50,954 nucleotides of DNA from Ramlibacter sp. (GTDB taxonomy: Bacteria; Pseudomonadota; Gammaproteobacteria; Burkholderiales; Burkholderiaceae_C): positions 1 to 50,954 of the forward strand of contig JAQGMS010000196.1 of NCBI GenBank assembly GCA_028292245.1, read 5' to 3'. Position 1 is the stretch's first letter; every line of letters starts with the position of its first letter. Position numbers and translations under genes: made by a program. The notes under the pieces were generated by a model that ran no database searches, was not told the origin of the DNA, and saw only the letters and a program-made list of their open reading frames with translations. Below are positions 1 through 50,954 of this stretch, piece after piece.

Positions 1-1596
1 GGCGCCTTCGGCATCCACATGATCGTGCTGGCGGCCGAGCGCGACCTCGGCCTGTCGATGTGCCTGACCACCGGCAATCAGTCCGACGTGGACGTGTCGG
101 AAGCCCTGGCGTACATCGTCGAAGACCCGGACACCGAAGTCGTGGTGGTGGTGGTCGAGGGTGTCGTCAACCCGACGCGGCTGCTGGCCTCGTTCGAGGC
201 CGCGCGCCGCAAGCGCAAGCCCGTCATCGTGCTCAAGCTGGGCCGCTCGGAAGCGGGCGCCAAGGCCGTCGCCTCGCACACCGCCAGCCTGGCGGGCTCC
301 GACGAGATCTTCGACGCCGTGCTGCGCCAGCACCATGTGTACCGCGCCTACTCGATCGACGAGCTGATGGACGTGGCCTACGCCTGCTCCCTCAAGCGTT
401 ATCCGAAGAACGACAAGGTGGGCATCATCACCGTGTCGGGCGGCGTCGGCATCCTGATCGCCGACCAGGCCGAGGAAGCCGGGCTGGAAGTCGCCGAGAT
501 GCCGGCCGCCGCGCAGGCCGCCATCAAGGAACTGCTGCCGTTCGCCGCCGCGCGCAACCCGGTCGACGTCACCGCGCAGGTCATCACGCATCCGCACCTG
601 GTGGGGCCGATGTTCGAGCACATGCTCACCGGCGGCGGCTACGGCTCGGCCATCGCCTTCTTCACGCACATCGCGCGCAACAAGGACTTGTTCGGCAAGC
701 TGCTGCCGCATTTCGAGGCCGTCGCGGCCAAGCACACCGACCGCTTCCTGGTGCTTTCCACGCTGGCCAACCCGGAGATCCGGCAACAGCTCGAAGCCAT
801 GGGCTACGCCATCTTCGAGGACCCGGGCCGTGCGGTGCGCGCGATCCGCGCGCTGGGGCGCTTCCGCGCTTCCTTCGACGCGCCGGTGGCGCTGGCGGCT
901 CCCGCCGTCCCGGCGCAGGCGCTGGCCGTGGAGCGCGGCAAGTCCTACGACGAATTCGAAGCCAAGAAGGTGTTGATGTCGGCCGGCGTCCCGTGCGTGG
1001 CGGAACAGGTCGTCACCTCGGCCGATGCCGCCGTGCAGGCGGCTGGCACGATCGGCTATCCGCTGGTGATGAAGATCGTGTCACCGGACATCCTGCACAA
1101 GTCCGAGATCGGCGGCGTGCTGGTGAACATCGCGAACGCGGACCAGGTTCGTGCCGGCTATGCGACCTTGCTGGACCGGGCCCGCACCGCCGCCCCCAAA
1201 GCCAGGATCACCGGCGTGCTGCTGGCCACGCAGGTGCGCGGCGGTGTGGAGACCATCATCGGTGTGACCCGCGACCCGGTGTTCGGGCCGATCGTCATGT
1301 TCGGGCTGGGCGGCATCTTCGTCGAGGTCTTCAAGGACGTATCGTTCCGGCGCGCGCCGTTCGGCCCGGACGAAGCGCGCAGGATGATCGCCGAGGTGAA
1401 AGGCGCAGCCCTGCTGAAGGGGCCGCGCGGCACCGCTGTCTCCGACGAGGAAGCGCTGGTGCTGGCGTTGACGCGCGTCTCGGCCTACGCGGCCGCCAAC
1501 GCCGATACGCTGGAGAGCATCGACATCAACCCCTTCATCGTGCTGCCGCAAGGGCAAGGCGCGATGGCGGTGGATGCGCTGATCTTGCCGGTCTAG
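1..1596 (+). CDS. NDP-forming acyl-CoA synthetase, 5' end outside window
   Basis: The frame is open from base 1, so the gene begins outside the window; about 531 residues are visible. The family (acetate--CoA ligase, ADP-forming) activates an organic acid with ATP and CoA in the cytoplasm. Seen: a succinyl-CoA-ligase-like part with SHTASLAGSD about 90 residues in, whose His is the phosphorylated residue in the family, then a C-terminal ATP-grasp domain from about residue 310 (VMKIVSPDILHKSEIGG). Full-length relatives run to about 700 residues, so the N-terminal CoA-binding domain is what is missing. The ATG at 19 is internal, because the upstream codons (GAFGIH) continue the domain. The substrate is unknown; proximity to the catabolic genes to the right makes a role in acid activation plausible. 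Confidence 0.9.
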   Translation, partial: GAFGIHMIVLAAERDLGLSMCLTTGNQSDVDVSEALAYIVEDPDTEVVVVVVEGVVNPTRLLASFEAARRKRKPVIVLKLGRSEAGAKAVASHTASLAGSDEIFDAVLRQHHVYRAYSIDELMDVAYACSLKRYPKNDKVGIITVSGGVGILIADQAEEAGLEVAEMPAAAQAAIKELLPFAAARNPVDVTAQVITHPHLVGPMFEHMLTGGGYGSAIAFFTHIARNKDLFGKLLPHFEAVAAKHTDRFLVLSTLANPEIRQQLEAMGYAIFEDPGRAVRAIRALGRFRASFDAPVALAAPAVPAQALAVERGKSYDEFEAKKVLMSAGVPCVAEQVVTSADAAVQAAGTIGYPLVMKIVSPDILHKSEIGGVLVNIANADQVRAGYATLLDRARTAAPKARITGVLLATQVRGGVETIIGVTRDPVFGPIVMFGLGGIFVEVFKDVSFRRAPFGPDEARRMIAEVKGAALLKGPRGTAVSDEEALVLALTRVSAYAAANADTLESIDINPFIVLPQGQGAMAVDALILPV

Positions 1597-1636
1597 CGCG
1601 TCCATCCCTCGCACTCGATACCACGCCTCCGCATTT

Positions 1637-1741
1637 TTGAACGCAGAGGGCGCAGAGATCACGCAGAGGTCGCAGAGAAACAGCCAAGGTCTTGGTCTTT
1701 CTCTGCGTTCTTTGCGAATCCTCTGCGCCCTCTGCGTTCAA
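1637..1741. repeat. Dispersed palindromic repeat, copy 1
   Basis: The left arm consists of tandem units of the type ACGCAGAGGGCGCAGAG and the right arm is its reverse complement (CTCTGCGCCCTCTGCGTTC), so the whole forms a long imperfect hairpin. A second copy lies at 40843-40950. Open frames through it give low-complexity NAEGAE / LRPLRxLCALCVQ peptides that are not real proteins. It fills the gap between the convergent acyl-CoA synthetase and SDR genes, where it could also act as a bidirectional terminator (inference). Confidence 0.85.
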
Positions 1742-1751
1742 GAAACCGCCT

Positions 1752-2537
1752 CTAAATCACCATCGCGTCGCCCGCGCCGTCGATGGCGAGGATCACGCCC
1801 GAGATGTAGCTGGCCCGCGCGGAGCTCAGGTACACCACGGCGTCCGCCACTTCCTCGGGCGTCGCGATCCGGCGCAAGGGCACGCCGGCGGCCGACCTCC
1901 GCATCGCTTCTTCTTCGGTGATGCCCTGCGCGCGGGCTTCGACGACCATGCCTTGCTTCAGGCGGTCGGTGAGCGTCTGCGTCGGGTTCACCGCGTTGAC
2001 GCGGATGCCCTGCGGCCCGTAGGCCACGGCCAGGCCCGCGGTGGCGAGCATCAGCGCCGCGTTGGCCGCGCCGCCGGCCAGGTGGGTGGTGCGCGGAACC
2101 TTGCCGCCGGCGCCGATGACGTTCACGACGACACCGCTGCCCCGCGCGGCCATCCGCTTGATCAGCGGATCGGTCACGTTGACGTAGGTCTGGAACTTGG
2201 CGTTCATCGCGGCCTGCCATGCGGCCGGGTCGAGATCGGCAAAGTGATGCCGCGCCGCCGCGCCGGCCGAATTCACCAGCACGTCGATGGGGCCCTGCTC
2301 GGCTTCGACCTGCTCCACCATGGCGGCTGCGGCAGCGGCCTGTTCGACGTCGGCCAGGTACGCCCGGATCGAACCCAACCCGGCCAGGGCCGCCAGCGCC
2401 GCATCGCGCGAAGCCGCGCTTCGCCCGCAGATGCTCACGCGCGCGCCCTCCCGCAGGAACAGCCGCGCGCAGGCCAGGCCGATGCCGCGCGTGCCGCCGG
2501 TAATGAGAACGTGTTTGCCCTTGAGTTCGAGGTCCAT
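1752..2537 (-). CDS. SDR-family protein lacking the canonical Ser-Tyr-Lys residues
   Basis: A 261-residue Rossmann protein of the short-chain dehydrogenase/reductase family. The cofactor motif TGGTRGIG (residues 13-20) and NSAG (89-92) are intact. At the place of the catalytic YxxxK it reads GGAAN (155-159), and the Ser position about 13 residues earlier is Gly, so the usual proton-relay residues appear to be missing. SDR subgroups with Asn in place of the Lys exist, so it may be an atypical reductase or a non-catalytic binder. It is divergent from the ABC transporter operon with 108 bp between them, and convergent with the acyl-CoA synthetase. Its substrate is unknown. Family confidence is high; activity is uncertain. 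Confidence 0.85.
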   Translation of the reverse strand: MDLELKGKHVLITGGTRGIGLACARLFLREGARVSICGRSAASRDAALAALAGLGSIRAYLADVEQAAAAAAMVEQVEAEQGPIDVLVNSAGAAARHHFADLDPAAWQAAMNAKFQTYVNVTDPLIKRMAARGSGVVVNVIGAGGKVPRTTHLAGGAANAALMLATAGLAVAYGPQGIRVNAVNPTQTLTDRLKQGMVVEARAQGITEEEAMRRSAAGVPLRRIATPEEVADAVVYLSSARASYISGVILAIDGAGDAMVI

Positions 2538-2590
2538 GGGTTATCCCTAGCTTGGTTGAGCCGCTTTCAAGCACGCCCAAAAACAATCAA

Positions 2591-2640
2591 TTGTCACGCC
2601 AGTCGCGTCGGAACACAGTCAAGAACGTCATAAAAGGAGA
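2591..2640 (+). promoter_or_regulatory. Possible promoter and strong RBS of the ABC transporter operon
   Basis: In the 108-bp divergent gap, TTGTCA (2591-2596) could be a -35 element followed 17 bp later by a poor -10 match (CACAGT). The ribosome binding site AGGAGA (2635-2640) is clear, 5 bases before the ATG at 2646, and fixes the start of the binding-protein gene. The promoter part is weak. Confidence 0.35.
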
Positions 2641-2645
2641 CATCC

Positions 2646-3857
2646 ATGGTTCTTTCCATCCAGAGGCTGCTGGCGGCATCCCTCATCGCCGCCTGCGCGG
2701 GCGCGCTCGCCCAACCGGCCGGGATCTCCGACCGGGCCATCCGCATCGGTGTCATCAACGACCGGTCCGGCCCCTACATGGACGCCACCGGCGAAGGCTC
2801 GGTGGTCGCCGCGCGGCTGGCGGCGGAAGAATTCAAGAACAGCATCAACGGCGCGCCGATCGAGATCCTGTTCGGCGATCACCTGAACAAGCCCGACGTC
2901 GGCTCCGCCATGGCGCGCAAGTGGTTCGACAACGACAAGGTCGACGTGATCGTCGACATCGGCCCGTCCAACGTCGGCTTCGCCATCGTCAGCCTGGGCA
3001 ACGAACGCGGCAAGATGGTGCTGACCAACTCGGCCTCGTCCGACTTCACCGGCAAGGCCTGCACCAAGTATTCGGCGCAGTGGAACTACAACACCTTCTC
3101 CAATTCCAAGGCCATGGCCGCGGCCGCCGTGAAGGAGGGCCTGGACACCTGGTTCCTGATCGTCGCCGACTACAGCTTCGGGCATTCCATGTCGGCGGAC
3201 CTGCGGCGCGAACTCGCGCCGCGCGGCGCCAAGATCCTGGGTGAAGTGAAGGTGCCGCTCAACACGCCGGACTTCACTTCCTACCTGCTGCAGGCGCAGG
3301 CTTCCGGCGCCAAGGCGATCGGGCTGGCGATTGCCGGGCAGGACGTCGTCACCACGGTGAAGCAGGCGGCCGAACTCAACATCCAGAAGAAGCAGACGCT
3401 GGTGGGCCTGACGGTCAATGTCTCCGAAATCGAGGCGCTCGGCCTGGAGACCGCGCAGGGCCTGCTGGTGGTGTCCACCTTCGAATGGAACCGCAACAAG
3501 GTGACGCGCGACTGGACCAAGCGCTTCACCGACAAGTTCACCAAGTTGCCGACCGCCAACCAGGCCGCCGTCTACTCGCAGGTCAAGCATTACCTGCGCG
3601 CGGTGCAAGCCACCGGCACCGACGAACCCGGCGCCGTGATGGCGAAGATGCGCGAACTGCCGGTGCAGGACGCGTTCGCCGAGAACGGCCGCCTGCGCGA
3701 GGATGGCCAGATGCTGCACGACATCTACGTCGCGCGGACCAAGAAGCCTTCCGAATCCACCGCCAAGGGCGACTACTTCCAGGTGATCCAGGTCGTCCCG
3801 GGCGAGCAGGCTTTCGCGTCGCTGGCCGACACGGCCTGCCCGCTGGTCAAGAAGTGA
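2646..3857 (+). CDS. ABC transporter periplasmic binding protein, Liv type
   Basis: A 403-residue type-1 periplasmic binding protein (LivK/HAAT class) that captures a small solute for the membrane complex encoded next to it. Residues 1 to about 22 are a signal peptide (a hydrophobic run ending GALA, then QPAGISDR). The mature part begins with the family's usual IRIGVINDRSGPY strand and contains the two-lobed Peripla_BP_6 fold. It is the first gene of a five-gene operon with both ATPases and both permeases. Class members bind branched-chain amino acids, amides, urea or aromatic and aliphatic acids. The ligand cannot be read from sequence, but the acid-catabolism neighbours favour a carboxylate. 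Confidence 0.9.
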   Translation: MVLSIQRLLAASLIAACAGALAQPAGISDRAIRIGVINDRSGPYMDATGEGSVVAARLAAEEFKNSINGAPIEILFGDHLNKPDVGSAMARKWFDNDKVDVIVDIGPSNVGFAIVSLGNERGKMVLTNSASSDFTGKACTKYSAQWNYNTFSNSKAMAAAAVKEGLDTWFLIVADYSFGHSMSADLRRELAPRGAKILGEVKVPLNTPDFTSYLLQAQASGAKAIGLAIAGQDVVTTVKQAAELNIQKKQTLVGLTVNVSEIEALGLETAQGLLVVSTFEWNRNKVTRDWTKRFTDKFTKLPTANQAAVYSQVKHYLRAVQATGTDEPGAVMAKMRELPVQDAFAENGRLREDGQMLHDIYVARTKKPSESTAKGDYFQVIQVVPGEQAFASLADTACPLVKK

Positions 3858-3886
3858 CGCGCTCGCCGCGAGGCGGGTGCTGAACG

Positions 3887-4637
3887 ATGAGTGAAGAGTT
3901 CGCCCTCACGGCCGAGGGCCTGACCAAGGACTTCAAGGGCTTCCGGGCCCTGGACAACGTATCGCTCAAGGTGCGCCGCGGTCACATCCACGGCCTGATC
4001 GGGCCGAACGGGGCGGGCAAGACGACCTGCTTCAACCTGTTCACCAAGTTCCTGCGGCCGACGTCGGGCGTCATCCGCTTCCACGGGCTGGACATCACGG
4101 GCATGGACCCGGCCGACATCGCGCGGCGCGGGCTGGTGCGCTCGTTCCAGATTTCGGCCACCTTCGCCAAGCTCAGCGTGCTGCAGAACGTGCGCGTCGC
4201 CCTGCAGCGAAAGCGCCGCGGCGATTCGTTCGATTTCTGGCGGCACCGCGACGCGCTGCGCGCCCTCGACGCCGAGGCCATGGCGCTGCTGGAGAAGGTG
4301 GGCCTCGCGTCCATGGCGCAACTGCCGGCCGCGCAGTTGTCGTATGGCCGCAAGCGGGCGCTGGAGATCGCGACGACCCTGGCGCTGGAGCCGCAGGTGC
4401 TGCTGCTCGATGAACCCACGGCCGGCATGGCGCAGGACGACGTGGAGCGCACCACCAGCCTGATCCGCGAAATCTCGCGCGGTCGCACGGTGCTGATGGT
4501 CGAGCACAACCTGTCCGTCGTGTCCACGCTCTGCGACCGGCTCACCGTGCTCACGCTGGGCAAGGTGCTGGTGGAAGGCAACTACGCCGAAGTATCGAAG
4601 GACCCGCGCGTCGTCGAAGCCTACCTGGGAGGCAACG

Positions 4638-4648
<11 letters not shown>
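3887..4648 (+). CDS. ABC transporter ATP-binding protein, LivG-like
   Basis: A 253-residue ATPase of the branched-chain amino acid (HAAT) importer class, cytoplasmic and membrane-associated through its permeases. Walker A GPNGAGKT is near residue 42, the signature LSYGRKRALEIA near 147, Walker B VLLLDEPTAGM near 168, and the switch His follows in MVEHN. The signature begins LSYG rather than LSGG, as is usual for LivG proteins. It follows the binding-protein gene after 29 bp and overlaps the next ATPase gene by 11 bp, so the two are probably translated together. Confidence 0.92.
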
Positions 4649-5345
<697 letters not shown>

Positions 5346-5347
5346 TC

Positions 5348-6235
5348 ATGATGACGATCCTGGGCGTCCCCTTGAGCGTTTTGCCGGGCCAATTGATGTT
5401 CGGCCTGGTCAACGGCTCCTTCTATGCGATCCTGAGCCTCGGGCTCGCGGTCATCTTCGGCCTGCTGCACGTCATCAATTTCGCGCATGGCGCGCAATAC
5501 ATGATGGGCGCGTTCGTGGCGTGGATGGCGCTGACCTATTTCCAGGTCGACTTCTGGTGGGCGCTGCTGGTGGCGCCGCTCGCGGTCGGCATCCTCGCCG
5601 TCGCGCTGGAGAAACTCCTGATCTCGCGGATCGCGGGGCTCGACCCGTTGTACAGCCTGCTGCTGACCTTCGGCATCGGCCTGATGATCCAGGGGCCGTT
5701 CCGCGAAATCTACGGCTCGACCGGCCACCGCTATTCGGTGCCCGCCGCCCTGGCCGGCGGACAGGACCTGGGCTTCGCCTTCGTGCCCAACTACCGCTTG
5801 TGGGTGATCGCGGCCTCGCTGACGGTGTGCCTGCTCACCTGGTTCGTGATCGAGAAGACCAAGTTGGGCTCCTACCTGCGCGCGGCCACCGAGAATCGCG
5901 AGCTGGTCGAAACCTTCGGCATCAACGTCCCGAGGATGGTCACGCTCACCTACGGATTCGGCGCCGCCCTGGCCGCCTTTGCCGGCGTGCTGGCAGCGCC
6001 GATCTATTCGGTCAACCCGAACATGGGCGCCGACACGATCGCTGTGATCTTCGCCGTGGTGGTGATCGGCGGCATGGGCTCGATCTCGGGCGCCATCGTC
6101 ACCGGCTTCAGCCTGGGCATCCTGGAGGCGCTGACGAAGGTCTTCTATCCAGCCGCCTCGTCCACCGTGATCTTCGTGATGATGGTGATCGTGCTGCTGC
6201 TCAAGCCCGCCGGCCTGTTCGGGAGGGCCCCGTGA
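5348..6235 (+). CDS. ABC transporter permease, LivH-like
   Basis: A 295-residue inner-membrane permease with about eight hydrophobic segments and the family hallmark GLAVIFGLLHVINFAHG near residues 30-46. A conserved EAA-like loop lies around ENRELVETFGIN, and the C-terminal GGMGSISGAI motif is present. It forms half of the translocation channel for the Liv-type importer. The ATG at 5348 lies three bases after the LivF-like stop codon, and the stop overlaps the GTG start of the next permease by four bases. Confidence 0.92.
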   Translation: MMTILGVPLSVLPGQLMFGLVNGSFYAILSLGLAVIFGLLHVINFAHGAQYMMGAFVAWMALTYFQVDFWWALLVAPLAVGILAVALEKLLISRIAGLDPLYSLLLTFGIGLMIQGPFREIYGSTGHRYSVPAALAGGQDLGFAFVPNYRLWVIAASLTVCLLTWFVIEKTKLGSYLRAATENRELVETFGINVPRMVTLTYGFGAALAAFAGVLAAPIYSVNPNMGADTIAVIFAVVVIGGMGSISGAIVTGFSLGILEALTKVFYPAASSTVIFVMMVIVLLLKPAGLFGRAP

Positions 6236-7173
6236 GCCGGCGCCCGTGGCTGCTGTTCGCCGTGCTGGCGCTGGTGCTGGCGGCCGCGCCGTTCGTCGTG
6301 TATCCCATCTTCCTGATGAAGCTGCTGTGCTTCGCGCTGTTCGCGCTGGCCTTCAACCTGCTGCTCGGCTACGGCGGCCTGCTCTCGTTCGGGCATGCGG
6401 CGTACTTCGGGCTGGCTTCCTACGTCGCCGCGCATGCCGCGAAGAACTGGGGCTTGACGCCCGAACTGGCGATCGCCGCGGGCGCGCTGGCCGCGGGAGG
6501 CCTGGGCGCCGCCTTCGGCGCGATCGCCATCCGGCGCCAGGGCATCTATTTCTCGATGATCACGCTGGCGCTGGCGCAGATGGTCTATTTCACTTCGGTG
6601 CAATGGACCGGCTTCACCGGCGGCGACGACGGCATCCAGAACGTGCCGCGCGGCCGCCTGCTGGGCCTGCTGCCGCTGGACAACGACGTGGTGCTCTACA
6701 CGTTTCTTTGCGCCGTGTTCCTGGGATGCTTCGCGCTGATCGTGCGGATCGTCAATTCGCCCTTCGGCCAGGTGCTCGAAGCGATCCGCGACAACGAGCC
6801 GCGGGCGATCTCGCTGGGCTACCGCGTCAACCGGTACAAGCTGGCGCTGTTCACGATGTCCGCCGTGCTGGCGGGCGTGGCGGGCGGGCTGAAGGCGATC
6901 GTGTTCCAGGTCGCCTCCCTCACCGACGTGCACTGGTCCACTTCGGGCGAGGTGGTGCTGATGACGCTGGTGGGCGGCATGGGCACGCTCACCGGCCCGA
7001 TCGTCGGCGCCACCGTGATGGTGGCGATCGAGAGTTACCTGTCGGTGCTGGGCGGCTGGATCACCGTCCTGCAAGGCGCGATCTTCGCGGCCTGCGTGCT
7101 GGCCTTCCGCGAAGGGATCGTCGGCTATCTCGCCAAGCTCCAGGTCTTCCGGCGCTTTCGCCAGGACGGTTAG
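6232..7173 (+). CDS. ABC transporter permease, LivM-like
   Basis: A 313-residue second permease of the importer. The start is GTG at 6232, chosen because GTGA overlaps the LivH-like stop and the protein then begins directly with a hydrophobic segment (LLFAVLALVLAAAPFVV). Family signatures are ALAFNLLLGYGGLLSFGHAA near residue 37, RDNEPRAISLGY near 187, and GGMGTLTGPIVGA near 246. It is the last gene of the operon. The palindrome-rich stretch that follows at 7201-7429 separates it from the convergent CoA ligase gene. Confidence 0.92.
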   Translation: MSRRPWLLFAVLALVLAAAPFVVYPIFLMKLLCFALFALAFNLLLGYGGLLSFGHAAYFGLASYVAAHAAKNWGLTPELAIAAGALAAGGLGAAFGAIAIRRQGIYFSMITLALAQMVYFTSVQWTGFTGGDDGIQNVPRGRLLGLLPLDNDVVLYTFLCAVFLGCFALIVRIVNSPFGQVLEAIRDNEPRAISLGYRVNRYKLALFTMSAVLAGVAGGLKAIVFQVASLTDVHWSTSGEVVLMTLVGGMGTLTGPIVGATVMVAIESYLSVLGGWITVLQGAIFAACVLAFREGIVGYLAKLQVFRRFRQDG

Positions 7174-7200
7174 GGTCTGCGCGGCAGAAGTCGACCGTCA

Positions 7201-7429
7201 CGCGGCAAGGCTACGCACCGGTTGGCTGCGCCGCGCAATCAGGGCCAAGGCGAGGCGCAGGTGGTCGGTTTGCGGCCGCGCGCGCGAAGCGCGCGGACCA
7301 CTCCGGAGTGCGAGGCGCCCCCACGCCGAGTCAGAAGGCCGCAAATCCGTCCACCGGAGCCGGTTCGGCGCTTTAGCGCCGAACGCCTGGACCGCGCGGC
7401 GCAGCCAACCGGTGCGCAGCCTTGCCGCG
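7201..7429. repeat. Nested palindromic element between convergent genes
   Basis: Outer arms 7201-7236 and 7394-7429 are inverted repeats of 36 bp with one mismatch. Nested inside are a second pair (7260-7277 with 7337-7355, imperfect) and three compact hairpins: an 8-bp GC stem at 7276-7296, the palindrome CACTCCGGAGTG at 7299-7310, and a 9-bp perfect stem with TTTA loop at 7363-7384. No open frame in it looks like a protein. It lies between two converging operons, so a terminator or insulator role is possible, as is origin as a non-autonomous mobile repeat (both inference). Confidence 0.8.
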
Positions 7430-7457
7430 ATGACTTCTCGCCTTGTTTGCGCGGGCC

Positions 7458-9092
7458 CTACTCGGTGCCCGCGTTGTAGTGCTCGCCGTACTGCGTGCGA
7501 AGCTCGCGCTTGTTGAGTTTGCCCACCGCCGTGTGCGGTAACTGCGGCACGAAGACGACCTGGTCGGGAATCCACCAGTTCGCGACCTTGCCCTTGAAGT
7601 GCTCCAGCAGCGCGGCGGAGTCGGCGTCGGCCTGGTCGCGCAGCACCACCAGCAACAACGGGCGCTCCACCCACTTGGAATGGGCCGCCGCGATGACCGC
7701 GGCCTCGGCCACCGCCGGATGGCTCGATGCGATGTCCTCCAGCGCGATCGAGCTGATCCACTCGCCGCCGGACTTGATCAGGTCCTTGGTTCGGTCCACC
7801 AGTTGCACGAATCCGTTTTCGTCGATCGTCGCCACGTCGCCGGTCGCGAACCAGTTGTCGGGATCGGCGGCTCCTTCCTCGCCCTGGCGGTAGTACTGGC
7901 GCGTCATGTACGCGCCCCTGGCCAGCAGCGCGCCGAAAGCCTTGCCGTCGCGCGGCAGCTCCACGCCGTTCTCATCGACGATCTTGATGTCCGAGCCGAA
8001 GAACGGCCGGCCCTGGCGCAGCATCACCTCGAGCAGGGCATCACCCTGCAAGTCCTTGGTCGCGGCGACCGGGGCGTTGTACGCCGTCACCGGTCCGCAC
8101 TCCGTCATGCCCCATGCGTGCTCGACGCGCACACCGTATTCGCGGAACGTCTCGACCAGTTGCCGCGTGATCGCAGAGCCGCCGGACAGCACGCGCTTGA
8201 GCGTCGAGAGCTTTCCGCCGGCCGATTTGAGGTGGTCGAGGAACCCGGTCCAGATCGTCGGCACACCGAAGGCGAACGTGACCCGCTCGCTCTCGATCAT
8301 GCGGTACAGGCTGGGGCCATCCAGGAACCGGCCCGGCAGGATCAGCGACGCGCCCACCATCGGCACGCTGTAGGGAAGCGTCCAGGCCGTGGCGTGATAC
8401 ATCGACGCGCAAGGCAGGATGCGGTCGACCGCGCGCAGGCCGAACACATCGGCGCTGTTGACGGCGTAGCTTTGCAGCAGGCTTGCGCGATGGCTGTACA
8501 GCACGCCTTTCGGGCGGCCGGTGGTGCCGGAGGTGTAGGTGAGCACGCTGCCCGATTCCTCGTCGAATTCAGGCCACACGTAGCTTTCGTCGGCCGCGGC
8601 GATCAGGTCCTCATAGCAGTGCACGCGCATGCCGGCCGGCAAGCCGAGCTCGACCGGCTTGTCGCTCATCACCACCACGTCGCGCACCGTCGCCGCCACC
8701 TCGTTGGCGATGCCTCGCAGCAGCGGCACCAGCGACGGGTCCACGAACAGCACCTTGCTTTGCGCGTGGTTGATGATGTAGGCCACGTCTTCGGGCGCCA
8801 ACCGCACGTTCACGGTGTTCAGGATCGCCCCGGTTCCGGAAACGCCGTAGTACAGCTCGAAATGCCGATAGTCGTTCCAGGCGAGCGTTCCCACGCGGTC
8901 GCCAAAGCCCACCTTGAGCGTCTGCATCACCCGCGCCAGGCGGCGGCACCTGCGCTCGAGCTCGACGTAGGTCGCGCGATGGACGCTGCCGTCCGACATG
9001 AACGAAACCACTTCGGAATGCCCGTGCTGGCGCGCCGCGTGGCGGATCACCGATGACAGCATCAGCTTGTGCGATTGCATGAGACCCAGCAT
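7458..9092 (-). CDS. AMP-forming acyl-CoA ligase (FadD/DmdB-like)
   Basis: A 544-residue member of the adenylate-forming superfamily that activates a carboxylic acid to its CoA thioester via an acyl-AMP. The P-loop YTSGTTGRPKG is at residues 186-196, the hinge region contains TGDVATIDENGFVQLVDRTKD, and the catalytic Lys of the C-terminal domain is K525 in AVGKLNK. The N-terminus MLGLMQ is typical of the DmdB-like (3-methylthiopropionyl-CoA ligase) and medium/long-chain ligase group and supports the start. It is the last gene of the 22-gene minus-strand block, 12 bp after the SDR. It is likely the entry step for the block's substrate; chain length is unknown. Confidence 0.9.
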   Translation of the reverse strand: MLGLMQSHKLMLSSVIRHAARQHGHSEVVSFMSDGSVHRATYVELERRCRRLARVMQTLKVGFGDRVGTLAWNDYRHFELYYGVSGTGAILNTVNVRLAPEDVAYIINHAQSKVLFVDPSLVPLLRGIANEVAATVRDVVVMSDKPVELGLPAGMRVHCYEDLIAAADESYVWPEFDEESGSVLTYTSGTTGRPKGVLYSHRASLLQSYAVNSADVFGLRAVDRILPCASMYHATAWTLPYSVPMVGASLILPGRFLDGPSLYRMIESERVTFAFGVPTIWTGFLDHLKSAGGKLSTLKRVLSGGSAITRQLVETFREYGVRVEHAWGMTECGPVTAYNAPVAATKDLQGDALLEVMLRQGRPFFGSDIKIVDENGVELPRDGKAFGALLARGAYMTRQYYRQGEEGAADPDNWFATGDVATIDENGFVQLVDRTKDLIKSGGEWISSIALEDIASSHPAVAEAAVIAAAHSKWVERPLLLVVLRDQADADSAALLEHFKGKVANWWIPDQVVFVPQLPHTAVGKLNKRELRTQYGEHYNAGTE

Positions 9093-9104
9093 GTCTTGTC
9101 CGAT

Positions 9105-9998
9105 CTAGAGTTTTCGAGCCTGCTCGAACTTGGCCATTTCGTTTTGCGACTGCGCCACGCCGGCCTCCGGCACCTGGCTCGCCTGGCGGTCGGCAATCGC
9201 GGCGAACTGCGCCTGCACCGCTTCGGCCGCCGATGGACCGGTCCCGACATGGACGCCACCGGTCAACACGATCTGCGCGCTGGCGAAGGTCCCTGCCCCG
9301 GCGCAGAGGATGGCGCGCGTCGGCGCATCCTCGCTCGCCAGGAACAACAGGCCCGGCGTCACGGCGCCCGGCGCCAGCGCTTCCATCATCGCCGGCGGGA
9401 TCAATCCTTCGGTCATCGCGGTTGCGGCCGTCGGAGCCAGGCAATTGACGCGGATGTTGTTCTTGGCGCCTTCGATGGAGAGTGTCTGCATCAGGCCCAC
9501 CAGCGCCATCTTGGCCGCGCCGTAGTTGGCCTGCCCGAAGTTGCCCCACAGGCCCGACGACGACGTGGTCATCACGATGCGGCCGTAGTTGCGGGCCTTC
9601 ATGCCGTCCCACACGGCCTTGGTGCAATGAAAGGCGCCCATCAGGTGCACGTCGAGCACCGACTTGAAATCGTCGGCTTCCATTTTCGCGAACGACTTGT
9701 CGCGCAGGAAACCGGCGTTGTTGACCAGGATGTCGATGCCGCCGAATCGCGCGACCGCGGCGTCGACCATTTGCTTGACCGCTTGCGGATCGGTCACCGA
9801 AGCGTCGAACCCCATGGCCGTTCCGCCGGCCGCTTCGATCTCGCGCGCCACTTCGGCCGCGGGCGACGGCCCGCCCGCGCGCGGCATGTCGTTGACGACC
9901 ACCTTCGCGCCCCGCGCCGCCAGGGCCAATGCGTGCTGGCGCCCGAGACCCGCGCCCGCCCCGGTGACGAGCGCCACCCGGCCTGTGAAGTCGATCAT
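9105..9998 (-). CDS. SDR dehydrogenase resembling the HSD17B4 (MFE-2) dehydrogenase domain
   Basis: A 297-residue NAD(P)-dependent SDR. The cofactor motif TGAGAGLG is at 12-19, NNAG at 93-96, Ser at 146-148, and the catalytic pair Y159/K163 (YGAAK) is complete. The N-terminal sequence and VVNDMP resemble the dehydrogenase part of peroxisomal multifunctional enzyme type 2, which oxidises (3R)-hydroxyacyl-CoA. It overlaps the MaoC hydratase gene by four bases, so hydratase and dehydrogenase are encoded side by side as separate proteins. A C-terminal extension of about 50 residues beyond the core is rich in Ala and Gln. The substrate assignment is inference. Confidence 0.87.
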   Translation of the reverse strand: MIDFTGRVALVTGAGAGLGRQHALALAARGAKVVVNDMPRAGGPSPAAEVAREIEAAGGTAMGFDASVTDPQAVKQMVDAAVARFGGIDILVNNAGFLRDKSFAKMEADDFKSVLDVHLMGAFHCTKAVWDGMKARNYGRIVMTTSSSGLWGNFGQANYGAAKMALVGLMQTLSIEGAKNNIRVNCLAPTAATAMTEGLIPPAMMEALAPGAVTPGLLFLASEDAPTRAILCAGAGTFASAQIVLTGGVHVGTGPSAAEAVQAQFAAIADRQASQVPEAGVAQSQNEMAKFEQARKL

Positions 9999-10462
9999 GG
10001 CCTCTTCTCCATCAGGAAGATCAGCGTCTGGGCCACCAGCGCGGGGGTTTTGCTGCCCTCCAGTTCGAGCGTGTTGTTCAGGGTGATGAGCTTTCCTTGC
10101 GGCTTGAAAGCGACTTCCAGCACCGACAGGGCCAGGCGCACGCGCGCGCCGGCCGGCACGGGCGCGAGGAAGCGCACGCGGTTCAAGCCGTAGTTGGCGA
10201 CGCCGCGCGCGTCGTCGGGCACCATGCCGATCTCGTTGCCCAGCGCGGCCAGCAGCGACAGCGACAGGTAGCCGTGGGCTATCGCCGCGCCGAACGGGCT
10301 TTCGCGCCGCGCGCGTTCCGGGTCGGTGTGGTACCAGAAGCGATCGCCCGTGCAGGCGGCGAATGCGTGAATCATCGACTGCGGCACTTCCATCCAGCCG
10401 CTGATGCCGATTTCACGGCCGACAAATTCCTCGACATTCTGGTAGCTGTAGACGGTCGTCAT
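9995..10462 (-). CDS. MaoC-family (R)-enoyl-CoA hydratase
   Basis: A 155-residue hot-dog-fold hydratase. The hydratase-2 signature is present: FAACTGDRFWYHTDPERA with the active-site Asp and His, followed by PFGAAIAHGYLSLSLL. The start at 10462 (MTTVYSYQNVEEF) was chosen over an upstream in-frame start because relatives begin there and the 26 extra residues look non-coding. It overlaps the following SDR by four bases and should hydrate trans-2-enoyl-CoA to (3R)-hydroxyacyl-CoA for that enzyme. A second paralogue is at 20747-21202. Confidence 0.9.
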   Translation of the reverse strand: MTTVYSYQNVEEFVGREIGISGWMEVPQSMIHAFAACTGDRFWYHTDPERARRESPFGAAIAHGYLSLSLLAALGNEIGMVPDDARGVANYGLNRVRFLAPVPAGARVRLALSVLEVAFKPQGKLITLNNTLELEGSKTPALVAQTLIFLMEKRP

Positions 10463-10484
10463 ACGTTCCCTTGTGTGCCAGGAT

Positions 10485-11306
10485 TCAATCGAGCCCGGCC
10501 TGGCTTCGCGCCGGAAAGACGGGCGCGCGTTTTTCGGCAAAAGCGTTCACGCCTTCGGTGAACTCGGCCCGGCCCACGAGTTCACGCTGCCGCGCGCATT
10601 CGTAGTCCAGTTGGGCGGCCAGCGTGTTGGAAGCAGCCGCGTCGATCGCGCGCCTGGCTTCCAGCGCGGCGTGGGCCGGCAGCCTGGCGAGCTGGCGAGC
10701 GGCCTGCATCGCACGGCCCATGAGGTCCCCATCATTCACGCACTCGGCGACAAGTCCCCAGGCGGCCGCCTCTTCCGCCGAAATCCGGTCGTGCATGAGG
10801 CAGATGCGCAACGCGCGCGCCCGGCCGAGGGCGCGCTCCAGGAACCAGGTGGTCCCCAGGTCGGGCACCACGCCGAGCCGGGTCAGGAAGGGCAGGTAGA
10901 AATAGGAGGATCGTGCCGCCAGCACGATGTCCGCTGCCAGCGCGATGCCGACTCCGGCACCGGCAGCCGGGCCATTCACGGCGCTCACGATCGGAACCGG
11001 CAATTCGCGCAGCCCGAGGATGAAGGGCTGCGTGACGCGCACCATCGCATCCGCCACCTGGTCGCCCCGCGCGGCCGGCGACATCGGTCCTGCGTTGATG
11101 GTCGCCAGGTCGGCACCGGAACAGAAGGCGCGGCCCTCGCCGGTCAGGACGAGCGCGCGAATCGACGTGTCGGCCCGCACCCGCTCGATGATGCCGGCCA
11201 GGCCTTGCTGCATCTGGGGCGACAGGGGATTGAGGTGCTCCGGATCGTTGAATGCGGCCGTGGCGATTCCATCGTCACAGGTGATGCGGATGAATTCGTT
11301 GTCCAT
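10485..11306 (-). CDS. Enoyl-CoA hydratase/isomerase family protein (paralogue 1, PaaG-like)
   Basis: A 273-residue crotonase-fold protein. The oxyanion-hole motif GRAFCSGADL is near residue 58 and the second, GPAAGAGVGIAL, near 105. Both Glu residues of classical enoyl-CoA hydratase seem absent (Gly at the first position); instead VVPDLGTTW carries an Asp where PaaG-type isomerases have their catalytic Asp. Isomerase or ring-related chemistry is therefore as likely as hydration. The gene lies between the thiolase (12 bp upstream) and MaoC genes in the block. Confidence 0.87.
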   Translation of the reverse strand: MDNEFIRITCDDGIATAAFNDPEHLNPLSPQMQQGLAGIIERVRADTSIRALVLTGEGRAFCSGADLATINAGPMSPAARGDQVADAMVRVTQPFILGLRELPVPIVSAVNGPAAGAGVGIALAADIVLAARSSYFYLPFLTRLGVVPDLGTTWFLERALGRARALRICLMHDRISAEEAAAWGLVAECVNDGDLMGRAMQAARQLARLPAHAALEARRAIDAAASNTLAAQLDYECARQRELVGRAEFTEGVNAFAEKRAPVFPARSQAGLD

Positions 11307-11318
11307 GCCGTTCGTCCG

Positions 11319-12497
11319 CTACAGCTTTTCGATGATGGTGACGTTGGCCATGCCGCCGCCTTCGCACATCGTCTGCAGCGCATAGCGCCCGCCGCGCTGG
11401 TGCAGCGCGTTTACCAGGGTGGTCATGAGCTTGGTGCCGGAGGCCCCGAGCGGATGCCCAAGCGCGATTGCGCCGCCATGGACGTTGAGCCTTTTCGGGT
11501 CGGCCCCCGTGGCCTGCAGCCAAGCCACCGGGATGGAGGCGAACGCTTCGTTCACCTCGAACAAGTCGATGTCGCCAATGGCAAGGCCGGCCTTCTTCAG
11601 CGCGCGCGCCGTCGCCGGAATCGGCGCCTCCAGCATGATCACCGGGTCGTGCCCCATCACGCTCATGTGATGGATGCGTGCCAGCGGCTTGAGGTTGAAG
11701 GTCTTCACCGCCTGTTCGCTCGCGACCATGACACCCGATGCGCCGTCGCAGATCTGGCTGGCGGTTGCCGCTGTGAGGCAACCACCCTCCTGCAGCAGCT
11801 TCACTCCCTGGATGCCTTCCAGCGTCGCCTCGAAGCGGATGCCCTCGTCCACCTGGTGCATCTCACCGGTGCCGCTGCCGTCGGCGAGCCGCACTTCCAC
11901 CGGCACGATCTCGCCGGCGAAGTGGCCCTCGCGGCTCGCGCGGATGGCGCGCTGGTGGCTCTCGAAGGCAAAACGGTCCAGCTCGTCGCGCTTCAGCCCA
12001 TATTTGGCGGCCACCATTTCCGCGCCCTTGAACTGGCTGAACTCTTCGCCGGGATACTTGGCCTTCATGCGCGGCCCGATGTAGTAGCCCATGCCCGCCT
12101 TCAGCGGCACGGTCGCCGTCATGCCCATGGGCACGCGCGTCATGTGTTCGACGCCGGCCGCGATCACCACGTCCATGCTGCCCGACATCACCGCCTGCGC
12201 GGCGAAGTGCAGGGCCTGCTGCGACGAGCCGCATTGCCGGTCGACCGACGTCGCCGGCACCGACTCGGGCAAGCCCGAAGACAGCACGCAGTTGCGGGCG
12301 ATGTTGATCGCCTGCTCGCCGGCCTGGCTGACGCAGCCCATGATCACGTCTTCGATCGCGGCCGGATCGACGCCGGAGCGCGCCACCAGCGCGTCGAGCA
12401 GGAAGCCGCCCAGGTCCGCCGGATGCCAGCCGGCAAGGCGGCCGCCCTTGCGGCCTCCCGCCGTTCTGGCTGTCGCCACTAGATATGCCTGTGCCAT
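11319..12497 (-). CDS. Acetyl-CoA acyltransferase (thiolase)
   Basis: A 392-residue thiolase that cleaves 3-oxoacyl-CoA with CoA to give acetyl-CoA (or propionyl-CoA) and a shortened acyl-CoA. Nucleophile C89 lies in DRQCGSS, H348 in GHPLGASG and the second catalytic Cys C378 in TMCEGGG; these positions coincide with those of the classical biosynthetic thiolase. The start at 12497 (MAQAYLVATART) is the family start; the longer upstream frame is an antisense shadow of the hydratase gene. It is the terminal step of the pathway encoded here. Confidence 0.93.
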   Translation of the reverse strand: MAQAYLVATARTAGGRKGGRLAGWHPADLGGFLLDALVARSGVDPAAIEDVIMGCVSQAGEQAINIARNCVLSSGLPESVPATSVDRQCGSSQQALHFAAQAVMSGSMDVVIAAGVEHMTRVPMGMTATVPLKAGMGYYIGPRMKAKYPGEEFSQFKGAEMVAAKYGLKRDELDRFAFESHQRAIRASREGHFAGEIVPVEVRLADGSGTGEMHQVDEGIRFEATLEGIQGVKLLQEGGCLTAATASQICDGASGVMVASEQAVKTFNLKPLARIHHMSVMGHDPVIMLEAPIPATARALKKAGLAIGDIDLFEVNEAFASIPVAWLQATGADPKRLNVHGGAIALGHPLGASGTKLMTTLVNALHQRGGRYALQTMCEGGGMANVTIIEKL

Positions 12498-12517
12498 GAA
12501 TGTCCTTGGCGGGCGGC

Positions 12518-13300
12518 TCAGCGCCCGGTAAATCGGGGTTTGCGTTTCTCGAGGAAGGCCGATACGCCTTCCCTGAAATCGGAGGTGTGCGCGGCACGCT
12601 GCTGGAGATCGGCCTCCAAGTCCAGTTGCTGCGCGAGCGTGTTGCTGGCGGATGCCAGCAAGGCCTGCTTGACGAGCGCGAAAGACTGCGTGGGCATCTG
12701 CGCCAGCCGCTGCGCGAGCGCGAGCGCCTCGCTGGCCAGCAATTCGTCGTCCACGACGCGCCACACAATGCCCATCGCGAGGGCCTGCTCGGCCGGCACC
12801 GGCTCGGCAGTGATCATCATGGCGCGCGCCCGCGAATCGCCGACGGCGCGCGGCAGCAGCCAGGTATTGCCCGCGTCGGGTATCAGGCCGACGCGCGAAA
12901 AGGCTTCGGTGAACGATGCCGTCCGGCCCGCGATGACGACGTCGGCCGCCAGCGCCAGGCCGACGCCCGCGCCCGCTGCCGCTCCCTGCACCGCGCACAG
13001 CACCGGCTTGGGCATGCTGCGCATCAGGGTGATGACACGGTTCATGCCGCTGCGAAGGTCTTCAGCGAAGGACGCGACATCGGCGTCCTTCAATGCCTTG
13101 AGGTCGCCCCCGGCCGAGAAGGCGCGGCCGGCCGCGGCAACGACGACGCAACGCACGCTTTCATCGGCGGCAACCTCCTCCAGCCGCGCCGCGAGTTCGG
13201 CCGCCCGCTCCTTGTCCAGGGCGTTCAGCGATGCCGGGCGGTTCAGCGTCAGCCACGCGACGCCGTCCCCCGTCGAAACGAGCAAGGTGGCCTCAGCCAT
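12518..13300 (-). CDS. Enoyl-CoA hydratase/isomerase family protein (paralogue 2)
   Basis: A 260-residue crotonase-fold protein with oxyanion motifs GRAFSAGGDLKAL and GAAAGAGVGLAL. Like paralogue 1, it has Gly at the first classical Glu position and an Asp in GLIPDAGNTW, as in PaaG and related isomerases. The C-terminus SDFREGVSAFLEKRKPRF is the usual trimer-interface end of the family. The start at 13300 overlaps the stop of the CaiB-like gene by eight bases and removes about 56 implausible upstream residues. Hydratase or delta-isomerase activity cannot be decided from sequence. Confidence 0.88.
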   Translation of the reverse strand: MAEATLLVSTGDGVAWLTLNRPASLNALDKERAAELAARLEEVAADESVRCVVVAAAGRAFSAGGDLKALKDADVASFAEDLRSGMNRVITLMRSMPKPVLCAVQGAAAGAGVGLALAADVVIAGRTASFTEAFSRVGLIPDAGNTWLLPRAVGDSRARAMMITAEPVPAEQALAMGIVWRVVDDELLASEALALAQRLAQMPTQSFALVKQALLASASNTLAQQLDLEADLQQRAAHTSDFREGVSAFLEKRKPRFTGR

Positions 13301-14519
13301 CGACGCCCTCTCCAGATTGCTTGGCGACGCCTTGCGCGAGCAGCCGCGAGATTTCTTCGCTGGAAAATCCCGCCTGCCCAAGAACCGCCACGGTGTCCTG
13401 GCCGAGCAGCGGCGCCTGGCACCGCACCGCAGCGGGTGTCGATGAAAAGATGGTGGGGGGCCGGACATAGCGGATGCGGCCCTCGGTCGGGTGGTCCGCC
13501 ATCTGGAACAGGCCGACGGCTTTGAGGTGCGGGTGCTCGGGCAACTGCTCGATGCCGTAGATCGGCGTGGCCGGGATGTCCAGCCGCTCGCACATTTCCA
13601 TCATCTGCGCCGTCGTCCGGTCGGCCGCGTACTCCTGCACCTTTGCGTAGAGCGCAACCACGTTCTTGTTGCGCGTGAACGGATCGACGACACCGAGTGC
13701 CTCAACCAGCTGCGGCTGGCCGATCTCGTTGAAGAACGAGATCCAGTTGGCCGCCGTATAGGGCAGGGTCGCGACGAATCCATCGAGCGTGCGAACCGGT
13801 TTGCGGCCGCCGTCGAGCAGGCGCGCGTAGCCCGCAGGACCCGCCTGCGGCTCGAACGTCAGGCCGCCCAGGTGTTCGGCCAGCACGAACGAAGTGACGG
13901 TTTCCAGCATCGGCACTTCGACGTACTGGCCGACCCCGGTGCGCTCCCTGTGAAAGAGCGCCGCCAGCACTGCGTTGACCAGCGCCAGGCCGGCCGTCTT
14001 GTCGGCCACCAGGCTGGGCAGGTACTGGCGGTCGGTGTCCGATCCGAACGCCACCATGCCGCTGGCCGCCTGGATGATGTCGTCGAAGGCCGGCTGGTCG
14101 CGATACGGGCCATCCTGCCCGAAACCGGTGGCGGCGCAATAGACGATATCGGGTTTGAGCTTGGCGACGGCCTCGTAGCCGAAGCCCAGTTTGTTCAACG
14201 CGCTGACGCGCATGTTGTGGATGAAGACATCGACGGTGGGCACCAGCCTGCGCAAGGCTTCGACGCCTTCCGGCCGCTTGAGGTCCAGGGCGATCGACTG
14301 CTTGTTGCGATTGATCGCCAGGAAGATCGAGCTCATGCCGCGGTGCAACGACACGCCGTTGGCGCGCATCACGTCACCCTGCACCGGCTCGACCTTGATG
14401 ATCTCGGCGCCGTAGTCGCCCAGGATCTGGGTGGCCATCGGCCCCAGCACCACGGCGGTGAGGTCCAGGATGCGGACGCCGCTGAGCGGCCCGCCCGATG
14501 CGGCCGGCTTCGAACTCAT
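13293..14519 (-). CDS. CaiB/BaiF-family CoA-transferase (first)
   Basis: A 408-residue class III CoA-transferase, which moves CoA from one acyl-CoA to a free acid and so activates substrate without ATP. Seen: an N-terminal VRILDLTAVVLGPMATQILGD strand-helix, INRNKQSIALDLK, and a GPYRDQPAFDDIIQA segment carrying the conserved Asp of the family. The start at 14519 (MSSKPAASGG) gives a four-base overlap with the Bug gene. In this block it may load CoA onto the imported acid, in parallel with the AMP-forming ligase. Donor and acceptor are unknown. Confidence 0.88.
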   Translation of the reverse strand: MSSKPAASGGPLSGVRILDLTAVVLGPMATQILGDYGAEIIKVEPVQGDVMRANGVSLHRGMSSIFLAINRNKQSIALDLKRPEGVEALRRLVPTVDVFIHNMRVSALNKLGFGYEAVAKLKPDIVYCAATGFGQDGPYRDQPAFDDIIQAASGMVAFGSDTDRQYLPSLVADKTAGLALVNAVLAALFHRERTGVGQYVEVPMLETVTSFVLAEHLGGLTFEPQAGPAGYARLLDGGRKPVRTLDGFVATLPYTAANWISFFNEIGQPQLVEALGVVDPFTRNKNVVALYAKVQEYAADRTTAQMMEMCERLDIPATPIYGIEQLPEHPHLKAVGLFQMADHPTEGRIRYVRPPTIFSSTPAAVRCQAPLLGQDTVAVLGQAGFSSEEISRLLAQGVAKQSGEGVDG

Positions 14520-15508
14520 TCCGGCTTGATGCCGGCGTCGGCGGCAACGCTGCGCCAACGCTCGATTTCGGTGGCGATCTGCCGGCGCATTCCCTCGGCG
14601 CCGCCGGAGCCGGGCTCCGCGGAAACGCGGCGGAAGAAGGCGCGCGTTTCATCGGTGGCGGTGATCTGGCCCAGCCACTCGCGGTACTGGTTGACGATCG
14701 ACTGCGGCGTCTTGGCCGGCAACGCCGCGGCGGCCCAGCTCAGCGCGGTGAAGCCGGGATAGCCCGACTCGATGAAGGTGGGCACATCCGGAATCTCGGG
14801 CATGCGTTGCTCGCCGCCGGCGGCCAGGATGCGCAATTTGCCGGCCTTGGCCAGCGGGATCGAAGACAGCGGATCGACCAGGCCCACGTCGACGAAGGCG
14901 CCCGCCAGCGCGGCGCTGACATCGGCCGAGCCCTTGTAGGGAACGCTGTTCAGGCGGATGCCGGCCATCTTGTAGAAGGCGGCGAGCGAGAGCAGGTACG
15001 AAGGCGCGCCGGTGCCGGAGTTGAGTGCGCCGGGCGCAGCCTTTGCCTTGTCCACGAAATCCTTGAGCGTGCGAAATGGCGAGGTCGCGGGCACGGCCAG
15101 GACGAAAGCGCCCGCGATCAGCAGGCCCAGCGGGATGAGGTCGTTGACCGGGTCGTAGGGAAGCTGCTTGAACAGCACGACGTTGGTCGTGAAATGCGAA
15201 GCGCCGCCGATCAGCACCGTGTAGCCATCCGGCGGCGCGCGCAGCACGTTGCCGATGGCGATGAAGCCGTTGCCGCCCGGCTGGTTTTCCACCACCACCG
15301 ATTGCTTGGCCAGCTGTCCCAGTTTGTCCGCGTAGTAGCGCGCCGACACGTCGGTGCCGCTGCCCGGGGGAAAGGCGGCGATGAACTTGATGGGCTTGGT
15401 GGGAAAGGCGGCCTGCCCGAAAGAAGGCGCCGCAAAGGACGCGAGGCCCAGCGGCAGCGTGGCGATCAGCGAGCGCCGGCGTATGCCGGGCGGATGTTGC
15501 GATGTCAT
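14516..15508 (-). CDS. Bug-family (TctC-like) periplasmic solute-binding protein, first
   Basis: A 330-residue extracytoplasmic binding protein of the tripartite tricarboxylate transporter class. The N-terminus has RRRSLIATLPLGLASFAAPSFG, a signal peptide with a twin-arginine flavour (the first R pair is followed by S, L), then FPTKPIKFIAAFPPGSGTD, the usual start of Bug proteins. PPDGYTVLIGG and VPYKGSADV are further family motifs. No TctA or TctB membrane subunit is encoded nearby, as is common for Bug proteins in Burkholderiales. Such proteins bind carboxylates; this one probably senses or captures the pathway substrate (inference). Confidence 0.92.
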   Translation of the reverse strand: MTSQHPPGIRRRSLIATLPLGLASFAAPSFGQAAFPTKPIKFIAAFPPGSGTDVSARYYADKLGQLAKQSVVVENQPGGNGFIAIGNVLRAPPDGYTVLIGGASHFTTNVVLFKQLPYDPVNDLIPLGLLIAGAFVLAVPATSPFRTLKDFVDKAKAAPGALNSGTGAPSYLLSLAAFYKMAGIRLNSVPYKGSADVSAALAGAFVDVGLVDPLSSIPLAKAGKLRILAAGGEQRMPEIPDVPTFIESGYPGFTALSWAAAALPAKTPQSIVNQYREWLGQITATDETRAFFRRVSAEPGSGGAEGMRRQIATEIERWRSVAADAGIKPE

Positions 15509-15523
15509 GAATGTCTCCTTGTC

Positions 15524-16579
15524 CTAGAAATCTCGGGCCAATCCCGCTGCGGTGATGTCGGCCCACAGGTGGGCCGCGCCGCGCTCGATCACGAGCTTGC
15601 CCAGGCGTCCCGCCCAGAACGCTTCGGTGCCGTTCTCCGCGCGCCACGACCAGAGCCGCCGCGTGAGGAAATGAAGCTGGTATTCCTGGGTGATGCCGAT
15701 CGCGCCGTGCACTTGATGGGCCGCATTGGCCACCAGGCTGGCCGCGCTTCCGGCGCGAACCTTTGCTACCGCGGCGGCACGAAGCTGCGGCGATGCGGTG
15801 CGAAACGCCAGCGCGCACGCGGCCCGCGCGCTGGAGACTTCTCCCGCCGCGATGGCCAAAGCCTGCTGCACCGCCTGGAAGCGGCCGATCGGCTGCCCGA
15901 ACTGAACGCGGTCCTTGGCGTACTGCACGGCCAGGTCGAGCGCTGCTTCCGCCGCGCCGGTCAGCGCCGCAGCGGCCATCTGCGCGTTGTACAGGTCCAG
16001 CAGCAGGCCGCTGTCCGCGAGCGGAACACAGGCATCGCAGCCCACGCCTTCCAGCTTGACGCCGTCCCTGGGCTCGGCGGCGATGTTGGCGTTGGCCGTG
16101 ATGCCGGCGCCCGCGTCCTTGGCGTTGACGAGGCAGACACGTTCCTCGCCGGGAGCACCGGCGACGACGACGATCGATGCGGCGTGTCGCGCCCAGGGCA
16201 CGGCGGTTGCGTTGCCGGTCAGGCGCGCTTTGGTTCCCGCGCCTGCCGGTGCGGCTTCGATGCGGCAGGCCACCACGATGCCTTCGGGCTGTGCAATTCC
16301 CGCCCGGCCCAGCAGCGCGCGGGCAACCATCACTTCGCGAATCGGCAAGGGCACGCGGTGGTATCCGCTCAGCATCACGAGTTGCAATGCCGCCGCCATG
16401 GCTTCGCCGGCATTGCCTTCGGCCTCGCCCAGCAGCATTTCAAAGCCGCTTTCGGCAAACGACGCCCACAGTTTTTCCGGCAACTTGCCCTGGTCCAGGC
16501 CGTGCATTTCGGCGGCGCCGCATTGCTCCTTGAAGAGCCGGGCCGCGCCGTCGGCAACCATTCTTTCGAGTTCGTTCAT
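15524..16579 (-). CDS. Acyl-CoA dehydrogenase family protein, small subunit of a pair
   Basis: A 351-residue member of the flavoprotein family that introduces the alpha-beta double bond into acyl-CoA. The middle domain is degenerate but the C-terminal helical domain is clear (KDRVQFGQPIGRFQAVQ near 226-242, then VHGAIGITQEYQLH). At the position of the canonical catalytic Glu (YEGT motif) it reads ENGT, giving Asn. Its gene overlaps that of a 383-residue homologue by four bases. This resembles the heteromeric acyl-CoA dehydrogenases of steroid degraders, where two unequal subunits form one enzyme; that comparison is inference. It lies 15 bp upstream of the Bug gene. Confidence 0.87.
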   Translation of the reverse strand: MNELERMVADGAARLFKEQCGAAEMHGLDQGKLPEKLWASFAESGFEMLLGEAEGNAGEAMAAALQLVMLSGYHRVPLPIREVMVARALLGRAGIAQPEGIVVACRIEAAPAGAGTKARLTGNATAVPWARHAASIVVVAGAPGEERVCLVNAKDAGAGITANANIAAEPRDGVKLEGVGCDACVPLADSGLLLDLYNAQMAAAALTGAAEAALDLAVQYAKDRVQFGQPIGRFQAVQQALAIAAGEVSSARAACALAFRTASPQLRAAAVAKVRAGSAASLVANAAHQVHGAIGITQEYQLHFLTRRLWSWRAENGTEAFWAGRLGKLVIERGAAHLWADITAAGLARDF

Positions 16580-17726
16580 CTCAGGCCCAGGCCCTTCGCG
16601 ATGATCCCGCGCATGATTTCGCGCGCGCCGCCGCGTATCGAGAATTGCGGCACCGTCTGCACCAGCACGGCCATCACCGCATTCAGGTTGCTGTCCGGCC
16701 GGGACAGATCGATCGTGAAAATATCGTGGGCAACCTCGGGAATCTTTTGCTCGAACGTCGTGCCCCGGTCCTTGACGACGGCCGCGGCCAGCGCCGGCGA
16801 TTCGCCGCGGGCGAGCATCCCGGCGATGCCGAGCGACATCTCGCGCAGGGCCGTCATTTCGGCGACCAGCTTGCCGATCTCGACGGCGGCGCGCTCGTCG
16901 CCGGGGTTCGCCGCATCCACCATCTCCAGCAGCAATTGCATGCTGCTCATGTAGCGCTCGGCGCCGCTGCGCTCCAGCGAAAGTTCGCGCGTGACCTGGG
17001 CCCAGCCGTCGCCTTCCTTGCCGATCAGCGCTTCGGGCGGCAGCATGACCTGGTCGAAGGTCACCTCGTTGAAATGGTCGCTGCCCATCAGGTTCTTGAT
17101 CGGACGCACCGTGAGCCCCGGGGTGTCCATCTTCAGCAGGAACTGCGACAGGCCCTGGTGCTTCTTCTCGTGCGACGAGGTGCGGAACAGGCCGATCATG
17201 TAGTCGGCTTCATGCGCATATGAGGTCCAGATCTTTCGTCCGTTGAGTTCCCAGCCACTCGCCGTGCGGCGGCCGCTGCTGCGTACCGACGCCAGGTCGG
17301 AACCGGCGTCCGGCTCGCTCAGGCCGACGCAAAAGCTGAGCTCGCCGCGCGCCACCCGGGGCAACAGGTCCTGCTTCAGCGCTTCGGTGCCGTACTCGAG
17401 CAGCAGCGGCCCGGTCTGGCGGTCCAGCGCCAGGCACGAGGCGATGGGCGCGCCCACGGCAAGCAACTCTTCGTACACCACATAGCGCTCGGCGGTCGTT
17501 CTTTCATGGCCGCCATATTGCTTCGGCCAGGTCACGCCGATCCAGCCGCGCGCGCCCAGTTTCAAGGCGAAGTCGCGGCTGAAACTGCCGTTCCAGCTTT
17601 CCGCGCGCTTGGTGCGCGGATAGTCGCCCAGCGTTTGCGCAATGAAGTCCCGCACTTCCTGGCGCAAGCCCTCCAGCCCGGGATCGGGTATCGGCGGGAC
17701 GATATGCAGGGCTTCCATCGCGGGCA

Positions 17727-17727
<1 letters not shown>
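16576..17727 (-). CDS. Acyl-CoA dehydrogenase, large subunit of a pair
   Basis: A 383-residue acyl-CoA dehydrogenase. The FAD/substrate motif FCVGLSEPDAGSDLASV is near residue 130 and the second motif GRKIWTSYAHEADYM near 160. The C-terminus FSIRGGAREIMRGIIAKGLGL is that of the FadE subgroup that has GGTSEI-like sequence instead of YEGT, so the canonical C-terminal Glu is absent, with Arg there. The start at 17727 (MPAMEALH) forms a TGATG junction with the upstream hydratase stop; MEALH at 17718 is an alternative. The four-base overlap with the next gene suggests one heteromeric enzyme. Confidence 0.9.
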
Positions 17728-19552
<1,825 letters not shown>

Positions 19553-20611
19553 TTAGAACGCGTGACGCAGGCCGAAGTCGTAGCCGGTCGAATTCTCATT
19601 CGCCCCGGTCACGGCGCCATTCAGGCCCACGGCGGCGCCGCCGCTGTTGTGGACGCGCGCAACGGTCGCATACAGCGCAGTGCGCTTCGACAGATTGTGG
19701 ATATAGCCGAGTGCGAGCTTGCGCGTGCGCGGCGTGCCGGCAGCATCGGTCTGGTAAGAGGAGTAAGAGCCCCTGGCTTCGCCGACGCCCAGCGGCGCGT
19801 TGAAGCCGAGCAGCCAGCCGCGGCCGTCCGGCAGCAAGCCGGACACCTTGTCGTGCGTGATGGAGGCGTTCAGCTTGACCACCTTCATGTCGTAGCTGCC
19901 ACCCACGCTGGAGGAAGTGATGTCCCCGGTCGCGTATTTCGTGCGGCCCATTGCCACGCCCACGTTGATCGGGCCGGCCGCATAGCCGAGGCGAACACCG
20001 TTGCCCGTGCCGTCGTCCGAAGTCGCCGTGCCCGTAACGTTCTCGCCGCGGTAATGCATGAACTGGCCGAAGAAGCCGCCCAGATTGCCGGGAAGGAAGT
20101 AGCCGATGCCGTTGGATGCGCGGACGTAGACCACGCCGCCGACGTTGACCGATTGCTCGGTCAGGCCGACGCCGTTGTAGCCGAACGGGTCGTAGCTGGC
20201 CACGTTCCAGAAGTTGGGCGTGTAGTCGCGGCCGAGCCGCACTTCGCCCCAGCTGCCGGACAGGCTCACGGTAGAACGGCGGTTGAACGTCAGGCCCTGG
20301 CGGCCCGCGACGGCGGCGCCAGCTCCGCTGGGCTGGTTGTTCTGGTTGGTGGCGGCGCCCTGGCCGTCGTCGTTGCTCATGCCGGCTTCCAGCCAGAACG
20401 AGGCCGACATGCCGCCGCCGAGGTCTTCCGTGCCGCGAAAGCCCAGGCGCGAGCTGTTGTAGCCCGAGTTCGTCAACTGGGTCTTGCTGGCAACGCTGCC
20501 CGAGCCATGGGCCAGGGTTGCGTCCACCACACCGAAGAGCGTCACCGTCGATTGGGCGCTGACAGCGCCCACGGCCGCCAGCAGTCCCAGGGGAACCAAG
20601 TATTTCTTCAT
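19553..20611 (-). CDS. Outer-membrane porin (Gram-negative trimeric type)
   Basis: A 352-residue general porin of the betaproteobacterial Omp32-like class. Residues 1-19 are a signal peptide (MKKYLVPLGLLAAVGAVSA), the mature protein starts QSTVTLFGVVDATL, the GFRGTEDLGGG motif is present, and the chain ends in RHAF with the terminal Phe needed for barrel assembly. The start at 20611 was chosen for the signal peptide. The 135-bp gap upstream is the largest within the minus-strand block and may carry its own promoter. It probably lets the pathway substrate cross the outer membrane. Confidence 0.92.
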   Translation of the reverse strand: MKKYLVPLGLLAAVGAVSAQSTVTLFGVVDATLAHGSGSVASKTQLTNSGYNSSRLGFRGTEDLGGGMSASFWLEAGMSNDDGQGAATNQNNQPSGAGAAVAGRQGLTFNRRSTVSLSGSWGEVRLGRDYTPNFWNVASYDPFGYNGVGLTEQSVNVGGVVYVRASNGIGYFLPGNLGGFFGQFMHYRGENVTGTATSDDGTGNGVRLGYAAGPINVGVAMGRTKYATGDITSSSVGGSYDMKVVKLNASITHDKVSGLLPDGRGWLLGFNAPLGVGEARGSYSSYQTDAAGTPRTRKLALGYIHNLSKRTALYATVARVHNSGGAAVGLNGAVTGANENSTGYDFGLRHAF

Positions 20612-20746
20612 CCTATGTCTCCGTAGTTGTGGGGTGCGCCCGCGTTCTCCCAGCCGCAGGCCCAGCATCGGTCCAATCACCGCGGCTGACAATTGACATG
20701 TTTTCCCCACGCTTTAGGTGGGCTAAACCGTCGGGGGAAACCCGCG

Positions 20747-21202
20747 TCAGCGGTACCTGCGCTGCAGGCTCTGGGCCACGCACACCGGCTTGGCTTCGCC
20801 TTCGCGCTCCACCGTGGTTTCCCAGTTCATCTGCACGCCGTCGCCATCGATCGGCTCGCACTCCAGCAGCTTGAGGCGCGCGCGCAATTTGCTGCCGACG
20901 GGAACCGGCGCGGGAAAGCGGACCTTGTTCAGGCCGTAGTTCACGCCCATCCGCGTCTGCTCGATCTTTACACCCATCTGGAAGAACCGTGGCAGCAGCG
21001 ACAGGGTCAGGAAGCCGTGGGCGATGGTGCCGCCGTAGGGGCCGGCCTTGGCCCGCTCGACGTCCACGTGGATCCACTGGTGGTCGCCCGTCGCTTCGGC
21101 GAAGAGGTTGATCTGCTCCTGGGTGATCGTGATCCAGTCCGTCAGCGCGACTTCCTGGCCGACCAGCGGTATCAGTTCATCCAGTGTCTGGAAGGTTCTC
21201 AT
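20747..21202 (-). CDS. MaoC-family hydratase (second paralogue)
   Basis: A 151-residue hot-dog protein with the hydratase-2 signature FAEATGDHQWIHVDVERA followed by YGGTIAHGFLTLSLL. It is the same length class as the product of 9995-10462 and clearly homologous to it (both carry GVNYGLNKVRF or NYGLNRVRF and the same C-terminal strand order). The start MRTFQTLDELIPLVGQEV at 21202 is 14 bp after the upstream hydratase stop. Two (R)-hydratases in one block suggest two rounds or two different intermediates. Confidence 0.9.
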   Translation of the reverse strand: MRTFQTLDELIPLVGQEVALTDWITITQEQINLFAEATGDHQWIHVDVERAKAGPYGGTIAHGFLTLSLLPRFFQMGVKIEQTRMGVNYGLNKVRFPAPVPVGSKLRARLKLLECEPIDGDGVQMNWETTVEREGEAKPVCVAQSLQRRYR

Positions 21203-21216
21203 GGTTGTCTTTCGTC

Positions 21217-22023
21217 TCAGGTGTCGGTGTAGCGGGCTTCGCGGCGTCCCAGGAAAGCGGCCACGGCTTCCCTGTGATCGGCGGTGCCCGTCAGCAGCAC
21301 CTGCTGGCGGTCCTCGATCACCAGTGCGGCCTCGAGGCTCGGGGCATCCACCAGGATGTTGAGCGACTCCTTGGTCATGCGCAGCCCCATCGGAGCGGCC
21401 TTCAACATGTCCCGGGCGTATTCCATGCCGGTCTCCAGGAGAGCGTCCTGCTCCACCACCGCGCAGGCCAGGCCCGCCGCCTGCGCCCGTTCGGCGCCGA
21501 TGAAGCGGCCGGTGAACGCGACCTCGGTAGCCAGCGAGTGGCCCGCCAGGCGCGTGAGGAAGTAACCCGCGCCCATGTCGCAGCCGCCGAGCCCGGCCCG
21601 GATGTAGGCCGCGTTCATGCGCGCGTCGCGCGACAGGATTCGCAGGTCGGACGCCAGCGCCAGCGACATGCCGCCGCCGGCCGCCGACCCGTGCACCAAC
21701 GCGATGATGGGTTGCGGGCAGCGGCGCATGTTGCGGATCACGCCGGCGCAACTGCGCTGGATGGCCATCTGCCGCTGGGTGCGGCCCGGCCCGTCGGAGC
21801 TGAAAGCCTCGCTCTTCAAGTCGGCGCCGGCGCAAAAGGCCCGGCCGCTGCCCTTGAGCAGCACCACGCGCACGTCCTCGCGATCGCACAGGCCGTTGAA
21901 GTAGCGGTCCAGCTCGCCCAGCAGCGCGGGGTTGAGCGCGTTGAGCGAGTCGGGGCGGTTCAGGGTGAGTATTTCGACGGCGCCTTGCCGCTCGACGATG
22001 ATCGTCTTGTTCTCTTGTGTCAT
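21217..22023 (-). CDS. Enoyl-CoA hydratase/isomerase family protein (paralogue 4)
   Basis: A 268-residue crotonase-fold protein. Oxyanion motifs are GRAFCAGADLKSE and GSAAGGGMSLALASD. The second catalytic region reads AGLGGCDMGAGYFLTRLAG, a variant seen in several uncharacterised catabolic hydratases; the classical Glu pair is not conserved. The gene lies four bases after the MDR reductase gene and 14 bp before the MaoC gene. Its exact reaction (hydration, isomerisation or C-C cleavage) is undetermined. Confidence 0.88.
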   Translation of the reverse strand: MTQENKTIIVERQGAVEILTLNRPDSLNALNPALLGELDRYFNGLCDREDVRVVLLKGSGRAFCAGADLKSEAFSSDGPGRTQRQMAIQRSCAGVIRNMRRCPQPIIALVHGSAAGGGMSLALASDLRILSRDARMNAAYIRAGLGGCDMGAGYFLTRLAGHSLATEVAFTGRFIGAERAQAAGLACAVVEQDALLETGMEYARDMLKAAPMGLRMTKESLNILVDAPSLEAALVIEDRQQVLLTGTADHREAVAAFLGRREARYTDT

Positions 22024-22027
22024 TGCA

Positions 22028-23026
22028 CTACTCCATGGTTACCAGGATCTTGCCGAGCGCCTTGCGGTCGGACAGCATTCGAAGGGCCTCGCCGGCTCGC
22101 TCCATCGGAAAGCGCTGCGAGATGCGCGGCTTGATCAGCCCCTTGGCGTACAACGCCAGCAGGTCGGCCACGCTTTCGTTGAAATCCTTGCGGTTGCGCA
22201 TCACCCACTCGCCCCAGAACACGCCGATCACCTGGCAGCCCTTGAGCAGGATCAGGTTCAGCGGCAGCTTGGGAATCCCGGCGGGAAAACCCACCACGAG
22301 GTAGCGGCCTTCCCACGCGATGGCGCGCAGCGCCGGCTCCGCGTAGTCGCCGCCGACGGCATCCAGCACCACATCGGCGCCGCGCTTGCCCAGCTTGTCT
22401 TTCAGCGCATCGGAGAAAGCCTTGGCGGCTTCCTTGTCGAGGCGTCCGGTCGGATAGACCACGCCGTCGTCGGCTCCGTGCGACCGCGCGTAGCCGACTT
22501 TTTCCTGCGAGGAAGCAGCGGCGATCACTCGCGCGCCCCAGGCATGCGCGAGTTCGACCGCGGCCAGCCCGACGCCACCGGCGGCGCCCAGCACCAGCAC
22601 CGTGTCACCGGCTTTCAGGCCGGCGCGCTGGCGCAAGGCGTAGTGCGCCGTTCCGTAAGTCAGCAACAGCGCCGCGGCATCGTCCAGCGGCATCGCGTCC
22701 GGCACGGCGATGCAGCGGTCGGCATCGATCACCAGGCTCTGCACCAGCCCGCCCCACCAGCACCAGCCGATCACGCGGTCGCCGATGCGAAAGTCGTCCA
22801 CGCCTTCGCCGACGGCATCGACCAGGCCGGCGACCTCACCGCCCGGCGCGAAGGGGCGCTCGGGCTTGAACTGGTAGAGGTCCTGGATGATCAGCGTGTC
22901 GGGATAGTTGAGGGCGCAGGCGCTGACGCGGATTCGCACTTGCCCCTTTCCCGGCACGGGATCGGGAAGGTCCTCGATGACCAGCGATTCCGGACCCCCC
23001 GCGACCTTGCTCAAGACTGCTTTCAT
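22028..23026 (-). CDS. Zinc-free MDR oxidoreductase, NADPH:quinone reductase-like
   Basis: A 332-residue medium-chain dehydrogenase/reductase. The N-terminal GroES-like domain (MKAVLSKVAGGPESLVIED, PGGEVAGLVDAVGEGV) lacks the zinc-ligand pattern of alcohol dehydrogenases. The Rossmann motif GAAGGVGLAAVE is near residue 150. The family reduces quinones or enoyl thioesters with NADPH, so a 2-enoyl-CoA reductase role is possible in this setting. The start at 23026 discards about 65 implausible upstream residues. It sits 19 bp after the racemase gene. Confidence 0.88.
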   Translation of the reverse strand: MKAVLSKVAGGPESLVIEDLPDPVPGKGQVRIRVSACALNYPDTLIIQDLYQFKPERPFAPGGEVAGLVDAVGEGVDDFRIGDRVIGWCWWGGLVQSLVIDADRCIAVPDAMPLDDAAALLLTYGTAHYALRQRAGLKAGDTVLVLGAAGGVGLAAVELAHAWGARVIAAASSQEKVGYARSHGADDGVVYPTGRLDKEAAKAFSDALKDKLGKRGADVVLDAVGGDYAEPALRAIAWEGRYLVVGFPAGIPKLPLNLILLKGCQVIGVFWGEWVMRNRKDFNESVADLLALYAKGLIKPRISQRFPMERAGEALRMLSDRKALGKILVTME

Positions 23027-23045
23027 GGACGGCCTTGTCTGGAAA

Positions 23046-24188
23046 TCAGGCGACGACGCCGGCCGCGCGCAGGGAGGCAATCCGGTCCGGCGAATAGCCC
23101 AGGGAATCGAGTACGGCGTCGGTGTGCTCGCCATGCCTGGCCGGCGGCCGCGGCTTTGCCGCGGGCGTGCGGGAATAGCGCGGCGCCGGTGCCGGCTGCA
23201 CCACGCCGCCGACATCGACATAGGCCTGCCGCGCTTTCGCGTGCGGATGTTCGGGCGCCTCCGCCATCGTCAGCACCGGGGCGAAGCACAGGTCGCTGCC
23301 TTCCAGGATGGCGCACCATTCATCGCGGGTCTTGCGCAGGAAGATCTCTTCGAAGCGCGCCGCCATCGCCGGCCAGCTCGCTTCATCCATCTGCGGCGGC
23401 AGTTCCGCTGCGTCCAGGCCCAACTTGCCCAGCAGTTGCCCGTAGAACTGCGGCTCGAGCGATCCGATCGAGACGAACTTGCCGTCGCTTGTGCGGTATA
23501 CGTCGTAGAAGTGCGCGCCGCCGTCGATGAAATTCGTGCCGCGTTCGTCATGCCAGAAGCCGCCGGCTTGCAGGCCGCTCACGGACCCGAGCATCAGCGC
23601 CGTGCCATCCACCATCGCGGCGTCCACGACCTGGCCCTGGCCGGAGCGCCGGGCCTCGTGCAAGGCGGCCAGCATGCCGAAGGCCATCAGCATTCCGCCG
23701 CCGCCCATGTCGCCCACCAGGTTCAACGGCGCCACCGGTTTCTGGCCGCGCCGCCCGATCGCATCGAGCGCGCCGGTCACGGCGATGTAGTTGATGTCGT
23801 GCCCCACGGCGCGCGCCAGCGGCCCTTGCTGGCCCCAGCCCGTCATGCGCGCGTAGACCAGACGCGGGTTGACCGCCAGGCACGGCTCGGGGCCGACGCC
23901 CAGTTTCTCGGCCACGCCCGGCCTGAACGGCTCCATCAGGATGTCGGCGGTCTTGGCCAGCCGCAGTACGACTTCGACGCCTTCCGGCCGTTGCAGGTTC
24001 AGCGCGATCGAGCGACGGTTGCGGTTGTGCACCGCGAATCTGCCTTCCACCAGCGTGTCCAGCGCGGCGGGCTTGAGCCGCTCGACGCGGATCACGTCGG
24101 CGCCCATGTCGGCCAGCATCATCGCCGCCAGCGGCGACGGGCCGATGCCGGCCAGCTCGATCACCGTGACATCCTGCAGCGGTCCCAT
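23046..24188 (-). CDS. Alpha-methylacyl-CoA racemase (CaiB family)
   Basis: A 380-residue member of the CoA-transferase III fold most like alpha-methylacyl-CoA racemase, which inverts the configuration at C2 of 2-methyl-branched acyl-CoAs. Seen: VIELAGIGPSPLAAMMLADMGA, NRNRRSIALNL, GHDINYIAVTGAL and NLVGDMGGGG, the last two carrying the His and Asp that act as the acid/base pair in the characterised racemase. The start MGPLQDVTVIELAG at 24188 is five bases after the acyl-CoA dehydrogenase gene. Its presence suggests a methyl-branched or isoprenoid-type intermediate. Confidence 0.88.
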   Translation of the reverse strand: MGPLQDVTVIELAGIGPSPLAAMMLADMGADVIRVERLKPAALDTLVEGRFAVHNRNRRSIALNLQRPEGVEVVLRLAKTADILMEPFRPGVAEKLGVGPEPCLAVNPRLVYARMTGWGQQGPLARAVGHDINYIAVTGALDAIGRRGQKPVAPLNLVGDMGGGGMLMAFGMLAALHEARRSGQGQVVDAAMVDGTALMLGSVSGLQAGGFWHDERGTNFIDGGAHFYDVYRTSDGKFVSIGSLEPQFYGQLLGKLGLDAAELPPQMDEASWPAMAARFEEIFLRKTRDEWCAILEGSDLCFAPVLTMAEAPEHPHAKARQAYVDVGGVVQPAPAPRYSRTPAAKPRPPARHGEHTDAVLDSLGYSPDRIASLRAAGVVA

Positions 24189-24193
24189 GGAGC

Positions 24194-25357
24194 TCACGCG
24201 GCCTGCCGCCCCTGCGCGGCGATGCGTTCGCGGGCAATGATCTTCTTCATGATCTGCTCGGTGCCGTCGCCCAGTTCCAGCCCCATCACGTCGCGCATGC
24301 GCTGCTGGTGCGGCAGGTCGATCGAATAGCCGTAGTGGCCGTGCAGCAGCAGGCAGGTGTGGATGACGTCGAACGAGTGCTTGGGGCCCATCATCTTCAC
24401 CATCGCGGTTTCGACGGTGTGCTTCTTGCCCTGGTCCGCCAGCGCGAGCGCATGGTAGGAAAGCTGGCGGATGGCGGCGATCTGCGCTTCGCCTTCGGCC
24501 AGCGGAAACGTCACGCCCTGGAACTGCGAAATGGTGCCGCCGAACGCCTTGCGCTGCGTGATGTAGCGCCAGGTCTCGTCGATGGAAGCCTGCGCCGCGC
24601 CGATGCATTGCAGGCCGATCAGCACGCGGCTGAAGTCCAGCCCCTGCATGACATGGCTGAAGCCCTGGCCTTCATCGCCGAGCATGTTTTCCGCGGGCAC
24701 TTCCACTTCATCGAAGAACACCGAACCGCGGCCGACGATCTTGGTGCCCACGTCGTCGAACAGCGTGCGCGTGATGCCCTTGGTGTCCGACGGCACCAGG
24801 AAAGCCGAGATCCCGCGGTGGCCATCCTCCTTGCTGCCGGTGCGCGCGAACACGACGAAGGCATCGGCCTGCACAGCGCCACTGATCGATGTCTTCTCGC
24901 CGGAGATGAGGTAGTGCTTGCCGCGCTTGACGGCCTTGGTGCTGAGGTTGGCCACGTCCGAGCCGCCGCCCGGCTCCGTCAGGGCAATAGCGACCAGCGC
25001 TTCGCCGCCGGCAATGCGCGTGACCCAATGCTTCCCGAGTTCGGGGTTGGCGTTGCGCGAGATCACATGGCCCAACAGGCTGCCGAAGACCTGCACGTAG
25101 GAGACATTGAAATCCCCATAGGCGATCGCCTCGGTGATCACGCCACACGCGGTGTGGCTCAGCCCCAAGCCGCCCAGGCTTTCGGGCAGTTCGGGCGCGA
25201 TCAGCCCCAGTTGCCCCATTTCGCGCAGCAGGGCGCGGTCGTATTTTGCGTCGGCCTCGCGTGCCTGGTAACGAGGCGCGAGTTTCTCGCGCGAGAAGCG
25301 CTCGGCGGCGTCGCGCAGGGAGGTGAGCAGTTCCGCGTCTTCGGTGATGGGGGTCAT
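24194..25357 (-). CDS. Acyl-CoA dehydrogenase (third)
   Basis: A 387-residue acyl-CoA dehydrogenase, distinct from the overlapping pair at 15524-17727. The motif IALTEPGGGSDVANL is near residue 120 and HYLISGEKTSISGA near 148. Near the C-terminus it reads LELGDGTEQIMKKIIARERI, so the canonical YEGT motif has Asp in place of Glu. RKAFGGTISQFQG is the usual helix-I motif. The start at 25357 makes a four-base overlap with the SDR gene upstream, so the two are probably coupled. The substrate is unknown. Confidence 0.9.
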   Translation of the reverse strand: MTPITEDAELLTSLRDAAERFSREKLAPRYQAREADAKYDRALLREMGQLGLIAPELPESLGGLGLSHTACGVITEAIAYGDFNVSYVQVFGSLLGHVISRNANPELGKHWVTRIAGGEALVAIALTEPGGGSDVANLSTKAVKRGKHYLISGEKTSISGAVQADAFVVFARTGSKEDGHRGISAFLVPSDTKGITRTLFDDVGTKIVGRGSVFFDEVEVPAENMLGDEGQGFSHVMQGLDFSRVLIGLQCIGAAQASIDETWRYITQRKAFGGTISQFQGVTFPLAEGEAQIAAIRQLSYHALALADQGKKHTVETAMVKMMGPKHSFDVIHTCLLLHGHYGYSIDLPHQQRMRDVMGLELGDGTEQIMKKIIARERIAAQGRQAA

Positions 25358-26196
25358 GAGGTTGATCCTGAAGCTGTGGCGGCGGCGGCCACCTGCCGCT
25401 GCGCTGCGTTGAGCAAGGCCGAGCCGCCGAGGTAGTGGCCGCCGTCGACGACCGCGATGGTGCCGGTGATGAACGAGGCGAGGGGCGAGGCCAGGAACAC
25501 GGCGGCCTGCCCGATGTCGTCGACGGTGCCAAGCCGTCCCAGCGGCGTGGATTCGAGCACGGCATCCAGCACCGGTCCGCCGGCCAGCTTGGAGGTGCCT
25601 TCGGTATCCCCGATGTAGCCGGGCGCAATGCTGTTGGACCGGATGCCGTAGGCGCCCCACTCGAGCGCCAGGTTCTTCATCATGTTGTCGATCCCCGCCT
25701 TGGCGGCGCCCGCGTGCAGCTGCAGCGTGTACGGCAGCCAGGACAGGCCGGCCGAAATGAAGATGATCACGCCGCGCGTCTGCTTGAGTTGCTCGAACGC
25801 GCCGCGGGCCACGTTGAACGAACCCATCAGGTCGATCTCGACCACGGTCTTGAAGCCGTTGGGAGAAAGCTTTTCGGCCTCGCAAAGGAAGTTGCCGGCC
25901 GCGCCCGAGACGACCACGTCGGCGGGCCCGAGTTCCTGGGCCGATTTCGCCAGGGCTGCCGCCACTGCCGCGGGATCGCGGACATCCGCGGCGGCCGTAC
26001 AGACTTTCGCGCCGAGCTTGCGCAGTTCGGCCGCGGCGGTGTCCAGCTTGCCCTGGTTGCGGCTGCAAATCGCCACGTTGGCGCCCAGCGCGGCGAAATT
26101 CTTCGCGATGCCCAGGTTGATGCCGCTACCTCCGCCGGTGATGAATGCGGTCTTGCCCCGGAACAGGTCGGTGGGCAGGAGTTTGTCGATGATCAT
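25354..26196 (-). CDS. SDR-family 2,4-dienoyl-CoA reductase-like protein
   Basis: A 280-residue SDR counted from MIIDKLL at 26196; an ATG seven codons upstream (26217) is also possible. The cofactor motif TGGGSGINLGIA and GAAGNFLCEAEKL correspond to those of peroxisomal and bacterial 2,4-dienoyl-CoA reductases. At the YxxxK site it reads HAGAAK, with Lys kept and the Tyr missing, which is the distinctive state of that family (compare HAGSAK in human DECR2). It would remove double bonds at even positions in unsaturated acyl-CoA. It overlaps the downstream acyl-CoA dehydrogenase by four bases. Confidence 0.85.
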   Translation of the reverse strand: MIIDKLLPTDLFRGKTAFITGGGSGINLGIAKNFAALGANVAICSRNQGKLDTAAAELRKLGAKVCTAAADVRDPAAVAAALAKSAQELGPADVVVSGAAGNFLCEAEKLSPNGFKTVVEIDLMGSFNVARGAFEQLKQTRGVIIFISAGLSWLPYTLQLHAGAAKAGIDNMMKNLALEWGAYGIRSNSIAPGYIGDTEGTSKLAGGPVLDAVLESTPLGRLGTVDDIGQAAVFLASPLASFITGTIAVVDGGHYLGGSALLNAAQRQVAAAATASGSTS

Positions 26197-26289
26197 GCGG
26201 GCCTCCAGAGCCTGCAATGGTCATTCGTTCGCGGCCGTCCTGCAATTGAGGAATTTGCGGGCCTGGAAGAATTGGCCTCAACCGAGGCG

Positions 26290-27060
26290 TCAGAAGCGGT
26301 AGGCGAGGCCGGCGGTGAGGTAGTTGGCGGACGAACGCTGCACCAGCGGACTGCGGTCGGCATCGCCGCGCAGGTGCCGGCTCTCCAGGCTGCCGACCAC
26401 CACCCACTTGGGGGCGAGGTCGACCGACCAGAGCAGCCCGAAACTGGTGTTGACCCAGCCGCTGCCCGGCTGGAACGCCGGCAGGTCCGTCGCCACGGAT
26501 TGCGCCGGCGTGACGCCGTAAAAGGCCTGCGCCGATTTGGAGTTGGCCCAGATGGCCTGCGTGAACAGGCCGGCGCCGAAGCGGCCGCTCTGCAATATGC
26601 CGACGCTGGCGCGCAGGTCGACCTGCGCGCCCAAGTCGGAGTCGAGGTGCTTGCGTGCGCGGGCCAGCAGGGTGACGGGCACGCGGCCGAACTTGTGGTC
26701 CCACTCCATCTGCAGGCCGATCGAGCCGCCGCGTTTGACGTTCGCGACGTTGTGGCTTTCCAGGAACCCGGACTCGCTAGTCTGGCGCCCCGGCTCGTAT
26801 GCGAGTTGCGCGCCGGCGAACAGGCCGGGCGCAAGCTCGCTGCGCGCGCCGGCTTCCAGCACGCCCTGGGTCGAGCGCACGAACCACGGATGGCCGAAGT
26901 AGCGGATGACCGGCACGAACTCCGTGCGTCGCGAGTCGGAACCGTCGTAGGCCGGCCGTGAGCGCAGGCCGGGGCCGATCATCGAATCGTTGGTGAGCTC
27001 TGCGAATGCGGCGAGGGGAATGATGGCGGCGAAAGCGAGCAGTGTTCTTGTGAATCTCAT
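26290..27060 (-). CDS. MipA/OmpV-family outer-membrane protein
   Basis: A 256-residue beta-barrel protein. Residues 1 to about 19 form a signal peptide (FTRTLLAFAAIIPLAAFA), the mature part starts with GPGLRSRPAYDGSDSRR, the family's first-strand motif, and the chain ends in AYRF, an outer-membrane sorting signal. The start at 27060 removes 24 residues that precede the signal peptide. It follows the CoA-transferase gene by seven bases, so it is very likely co-transcribed with catabolic genes. Members are scaffold or permeation proteins of unclear specificity; here a substrate-uptake role is inference. Confidence 0.87.
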   Translation of the reverse strand: MRFTRTLLAFAAIIPLAAFAELTNDSMIGPGLRSRPAYDGSDSRRTEFVPVIRYFGHPWFVRSTQGVLEAGARSELAPGLFAGAQLAYEPGRQTSESGFLESHNVANVKRGGSIGLQMEWDHKFGRVPVTLLARARKHLDSDLGAQVDLRASVGILQSGRFGAGLFTQAIWANSKSAQAFYGVTPAQSVATDLPAFQPGSGWVNTSFGLLWSVDLAPKWVVVGSLESRHLRGDADRSPLVQRSSANYLTAGLAYRF

Positions 27061-27067
27061 GCAAGGA

Positions 27068-28336
27068 TTATGGGACTTGCCGAGCAGAACCGGGGGCGCT
27101 TTCGCGCATCGCTTGCGTCGCAAACAGCTCATCCGCTGGCAAGGCCATCTCGGCGACCACGCCGCGATCGATCAGCGAGTCGATCTCCGCGGCTTCCAGC
27201 CCGTATTCGCCCAGCAACTCGCGCGTGTGCTCGCCCAGCAGCGGCGCCGACCGGTGAACACTGGTGTCGGCTCCGGAGAACCGGATCGGAAGCGGCATGA
27301 CGCGCGAGCGGCCGGCGATGGGATGCTCCACCTCGACGACGCGGTCTTCGGCAAGCGTCTGTGGATGCGCCAGGGCTTGCGCAATGTTGTGGACGGGGCC
27401 GACCGGCACACCGGCAGAATCGAACAGCGCCATCCAGTGCGCCGATGGTTTCTTCACCAGTTCGGCGGAGATCCTGTCGGCCAGGGCGCTGTTGTTCTTC
27501 TTGCGCAAACCGGCTGTGACGAAGCGCTCGTCGGTGCACCACTCGGGGTGCTCGAGCAACTTCGCGATGCGTTCCCAGTTGGGCTGGGATGCGCCGCCCA
27601 GCGTGACCCATCCGTCCGATGTCTTGAACGCCTGGTAGGGCGACGTCAATGGATGGCCCGATCCGCTCGCGCCGACGATCTGCCCGGTCTGGAAGTACAC
27701 CGCCGCGAACCAGTACATCTGCTGCAGCGAGGCGTCCAGCAATGACGTCTCGAGTTGCTGGCCAAGACCGGTGCGTTCGCGCTGGAACAACGCGCCCAGA
27801 ATCCCGACGGCAGCCAGGATGCCGCCGTTGATGTCGGCGACCGAGTTGCCGTTCTTCATCGGTGGGCCGCCCTCCTCTCCGGTCACGCTCATGATGCCCG
27901 CGAAACCTTGCGCCATGAGGTCGAACCCGCCCCGGCCCGCCCACGGGCCCTTCGCACCCCAGCCGGAGATCGATGCATAGACAAGGCGCGGGTTGATCGC
28001 CGCCAGCTGTTCGTAGCCCAGGCCCATCTTGTCGAGTGCGCCGGGACGGTAGTTTTCAACCACCACATCCGCCTGTGACGCCATCCGCTTGACGAGCGCG
28101 CGTCCCTCTTCCTGCTTGAAGTCGACCGCGATCCCGCGCTTGTTGCGGTTGATCATGACGAAAGGTGCATTCAGCAATGCGCCGGGCACACCGAAAGCGC
28201 GCAGGTCGTCGCCGCCTTGCACCTTCTCTATCTTTGCCACGTCGGCACCCATGTCCGCGAGCAACATGCCGCACGTCGGGCCCGCCATGAGCCCCGTCAA
28301 TTCCAGCACCTTGACACCGTCGAGAAGGCTTTGCAT
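27068..28336 (-). CDS. CaiB/BaiF-family CoA-transferase (second)
   Basis: A 422-residue class III CoA-transferase. The N-terminus VKVLELTGLMAGPTCGMLLA, INRNKRGIAVDFK, and GRGGFDLMAQGFAGIMSVTG with the conserved Asp of the family are all present. The start is ATG at 28336, forming a TGATG junction with the hydratase stop; a GTG one codon earlier is possible. It is the second gene of the minus-strand block and so close to the presumed regulated promoter. It differs clearly from the CaiB-like protein at 13293-14519, so it probably serves another acid or step. Confidence 0.89.
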   Translation of the reverse strand: MQSLLDGVKVLELTGLMAGPTCGMLLADMGADVAKIEKVQGGDDLRAFGVPGALLNAPFVMINRNKRGIAVDFKQEEGRALVKRMASQADVVVENYRPGALDKMGLGYEQLAAINPRLVYASISGWGAKGPWAGRGGFDLMAQGFAGIMSVTGEEGGPPMKNGNSVADINGGILAAVGILGALFQRERTGLGQQLETSLLDASLQQMYWFAAVYFQTGQIVGASGSGHPLTSPYQAFKTSDGWVTLGGASQPNWERIAKLLEHPEWCTDERFVTAGLRKKNNSALADRISAELVKKPSAHWMALFDSAGVPVGPVHNIAQALAHPQTLAEDRVVEVEHPIAGRSRVMPLPIRFSGADTSVHRSAPLLGEHTRELLGEYGLEAAEIDSLIDRGVVAEMALPADELFATQAMRESAPGSARQVP

Positions 28337-29115
28337 CACATACCTCTGAAAGTTGGCTCGCGTTTCTCGTGCCAGGCCGCGACCCCTTCGCGAAAATCCT
28401 GCGACCGGGTCGTCTGCACATGGCTGCGTTGCGTTGCGTCCGGGTCGAGCGAATTGCTGCCGATCGCATTGAGCGCGCGCTTCATGCCGGAAACCGCCAG
28501 GGGCGCCATGCCCGCCGCGCGTGCCGCGGTTGCCTGCGCGAGTTCAGCCAATTGCTCCGGCTCGACCACCGCGTGCAGGAAACCCATTGCCAGCATCTGT
28601 TGCGCGTCGAGCGTTTCGCCCAGGAGGAACAATCTCTTGGCGTTGTCCAGCCCCAGGCGTGAGACGTAGCGCTGCATTCCACTGGTGTAGTACTGCAGCC
28701 CGAGACGGGCGGCCGGCATGCGCATGCGCGCAGCGGGCACCCCGTAGCGAAAGTCGCACGCCATGGCCAGATCGATCGAGCCGCCATAGACGCCGCCGTT
28801 CAAGGCACACACGGTCACTTGGGGCAGCGCTTCGAATGCATTCACCGCCTGTTCGAACGGACTGGAAACGGATTCGGCCTCATCGCCGCCGGCCGGCCTG
28901 TCGCGCAGCGCGGTCAAGTCGTAGCCGGCGCTGAACTGAGGGCCGGCCGCCGTCAGGACAACGGCCCGGACCGAGCGATCGGCGCTGATCGCCGCGCAGT
29001 GATCCAGCAGGACGGACACGTCGCCAGCCTCGATGCGGTTGGCTTGCTCGGGCCGGCGCAGCCTGATCGTCGCCACGGCGTTGCGCACTTCCAAGCTGGG
29101 GGAGCCGGTAGACAT
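28336..29115 (-). CDS. Enoyl-CoA hydratase/isomerase family protein (paralogue 5)
   Basis: A 259-residue crotonase-fold protein with GPQFSAGYDLTAL as its first oxyanion motif (Tyr replaces the usual Gly or Ala-Asp context) and NGGVYGGSIDLAMACDFRYG as the second. The catalytic region reads ARLGLQYYTSGMQRYVSRLG, without any of the known acidic catalytic residues, so the chemistry is uncertain. It is the first gene of the 22-gene block, and the start at 29115 faces a 131-bp divergent promoter region with palindromes. A longer upstream frame is unlikely because it would run through those operator-like sites. Confidence 0.85.
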   Translation of the reverse strand: MSTGSPSLEVRNAVATIRLRRPEQANRIEAGDVSVLLDHCAAISADRSVRAVVLTAAGPQFSAGYDLTALRDRPAGGDEAESVSSPFEQAVNAFEALPQVTVCALNGGVYGGSIDLAMACDFRYGVPAARMRMPAARLGLQYYTSGMQRYVSRLGLDNAKRLFLLGETLDAQQMLAMGFLHAVVEPEQLAELAQATAARAAGMAPLAVSGMKRALNAIGSNSLDPDATQRSHVQTTRSQDFREGVAAWHEKREPTFRGM

Positions 29116-29246
29116 TCGATAAATCCTTTGTATACGATATTCTGCCTTGTGTATGCCACACATGGCTAGTGGTATATACCGATACGCGCCGGCGCCCAGT
29201 CCGGCGAACCTAGGGGGGTGCTGCGCAACGCGCAACGAAGGTCAAC
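29116..29246. promoter_or_regulatory. Divergent promoter region with operator-like palindromes
   Basis: This gap separates the first gene of the minus-strand block from the plus-strand Bug and GntR genes. It holds three palindromic sites: TTGTATACGA at 29128-29137 (one mismatch from perfect), TGTGT-n5-ACACA at 29148-29162, and GGTATATACC at 29171-29180 (perfect). The GTATAC core is similar to sites bound by many GntR/FCD regulators, and a GntR/FCD gene follows at 30260. The assignment of the sites to that regulator is inference. Confidence 0.5.
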
Positions 29247-30242
29247 ATGAATCAACCGTTCTCCAGCCCCCGCCGATGGGCCGTCAAAACATTGCTGGCT
29301 TGTATTGCCGCTGTCGCCGCCGGCACCGCAGCCGCGGAATATCCAGACAAGCCGATCCGTTTTGTCCTTCCGGTATCGGCCGGCGGCGGGGCCGATGTCA
29401 CCGCCCGCCACGTGGCCCTGCGATTGGCCAAGCGCCTCGGCCAGCCCATCCTGATCGACAACAAGACCGGTGCCGGCGGAATGCTCGCGGCGGATACGGT
29501 GGCCAAGGCGGCGCCGGATGGGTACACCTTCTTCTGGGGGGTCATGCCGGGGTACACGCTGCTGCCGTCGCTGGTGCGGCAGGTTCCCTACGACACCGCC
29601 AAAGACCTGATCATGGTCACGACCGTCACCAAGTACCCCACCATCCTGGTCGTCCACAAGGACGTGCCGGCCAGGACGGCCCAGGAACTCGCCGCCCTGC
29701 TCAGGGCCAACCCCGAAAAGTATTCGTACGGAACATCGGAAGCCACCGCCCGATTCATCTCGGCCCGCTTCATGCGCAAACTCGGCGTCCAGGGCCGGGT
29801 CGTCCACGTGCCCTACAAGGGCGCGCCGCAACAGCTCACCGACACGGCCGCCGGCTTGTTGCAGTTCGGTATCACCAGCATGGGTGCGATCCAGCCCTTT
29901 CTTGAAGGCGGCAAGCTGCGCGTGCTGGCGGTGCTGGGCGACAACCGCCTGCCGGGGCTGCCGGGAATCCCCACGCTGGCCGAGGTAGGATTCCCGGACG
30001 TTGCCGTTCCGATAGCCAACGCCCTGTTCGCCCCAGCCAATACGCCACGGGTGGTGCTCGAGCGCATGCGGGCGGACGTCAACGCGGTCCTTCACGCCGA
30101 CGACCCCGACCTGAAGAGCTGGTTGCTGAGCAGCGCGCAGGAGCCCGGTGGCGAGCCCGTCAGTGAAGCGCAGGAGCGCTTCAAGCGCGACTACGAGACG
30201 ATTTCCAGGGAAGCCAGCGAACTGGGAATCAGGCCGGAATAG
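29247..30242 (+). CDS. Bug-family (TctC-like) periplasmic solute-binding protein, second
   Basis: A 331-residue Bug protein. A signal peptide (VKTLLACIAAVAAGTAAA) precedes YPDKPIRFVLPVSAGGGADV, the standard mature start; APDGYTFFWGV and VPYKGAPQQL are further family motifs. It is divergent from the block's first gene and 17 bp upstream of the GntR gene, so it belongs to the same regulated unit. No TctAB subunits are present. It probably binds the carboxylate that the block degrades; its sequence differs considerably from that of the Bug protein at 14516-15508. Confidence 0.92.
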   Translation: MNQPFSSPRRWAVKTLLACIAAVAAGTAAAEYPDKPIRFVLPVSAGGGADVTARHVALRLAKRLGQPILIDNKTGAGGMLAADTVAKAAPDGYTFFWGVMPGYTLLPSLVRQVPYDTAKDLIMVTTVTKYPTILVVHKDVPARTAQELAALLRANPEKYSYGTSEATARFISARFMRKLGVQGRVVHVPYKGAPQQLTDTAAGLLQFGITSMGAIQPFLEGGKLRVLAVLGDNRLPGLPGIPTLAEVGFPDVAVPIANALFAPANTPRVVLERMRADVNAVLHADDPDLKSWLLSSAQEPGGEPVSEAQERFKRDYETISREASELGIRPE

Positions 30243-30259
30243 AACACCGAGGCAAAGGA

Positions 30260-30940
30260 ATGCTCAGCACCGTCACCCTGCCCGCCGCCAGCCGCTCCGC
30301 GGAAATCGCCGCCGAGCTGGAGCACGACATCGAAACGGCGCGCTTGCTGCCGGGTCAGCCCCTGGACGAGCGCGAACTGGCGGAGCGCTTCGGCGTCTCG
30401 CGCACGCCGGTGCGTGAAGCCGTGCAGCAACTCACTACCAGGGGGCTGTTGCGGGTCATCCCCCGCCAAGGCATCTTCGTGGCGCGCATGTCGATCGCCG
30501 AGTTGCGCGCCATGTTCGAAGTGCTGGCCGAACTGGAAGGCGCCTGTGCCAAGCTGGCGGCCCGCCGGATGGACGACCTGTCGCGCTCGAAGATGCAGGA
30601 CGCGTGCGCCCGCTGCGTCAAGGCCGCGGCCAGCGAGAACGTGGCGGCATATACCAAGGCCAACGCCGATTTCCACGAAGCACTCTACGGAGGCGCCCAC
30701 AACATGTTCCTGGCCGAGCAATTGCGCTCCATCCGGCGCCGTACACAGATGTATCGGAGTTCATTCCAGCGGCCCGGGCAGATGCAGCGATCGGCGCAAG
30801 ACCATCTCCGGGTTGCCAAGGCCGTGCTGGCCGGCGACGCGCTCACGGCGCAGCGAGAAATGGTGGAGCACATCGCGGTGGGCGGGGCCGGCTTTGCAGA
30901 GTTTGTGTCGATGCTGCCGCCTGGGATGCTGGCCTCATAG
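30260..30940 (+). CDS. GntR-family transcriptional regulator (FCD domain)
   Basis: A 226-residue regulator. An N-terminal winged helix-turn-helix (LDERELAERFGVSRTPVREA near residues 35-54, RQGIFVARMS wing near 70) is followed by an all-helical FCD ligand domain with the metal or ligand residues in NADFHEALYG, QDHLRVAKAVLAGD and VEHI. FCD proteins are mostly repressors released by a carboxylate or its CoA ester. Placed behind a Bug gene and opposite the catabolic block, it is the best candidate for the block's regulator, acting on the palindromes at 29128-29180 (inference). Confidence 0.9.
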   Translation: MLSTVTLPAASRSAEIAAELEHDIETARLLPGQPLDERELAERFGVSRTPVREAVQQLTTRGLLRVIPRQGIFVARMSIAELRAMFEVLAELEGACAKLAARRMDDLSRSKMQDACARCVKAAASENVAAYTKANADFHEALYGGAHNMFLAEQLRSIRRRTQMYRSSFQRPGQMQRSAQDHLRVAKAVLAGDALTAQREMVEHIAVGGAGFAEFVSMLPPGMLAS

Positions 30941-30988
30941 ACAAACGGTATCCGATCGATAACAATGCCTCATCCATTGGAGGCCGGC
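30941..30988 (+). promoter_or_regulatory. Short gap with palindromic sequence and RBS before the kinase-like gene
   Basis: The gap contains TATCCGATCGATA (30949-30961, an imperfect palindrome) and, at 30979-30983, a GGAGG-type ribosome binding site that points to the ATG at 30989 rather than the one at 30965. Whether the palindrome is a further regulator site is open. Confidence 0.3.
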
Positions 30989-31696
30989 ATGAGCGTACAC
31001 GCAATCTGCATCTCCCGCGCAATCTGGGTCGGCGCTGAAGACATCGCCACCGAGATCGCGAAAGAACTGGGCTTTCGTTATGTCGACGAGGAAATTGTCA
31101 ACCTCGCCGCCAAGCAACGAAACCTCAGCCCCACCGTGGTCGCGGACGCCGAGCGGCGCAAGTCGCTGCTCGGGCAACTGATCGCGGACATCAGCCGCGG
31201 CGGTGTGGGTGAATTGATCAACTACATCCCCAGCCAGGAAGCGCTGCCGACAGGCAACGACGACTTGCGCGTCCTCATACGTGACGCCATCCGCGACACC
31301 GCGAGCCAGGGCAACGTCGTCATCGTTGCGCACGCTGCCTCGTATGCGCTGCGTGGCCGCACGGACATCCTGCGCGTCCTCATCACCGGCACGCCGCTGG
31401 CGCGAGCCAAGCGCTGGCTGTTGACGAGCGGCGGGAAGAGCCCGGCCGAGGCGGCCGAGACGATCCGCGCCAGCGACGAGGCACGGGCCCATTACCTGAA
31501 GCGCTTTTACGGCGTCGATGCGGAACGGCCCGAGGACTACGACATCACGATATCGACCGACAACCTCAGCGCCGCGCAGGCCACCGAACTGATCATCCGG
31601 GCCGCCCGCGCCGTGGGCGCGAACTCGCTGGCTGCCGCCTCGGTGAAGACCGGATGGGACCGGGCACCTGCCAGTGCCGGTGGCCCGCCCGCGTAA
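30989..31696 (+). CDS. Cytidylate-kinase-like family protein with altered P-loop
   Basis: A 235-residue member of the cytidylate-kinase-like family (a P-loop nucleotide kinase fold). The first strand reads VHAICISRAIWVGAEDIATE, where relatives have ISRQ-GSGG-, so the glycine-rich loop is largely lost. Later parts are intact: LGFRYVDEEIV, VVIVAHAASYALRG and an RAKRWLLTSGG segment with DEARAHYLKRFYGVD resembling the lid region. The function of the family is poorly known. The start at 30989 fits the RBS. It follows the GntR gene and is convergent with the GNAT-like gene (23 bp apart). Confidence 0.72.
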   Translation: MSVHAICISRAIWVGAEDIATEIAKELGFRYVDEEIVNLAAKQRNLSPTVVADAERRKSLLGQLIADISRGGVGELINYIPSQEALPTGNDDLRVLIRDAIRDTASQGNVVIVAHAASYALRGRTDILRVLITGTPLARAKRWLLTSGGKSPAEAAETIRASDEARAHYLKRFYGVDAERPEDYDITISTDNLSAAQATELIIRAARAVGANSLAAASVKTGWDRAPASAGGPPA

Positions 31697-31719
31697 CCGG
31701 CGACCTTCGCCCCGCCGCG

Positions 31720-32745
31720 TCAAGGCGCAATGAAGAAGCTGCGTTTGGGCCCACGCGCGAAAGTCAGCAAGGCGTCGACGAGCTCGAACCCCTTGCTGCT
31801 GCGGTGCACCGCGTAGCGCGGGCGGATCTGCGCGCCGAAGCCGGCAAAAAATCGGGCCGCACCCGTGCTGGCGACACCATCGAAATCGAAGATCAGGCCG
31901 CGCCGCGACGCCTGTTGCATGCCGTGCCAGATCAGCAGGCTCACCGCTCCGTTGTCCGGGAATCGCGGGTCGCGTGTGGAAAGCAGGTACCAGAGCCGCC
32001 GGTCGTCCCAGACATACAGCACCGCGGCCACGATGGCCTTGGCAGCGTTGCGCACGGCAAAGATCCGCGCCTGGCCGCGAACGCTCGCGGCTTCGAAGAC
32101 CGAGGTGATGAGGGCAAGGTCGAAGTAGCTGTGGCGGCTGTCAAGGTCGAGGTTCTTGCGGTAGAAGCGCTCCAGCTCCCGCGGGTCGCCCACGGTTTCG
32201 AGCTGGCTGCGTTCGCCGGCGCGGCGGATGACGTTGCGGGTCTTGTCGCGCATGTTGCCCCACAGGACGTCTTCCGGGGCGGGGTGGATTTCGGCCGAGA
32301 ACTGCACGAAGGCGTCGAAGCCGTTGGCTTGGAATCCCATCACGTCCGGGGTGTCCGGGTGGCAGGTCTGCGAGAACAATCCCAGCGCCGGCAGCCGCCC
32401 GAGCAATTCGTTGAGGATGTCCATGCGGCGCAGCCAGCGCGTGTTGCTGCTGCCTTTGCCTTCATCGAGCGCCGGCCCCAGCAGGTGCGTCAGGGCAGGC
32501 ATCTCGCTGACCGCGAAGCCGCGCCTGCGTGACTGGAGATAGGGCAGCCAGCCGACGAGCTGGCCATGGTTGCGCAATTCGGCCGCCTGGTAGCGCCCGC
32601 CGGTCACGACCTCCAGCCACCAGCGTTCGTGGAAGATGGTCGGAGTCAACGGGCATGCCGGTCTAGGCGCGACCACTGGGCGCATCGGGACGGCGGCGGG
32701 CACCGGCCGGGCGATGTGGGCGTGGGGAAGGCGGACGACGGCCAT
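31720..32745 (-). CDS. GNAT/FemAB-like N-acyltransferase family protein
   Basis: A protein of about 341 residues when started at MAVVRLPHAH (32745); the frame stays open further upstream but that part is Arg/Cys-rich and looks non-coding. It resembles the acetyltransferase family also called BioF2 or FemAB-like: MRDKTRNVIRRAGE, FYRKNLDLDSRHSYFD, then ARIFAVRNAAKAIVAAVLYV and WYLLSTRDPRF with a C-terminal FDFDGVASTGAARFFAGFGA. These proteins transfer acyl or aminoacyl groups in cell-envelope metabolism. The substrate is unknown and no obvious partner gene is adjacent. The start is uncertain. Confidence 0.7.
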   Translation of the reverse strand: MAVVRLPHAHIARPVPAAVPMRPVVAPRPACPLTPTIFHERWWLEVVTGGRYQAAELRNHGQLVGWLPYLQSRRRGFAVSEMPALTHLLGPALDEGKGSSNTRWLRRMDILNELLGRLPALGLFSQTCHPDTPDVMGFQANGFDAFVQFSAEIHPAPEDVLWGNMRDKTRNVIRRAGERSQLETVGDPRELERFYRKNLDLDSRHSYFDLALITSVFEAASVRGQARIFAVRNAAKAIVAAVLYVWDDRRLWYLLSTRDPRFPDNGAVSLLIWHGMQQASRRGLIFDFDGVASTGAARFFAGFGAQIRPRYAVHRSSKGFELVDALLTFARGPKRSFFIAP

Positions 32746-33106
32746 CGCGACAGTTTGGCGCGGCCGAGCAGCGCAAATGTCAGCCGAAACCGATACCTGG
32801 TGAAAGCGGCAACCCGGCGGGTGCGTGTCGAGCTCTTCCTGGGCGGCTTTCCTCGGCGGCACGGGTCCCCGCGCACACCGCGATCTGGTCGAGCGTCGCA
32901 AGGCGGTGGTTTTTGTAACGGCGCAGCGGCAGCGATGCATTCGAAGTAGCAGTCGAAAAAGCCGCAGTCGTGCGCTCGCGCAAGGAAGAGGTGGCGTCAC
33001 TCTGAGTAGACCCTGACTCAAGCTTCTACGGACTAGCCCCAATACACAGGCAAGCCGCCGAGCCTAGATTCAACGAGCCCTCCTTCGGGTGAAAACGGAG
33101 ACAGAT
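32746..33106. other. 361-bp divergent intergenic region, no gene recognised
   Basis: It lies between the divergent GNAT-like gene and the lipoprotein gene. It is less GC-rich than its surroundings towards the right end, and includes a CGGAG ribosome binding site at 33096-33100 for the ATG at 33107. A GTG-started frame at 33089 would extend the lipoprotein by six residues and is less likely. I see no RNA gene, convincing promoter pair or repeat in it. Confidence 0.5.
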
Positions 33107-34327
33107 ATGCGTCGATTTCTACTTCCCTGTATCAGCGCGTTGGCAGTTGTCGCGGCCTGTGGTGGCGGAGGCGATTCCGGCCCCAAGCTCCTGCGACTCA
33201 CCGAAATTCCCGGCGTGGGCGCAGGCACAAACTTTGCATTTGACCTGGGTGTCGTCGTCGGCAACCGGTACTACTTCACCGACAGAAACAATGCTGCGGT
33301 TGATGTTTTCGACACCGCAACCAGTGCGCTGCTGGCCCAGATCAAAGGATCGGGCGCCAACGCCTTCGCCGGCGTGGGGCGCAACAGCGCCGGCGTTGCG
33401 GACAATGCGATCTCCGGACCGGACGGGATCAATCCGGTTGGAAATCTCCTCTACGTTGGTGACGTCAACTCGGTGAAGATCGTTGACCCGGCGGCGGGAC
33501 AGGTGATAAAGACCATCGTTGTCGGCAGCTCCGGCAAACGCGCCGACGAAGGCTGTGTCGATTCGGTTCACGGCCTCTACATGATCTCGACACCTGAAGC
33601 CGATACGCCATTCGCGACGTTCATCAACACCGCGACACAGGCGATCGTCGCGCAGGTGACCTTCACCGATGCCAGTGGAGCGCCATCGGCAGGCCTGGAA
33701 CAGTGCCGCTACGACCCCGCGAGCGACACGTTCTTCGTCAACGACGATGGCACTACCGCGAACCCACATGGGGAACTGGTGGCGATCCCCGGTGCTTCCA
33801 TCCGCGGCATCGCGCCGGGTGCGACGGTCAACTACACAAGTCTGGCGGGAGTGCGCGGGTACAGTGAAGGCAACTGCGATCCGACGGGATTGGCACTGGG
33901 GCCCGGGAACGATATCGCGGTCAACTGCCGTGAAGGCACTACGGGCGCGCCGTTGCTCGTGCAGATCATGGATCGCACGACGGGCAGGATCGTTGCCTCG
34001 ATCAATGCCGGCGGAGGAGACCAGCTCGAATACGATGCAGCGACCAACCGCTACTACAGCGGCGCAAGTCGCTGGACCGCGTCCGGCAACGCTGCAGTCA
34101 ACGGCGCCTGTAGCGCAGCGTCTCCTTGCACACCGGTGCTTGCGATCATCGACGCTGCGACTCGGAAACTCGTCGCGCAACTGCAAAGCGGGAACAACGC
34201 TCATTCCGTCGCCGTGGATCCGGTCACGTTCCGCGCATTTGTTCCTATCTCGTCCGCCATTTCCCCCAGCGGATGCGCGACTTGCGGTATCGAGCCTGCG
34301 GGCCTGCTGACTTTCGCGACGAATTGA
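33107..34327 (+). CDS. Putative lipoprotein with beta-propeller-like repeats, function unknown
   Basis: A 406-residue protein not recognised at the gene level. An N-terminal lipobox signal (LPCISALAVVAAC followed by GGGG) predicts a lipid-anchored protein. The mature chain contains repeated short segments of the form strand-turn-DxxT/A, such as AAVDVFDTATSALLAQIKG, VKIVDPAAGQVIKTIVVG and LAIIDAATRKLVAQLQSG, reminiscent of YVTN-type six- or seven-bladed propellers. Two Cys pairs near the C-terminus (CSAASPC, CATC) may form disulfides. No operon partner is apparent. The base composition is a little lower in GC than its neighbours, which may point to a different history. Confidence 0.72.
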   Translation: MRRFLLPCISALAVVAACGGGGDSGPKLLRLTEIPGVGAGTNFAFDLGVVVGNRYYFTDRNNAAVDVFDTATSALLAQIKGSGANAFAGVGRNSAGVADNAISGPDGINPVGNLLYVGDVNSVKIVDPAAGQVIKTIVVGSSGKRADEGCVDSVHGLYMISTPEADTPFATFINTATQAIVAQVTFTDASGAPSAGLEQCRYDPASDTFFVNDDGTTANPHGELVAIPGASIRGIAPGATVNYTSLAGVRGYSEGNCDPTGLALGPGNDIAVNCREGTTGAPLLVQIMDRTTGRIVASINAGGGDQLEYDAATNRYYSGASRWTASGNAAVNGACSAASPCTPVLAIIDAATRKLVAQLQSGNNAHSVAVDPVTFRAFVPISSAISPSGCATCGIEPAGLLTFATN

Positions 34328-34633
34328 GAGCGTGAACGCTTTCGTGGGCATGCCCAGGGTCTCTTGGGGAGGTGGGAGCATGCACAAGCCTTCTCGTTTC
34401 AAGCGTCTGAATCCGTGGCCGCAGCGGACAGCCTGGGGATGTCGCGCGTGGACCGCGTCACCTGCATGGGCGGCAATCCTGGGGTGCCCGGCGGCGCCCG
34501 GCCGATTCGCCAGTCGCGAGCCGAACTGGCGATGATTAATAGTCCCCGGCCGTTGTCGCCGCCGCTCTTGGCGTTCGGCGATTACAAGGTTGGGGTGAAT
34601 GAGCGGTTGCTAACTGCAGAGCCGGCGCTGGAA
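34328..34633. other. 306-bp intergenic region, no gene recognised
   Basis: The stretch between the lipoprotein gene and the tRNA holds short open frames in several directions, but none has a ribosome binding site and protein-like composition together. No hairpin with a T-run, no repeat and no RNA signature is visible. It may carry the decayed end of something older. Confidence 0.45.
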
Positions 34634-34710
34634 TGGTAGGGCGTGTTGGACTTGAACCAACGACCAAAGGATTATGAGTCCTCTGCTCTAACCAACTGAG
34701 CTAACGCCCC
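34634..34710 (-). tRNA. tRNA with CAU anticodon, probably tRNA-Ile2 (or elongator tRNA-Met)
   Basis: Read on the minus strand, 77 nt fold into a full cloverleaf: 7-bp acceptor stem (GGGGCGT with ACGCCCT, the first pair G-U), D arm GCTC...GAGC, anticodon loop CTCATAA with anticodon CAT, T arm GTTGG-TTCAAGT-CCAAC, discriminator A and an encoded CCA end. The anticodon-arm and variable-loop sequence (GGACTCATAATCC, TTTGGTC) resembles the isoleucine tRNA whose C34 is changed to lysidine more than elongator methionine tRNA, but identity cannot be settled by eye. It is not an initiator tRNA. Confidence 0.9.
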
Positions 34711-34765
34711 CCACAGCCGCCAATGCTACCCCGTCCGGGGCTTTGCTCTGGCTAAACTCGGACGC

Positions 34766-36268
34766 ATGCCGCCCAAGTCCAGCAAGACCTCCAGGCCGAA
34801 CCTGCCCAAGGCGCCGGCGCTCCCCGACCCGCAGCCTGCGTTCGAACGAGCCGTGGCGCTCCACCAGAACGGGCAACTGGCGCAGGCGGGCGCGCTTTAT
34901 GAAGAGATCGTCCGCGCCTCGCCCAGGCACGTCCCTTCCCTGCAGATGCTCGGGATTGTGGCGACCCAGCAGCGCGATTTCCAGCGCGCGGTCGACCTGT
35001 ACGACCGGGCCATCGCCCTGCAGCCGGAACTGGTCGAGGCTCATGCCAACCGGGGCATCGCGCTCAAGGAGCTCAAGCGCCTGCCCGACGCGATCGCCAG
35101 TTACGACCGGGCCATCGCGCTGCGGCCGCGCTACGCCACGGCGCTATTCAATCGTGGCAACGCGTTGGCGGAGGTCGGCCAATACGCTGCCGCGGTGGAA
35201 AGCTACGAACGGGCGATCGCGATCGAACCCGGCAATGCGGAGGCGCTGACCAACATGGGGAATGCGTACACCAACTCCTTGCAGCTGGACGCGGCGATCG
35301 CAAGCTATGACCGGGCCATCCGCATCCAGCCGGACTACCCCGACGGTTACTGGAACAAGTCGTGCGCGTTGCTGCTCAAGGGTGAACTCGCCGAGGGTTT
35401 TCGTCTTTTCGAGTGGCGTTGGAAAACCGCGAAGGTGCGCATGCAGCCGCGCAATTTCGCCGCTCCCTTGTGGCTGGGCGACGAGCCCCTTGCCGGCCGC
35501 ACCATCCTGCTGCATGCCGAGCAGGGACTGGGCGACACGATGCAGTTTTGCCGCTACGTCCCGATGGTGGCGGCGCTCGGCGGACGCGTGCTGTTCGAAG
35601 TGCCGCGCGCTCTGATGGGATTGCTGCGGACGCTGGACTGCGACGTCGAATGGATCGAGCAGGGCACGCCGCTGCCGCTTTTCGACTGCCACTGCCCGCT
35701 CATGTCCCTTCCGCTGGCTCTCAAGACCGACCTGCACAGCGTGCCGCATCCGGCGCCCTATTTGCGCACCAGCCCCGAGCACGTTCGCAAGTGGGCCGCG
35801 AAGCTGGGCCCGCGCACCAGGCCGCGGGTCGGTCTCGCATGGAGCGGCAGCCTGAACTACCCTAACGACAGGAATCGCAGCCTCGCGCTGTCGACGCTGG
35901 TCTCGCACCTGCCCGGCAGCTGCGACTACTTCAGCCTGCAAAACGCGGTGCGGGACAGCGACAAGCCAACGCTCGAGATGAACCCGCAGATACGGCATTT
36001 CGGCAGCGAGACGAACGACTTCACGGATGCCGCCGCGCTGTGCGAGTTGATGGATGTCGTCATCAGCGTGGACACCAGCTTCGCGCACCTGGCCGCCGCC
36101 CTGGGCAAGCCGACTTGGGTGCTGCTGCCGTACCGGCCCGATTGGCGATGGATGATCGATACCGCCGGCAGCCCCTGGTATTCGTCGGTGCGCCTCTACC
36201 GGCAGGGCCAGGATCGGGACTGGGCCGGGCCGCTGAAAGCGGCGGCCGCGGATCTGGCGAGGCTGTGA
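34766..36268 (+). CDS. TPR-repeat protein with C-terminal glycosyltransferase-9-like domain
   Basis: A 500-residue protein. Residues about 25-215 hold five tetratricopeptide repeats with the W/LG/AF pattern (for example AVDLYDRAIALQPELVEAHA, AIASYDRAIALRPRYATALF). From about 230 onward the chain has features of the GT9/heptosyltransferase-like fold: ILLHAEQGLGDTMQFCRYVP, RPRVGLAWSGSLNYPNDRNR, and CELMDVVISVDTSFAHLAAALGKPTWVLLP, where the Asp-Thr-Ser-x-x-H motif matches the nucleotide-sugar site region of GT9 enzymes. Such hybrids are common in betaproteobacteria and may modify surface glycans or proteins. It is convergent with hrcA (13-bp gap). The start ATG at 34766 has a short leader. Confidence 0.8.
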   Translation: MPPKSSKTSRPNLPKAPALPDPQPAFERAVALHQNGQLAQAGALYEEIVRASPRHVPSLQMLGIVATQQRDFQRAVDLYDRAIALQPELVEAHANRGIALKELKRLPDAIASYDRAIALRPRYATALFNRGNALAEVGQYAAAVESYERAIAIEPGNAEALTNMGNAYTNSLQLDAAIASYDRAIRIQPDYPDGYWNKSCALLLKGELAEGFRLFEWRWKTAKVRMQPRNFAAPLWLGDEPLAGRTILLHAEQGLGDTMQFCRYVPMVAALGGRVLFEVPRALMGLLRTLDCDVEWIEQGTPLPLFDCHCPLMSLPLALKTDLHSVPHPAPYLRTSPEHVRKWAAKLGPRTRPRVGLAWSGSLNYPNDRNRSLALSTLVSHLPGSCDYFSLQNAVRDSDKPTLEMNPQIRHFGSETNDFTDAAALCELMDVVISVDTSFAHLAAALGKPTWVLLPYRPDWRWMIDTAGSPWYSSVRLYRQGQDRDWAGPLKAAAADLARL

Positions 36269-36281
36269 ACCTTCGCAACGC

Positions 36282-37283
36282 CTATTTGTTGTGGCTCAGC
36301 GCGTTGCTGACCAGCTTGGACGTGATGTCCACGATCTGGATCATGCGGTCGTAGGGCATGCGGGTGGGGCCGATCACGCCCAAGGTGCCCACGACTTGGC
36401 CGTCCACCTCGTAGGGCGCGCTGACGATGGACAGCTCCTCGAACGGCACCACCTTGCTTTCGCCGCCGATGAAGATGCGAACGCCGGCGGCCTGGCTGGA
36501 AATCTCGAGCAGGCGCATCAACTGCGTCTTCTGCTCGAACAGCTCGAAGGCGCGGCGCAGGTGGCTCATGTCGCTGGAAAAGTCGCTCACGGCCAGCAGG
36601 TTGCGCTCACCCGAGATCACCACTTCATCCTGCTGGCTCATGGCATCCGAACTCGCCTGCACCGCGGTCTGCATCAAGGCGCCGATTTCGCCGCGCAGCG
36701 CTTCCACCTCGTTCTTCAGGCGCTCGCGCACCTGCTCGATGGCCATGCCGGCGTAGTTGGTGTTCAGGAAATTAGCGGCCTCGATCAATTGCGTCTGGGT
36801 GTAGTCGCTCTCGGTGAAGACAACGCGGTTCTGCACGTCGCCGTCGGGCGAGACGATGATGACCAGGTAGCGCTTTTCCGACAGGCGCAGGAATTCGATG
36901 TGCCGGAACACCGAGGTGCGGCGCGGCGCCATCACCACCCCGACGAACTGCGACAGGTTGGACAGCAGGTGCGCGGCGTTGGCGATCACCTTTTGCGGCT
37001 GGTCGGCCGCCAGGCTGGGCGTCATGAGCTCCTCGCGCTGCGCGGTGAGCATGGTGTCCACAAACAGGCGGTAGCCGCGCGCCGTGGGGATGCGCCCAGC
37101 GGAGGTGTGGGGACTGGCGATCAAGCCCAGTTCCTCCAGGTCGGACATCACGTTGCGGATGGTGGCCGGGGACAGCTCCAGCCCCGAAGCGCGCGACAGC
37201 GTGCGCGAGCCCACGGGCGTCCCTTCGGCGATATAGCGCTCGACCAGGGCTTTCAACAACAACTTGGCGCGGTCGTCCAGCAT
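36282..37283 (-). CDS. hrcA: Heat-inducible transcription repressor HrcA
   Basis: A 333-residue repressor that binds CIRCE operators upstream of groESL and dnaK in the absence of heat stress, with GroEL as co-factor. Seen: an N-terminal winged-helix domain ([34 protein letters not shown] split over residues 20-54), a central GAF-like region with a dimerising insert, and [24 protein letters not shown] at the C-terminus. It is divergent from nadK, a usual arrangement in Burkholderiales. No CIRCE inverted repeat is visible in the 41-bp divergent gap, so self-regulation through CIRCE is not supported here. Confidence 0.95.
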
Positions 37284-37324
37284 CTTTAGCGGCGTTTCTG
37301 CAATTTTAATGATGTAATTTGCCG

Positions 37325-38218
37325 ATGAAATCCCATTTCCGCCAGGTAGCGCTGATCGGCAAATACCACGCCGCGGTTTCGGGATCGGCCGCCGGTTCCG
37401 CCCGGCCCGCCCTGGACGATATCGCCCAGTTCCTGCATTCCGAAGGTTGCGACGTGGTGGTAGAGCGCGAAACTGCAGCCACTGTTGGAATCACAGGGTA
37501 CACCACCCTGGACCTGCCGGCCATCGGCGCGCAATGCGACCTGGTGCTGGTGGTGGGCGGCGACGGCACGATGCTGGGCATCGGCCGGCAGCTGGCGGAG
37601 TTCGGCGTGCCGCTGATCGGCATCAACCAGGGGCGGCTGGGCTTCATCACCGACATCCCGCTGGACCAGTACCGCGCCACGCTCACGCCCATGCTGCGCG
37701 GCGAATACGAGGAAGACCACCGAAGCCTGATGCATGCCCGTGTGATGCGCGACGGGCGCTGCGTGTTCGACGCGCTGGCCATGAACGACGTGGTGGTCAA
37801 TCGCGGCGCCACCTCCGGCATGGTCGAACTGAAGGTCGAGGTCGACGGGCACTTCGTGGCCAACCAGCGCGCCGACGGCCTGATCGTGGCGTCGCCCACC
37901 GGCTCCACCGCCTACGCGCTGTCGGCCGGCGGGCCGCTGCTGCACCCTTCGACGCCCGGCTGGGTGCTGGTGCCGATTGCGCCGCACACCTTGTCCAACC
38001 GGCCGATCGTGCTGCCGGATTCGTCCGAGATCGCGATCGAGCTGGTGTCCGGGCGCGACGCCAGCGCCAATTTCGACATGCAGTCGCTGGCATCGCTGTT
38101 GAAAGGCGATCGCATCACCGTGCGCCGGTCGCAGCATCGGGTGCGCTTCCTGCACCCGCGCGGCTGGAGCTATTTCGACACCCTGCGGCTGAAGCTGCAT
38201 TGGAACGAAGGAAACTAG
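37325..38218 (+). CDS. nadK: NAD kinase
   Basis: A 297-residue NAD kinase making NADP from NAD and ATP. The GGDGT motif is at residues 78-82, the second conserved motif NDVVVNRG near 153, and [15 protein letters not shown] near 186, which binds NAD. The start is ATG at 37325 ([13 protein letters not shown]); a TTG two codons upstream is unlikely. The stop is directly followed by the recN ATG, so the two are translated in sequence. Confidence 0.95.
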
Positions 38219-39886
38219 ATGAGCCTGAAGAGGATTGCCCTGCGTGACTTCGTCATCGTGCGCGAGCTCGATCTCGACCTGGCGGATGGCTTTGGCGTGC
38301 TCACCGGCGAAACCGGGGCGGGCAAATCCATCCTCATCGACGCGCTGCAACTGGCACTGGGGGCCCGCGCTGAAAGCGGCGTGGTGCGCGAAGGCGCGGC
38401 GCGCGCCGACATCAGCGCCGAGTTCGACCTGCCGCCGGTGCTGGCGCCCTGGCTGGAAGAAGCCGGCTTCGAGTCGGAGGACACCTTGCTGCTGCGCCGC
38501 AGTGTGGACAGCCAGGGCAAGAGCCGCGCCTGGATCAACGGCAGTCCGGCCACCGCCACGCAGTTGCGCGAGCTGGCCGACCAATTGGTGGACATCCACG
38601 GCCAGCATGCCTGGCAAAGCCTGACCCGGCCCGACGCGGTGCGCGGCCTGCTGGATGGCTACGCGGGCGTCAACACCCAGGCGCTGCAGCAGCTTTGGCA
38701 ACGCTGGCGCGCTGCGCAGAAGACATTGGCCGATGCCCGCGCCGCGCAGGACTCGCTGCAGCGCGAACGCGAGCGGCTGGCCTGGCAGATCGGCGAAGTG
38801 GAAAAACTCGCGCCCGGCGCCAGCGAGTGGGACGAACTCAACACCAACCACACGCGGCTGGCCAATGCGCAGGCCTTGCTCGAAGCGGCGCAGGGCGCAC
38901 TGGAATCGCTCGAGGGCGAAGACGGCGGCGCGGCGCGCAGCCTGTCGCAAGCGCAATCGCTGTTGCAAGCACAGGAACATGTGGAGCCGGTGTTCCGCGA
39001 TCTGGCGCAGGTGCTGGCCTCCAGCCTGGCGCAGGCCGAGGATGCCGCGCATTCCCTGCACGCGTACTTGCGCAAGACCGAACTGGATCCGCAGCGCCTG
39101 GCCGAACTGGACGAGCGGATGTCGCTGTGGATGTCGCTGTCGCGCCGCTACAAGCGCACCGCGCCCGAATTGCCGGGGCTGCTGGTCTCGTGGAAGCAGG
39201 AGCTGGTCCAGCTCGATGCCGCCGCCGACCTGGCCGCGCTCGAGGCCGCCGAGAAAAAGGAAGGCGAAGCTTTCATGGCCGAGGCGCGTGCCCTGTCGAA
39301 GGCCCGCACCAAGGCCGCGCCGCAATTGGCGAAGGCCGTGACGCAGGCCATGCAAGGCTTGGGGATGCAGGGCGGACGCTTCGAAATCGCCCTGTCGAAG
39401 GCGGATCAACCGACCCAGGGCGGGCTGGAAGAAGTTTCCTTCCTGGTGGCCGGCCATGCGGGCAGCACGCCGCGCCCTGTCGGGAAGGTGGCGTCGGGCG
39501 GCGAGTTGTCGCGCATCGCACTTGCGATCGCCGTCACCACCAGCCGGCTCGGCACCGCCCAGACTCTCATCTTCGACGAGGTGGATGCCGGCGTGGGCGG
39601 CGCCGTGGCCGAAACCGTGGGTCGCCTGATGAAGCAATTGGGGCGCGATCGCCAGGTACTGGCCGTCACGCACCTGCCGCAGGTTGCGGCCTGCGCCGAT
39701 CATCACCTGGTGGTGGCCAAGCGCAGCGACGCGGCGGGCGCCTCCAGCACGGTGGCGGGCGTGCAGGGCGAACAGCGCGTGGCGGAAATCGCGCGCATGC
39801 TCGGCGGCGAGCACCTGTCGGGCACCACGCTCGCGCACGCGAAGGAAATGTTGGGAGGCGGCGCTGCGGGAACGCGCGTGAAGTAA
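38219..39886 (+). CDS. recN: DNA repair protein RecN
   Basis: A 555-residue SMC-like ATPase that acts in recombinational repair of double-strand breaks. The Walker [10 protein letters not shown] is at residues 29-37, the N-terminal ATPase half is followed by a coiled-coil region from about 160 to 370 (rich in A, L, E, Q, R), and the C-terminal half carries the signature [12 protein letters not shown] and Walker [13 protein letters not shown]. It starts one base after the nadK stop and is followed four bases later by rapZ, so nadK-recN-rapZ is one operon. Confidence 0.95.
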
Positions 39887-39890
39887 GGCC

Positions 39891-40778
39891 ATGGCGCTGG
39901 AGATCGTGCTCATCACCGGCATGTCGGGTTCCGGCAAGTCGGTGGCACTGCGCGCGCTGGAGGATGCCGGCTACTACTGCGTCGACAACCTGCCGCCCGA
40001 GCTGCTGCTGTCGTTCGTAGCGCTGGAAAAAAAGGCCGGTGCCGAGCGCGTGGCCATCGCGATGGATGTGCGCAGCGCAACCTCGTTGCCGCTGGTGCCC
40101 AACCAGCTGCGGGAATTGCGCGATGAAGGCGTGGTGATCCGGCCGCTGTTCCTGGACGCCACGACCGACACGCTGGTGCGGCGCTTTTCAGAAACGCGCC
40201 GGCGCCATCCGCTGTCGAACAACCGGCCGCAGGCGCAGCAGAGCGACCTGGCACACGACCGCCAGCATGCACTGGTGGATGCCATCGAGCTGGAGCGCGA
40301 GCTGCTGGGCGCCTTGCGCGAACAGGCCCACGTGATCGACACGAGCGTCATCCGGTCGTCGCAACTACAGGCCCATGTCAAGTCGTTGTTGTCGGCGCCG
40401 ATCAGCCAGCTCACGCTGGTGTTCGAGTCGTTCGCCTTCAAGCGCGGAATCCCCGTGGACGCCGACTATGTGTTCGATGTGCGCATGCTCCCGAATCCGC
40501 ACTACGACCCGGCGCTGCGCGACCTCACCGGCCGCGACGAGGCTGTCATCGCCTTCCTGCGGCAACATGCCGACGTGGAACAGATGTACGGCCACATCGA
40601 GCACTTCCTGAACCACTGGCTGGAGCCGCTGGCGCGCGATCACCGCAGTTATGTCACGGTGGCGATCGGCTGCACCGGCGGGCAGCACCGGTCGGTGTTC
40701 CTGGTGGAGCAGCTCGCCGCGTCATTCAGCCTGCGCTGGATCACGCTGAAGCGGCATCGCGAATTGGACGTCGGGTAG
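39891..40778 (+). CDS. rapZ: RNase adapter protein RapZ
   Basis: A 295-residue protein with an N-terminal Walker A GMSGSGKS (residues 10-17) followed by the family motif [11 protein letters not shown], and a C-terminal domain with the signature [17 protein letters not shown]. In enterobacteria RapZ guides RNase E to the GlmZ sRNA and controls amino-sugar synthesis; in other bacteria its partners are less certain. It is the last gene of the nadK-recN-rapZ run. An A-rich stretch (7 A, about 40027-40033) inside the gene does not disrupt the frame. Confidence 0.95.
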
Positions 40779-40791
40779 GACGTCTCGCCTT

Positions 40792-41010
40792 TGTCATGCC
40801 GGACTTGATCCGGCATCCGTATCACACACTCGCATTGGCCTTTTGAACGCAGAGGGCGCAGAGAATTCGCGGAGGACGCAGAGGAATACAAAAACCTCTT
40901 GGCTGTTTTCTCTGCGCCCTCTGCGGAACCTTTGCGTCCTCTGCGTTCAAGAATACGTCGGTGCAGGATCGACTGCGAGGCATGGATACCGAATCAAATC
41001 CGGCATGACA
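40792..41010. repeat. Composite element: second inverted-repeat family flanking the palindromic repeat
   Basis: The left end holds TGTCATGCCGGACTTGATCC and more (40792-40822; itself a hairpin ATGCCGGA-n5-TCCGGCAT). The right end (40980-41010) is a degenerate reverse complement ending ATCCGGCATGACA. Between them lies the 108-bp repeat copy 2. The nesting looks like one short palindromic repeat inserted into, or acquired together with, another. It separates the convergent rapZ and mutY genes. Confidence 0.7.
40843..40950. repeat. Dispersed palindromic repeat, copy 2
   Basis: It has the same construction as 1637-1741: TTGAACGCAGAGGGCGCAGAG at the left end, with further ACGCAGAGG-type units, and the reverse complement ending CTCTGCGTTCAA at the right. 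The two copies are alike in both arms and differ mainly in the middle. It sits between convergent genes, as does copy 1. Confidence 0.85.
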
Positions 41011-41031
41011 GACGGTGTGATGCGCTGGGCT

Positions 41032-42075
41032 TCAGTCCTGCAAGAGCCGACGGATCGGCGCGGGCAAACCGAGCTGCGGCAGGTCCTCACTCGCAAACCA
41101 CGCGCCTTGCCCCGCGGCTTGTACCGGGCTGGCCGCGAGTTCCACCGCCACCGGATGCAGGTGCAAGTCCTTGTGTGTCAGCACGTGAAGGAACGGTTCA
41201 CCGTCATCCAGGCTCTCGCGCGAGCGCTGCGGCAGCGCGGCCTGCAGCGCATCGCGGCTTTCGAATACCGGCAAGCAATAAAGGCCTGCCCAGATACCCG
41301 TCAGCGGCCGTTTTTCCAGCCAGACCGAGCCGTCGCGATTGCTTGCGCGCAATAGCCACAGCGCCTCGGAGCTGCGTTTGAGCTTGCGGGTCTTGACCGG
41401 ATAGTTTTCGGGCGCACCTTCGGCGCGCGCGGCGCACAGTTCCCGCACCGGGCAAAGCAGGCAGTTTGGATTGCGCGGCAGGCAGATCGTCGCGCCCAGG
41501 TCCATCAGCCCCTGCGTGTAGCGCGGCATGGACTCCCGCACGGCCCGGCGCGGCAGCAGTTCCTGCGCCAGCGCCCACAGCTCGCGCTCGCTGGACGCCT
41601 GCGCCAGGTCGGCGCCGTACCCCAGCACCCGCGTGAGGACGCGCTTGACGTTGCCGTCGAGGATGGCGACGCGTTCGCCGAAGCAGAACGACGCGATCGC
41701 CGCCGCCGTGGAGCGGCCTATACCCGGCAAGGTTTGCAGCTCCTGCGCGTTCCGCGGAAATTCTCCGCCATGCAGCGCCACGACGTCGCGCGCGCACTGG
41801 TGCATGTTGCGCGCCCGGCTGTAGTAACCCAGGCCGCTCCATAACGCGAGCACGTCGTCCAGTTCGGCGGCGGCCAAGGCGCGCACATCCGGAAAGCGCG
41901 CGAGAAAGCGCGCGTAGTAGTCCAGCACCGTCGCCACCTGCGTTTGCTGCAGCATGATTTCGGACAGCCAGACGCGATAGGGATCGCAGGTGTTCTGCCA
42001 GGGCAGCGTGTTGCGCCCGTGCGTGCCCTGCCAGCGGATGACGCGGCCGGCAAAGCCCGCCGGCAAAACGCTCAT
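41032..42075 (-). CDS. mutY: A/G-specific adenine DNA glycosylase MutY
   Basis: A 347-residue glycosylase that removes adenine mispaired with 8-oxoguanine. The catalytic Glu lies in SEIMLQQTQVA (residue 39), the helix-hairpin-helix LPGIGRSTAAAIA is near 116-128, the catalytic Asp in ILDGNVKRVL at 140, and the [4Fe-4S] ligands C198, C205, C208 and C214 follow the C-x6-C-x2-C-x5-C rule. The C-terminal MutT-like domain is present. Its start overlaps the end of the dynamin-like gene by four bases. Confidence 0.95.
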   Translation of the reverse strand: MSVLPAGFAGRVIRWQGTHGRNTLPWQNTCDPYRVWLSEIMLQQTQVATVLDYYARFLARFPDVRALAAAELDDVLALWSGLGYYSRARNMHQCARDVVALHGGEFPRNAQELQTLPGIGRSTAAAIASFCFGERVAILDGNVKRVLTRVLGYGADLAQASSERELWALAQELLPRRAVRESMPRYTQGLMDLGATICLPRNPNCLLCPVRELCAARAEGAPENYPVKTRKLKRSSEALWLLRASNRDGSVWLEKRPLTGIWAGLYCLPVFESRDALQAALPQRSRESLDDGEPFLHVLTHKDLHLHPVAVELAASPVQAAGQGAWFASEDLPQLGLPAPIRRLLQD

Positions 42076-44033
42076 GCTCTTTGCAGCATGGGCTCGGCCG
42101 AGGGCGGCTCGGCCACGGGGATATCGACCAGGTGCCCGGTCAGCTCGGTGAGCTTGGCATCCAGCTCGTTCAGCGCCGCTTCATGCGTGTCGATTTCGGC
42201 GATGCGGTCGTCCAGGCCGCTGGCGGCCTGCTGGATGCGCTCGATGGCTTCGATGCGGCGCCCGAAATTGCGGCGCCGCTCGCGCAATTGCGCGTCGAGC
42301 TGCGCGGCCGCCGACTTGTTCCACAGCTCCACCTCGCCCAGCGCCGATTCGTAGACGACGCGCAGCCGCGTCGCGAGCGCCCGCACCAGGCGGTCGGCGA
42401 ATTCGGGCTGCGCCAGGCGGAACGCGTTGCCCACGCCCAGGTACTGGTTGTGGCTGCGCTCGACCAGGTCCAGGTCGCGCTCGTAGCGCTGCAGGTCCGG
42501 CTCTTTCGGCGCCTGCAGCGAGAAGCCGTATTCGGCGTTCAGCTGGCGGAAGGTGCCCGTCAGCATCGACTGGATTTCTGCGTTGATGCCCTGCGCCTTC
42601 TGCAGTCCGGCGCGCAGCTTGTCGAAAGTGGACGCATAGGCCTTCTTCACGCCAAGCTTGATGCCAGGCTGGCGCAGCGCCGTGGTCAGCTCGGACATCT
42701 CGGTCTTCAGGGTGCTGGTGCCCAGCAGCGTGAACACCTCGCGCAGCAATTTCAGGTGGACCGAGCGCACGGCGTGGATGCGCGCGCCGCTCACGTCGAA
42801 GTCACCCTGCTCCTGCTCGATGCGCGAGCGCATGTGCTTGATGACCGAGGTGTTCTTGCCGCGCAGCCCCTTGAGCTCGAGCATCTGCTCGGCCAGGTCG
42901 CGCCGGCGGATGTGGATCGCCCGGCCGGCTTCGACACGCAGGTCGGCGATGCCGCCCGACACGGCTGAGCGCAGGATTTTCTGGCGCTGGCCCATCACGC
43001 CCTGGCTCAACGCGCGTTCGAGCACCGGCAACTGGCTGGCCTGCAAAAGGTCGGCGTCGTCGTTGACCTTCGCGACCAGGCCCTTCTGCGCGGAAACGGG
43101 AATCACCTGCTCGCGCGGCACGCCGAGGATCTCCGCCGACGTCGTGCGCTGGCGTTCGATCTGTGCGTGGATCTGCACAGGCGTGGAGAGCGAGTCCCAC
43201 ATCGTGTCGATCTTGTTCAGGACCACCAGGCGCGAGTCGATGTTCTCGGCCTCGGTGATCAGGTGTTCGCGCCAGATGGCGAGGTCGGACTTGGTCACGC
43301 CGGTGTCGGCGGCCAGGATGAAGACCACCGCGTGAGCCTGCGGAATCAGGTTGACGGTCAGCTCGGGCTCCGCGCCGATCGCATTCAGGCCCGGCGTGTC
43401 CAGGATCACCAGGCCCTGCTTGAGCAGCGGATGCGCGATGTTGATGAGGGCGTGGCGCCAGCGCGGCACTTCCACCTTGCCTTCGGAATTCACCATCGGG
43501 TTGTCCGAGGGAGCGTCGTCGTGCCAGAAGCCCAGGGCCTTGGCCTCTTCCTTGGTCACGTGCCGCACTTCCGCGACTTTTTCGAAAGCCTTGGCAAGCT
43601 GCGCCGGATCGTTCACGTCCAGGTCGATGCGGGTCCACTTCTCGGGCACCGCACGCCATTCCATCAAGGCCTGCGGCTGCAGCCGCGTCTCGATCGGCAG
43701 CAGGCGCAGGCACGGCGGCACGTCGCTGTCGTAACCCAGCTCGGTCGGGCACATCGTCGTGCGCCCGGCGCTGGCGGGCATGATGCGGCGCTTGTAGCCG
43801 GCGAAGAAGATCGCGTTGATCAGCTCCGACTTGCCGCGCGAAAATTCCGCGACGAAGGCCACCATGACCTTGTCCGAGCGCATCTGCGTCTCGAGCCTGC
43901 GGAGCCGCTCTTCGACGGCGGCATCGAGCAAGTCGTGGTCCTTCAGCCATTCGGACAGCAATTTCAGCCGCAGCGCGAACTCGCGCCGCCAGTTGCCGTG
44001 CTGGTCGAATTGCTCGTTGAAGGAAGTGCCCAC
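42072..44033 (-). CDS. Dynamin-family GTPase
   Basis: A protein of about 653 residues. The G1 motif reads AEFSRGKS (Ala in place of the first Gly of GxxxxGKS), near residue 60; G3 is DTPGL and G4 NKID. Long helical stretches follow, as in bacterial dynamin-like proteins that act at membranes. The start is GTG at 44033 (VGTSFNEQFDQHGN), chosen because an extended -10 (TGCTATATT, minus strand) and GGGGA ribosome site lie just upstream and the longer frame runs antisense into mutM. It overlaps mutY by four bases, and mutM lies 49 bp upstream on the same strand. Confidence 0.82.
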   Translation of the reverse strand: MGTSFNEQFDQHGNWRREFALRLKLLSEWLKDHDLLDAAVEERLRRLETQMRSDKVMVAFVAEFSRGKSELINAIFFAGYKRRIMPASAGRTTMCPTELGYDSDVPPCLRLLPIETRLQPQALMEWRAVPEKWTRIDLDVNDPAQLAKAFEKVAEVRHVTKEEAKALGFWHDDAPSDNPMVNSEGKVEVPRWRHALINIAHPLLKQGLVILDTPGLNAIGAEPELTVNLIPQAHAVVFILAADTGVTKSDLAIWREHLITEAENIDSRLVVLNKIDTMWDSLSTPVQIHAQIERQRTTSAEILGVPREQVIPVSAQKGLVAKVNDDADLLQASQLPVLERALSQGVMGQRQKILRSAVSGGIADLRVEAGRAIHIRRRDLAEQMLELKGLRGKNTSVIKHMRSRIEQEQGDFDVSGARIHAVRSVHLKLLREVFTLLGTSTLKTEMSELTTALRQPGIKLGVKKAYASTFDKLRAGLQKAQGINAEIQSMLTGTFRQLNAEYGFSLQAPKEPDLQRYERDLDLVERSHNQYLGVGNAFRLAQPEFADRLVRALATRLRVVYESALGEVELWNKSAAAQLDAQLRERRRNFGRRIEAIERIQQAASGLDDRIAEIDTHEAALNELDAKLTELTGHLVDIPVAEPPSAEPMLQRA

Positions 44034-44054
44034 TGTGTCCCCGAAGTGGCTTTG

Positions 44055-44063
44055 AATATAGCA
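44055..44063 (-). promoter_or_regulatory. Extended -10 promoter candidate for the dynamin-like gene
   Basis: Minus strand TGCTATATT has the TG-n extension and a 5/6 match to TATAAT, ending 22 bases before the GTG start. The -35 region is poor, as is usual with extended -10 promoters. The site lies in the 49-bp gap after mutM. Confidence 0.4.
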
Positions 44064-44082
44064 TCCCGCCCTCTCGGCGCCC

Positions 44083-44898
44083 TCAGGATTTCTGGCAATG
44101 CGGGCAGAAATAAGTGGCGCGCTGGCCCTGGCGAATACTTTTGACGGGGGTGCCGCAGACACGGCACGGCTGCCCCGCGCGGTCGTACACCATCGCCTCC
44201 AGCTGGAAGTAACCGGCCTGGCCGTCGGCGTTGGAAAAATCGCGCAGCGTGCTGCCGCCCTTGGCGACCGCGCGCGCCAGCACATCGCGAACGGCGAGCC
44301 GTAATTTTTCCGCGCGCGGGCGGCTGATGCGCGAAGCGCGCAGCGTGGGCCGGATGCCGGCCATGAACAGCGCTTCGGATGCGTAGATGTTGCCGACACC
44401 GACCACCAGATCACCGGCCAGCAGCACCTGTTTGACCGGCGCGTGGCGGCGCTTGAGCCCTGCATGGAACGCGTCGAGGCCGAAGGCTTCGGTCAGCGGC
44501 TCCACGCCCAGGCCGCCCAAGAGCTTGACGGCTTCAGCCGAATCCTCCGAATGCGCATACACGACGGCACCAAAACGGCGCGGATCGTTCAGTCGCAGCA
44601 CGCCGCGGGTGGTTGCCAAGTCGAAATGGTCGTGAACTCCGGCTGCCGGTTGGCGCGCGGCAAAGCTGAGGCTGCCCGACATGCCCAGGTGTAACAGCAG
44701 CAGCCCTTCGTCCAGGTCCAGCAGCAGGTACTTGCCGCGGCGCCGGACGGCTTGCACCACGCGCCCGGCCAGCCCATTCGCGGGCAGCCCGGCCGGCCAT
44801 CGCAAGGGCTTGCCCAACCGCACCGATTCGATCCGCGCGCCGGCGATGCGATCGGCGAAGCTCAAGCGTGTGACTTCGACTTCTGGCAGTTCGGGCAT
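44083..44898 (-). CDS. mutM: Formamidopyrimidine-DNA glycosylase MutM (Fpg)
   Basis: A 271-residue bifunctional glycosylase/lyase removing 8-oxoguanine and formamidopyrimidines. The N-terminal PELPEVE (catalytic P2 and E3), K56 in RRRGKYLLL, and a C-terminal zinc finger with C245, C248, C265 and C268 (CRVC, CPHC) are all present, with the DNA-contacting Arg in RQGQRATYF. It is divergent from the TPR gene; the two start codons are only 16 bases apart. Confidence 0.95.
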
Positions 44899-44914
44899 GG
44901 ATTATTATGGTTCG

Positions 44915-46651
44915 ATGAAGCGATTCCCCCTTGCGGCCGGCGCGTTGCTGCTGGCTTTTGCCCAGGCCGCGCCTGCGCAATCCACGCCAACCGTTGTCGA
45001 AACCGAAACACCTGCGGAGCCCACCGCGCTGGACGCCGAACTTTTCTACCAATTGCTGCTGGGCGAACTCAATGCGCGCGGCACCGAGCCGGGCGCCGGC
45101 TATTCGTTGATCCTGGATGCCGCGCGCAAGACCAACGACCCCGCGCTCTACCAGCGCGCCGTCGACGTCGCCTTCCAGGCGCGTTCGGGTGACTCGGCGC
45201 TGCAAGCTGCCCGCGCCTGGAAGCAGGCGTATCCCACCTCGCGCGAGGCCAACCGGTACGTGCTGCAGATCCTGGTCGCGCTCAATCGCGTGGCGGACAG
45301 CACCGAGCCGCTGAAGACCGATCTGGCGCTGGCCGACCCGAAAGACCGCAGTGCCGTGCTGGCAGTGATCCCGCGCACTTATTCGCGCGTGACCGACAAG
45401 AAGCTGGCAGCCGGCGTCGTCGAGCAGGCGCTGGCCGATTACCTCGCACAACCGGCCACGGCCGCACCCGCATGGACTGCCGTCGGACGGTTGCGGCTGG
45501 CCGCCGGTGACAGCGCCGGCGCCCTGGAAGCCGCGCGGCGCGGACAGGCGCTGACGCCGACGGCGGAAGGCCCCGCGCTGCTGGCGCTGGAACTGATGGA
45601 CCCCAAGCTGCCGCAAGCCGAGCCGATCGTGCGCCGCTACATGGAGGGCAAGCCCCTGCCCGAATTGCGCATGGGCTACGCCCGCGCGCTGCTGGATGCC
45701 CAGCGCTATGGCGAGGCCGCGCAACAGCTGCAAGTGGTCACGGCGGAAAAGCCCGACTACCCGGAGGCGTGGCTGGTCCAAGGCACCTTGCAGTTGCAGG
45801 ACAACCACGACGCCGCGGCCGAGGCGTCGCTCAGGCGCTATATCGAATTGGCACAGGCGCAGCGCAGCGGCGACGAGCGCGCCCGCGGCCTGGCGCAGGC
45901 CTATATGTCCTTGTCGAAGATCGCCGAGAAGCGCAAGGACTACGCCATGGCCGGGGCCTGGCTGGATCGCATCGAAAACCAGCAGGACCTGGTCGCCGCG
46001 CAGAACCGGCGGGCGTCCATCCTTGCGCGCCAGGGCAAATTGGAAGAAGCGCGCAAGCTGCTGCGCTCGCTGCCCGAGCGCAATCCCGAGGATGCGCGCA
46101 TCAAATTGAGCGCTGAAGTGCAATTGCTGCGTGACAACAAGCAGTACAAGGCGGCTTACGACCTGCTGGCCCAGGCCACCGCCAAGCCGCCGCTGGACGC
46201 CGACCTGCTGTATGACCAGGCCATGCTGGCCGAAAAGATGGGCAACCTGCCCGAGATGGAGCGGCTGCTGCGCCAGGTGATCGCGGCCAAGCCCGAGTAC
46301 CACTCCGCTTACAACGCACTGGGCTATTCGTTCGCGGAACGCAATGTCCGGCTGCCCGAAGCCAAGGAGTTGATCCAGAAGGCGCTGACGTTCGCGCCGG
46401 ACGACCCGTTCATCAGCGACAGCCTGGCCTGGGTCGAATTCCGTATGGGCAACCGGGCCGAAGCTCTGCGCATCCTGGACACGGCCTACAAGGCGCGCCC
46501 CGATGCCGACATCGCCGCGCACCTGGGGGAAGTTCTCTGGAGCCTGGGCCAGCGCGACCGGGCGCAGACCATCTGGAAAGAGGGCCTGCTGCTCAACAGT
46601 GACAACGAAACCCTGCAGGAAACCTTGAAACGCCTGCGCGTGAAGCCATGA
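44915..46651 (+). CDS. Secreted tetratricopeptide-repeat protein
   Basis: A 578-residue protein with a signal peptide (MKRFPLAAGALLLAFAQAAPAQS). At least eight degenerate TPR units follow from about residue 90 to the end, for example ARALLDAQRYGEAAQQLQVV, YDQAMLAEKMGNLPEMERLL and NALGYSFAERNVRLPEAKEL. The start at 44915 gives the signal peptide directly; an ATG six codons earlier (44897) overlaps the mutM start codon on the other strand and is less likely. It overlaps lolB by four bases, so it is likely an envelope protein co-expressed with the lipoprotein sorting factor. Confidence 0.88.
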   Translation: MKRFPLAAGALLLAFAQAAPAQSTPTVVETETPAEPTALDAELFYQLLLGELNARGTEPGAGYSLILDAARKTNDPALYQRAVDVAFQARSGDSALQAARAWKQAYPTSREANRYVLQILVALNRVADSTEPLKTDLALADPKDRSAVLAVIPRTYSRVTDKKLAAGVVEQALADYLAQPATAAPAWTAVGRLRLAAGDSAGALEAARRGQALTPTAEGPALLALELMDPKLPQAEPIVRRYMEGKPLPELRMGYARALLDAQRYGEAAQQLQVVTAEKPDYPEAWLVQGTLQLQDNHDAAAEASLRRYIELAQAQRSGDERARGLAQAYMSLSKIAEKRKDYAMAGAWLDRIENQQDLVAAQNRRASILARQGKLEEARKLLRSLPERNPEDARIKLSAEVQLLRDNKQYKAAYDLLAQATAKPPLDADLLYDQAMLAEKMGNLPEMERLLRQVIAAKPEYHSAYNALGYSFAERNVRLPEAKELIQKALTFAPDDPFISDSLAWVEFRMGNRAEALRILDTAYKARPDADIAAHLGEVLWSLGQRDRAQTIWKEGLLLNSDNETLQETLKRLRVKP

Positions 46652-47133
46652 CCCGCTGGCTGCTGGCCCTGTTGCTGGCTTTCCTGGCTGCGGGGTGCGC
46701 CAGCCCGCCGCGCGCCACGCCCACGGCCGACGGTGCAGCCGGTCCCTGGAGCGGGCGCATGGCGTTGCAGGTGGAAGGCAACCAGAGCCAGTCCTTTTCC
46801 GCCGGGTTCGAGCTCAAAGGCAACGCGCAGGCGGGCGAGTTGACGCTGTCCAGTCCCCTGGGCGGCACCTTGGCGGTGCTGGCATGGGCTCCGGGCTCGG
46901 CGACGCTTCGCTCCGGTGGGCAGACGCGGGAGTTCGAATCGGTGGACGCGCTGGTGGCCCACGCCACCGGCTCCGCCATCCCGGTCGCCGCGCTGTTCGA
47001 CTGGCTGCGCGGCACACCCACGGCCGTGGCGGGCTGGCAAGCCGATCTTTCCCTCCTGGGGCAGGGCCGCCTGGCCGCTCGGCGTACCGAGCCGCCTCCG
47101 GTTGCCGATCTGCGGGTCGCGCTGGACCGGTAG
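46648..47133 (+). CDS. lolB: Outer-membrane lipoprotein LolB
   Basis: A 161-residue lipoprotein that receives lipoproteins from LolA and inserts them in the outer membrane. A lipobox LAAGC puts the lipidated Cys at residue 17. The body shows the unclosed barrel pattern GRMALQVEG, ELTLSSPLGGTLAVLAW, ALFDWLRGTPTAVAGW. The order TPR protein - lolB - ispE is the usual one in Burkholderiales and supports the assignment. It begins inside the end of the TPR gene (ATGA overlap) and is seven bases upstream of ispE. Confidence 0.92.
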   Translation: MTRWLLALLLAFLAAGCASPPRATPTADGAAGPWSGRMALQVEGNQSQSFSAGFELKGNAQAGELTLSSPLGGTLAVLAWAPGSATLRSGGQTREFESVDALVAHATGSAIPVAALFDWLRGTPTAVAGWQADLSLLGQGRLAARRTEPPPVADLRVALDR

Positions 47134-47140
47134 CGGCGTC

Positions 47141-48010
47141 ATGAAGGCGTTGTACGACGTCCCGGCGCCGGCCAAGCTGAACCTCTTTTTGCATGTCACC
47201 GGGCAGCGGGCCGACGGGCTGCACCTGCTGCAGTCGGCCTTCATGCTGATCGACTGGTGCGACACGCTGCATTTCGAGCTGCGCCCCGGCGGCGCCCTCA
47301 GCCGCGAAGACCTGGCCCGGCCGCTGCCGCCGGACGACTTGGTCCTGCGCGCCGCGCGCGCGCTTCAGGCGGCCTCGGGTACAGGCCATGGCGCGCACAT
47401 CTCGATTGAAAAGCGGCTGCCGGAACAGGCTGGCATGGGTGGCGGCTCGTCCGACGCGGCCAGCTGCCTGCTGGCTCTCAACCGGCTTTGGGGCGTGGGA
47501 TTGCCCCTCTCGGCGTTGGCCAGGATCGGCCTGGAACTGGGCGCCGATGTGCCCTTTTTCCTGGGCGGACGCAATGCGTGGGTCGAGGGCATCGGGGAGC
47601 GATTGACGCCGGTGGACCTGCCGCCGGCCCGGTTTGCCGTGGTCAAGCCCGCCCAGGGGCTGGCCACCGGCCCGGTCTTCAGTGACGCGCAGCTGAACCG
47701 CAGCAGTGAGCCTGCTATAATTTCAGGCTTTGCTGCAAACCCGTACGGCTTTGGCCACAACGACTTGCAAGAGGTGGCGCAGAGGCTTTGTCCCGGCGTC
47801 ACGCAGGCCCTTCAATGGCTGGGCTCGCAAGGCTTGGAAGGGCGGATGACGGGGTCTGGCAGTGCGGTTTTTGCACGGATGCCCGATGATCGGGCCCTCC
47901 GGGCGGCACTTGCCAACCCGCCAGCGGGTTGGCAAGTGCGGATATGCGGTAATTTGGTGGCTCATCCTCTGGTGGGATGGGCACCCAGCGACGTTTCGGT
48001 GGGCGGCTGA
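47141..48010 (+). CDS. ispE: 4-diphosphocytidyl-2-C-methyl-D-erythritol kinase
   Basis: A 289-residue GHMP kinase of the non-mevalonate isoprenoid pathway. The N-terminal PAPAKLNLFLHVTG, the ATP-binding glycine-rich GMGGGSSDAAS near residue 97, the GADVPFF segment and the C-terminal MTGSGSAVFA are all present. The start at 47141 follows lolB after seven bases. Its 3' half contains a promoter-like sequence (47693-47721) that may serve tRNA-Gln and prs. Confidence 0.95.
   Translation: MKALYDVPAPAKLNLFLHVTGQRADGLHLLQSAFMLIDWCDTLHFELRPGGALSREDLARPLPPDDLVLRAARALQAASGTGHGAHISIEKRLPEQAGMGGGSSDAASCLLALNRLWGVGLPLSALARIGLELGADVPFFLGGRNAWVEGIGERLTPVDLPPARFAVVKPAQGLATGPVFSDAQLNRSSEPAIISGFAANPYGFGHNDLQEVAQRLCPGVTQALQWLGSQGLEGRMTGSGSAVFARMPDDRALRAALANPPAGWQVRICGNLVAHPLVGWAPSDVSVGG
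47693..47721 (+). promoter_or_regulatory. Promoter candidate inside ispE for tRNA-Gln/prs
   Basis: TATAAT at 47716-47721 preceded by TGC (extended -10) and, 17 bases upstream, CTGAAC (47693-47698) as a weak -35. The distance to the tRNA is about 300 bp, so transcripts would carry the ispE 3' end as leader. Confidence 0.45.
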
Positions 48011-48030
48011 TTTCAGCGGTCAACCCGTGT

Positions 48031-48107
48031 AGGGGAGTCGCCAAGCTGGTTAAGGCACTGGATTTTGATTCCAGCATGCGAAGGTTCGAATCCTTCCTCC
48101 CCTGCCA
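48031..48107 (+). tRNA. tRNA-Gln (anticodon TTG)
   Basis: 77 nt fold into a cloverleaf: acceptor AGGGGAG with CTCCCCT, anticodon stem CTGGA-TTTTGAT-TCCAG with anticodon TTG, T arm GAAGG-TTCGAAT-CCTTC, discriminator G and encoded CCA. It is close in sequence to known bacterial tRNA-Gln (TTG). It lies between ispE and prs, in the position typical of Burkholderiales. Confidence 0.97.
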
Positions 48108-48153
48108 AATACGCTAGGCGTAAAGGCAAGTTTTATTAATCGCTGGGGCCGTG

Positions 48154-49131
48154 ATGCAGGTTGTTCCACATCCCGATTTCATGGTGTTCACAGGGAACGC
48201 CAATCCCGCGCTGGCCGCGGAGATCGCCGGCCACCTGGGCATTTCGCTCGGTGCCGCGAGCGTGGGGCGCTTTTCCGACGGTGAAGTCACCGTCGAGATC
48301 ACGACCAACGTGCGGGCCCGGGACGTTTTCGTGGTGCAGTCCACCTGCGCCCCGACCAACGAGAATCTGATGGAATTGCTGATCATGGTCGATGCGCTCA
48401 AGCGCGCCTCGGCCGAGCGGATCAGCGCGGTGATCCCGTATTTCGGGTACGCCCGCCAGGATCGCCGGCCGCGCTCGTCGCGCGTCCCGATCTCGGCGAA
48501 GGTGGTGGCCAACCTGCTGCAGACCGTGGGTGTGTCGCGGGTGTTGACGATGGATTTGCATGCCGACCAGATCCAGGGATTTTTCGACATCCCGGTGGAC
48601 AACATCTACGCGTCGCCGGTGCTGCTGGCGGACGTGCGGTCCAAGAAGTACGACGACCTGATCGTGGTTTCGCCGGACGTCGGCGGCGTGGTGCGGGCCC
48701 GGGCCCTGGCCAAGCAACTGGACACCGACCTGGCGATCATCGACAAGCGGCGCCCGCGGGCGAACGTGAGCGAAGTGATGCACGTGATCGGCGAGATCGA
48801 CGGGCGCAACTGCGTGATCATGGACGACATGATCGACACCGCCGGCACGCTGGTGAAGGCGGCCGAGGTGCTCAAGGAGCGCGGCGCCAAGAAGGTTTAT
48901 GCGTATTGCACGCACCCGATCTTTTCGGGACCGGCGATCGAGCGGATCGCCAAGGGCTCGGCCCTGGACGAAGTGGTGGTGACCAACACCATCCCGCTGT
49001 CCGACGCCGCGCGCGCATGCAAGAAGATCCGCCAGCTCACCGTGGCCCCGCTGATCGCGGAAACGATCCAGCGGATCGCCAAGGGTGAGTCGGTGATGAG
49101 TTTGTTCTCGGACCAGGAAAATCTCTTTTAA
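48154..49131 (+). CDS. prs: Ribose-phosphate pyrophosphokinase (PRPP synthase)
   Basis: A 325-residue enzyme making PRPP from ribose 5-phosphate and ATP for nucleotide, His and Trp synthesis. Seen: [20 protein letters not shown] at the N-terminus, the pyrophosphate-transfer loop region [33 protein letters not shown], and the PRPP-binding motif [23 protein letters not shown] at 48154 is taken as start; GTG at 48151 directly before it is also possible. tRNA-Gln is 46 bp upstream. Confidence 0.95.
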
Positions 49132-49159
49132 GAGATTTATTCAAAACCTTTCAAGGTTT
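49119..49159 (+). terminator. Two short hairpins at the prs 3' end
   Basis: AAATCTCT-TTTA-AGAGATTT (49119-49138), which includes the prs stop codon, and AAACCTT-TC-AAGGTTT (49144-49159) form two adjacent stems. There is no T-run, so this is not a clear intrinsic terminator; they may protect the mRNA end or attenuate read-through into rplY. Confidence 0.4.
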
Positions 49160-49182
49160 GGAAAACCTGTTCTGAGGCAATG

Positions 49183-49253
49183 AGCGGGCGGCGCTTGACG
49201 GCGCGGCCCTTTTTAAACCGGAGCCCGCTGGTCGCGGCAGGCTCCTTTTGGAG
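49183..49253 (+). promoter_or_regulatory. Possible structural switch in the rplY leader
   Basis: Three pairings compete: AGCGGGC (49183-49189) with GCCCGCT (49223-49229); GGAGCC (49220-49225) with GGCTCC (49240-49245); and CTCC (49242-49245) with the ribosome binding site GGAG (49250-49253) across a TTTT loop. The first and second exclude one another, and the second keeps CTCC away from the ribosome site. This is suggestive of translational control of L25, but the pairings are short. Confidence 0.4.
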
Positions 49254-49259
49254 TGAATC

Positions 49260-50009
49260 ATGAAATTCGTCGCTTTTGAGCGCGCAAAGCAGGGTACGGG
49301 TGCGAGCCGCCGTCTCCGCAATACGGGCAAGACCCCGGGTATCGTTTACGGGGGCGATGGCCAGCCGCAACTGATCGAGCTCGATCACAACGCGCTGTGG
49401 CACGCCCTGAAGAAGGAAACCTTCCATTCCACCATCCTGGACATGGAACTGGCCGGCAAGGAAGCCAAGGTGCTGCTGCGCGACGTCCAGTACCACCCGT
49501 ACAAGCAGCAGGTCACGCACATCGACTTCCAGCGCGTCGACGCCAAGACCAAGTTGCACATGAAGGTGCCGCTGCACTACGTGAAGGCCGAGGAATCGCA
49601 GGCCGTCAAGTTCGAAAGCTGCGTCGTGAACCACGTGATGTCGGAGCTCGACATCTCCTGCCTGCCGGCCGACCTGCCCGAATACATCGAGGTGGACCTG
49701 TCCGGCATGAAGAAGGGCATGTCCCTGCACCTGAACGACATCCAGCTGCCCAAGGGCGTCACGCCCGTGACGCGCGGCAAGCCGAATCCGGTGCTGGTGT
49801 CGGTGGTGATGATCGGCGGCGAAGAGGTTGCCGAACCCGGCGCCGAAGCTGCTGCAGCTGCCGCCGTTCCCGCTGCTGCGGACGCCAAGGCGCCCGCTGG
49901 CGGCAAGGGCGACGCCAAGGGTGGCGACAAGGGCGATGCGAAGGGCGACAAGGGCGGCGACGCCAAGGCCGCCCCGGCCGCCAAGGCGCCGGCTGCCAAG
50001 AAGAAGTAA
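49260..50009 (+). CDS. rplY: 50S ribosomal protein L25 / Ctc, with low-complexity tail
   Basis: A 249-residue protein of the long L25/TL5 form that binds 5S rRNA. Residues 1 to about 95 are the L25 domain ([20 protein letters not shown]), followed by the TL5 domain ([21 protein letters not shown] near residues 123-145, split for length) to about 190. The rest is an Ala/Lys/Gly/Asp-rich tail with [14 protein letters not shown]-type repeats ending in AAKKK, longer than in short E. coli-like L25. The tail is probably disordered and basic overall. The gene lies between prs and pth; RBS GGAG at 49250. Confidence 0.95.
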
Positions 50010-50030
50010 ATTCTTCACAGCGCTCGCGGT

Positions 50031-50060
50031 AAACGGCCCACTTCGGTGGGCCGTTTTTTT
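50031..50060 (+). terminator. Intrinsic terminator after rplY
   Basis: AAACGGCCCAC-TTCG-GTGGGCCGTTT with the T-run continuing to 7 T. The stem is 11 bp long, capped by a stable TTCG loop. It lies 22 bases after the rplY stop and should end transcription before pth. Confidence 0.93.
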
Positions 50061-50087
50061 GTTTGTGGCATCCGATAATCCAAACCC

Positions 50088-50696
50088 ATGATCAAACTCT
50101 TCGCAGGCCTGGGCAATCCCGGTCCCGAGTACGAAGCCACCCGGCACAACGTGGGGTTCTGGTGGGTCGACGCGCTTGCGCGCGAGCTCAAGGTGAACCT
50201 GGTGGCGGACAAGGGGTACCACGGGCAGCTTGCGCGCACGATGCTGCATGGCCAGACCGTCTGGCTGCTCAAGCCGCAGACCTTCATGAACCTGTCGGGC
50301 AAGTCGGTGGCCGCGCTGGCCCGTTTCTTCAAGCTGGCACCCGAGGAAATCCTGGTCGTGCACGACGAGCTCGACGTCGTGCCGGGCCAGGCCAAGCTCA
50401 AGTTCGGCGGCAGCCACGCGGGGCACAACGGCTTGCGCGACATCCACGCGCAATTGGGCACCGGCGACTACTGGCGGCTGCGGCTGGGCATCGGGCATCC
50501 GGGCGTGAAGTCCGAGGTCATCGACTGGGTGCTGAAGAAGCCGGCGCCCGAACAGCGAACCGCGATCGAGGAGTGCATCACCCGCACGCTCAAGGCCGTG
50601 CCCGCGCTGCTGGCCGGCGAGATGGAGAAGGCCACCTTGCTGGTGCACACCAGCAAGCCGCCGCGGCCCAAGCCGCCGCGCCCCGAAGGGATCTGA
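50088..50696 (+). CDS. pth: Peptidyl-tRNA hydrolase
   Basis: A 202-residue enzyme that releases tRNA from peptidyl-tRNA dropped by ribosomes. Conserved N10 and H20 lie in [19 protein letters not shown], and the catalytic-helper D93 in [24 protein letters not shown] and [13 protein letters not shown] are also present. The C-terminus ends in a Pro/Lys-rich stretch ([10 protein letters not shown]). ATG at 50088 follows the rplY terminator with a short leader that includes GATAAT (50074-50079), a possible -10. Confidence 0.95.
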
Positions 50697-50722
50697 CACT
50701 GCGAACCAAGAGGAGGAGAACC

Positions 50723-50954
50723 ATGAGAAACAACATCCACACCGTACTTTCCTGCGCGCTCTTCGCGCTGGGGATGGGAAGCGCCGCCGCCGAGGACGTC
50801 TACCGCTGCGGCGACAGCTACAGCCAGACGCCCTGCCCGGGCTGCAAGGTGGTGCAAGTCGAAGACGCGCGCAGCGCGAGCCAGCGGTCGCAGACCAGCC
50901 AGGCGGCCCATCGCGATGCCAAGTCGGCGGATGCGATGGAAAAGGCCCGCCTGA
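50723..50954 (+). CDS. Small secreted protein, DUF4124-like, 3' end outside window
   Basis: The frame from ATG 50723 stays open to the window end (77 codons). A strong ribosome binding site AGGAGGAG (50711-50718) precedes it. The N-terminus has a signal peptide (IHTVLSCALFALGMGSAAA), then EDVYRCGDSYSQTPCPGCKV, which resembles the DUF4124 type of small periplasmic proteins (VYRC, YSQxPC). The Cys pattern suggests disulfides. The function of the family is unknown. Confidence 0.75.
   Translation, partial: MRNNIHTVLSCALFALGMGSAAAEDVYRCGDSYSQTPCPGCKVVQVEDARSASQRSQTSQAAHRDAKSADAMEKARL

Follow-up and report, generated by a model that had tools for sequence, protein, structure and literature searches.

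A pair of overlapping, unequal acyl-CoA dehydrogenase genes in Ramlibacter sp. that very probably encodes one heteromeric enzyme

Two unequal acyl-CoA dehydrogenase (ACAD) genes overlap on the minus strand at positions 15524 to 17727 of a contig of Ramlibacter sp., and they raise the question of whether they encode one enzyme or two, where the catalytic base would lie and on which substrate it would act. A sequence-only reading of the window (the whole stretch analysed, 50,954 nucleotides) had proposed a single enzyme with a divided active site for a bulky substrate. We consider it very probable (roughly 0.9) that the two products combine, as a large alpha and a small beta subunit, into a single FAD-dependent ACAD of the heteromeric ChsE/Ipd/Pim kind, because of the sequence matches, the folds of the small subunit, the motifs split between the subunits, the adjacency of the genes in 87 of 100 loci and their occurrence in the same 8 of 184 genomes.

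Layout and distribution of the gene pair

The pair and its neighbors are arranged as follows.

16576 to 17727, minus strand: large (alpha, predicted catalytic) ACAD subunit P0001, 383 residues (Pfam, PDB sequence matches, model)
15524 to 16579, minus strand: small (beta, predicted FAD-completing) ACAD subunit P0002, 351 residues (Pfam, PDB sequence match, model)
16576 to 16579, minus strand: ATGA overlap of the large stop and the small start (sequence)
17727 to 18515, minus strand: crotonase/enoyl-CoA hydratase family protein (NCBIfam PRK09245, above cutoff), its stop overlapping the large start by 1 bp
18512 to 19501, minus strand: nitronate monooxygenase-like protein (Pfam, NCBIfam), with a 4-bp overlap with the crotonase gene
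14516 to 15508, minus strand: Bug/TctC periplasmic solute-binding protein (PF03401)
13293 to 14519, minus strand: class III (CaiB/BaiF) CoA-transferase, start inferred (PF02515)

The open reading frames, the ATGA and the Pfam matches bear out the earlier description of ACAD homologues of 351 and 383 residues whose genes overlap by four bases, with the large gene preceding the small one in the direction of transcription. This overlap likely couples the translation of the two genes, and one of identical length is found in 31 of 87 adjacent loci, the window among them. Pfam detects strong ACAD N and M domains in the large subunit, together with a C domain just above the cutoff (24.1 versus 22.4 bits), and ACAD C-terminal domains alone in the small subunit, the N and M domains being restricted to the large partner. 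The single-chain models have mean pLDDT values of 92.9 (large) and 93.7 (small).

By a fixed adjacency rule, the small gene adjoins the large one in 87 of 100 loci; L001 is the window itself. Since L002 and L098 are a single locus, 99 of the large and 82 of the small sequences are distinct. The aligned small set comprises 83 adjacent sequences of 300 to 419 residues, with fragments, overlong frames, and nonadjacent or absent copies left out; alignments A1 and A2 contain 60 of the 100 large and 52 small subunits, respectively, and 80 of 215 relatives were retained as related loci. Three of the 13 loci outside the rule do have a small gene close by, which is next door and broken in two in L018, next door with a start misplaced by our script in L035, and 2.1 kb upstream in L091; no small subunit was found on the examined locus stretch in the other 10. 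All 11 genomes that were searched contain a small subunit, including 9 that have a large but no small subunit on the locus stretch.

The large and small profiles match the identical 8 of 184 genomes, side by side in all 8, one of which is the window's own; this co-occurrence and the kept adjacency go beyond chance. The first single-sequence searches are less favorable to a fixed pair, having found the large subunit in 15 of 61 genomes (E <= 1e-80) and the small subunit in 8 of 61 (E <= 1e-40), the window's own included, and the small gene lies beside the large one by the rule in 18 of the 19 relative loci, the 19th being L018.

Solved relatives, the catalytic base and residue 365

Searched against PDB sequences, the large subunit matches Tcur3483 best (E 4.7e-40), followed by ChsE4 (4x28_A; 2.7e-39), and the small subunit matches Tcur3481 best (E 5e-19), so that the top match of each is the corresponding Tcur subunit. 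A profile search with the small subunit ranks Tcur3481 first and ChsE5 second; in the single-sequence search, ChsE5 comes just 11th. Heteromer entries also lead the structural comparisons of the small model, both in Foldseek (4x28_C, 6wy8_C, 6wy9_B and 6wy8_A as the top four) and in VIA (6wy8_A, 6wy9_B and 4x28_C at Z 37.8, 37.5 and 37.1, with 3mpi_B next at 35.9). For the large model, the Foldseek top four are 8hk0_A, 6wy9_A, 6wy8_B and 8hk0_B, all of them chains of PDB entries titled with a pair of proteins, and ChsE4 ranks 14 in Foldseek and 38 in VIA. The homomeric ACADs 8sgs_A, 2pg0_B and 8sgr_A (39.8, 39.6 and 39.4) fall within about 2 Z of its top VIA score of 41.6, and structure alone is therefore no proof that the large subunit is heteromeric. 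A further point against the assignment is that, by structure, the models share no more than 23 to 28% identity with the solved heteromers.

The two-subunit ACAD type is already known, and the pair is very probably a further example of it. Tcur3481-Tcur3483 of Thermomonospora curvata (6WY8, 6WY9), whose substrates are given as bile-acid side chains in an excerpt of PMC8399759, has the same helix-G ER in the large subunit, the same R.QFG in the small one and a large subunit that likewise lacks Glu at the C-terminal MCAD site, but differs in its sequence (about 24 to 28% structural identity), in Gly363 where the window has Arg365 and in the lack of an Asp-Arg-Gln (DRQ) triplet in Tcur3483. ChsE4-ChsE5 (FadE26-FadE27; 4X28) and ChsE1-ChsE2 of Mycobacterium tuberculosis show the same subunit division of labor in excerpts of PMC11153573 and PMC8399759, and the large subunit aligns with ChsE4 and the small one with ChsE5; these systems differ in serving the cholesterol side-chain pathway, and ChsE4 has GGG in place of the RGG found here. 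The Fic32-Fic33 complex of Streptomyces ficellus (8HK0), so named in its entry title, ranks first for the large model in both Foldseek and VIA at 26% identity, with Ser rather than Arg in the residue 365 column (HMMER alignments); a literature search listed no paper that contains the name Fic32.

PimC-PimD, the pimeloyl-CoA dehydrogenase of Rhodopseudomonas palustris, also combines large and small subunit genes and acts on nonsteroid substrates, and beta-proteobacterial PimCD-like pairs are linked to fitness defects on C8-C12 dicarboxylates in an excerpt of PMC12543098. The PimC model matches all 60 large relatives scanned, but we reject a PimCD equivalog on the scores of the window (TIGR03204, 173.2 against a cutoff of 623.85 bits; TIGR03203, 47.8 against 652.7) and on residues, with L122 and L124, both above the PimC cutoff, having YGG instead of RGG and no DRQ. 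PimC scores above its cutoff in 3 of 4 hand-chosen genomes; one of the three, L123, has a C-terminus that is not in frame, and the residue comparison excludes it. A PimC search at E <= 1e-180 hit 0 of 60 genomes of the order and likewise 0 of 14 controls, and is thus uninformative. The best NCBIfam model for the small subunit is IpdE2 (NF050027), which matches 50 of the 52 small relatives scanned, yet IpdE1-IpdE2 (FadE30-FadE33) is rejected as an equivalog at 74.7 against 450 bits, the match being limited to residues 174 to 308. No NCBIfam equivalog was found for the pair.

The positions on which the catalytic assignment and the subfamily rest all lie in the large subunit.

16972 to 16974, minus strand: Glu252 codon, predicted catalytic base on helix G (model helix 241-253; alignment, conservation, model)
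16630 to 16632, minus strand: Gly366 codon, MCAD C-terminal Glu position (Gly in 100 of 100 large loci)
16633 to 16635, minus strand: Arg365 codon, position of the MCAD Tyr and of the Tcur3483 key glycine, G363 (alignments)
17416 to 17424, minus strand: Asp102-Arg103-Gln104, subfamily-typical triplet on model helix 96-112 (DRQ in 95 and ERQ in 5 of 100)

Helix G carries the base in isovaleryl-CoA, long-chain-CoA and steroid heteromeric ACADs. Glu252 aligns with the ER of Tcur3483 and ChsE4 and is invariant across the 100 loci, which include the window and represent 99 distinct sequences, and it is here that we predict the canonical base. The small subunits have an ER[SA]-type pattern, at any position, in 4 of 83 sequences, and Glu in the MCAD C-terminal column in 1 of 83 (Asn316 in the window), so the catalytic Glu appears from conservation to be confined to the large subunit. 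The earlier claim that neither protein has the canonical catalytic Glu is accordingly right for the YEGT position, where both lack it, and wrong for the enzyme, since Glu252 rules out a pair in which neither subunit has a base. Its reading of the YEGT equivalent of the large subunit as IRGG is one residue off, because the window aligns as I-RGGA-REI against I-YGGT-NEI of another pair in the same genome and AIYAGTNE of 2pg0; RGGA is the matching stretch, with R365 at the Tyr, G366 at the Glu, G367 at the Gly and A368 at the Thr. Arg365 at the MCAD Glu position is likewise ruled out, as a gapless comparison with YGGT proteins shifts it by one place.

Residue 365 is Arg in 97 of the 100 loci, Gln in 2 and Tyr in 1. 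In a PDB comparison of this column covering Tcur3483, ChsE4, 8hk0 and 2pg0, both Tcur3483 and ChsE4 have Gly, so the large subunit lacks the key glycine of steroid heteromeric ACADs; it is also where the sequence deposited as 6wy9 (G363A) departs from that of 6wy8. Glycine at this position of the steroid enzyme reportedly affects flavin placement and side-chain specificity. The DRQ triplet is missing in the other large subunits compared.

These residues bear on the bulky, steroid-like substrate that was originally inferred for the heteromer. Steroid ACADs are the nearest solved relatives by sequence, and many sphingomonads occur among the relatives, along with a plasmid of Novosphingobium sp. 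ES2-1, which we take to be an estrogen degrader. Two-subunit side-chain ACADs are described in such bacteria in excerpts of PMC8399759 and PMC12882949. Against this, Arg365 occupies the site of the key Gly363 of Tcur3483 and of the ChsE4 Gly, the genes beside the pair are of the CoA-transferase, crotonase, thiolase and Bug types, and the Pfam matches of 40 chosen open reading frames of positions 1 to 42075 of the window name no domain recognized as specific to steroid degradation. The inference thus found no support here, and we regard a steroid-like substrate as unlikely.

FAD motifs split between the subunits

Three motifs distinguish the subunits.

17293 to 17319, minus strand: SEPDAGSDL (residues 137-145), flavin-side motif of the ACAD middle domain, large subunit (motif count)
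15896 to 15910, minus strand: RVQFG (residues 224-228), small subunit (motif count)
15695 to 15715, minus strand: QVHGAIG (residues 289-295), small subunit (motif count)

Contacts of these motifs with FAD are known from ACAD structures; in ACADs, RVQFG is the stretch with which one subunit of a dimer contacts the FAD of its partner, and QVHGAIG presumably is a second such motif. SEP..GSDL is present in 100 of 100 large and 0 of 83 small subunits, and the pattern is inverted for R.QF[GDE] (82 of 83 small, 0 of 100 large) and for the QVHGAIG type (79 of 83 small, 0 of 100 large). With GSD by itself in 9 and K.W[TSN] in 2 of the 83 small sequences, the small subunits lack SEP..GSDL and nearly always K.W[TSN], and the large ones lack R.QF; therefore, neither has the full ACAD set of FAD motifs.

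This complementarity, together with the sequence matches, folds and co-occurrence, supports the proposal of one ChsE1-ChsE2-type enzyme made from two unequal adjacent genes with a split FAD site. The "divided active site" of the same proposal holds for the FAD site, with its subunit-specific motifs, and not for catalysis, as excerpts of PMC8399759 and PMC11153573 place the base and the substrate site of heteromeric ACADs in a single subunit.

The small protein might instead be a noncatalytic or degenerate ACAD, serving in regulation or as a chaperone beside a large protein that works alone, and it does diverge faster (31 to 41% identity to the window copy in A2, versus 43 to 58% for the large subunit in A1). 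We consider this very improbable, given that the cross-interface FAD motifs are missing in the large subunit and highly conserved in the small one, where R224, F227 and G295 are invariant (83 of 83) and among the best-conserved positions. Two independent homomeric ACADs that are neighbors by chance are the least credible arrangement, for although a gene overlap alone proves no complex and the large fold also lies near homomeric ACADs, the incomplete motif set of each subunit and their shared genomes disfavor, at the sequence level, two self-sufficient homotetramers.

Proposed reaction and meaning of the subfamily

The heteromer would most likely assemble as an alpha2beta2 tetramer that binds two FADs and has two active sites, a stoichiometry and FAD placement that we infer. 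The large subunit would carry Glu252 as the base and bind both the substrate and the isoalloxazine ring, and the small subunit, without those parts, would reach across the interface and complete each FAD at its ADP end. By the family mechanism of heteromeric ACADs (excerpts of PMC8399759 and PMC11153573), Glu252 would remove the alpha proton and a hydride would pass to flavin N5; the 2-enoyl-CoA may then go to the crotonase encoded next door, and the electrons to ETF.

Less certain than this architecture is the substrate. It is probably a carboxylic acid and not a steroid, with the Bug-type binding protein serving in its uptake and the class III CoA-transferase in its activation. In Variovorax, relatives of both of these proteins flank the pair at matching positions, and the culturable relative Variovorax paradoxus VAI-C shares the five-gene order. 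Across 80 loci (80 of 215 relatives), a homologue of the neighboring crotonase is counted in 38 and crotonase in 44, a CoA-transferase in 15, a thiolase in 15 and a ligase in 7; since the neighborhood is variable, the CoA-transferase argument is weak beyond the closest relatives. A literature search returned no paper that links such a pair to CaiB, and none that links it to tripartite tricarboxylate transporters. More tentatively still, and at well under even odds, the pair could belong to a distinct heteromeric ACAD subfamily with a polar acyl pocket, in which Arg365, replacing the glycine or tyrosine next to the active site, and Asp102-Arg103-Gln104 would grip a negative group of the substrate, and whose substrates would be carboxylated acyl-CoAs, namely mono-CoA esters of short, substituted dicarboxylates, supplied for desaturation by the neighboring uptake proteins and CoA-transferase.

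The architecture is thus ordinary and the subfamily recognizable: a pair that seems baseless by the textbook YEGT motif reads as an ordinary heteromeric ACAD with a helix-G base, which aids annotation, and an Arg-bearing subfamily is marked out in many proteobacteria and on Rhodococcus plasmids. If the polar-pocket reading is true, two-subunit enzymes would belong to diacid catabolism as much as to steroid catabolism. The substrate of the subfamily would tell if their design is one for bulky substrates or for acyl-CoAs in general.

Layout of the pair and probable division of the FAD site

The large (alpha) and small (beta) acyl-CoA dehydrogenase (ACAD) genes overlap by a shared ATGA and are preceded by two further overlapping genes:

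18512-19501, minus strand: nitronate monooxygenase-like gene, overlapping the crotonase gene
17727-18515, minus strand: crotonase gene, its stop sharing 1 bp with the start of the large-subunit gene
16576-17727, minus strand: large ACAD subunit gene, 383 aa
15524-16579, minus strand: small ACAD subunit gene, 351 aa

Downstream of the pair, also on the minus strand, lie in order genes for a Bug/TctC binding protein, a class III CoA-transferase, a crotonase, a thiolase, a crotonase, an SDR and an AMP-dependent ligase. Acyl-CoA catabolism genes are abundant across positions 1-30000 of the window, with three class III CoA-transferases and five crotonases, together with a Liv-type ABC transporter and an ATP-grasp protein resembling succinyl-CoA ligase. 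A third ACAD (~24197-25330, minus strand) carries all three Pfam ACAD domains on a single chain and is thus probably homomeric and self-sufficient.

The N-terminal and middle ACAD domains (Pfam, 75.7 bits each) are found in the large subunit and are absent from the small one, which matches C-terminal ACAD domains only; the large subunit also passes the C-terminal domain cutoff (24.1 bits versus 22.4). Sequence motifs are partitioned in the same two chains, with SEP..GSDL in 100/100 large and 0/83 small subunits, K.W[TSN] in 100/100 and 2/83, R.QF[GDE] in 0/100 and 82/83, and the Q..HGAIG-region pattern in 0/100 and 79/83. In homomeric ACADs, a single chain carries both motif sets, the second of which extends to the FAD of the adjacent chain, as in MCAD structures. 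According to PMC11153573, the alpha subunit of alpha2beta2 ACADs provides isoalloxazine binding, the catalytic Glu and the substrate site, and the beta subunit binds the ADP-ribose part; PMC8399759 places the Glu in only one subunit per heterodimer and one FAD at the interface. Judged by its motifs, the split between the two predicted subunits corresponds to this alpha2beta2 arrangement.

Searches of the PDB by sequence returned the Thermomonospora curvata steroid ACAD for both chains, with Tcur3483 first and Mycobacterium tuberculosis ChsE4 second for the large subunit, and Tcur3481 nearest for the small one, for which ChsE5 rose from 11th to 2nd when a profile of relatives was used. The predicted single-chain models are confident (mean pLDDT, 92.9 for large and 93.7 for small). 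For the small model, Foldseek ranks 1 to 4 all went to small chains from the two steroid heteromers with solved structures, and VIA gave 6wy8_A (Z 37.8, rmsd 2.6, 332 aligned), 6wy9_B (37.5) and 4x28_C (37.1), then 3mpi_B (35.9). For the large model, 8hk0_A (Fic32-Fic33), 6wy9_A, 6wy8_B and 8hk0_B topped Foldseek, with ChsE4 14th; VIA placed 8hk0_A (Z 41.6, rmsd 2.4, 364 aligned) and 6wy8_B (40.2) ahead of homomeric 8sgs_A (39.8), only a slight lead, with 4x28_B at rank 38 (Z 37.1).

Predicted catalytic base and subfamily residues

The ACAD base lies in the J-K loop in MCAD and at a topologically equivalent site in IVD and LCAD, on helix G for LCAD (PMC11153573). The C-terminal loop of the large subunit, I-R365-G366-G367-A368-R-E-I, aligns without gaps to I-Y-G-G-T-N-E-I of another pair in the same genome and to AIYAGTNE of 2pg0, and therefore Gly366, a Gly in 100/100 large loci, occupies the MCAD Glu position. 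The sequence-only reading, which held that the pair lacks the canonical Glu, was right that the unequal pair is real and wrong in its description of the base: Glu252, within LERSGAER in helix G (241-253 of the predicted model), falls opposite the ER of both Tcur3483 and ChsE4 in the alignments, is Glu in 100/100 large loci and is by homology the predicted catalytic base.

Residue 365 is Arg in 97 of 100 large relatives (Gln in two, Tyr in one) and in all eight plasmid relatives fetched (42-62% identity). The same column is where the deposited Tcur3483 sequences differ, Gly in 6wy8 and Ala in 6wy9 ("G363A variant"); in that steroid ACAD the glycine is reported to influence both the position of the flavin and specificity for the side chain. 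It holds Tyr in the other large subunits L118 and L119, in the genome's own two pairs on contig C69, and in PimC, the Rhodopseudomonas palustris pimeloyl-CoA dehydrogenase large subunit, at loci over the NCBIfam cutoff (L122 and L124), in contrast to the Arg of the window protein; four weaker PimC relatives (L125-L128) also have Tyr, and L129 has Phe. Residues 102-104 are DRQ or ERQ in 100/100 large loci and never so in the other large subunits compared (e.g., ILM, VMM, VTM, VSM, VNM; VKM in L129). Together, Arg365 and this triplet support, at the level of sequence, a subfamily that may have its own pocket. Residue 98 is Cys in the window protein versus His in the other 98 distinct large sequences of the set, and Cys again in Variovorax paradoxus VAI-C.

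The C69 unequal ACAD pairs (L109, 6439-8768; L111, 6198-8421) read YGG, not RGG; ORFs scanned nearby include crotonases, a CoA-transferase, a 3-hydroxyisobutyrate dehydrogenase-like protein and a TPP enzyme.

Linkage of the two genes

The comparison set comprised the window and 99 further loci, with adjacency scored by a fixed distance rule. By this rule, the small gene adjoins the large one in 87/100 loci, in the order large-small in 56 and small-large in 31, and the exact 4-bp overlap recurs in 31/87. Among the 13 loci failing the rule, two proved adjacent on inspection, one had its small gene 2.1 kb away, and 10 had no small gene on the stretch examined around the large one. Whole-genome searches covering nine of these 10, the distant-small locus and one control found a relative of the small subunit in 11/11 genomes (best E per genome, 5e-137 to 3e-64), the weakest match being confined to profile positions 180-344 and close to the end of a contig. 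No large gene was found within flanks of ~1.5 kb a side at 6/8 small loci fetched from this search; the genes can therefore apparently be separated without loss of either. Six genomes (Rhodopila, Acetobacteraceae, Asaia or Proteobacteria) carry the large gene (large-only loci L063, L064, L067, L071, L076 and L077) and the best small gene (L102-L107) at separate places, so that the pair has apparently become unlinked in nature. At another locus (L018), the small gene beside the large one is interrupted, as two ORFs split by a stop codon; a second pair in that genome (L003) is intact.

In a set of 184 genomes, made up of the window's own and an even sample of 183 from the class, the large (E <= 1e-100) and small (E <= 1e-60) profiles matched the same eight, adjoining in 8/8, with one pair divergent.

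Neighborhood and substrate

Among plasmids of the collection searched, Variovorax paradoxus VAI-C gave the closest match (62%) and shares both the 4-bp overlap and the five-gene order of crotonase, large subunit, small subunit, Bug protein and CoA-transferase. In Cupriavidus metallidurans (60%), the pair has Bug homologues in its vicinity, along with a CoA-transferase of 62% identity. CoA-transferase and crotonase genes lie near the pair on Azospirillum, Novosphingobium and Sulfitobacter plasmids, with Liv-type or TRAP transporters also near it in Azospirillum and Sulfitobacter; a CoA-transferase adjoins it in Rhodococcus DK180 and a thiolase in Rhodococcus DMU1. In Aromatoleum EbN1, neither CoA-transferase nor thiolase is annotated in the stretch around the pair, and across 80 named loci a CoA-transferase occurs in only 15 and a crotonase in 44.

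We prefer a carboxylate activated by CoA transfer as the substrate class; that it might be a diacid is a guess from charged residues of the large subunit. In PMC12543098, PimCD-like pairs of beta-proteobacteria, which its authors say may be heterotetramers, show fitness defects on C8-C12 diacids, which suggests that such pairs serve more than steroids. The architecture of the present pair is ordinary, that of a known kind of enzyme, and it is the subfamily signature that merits a test.
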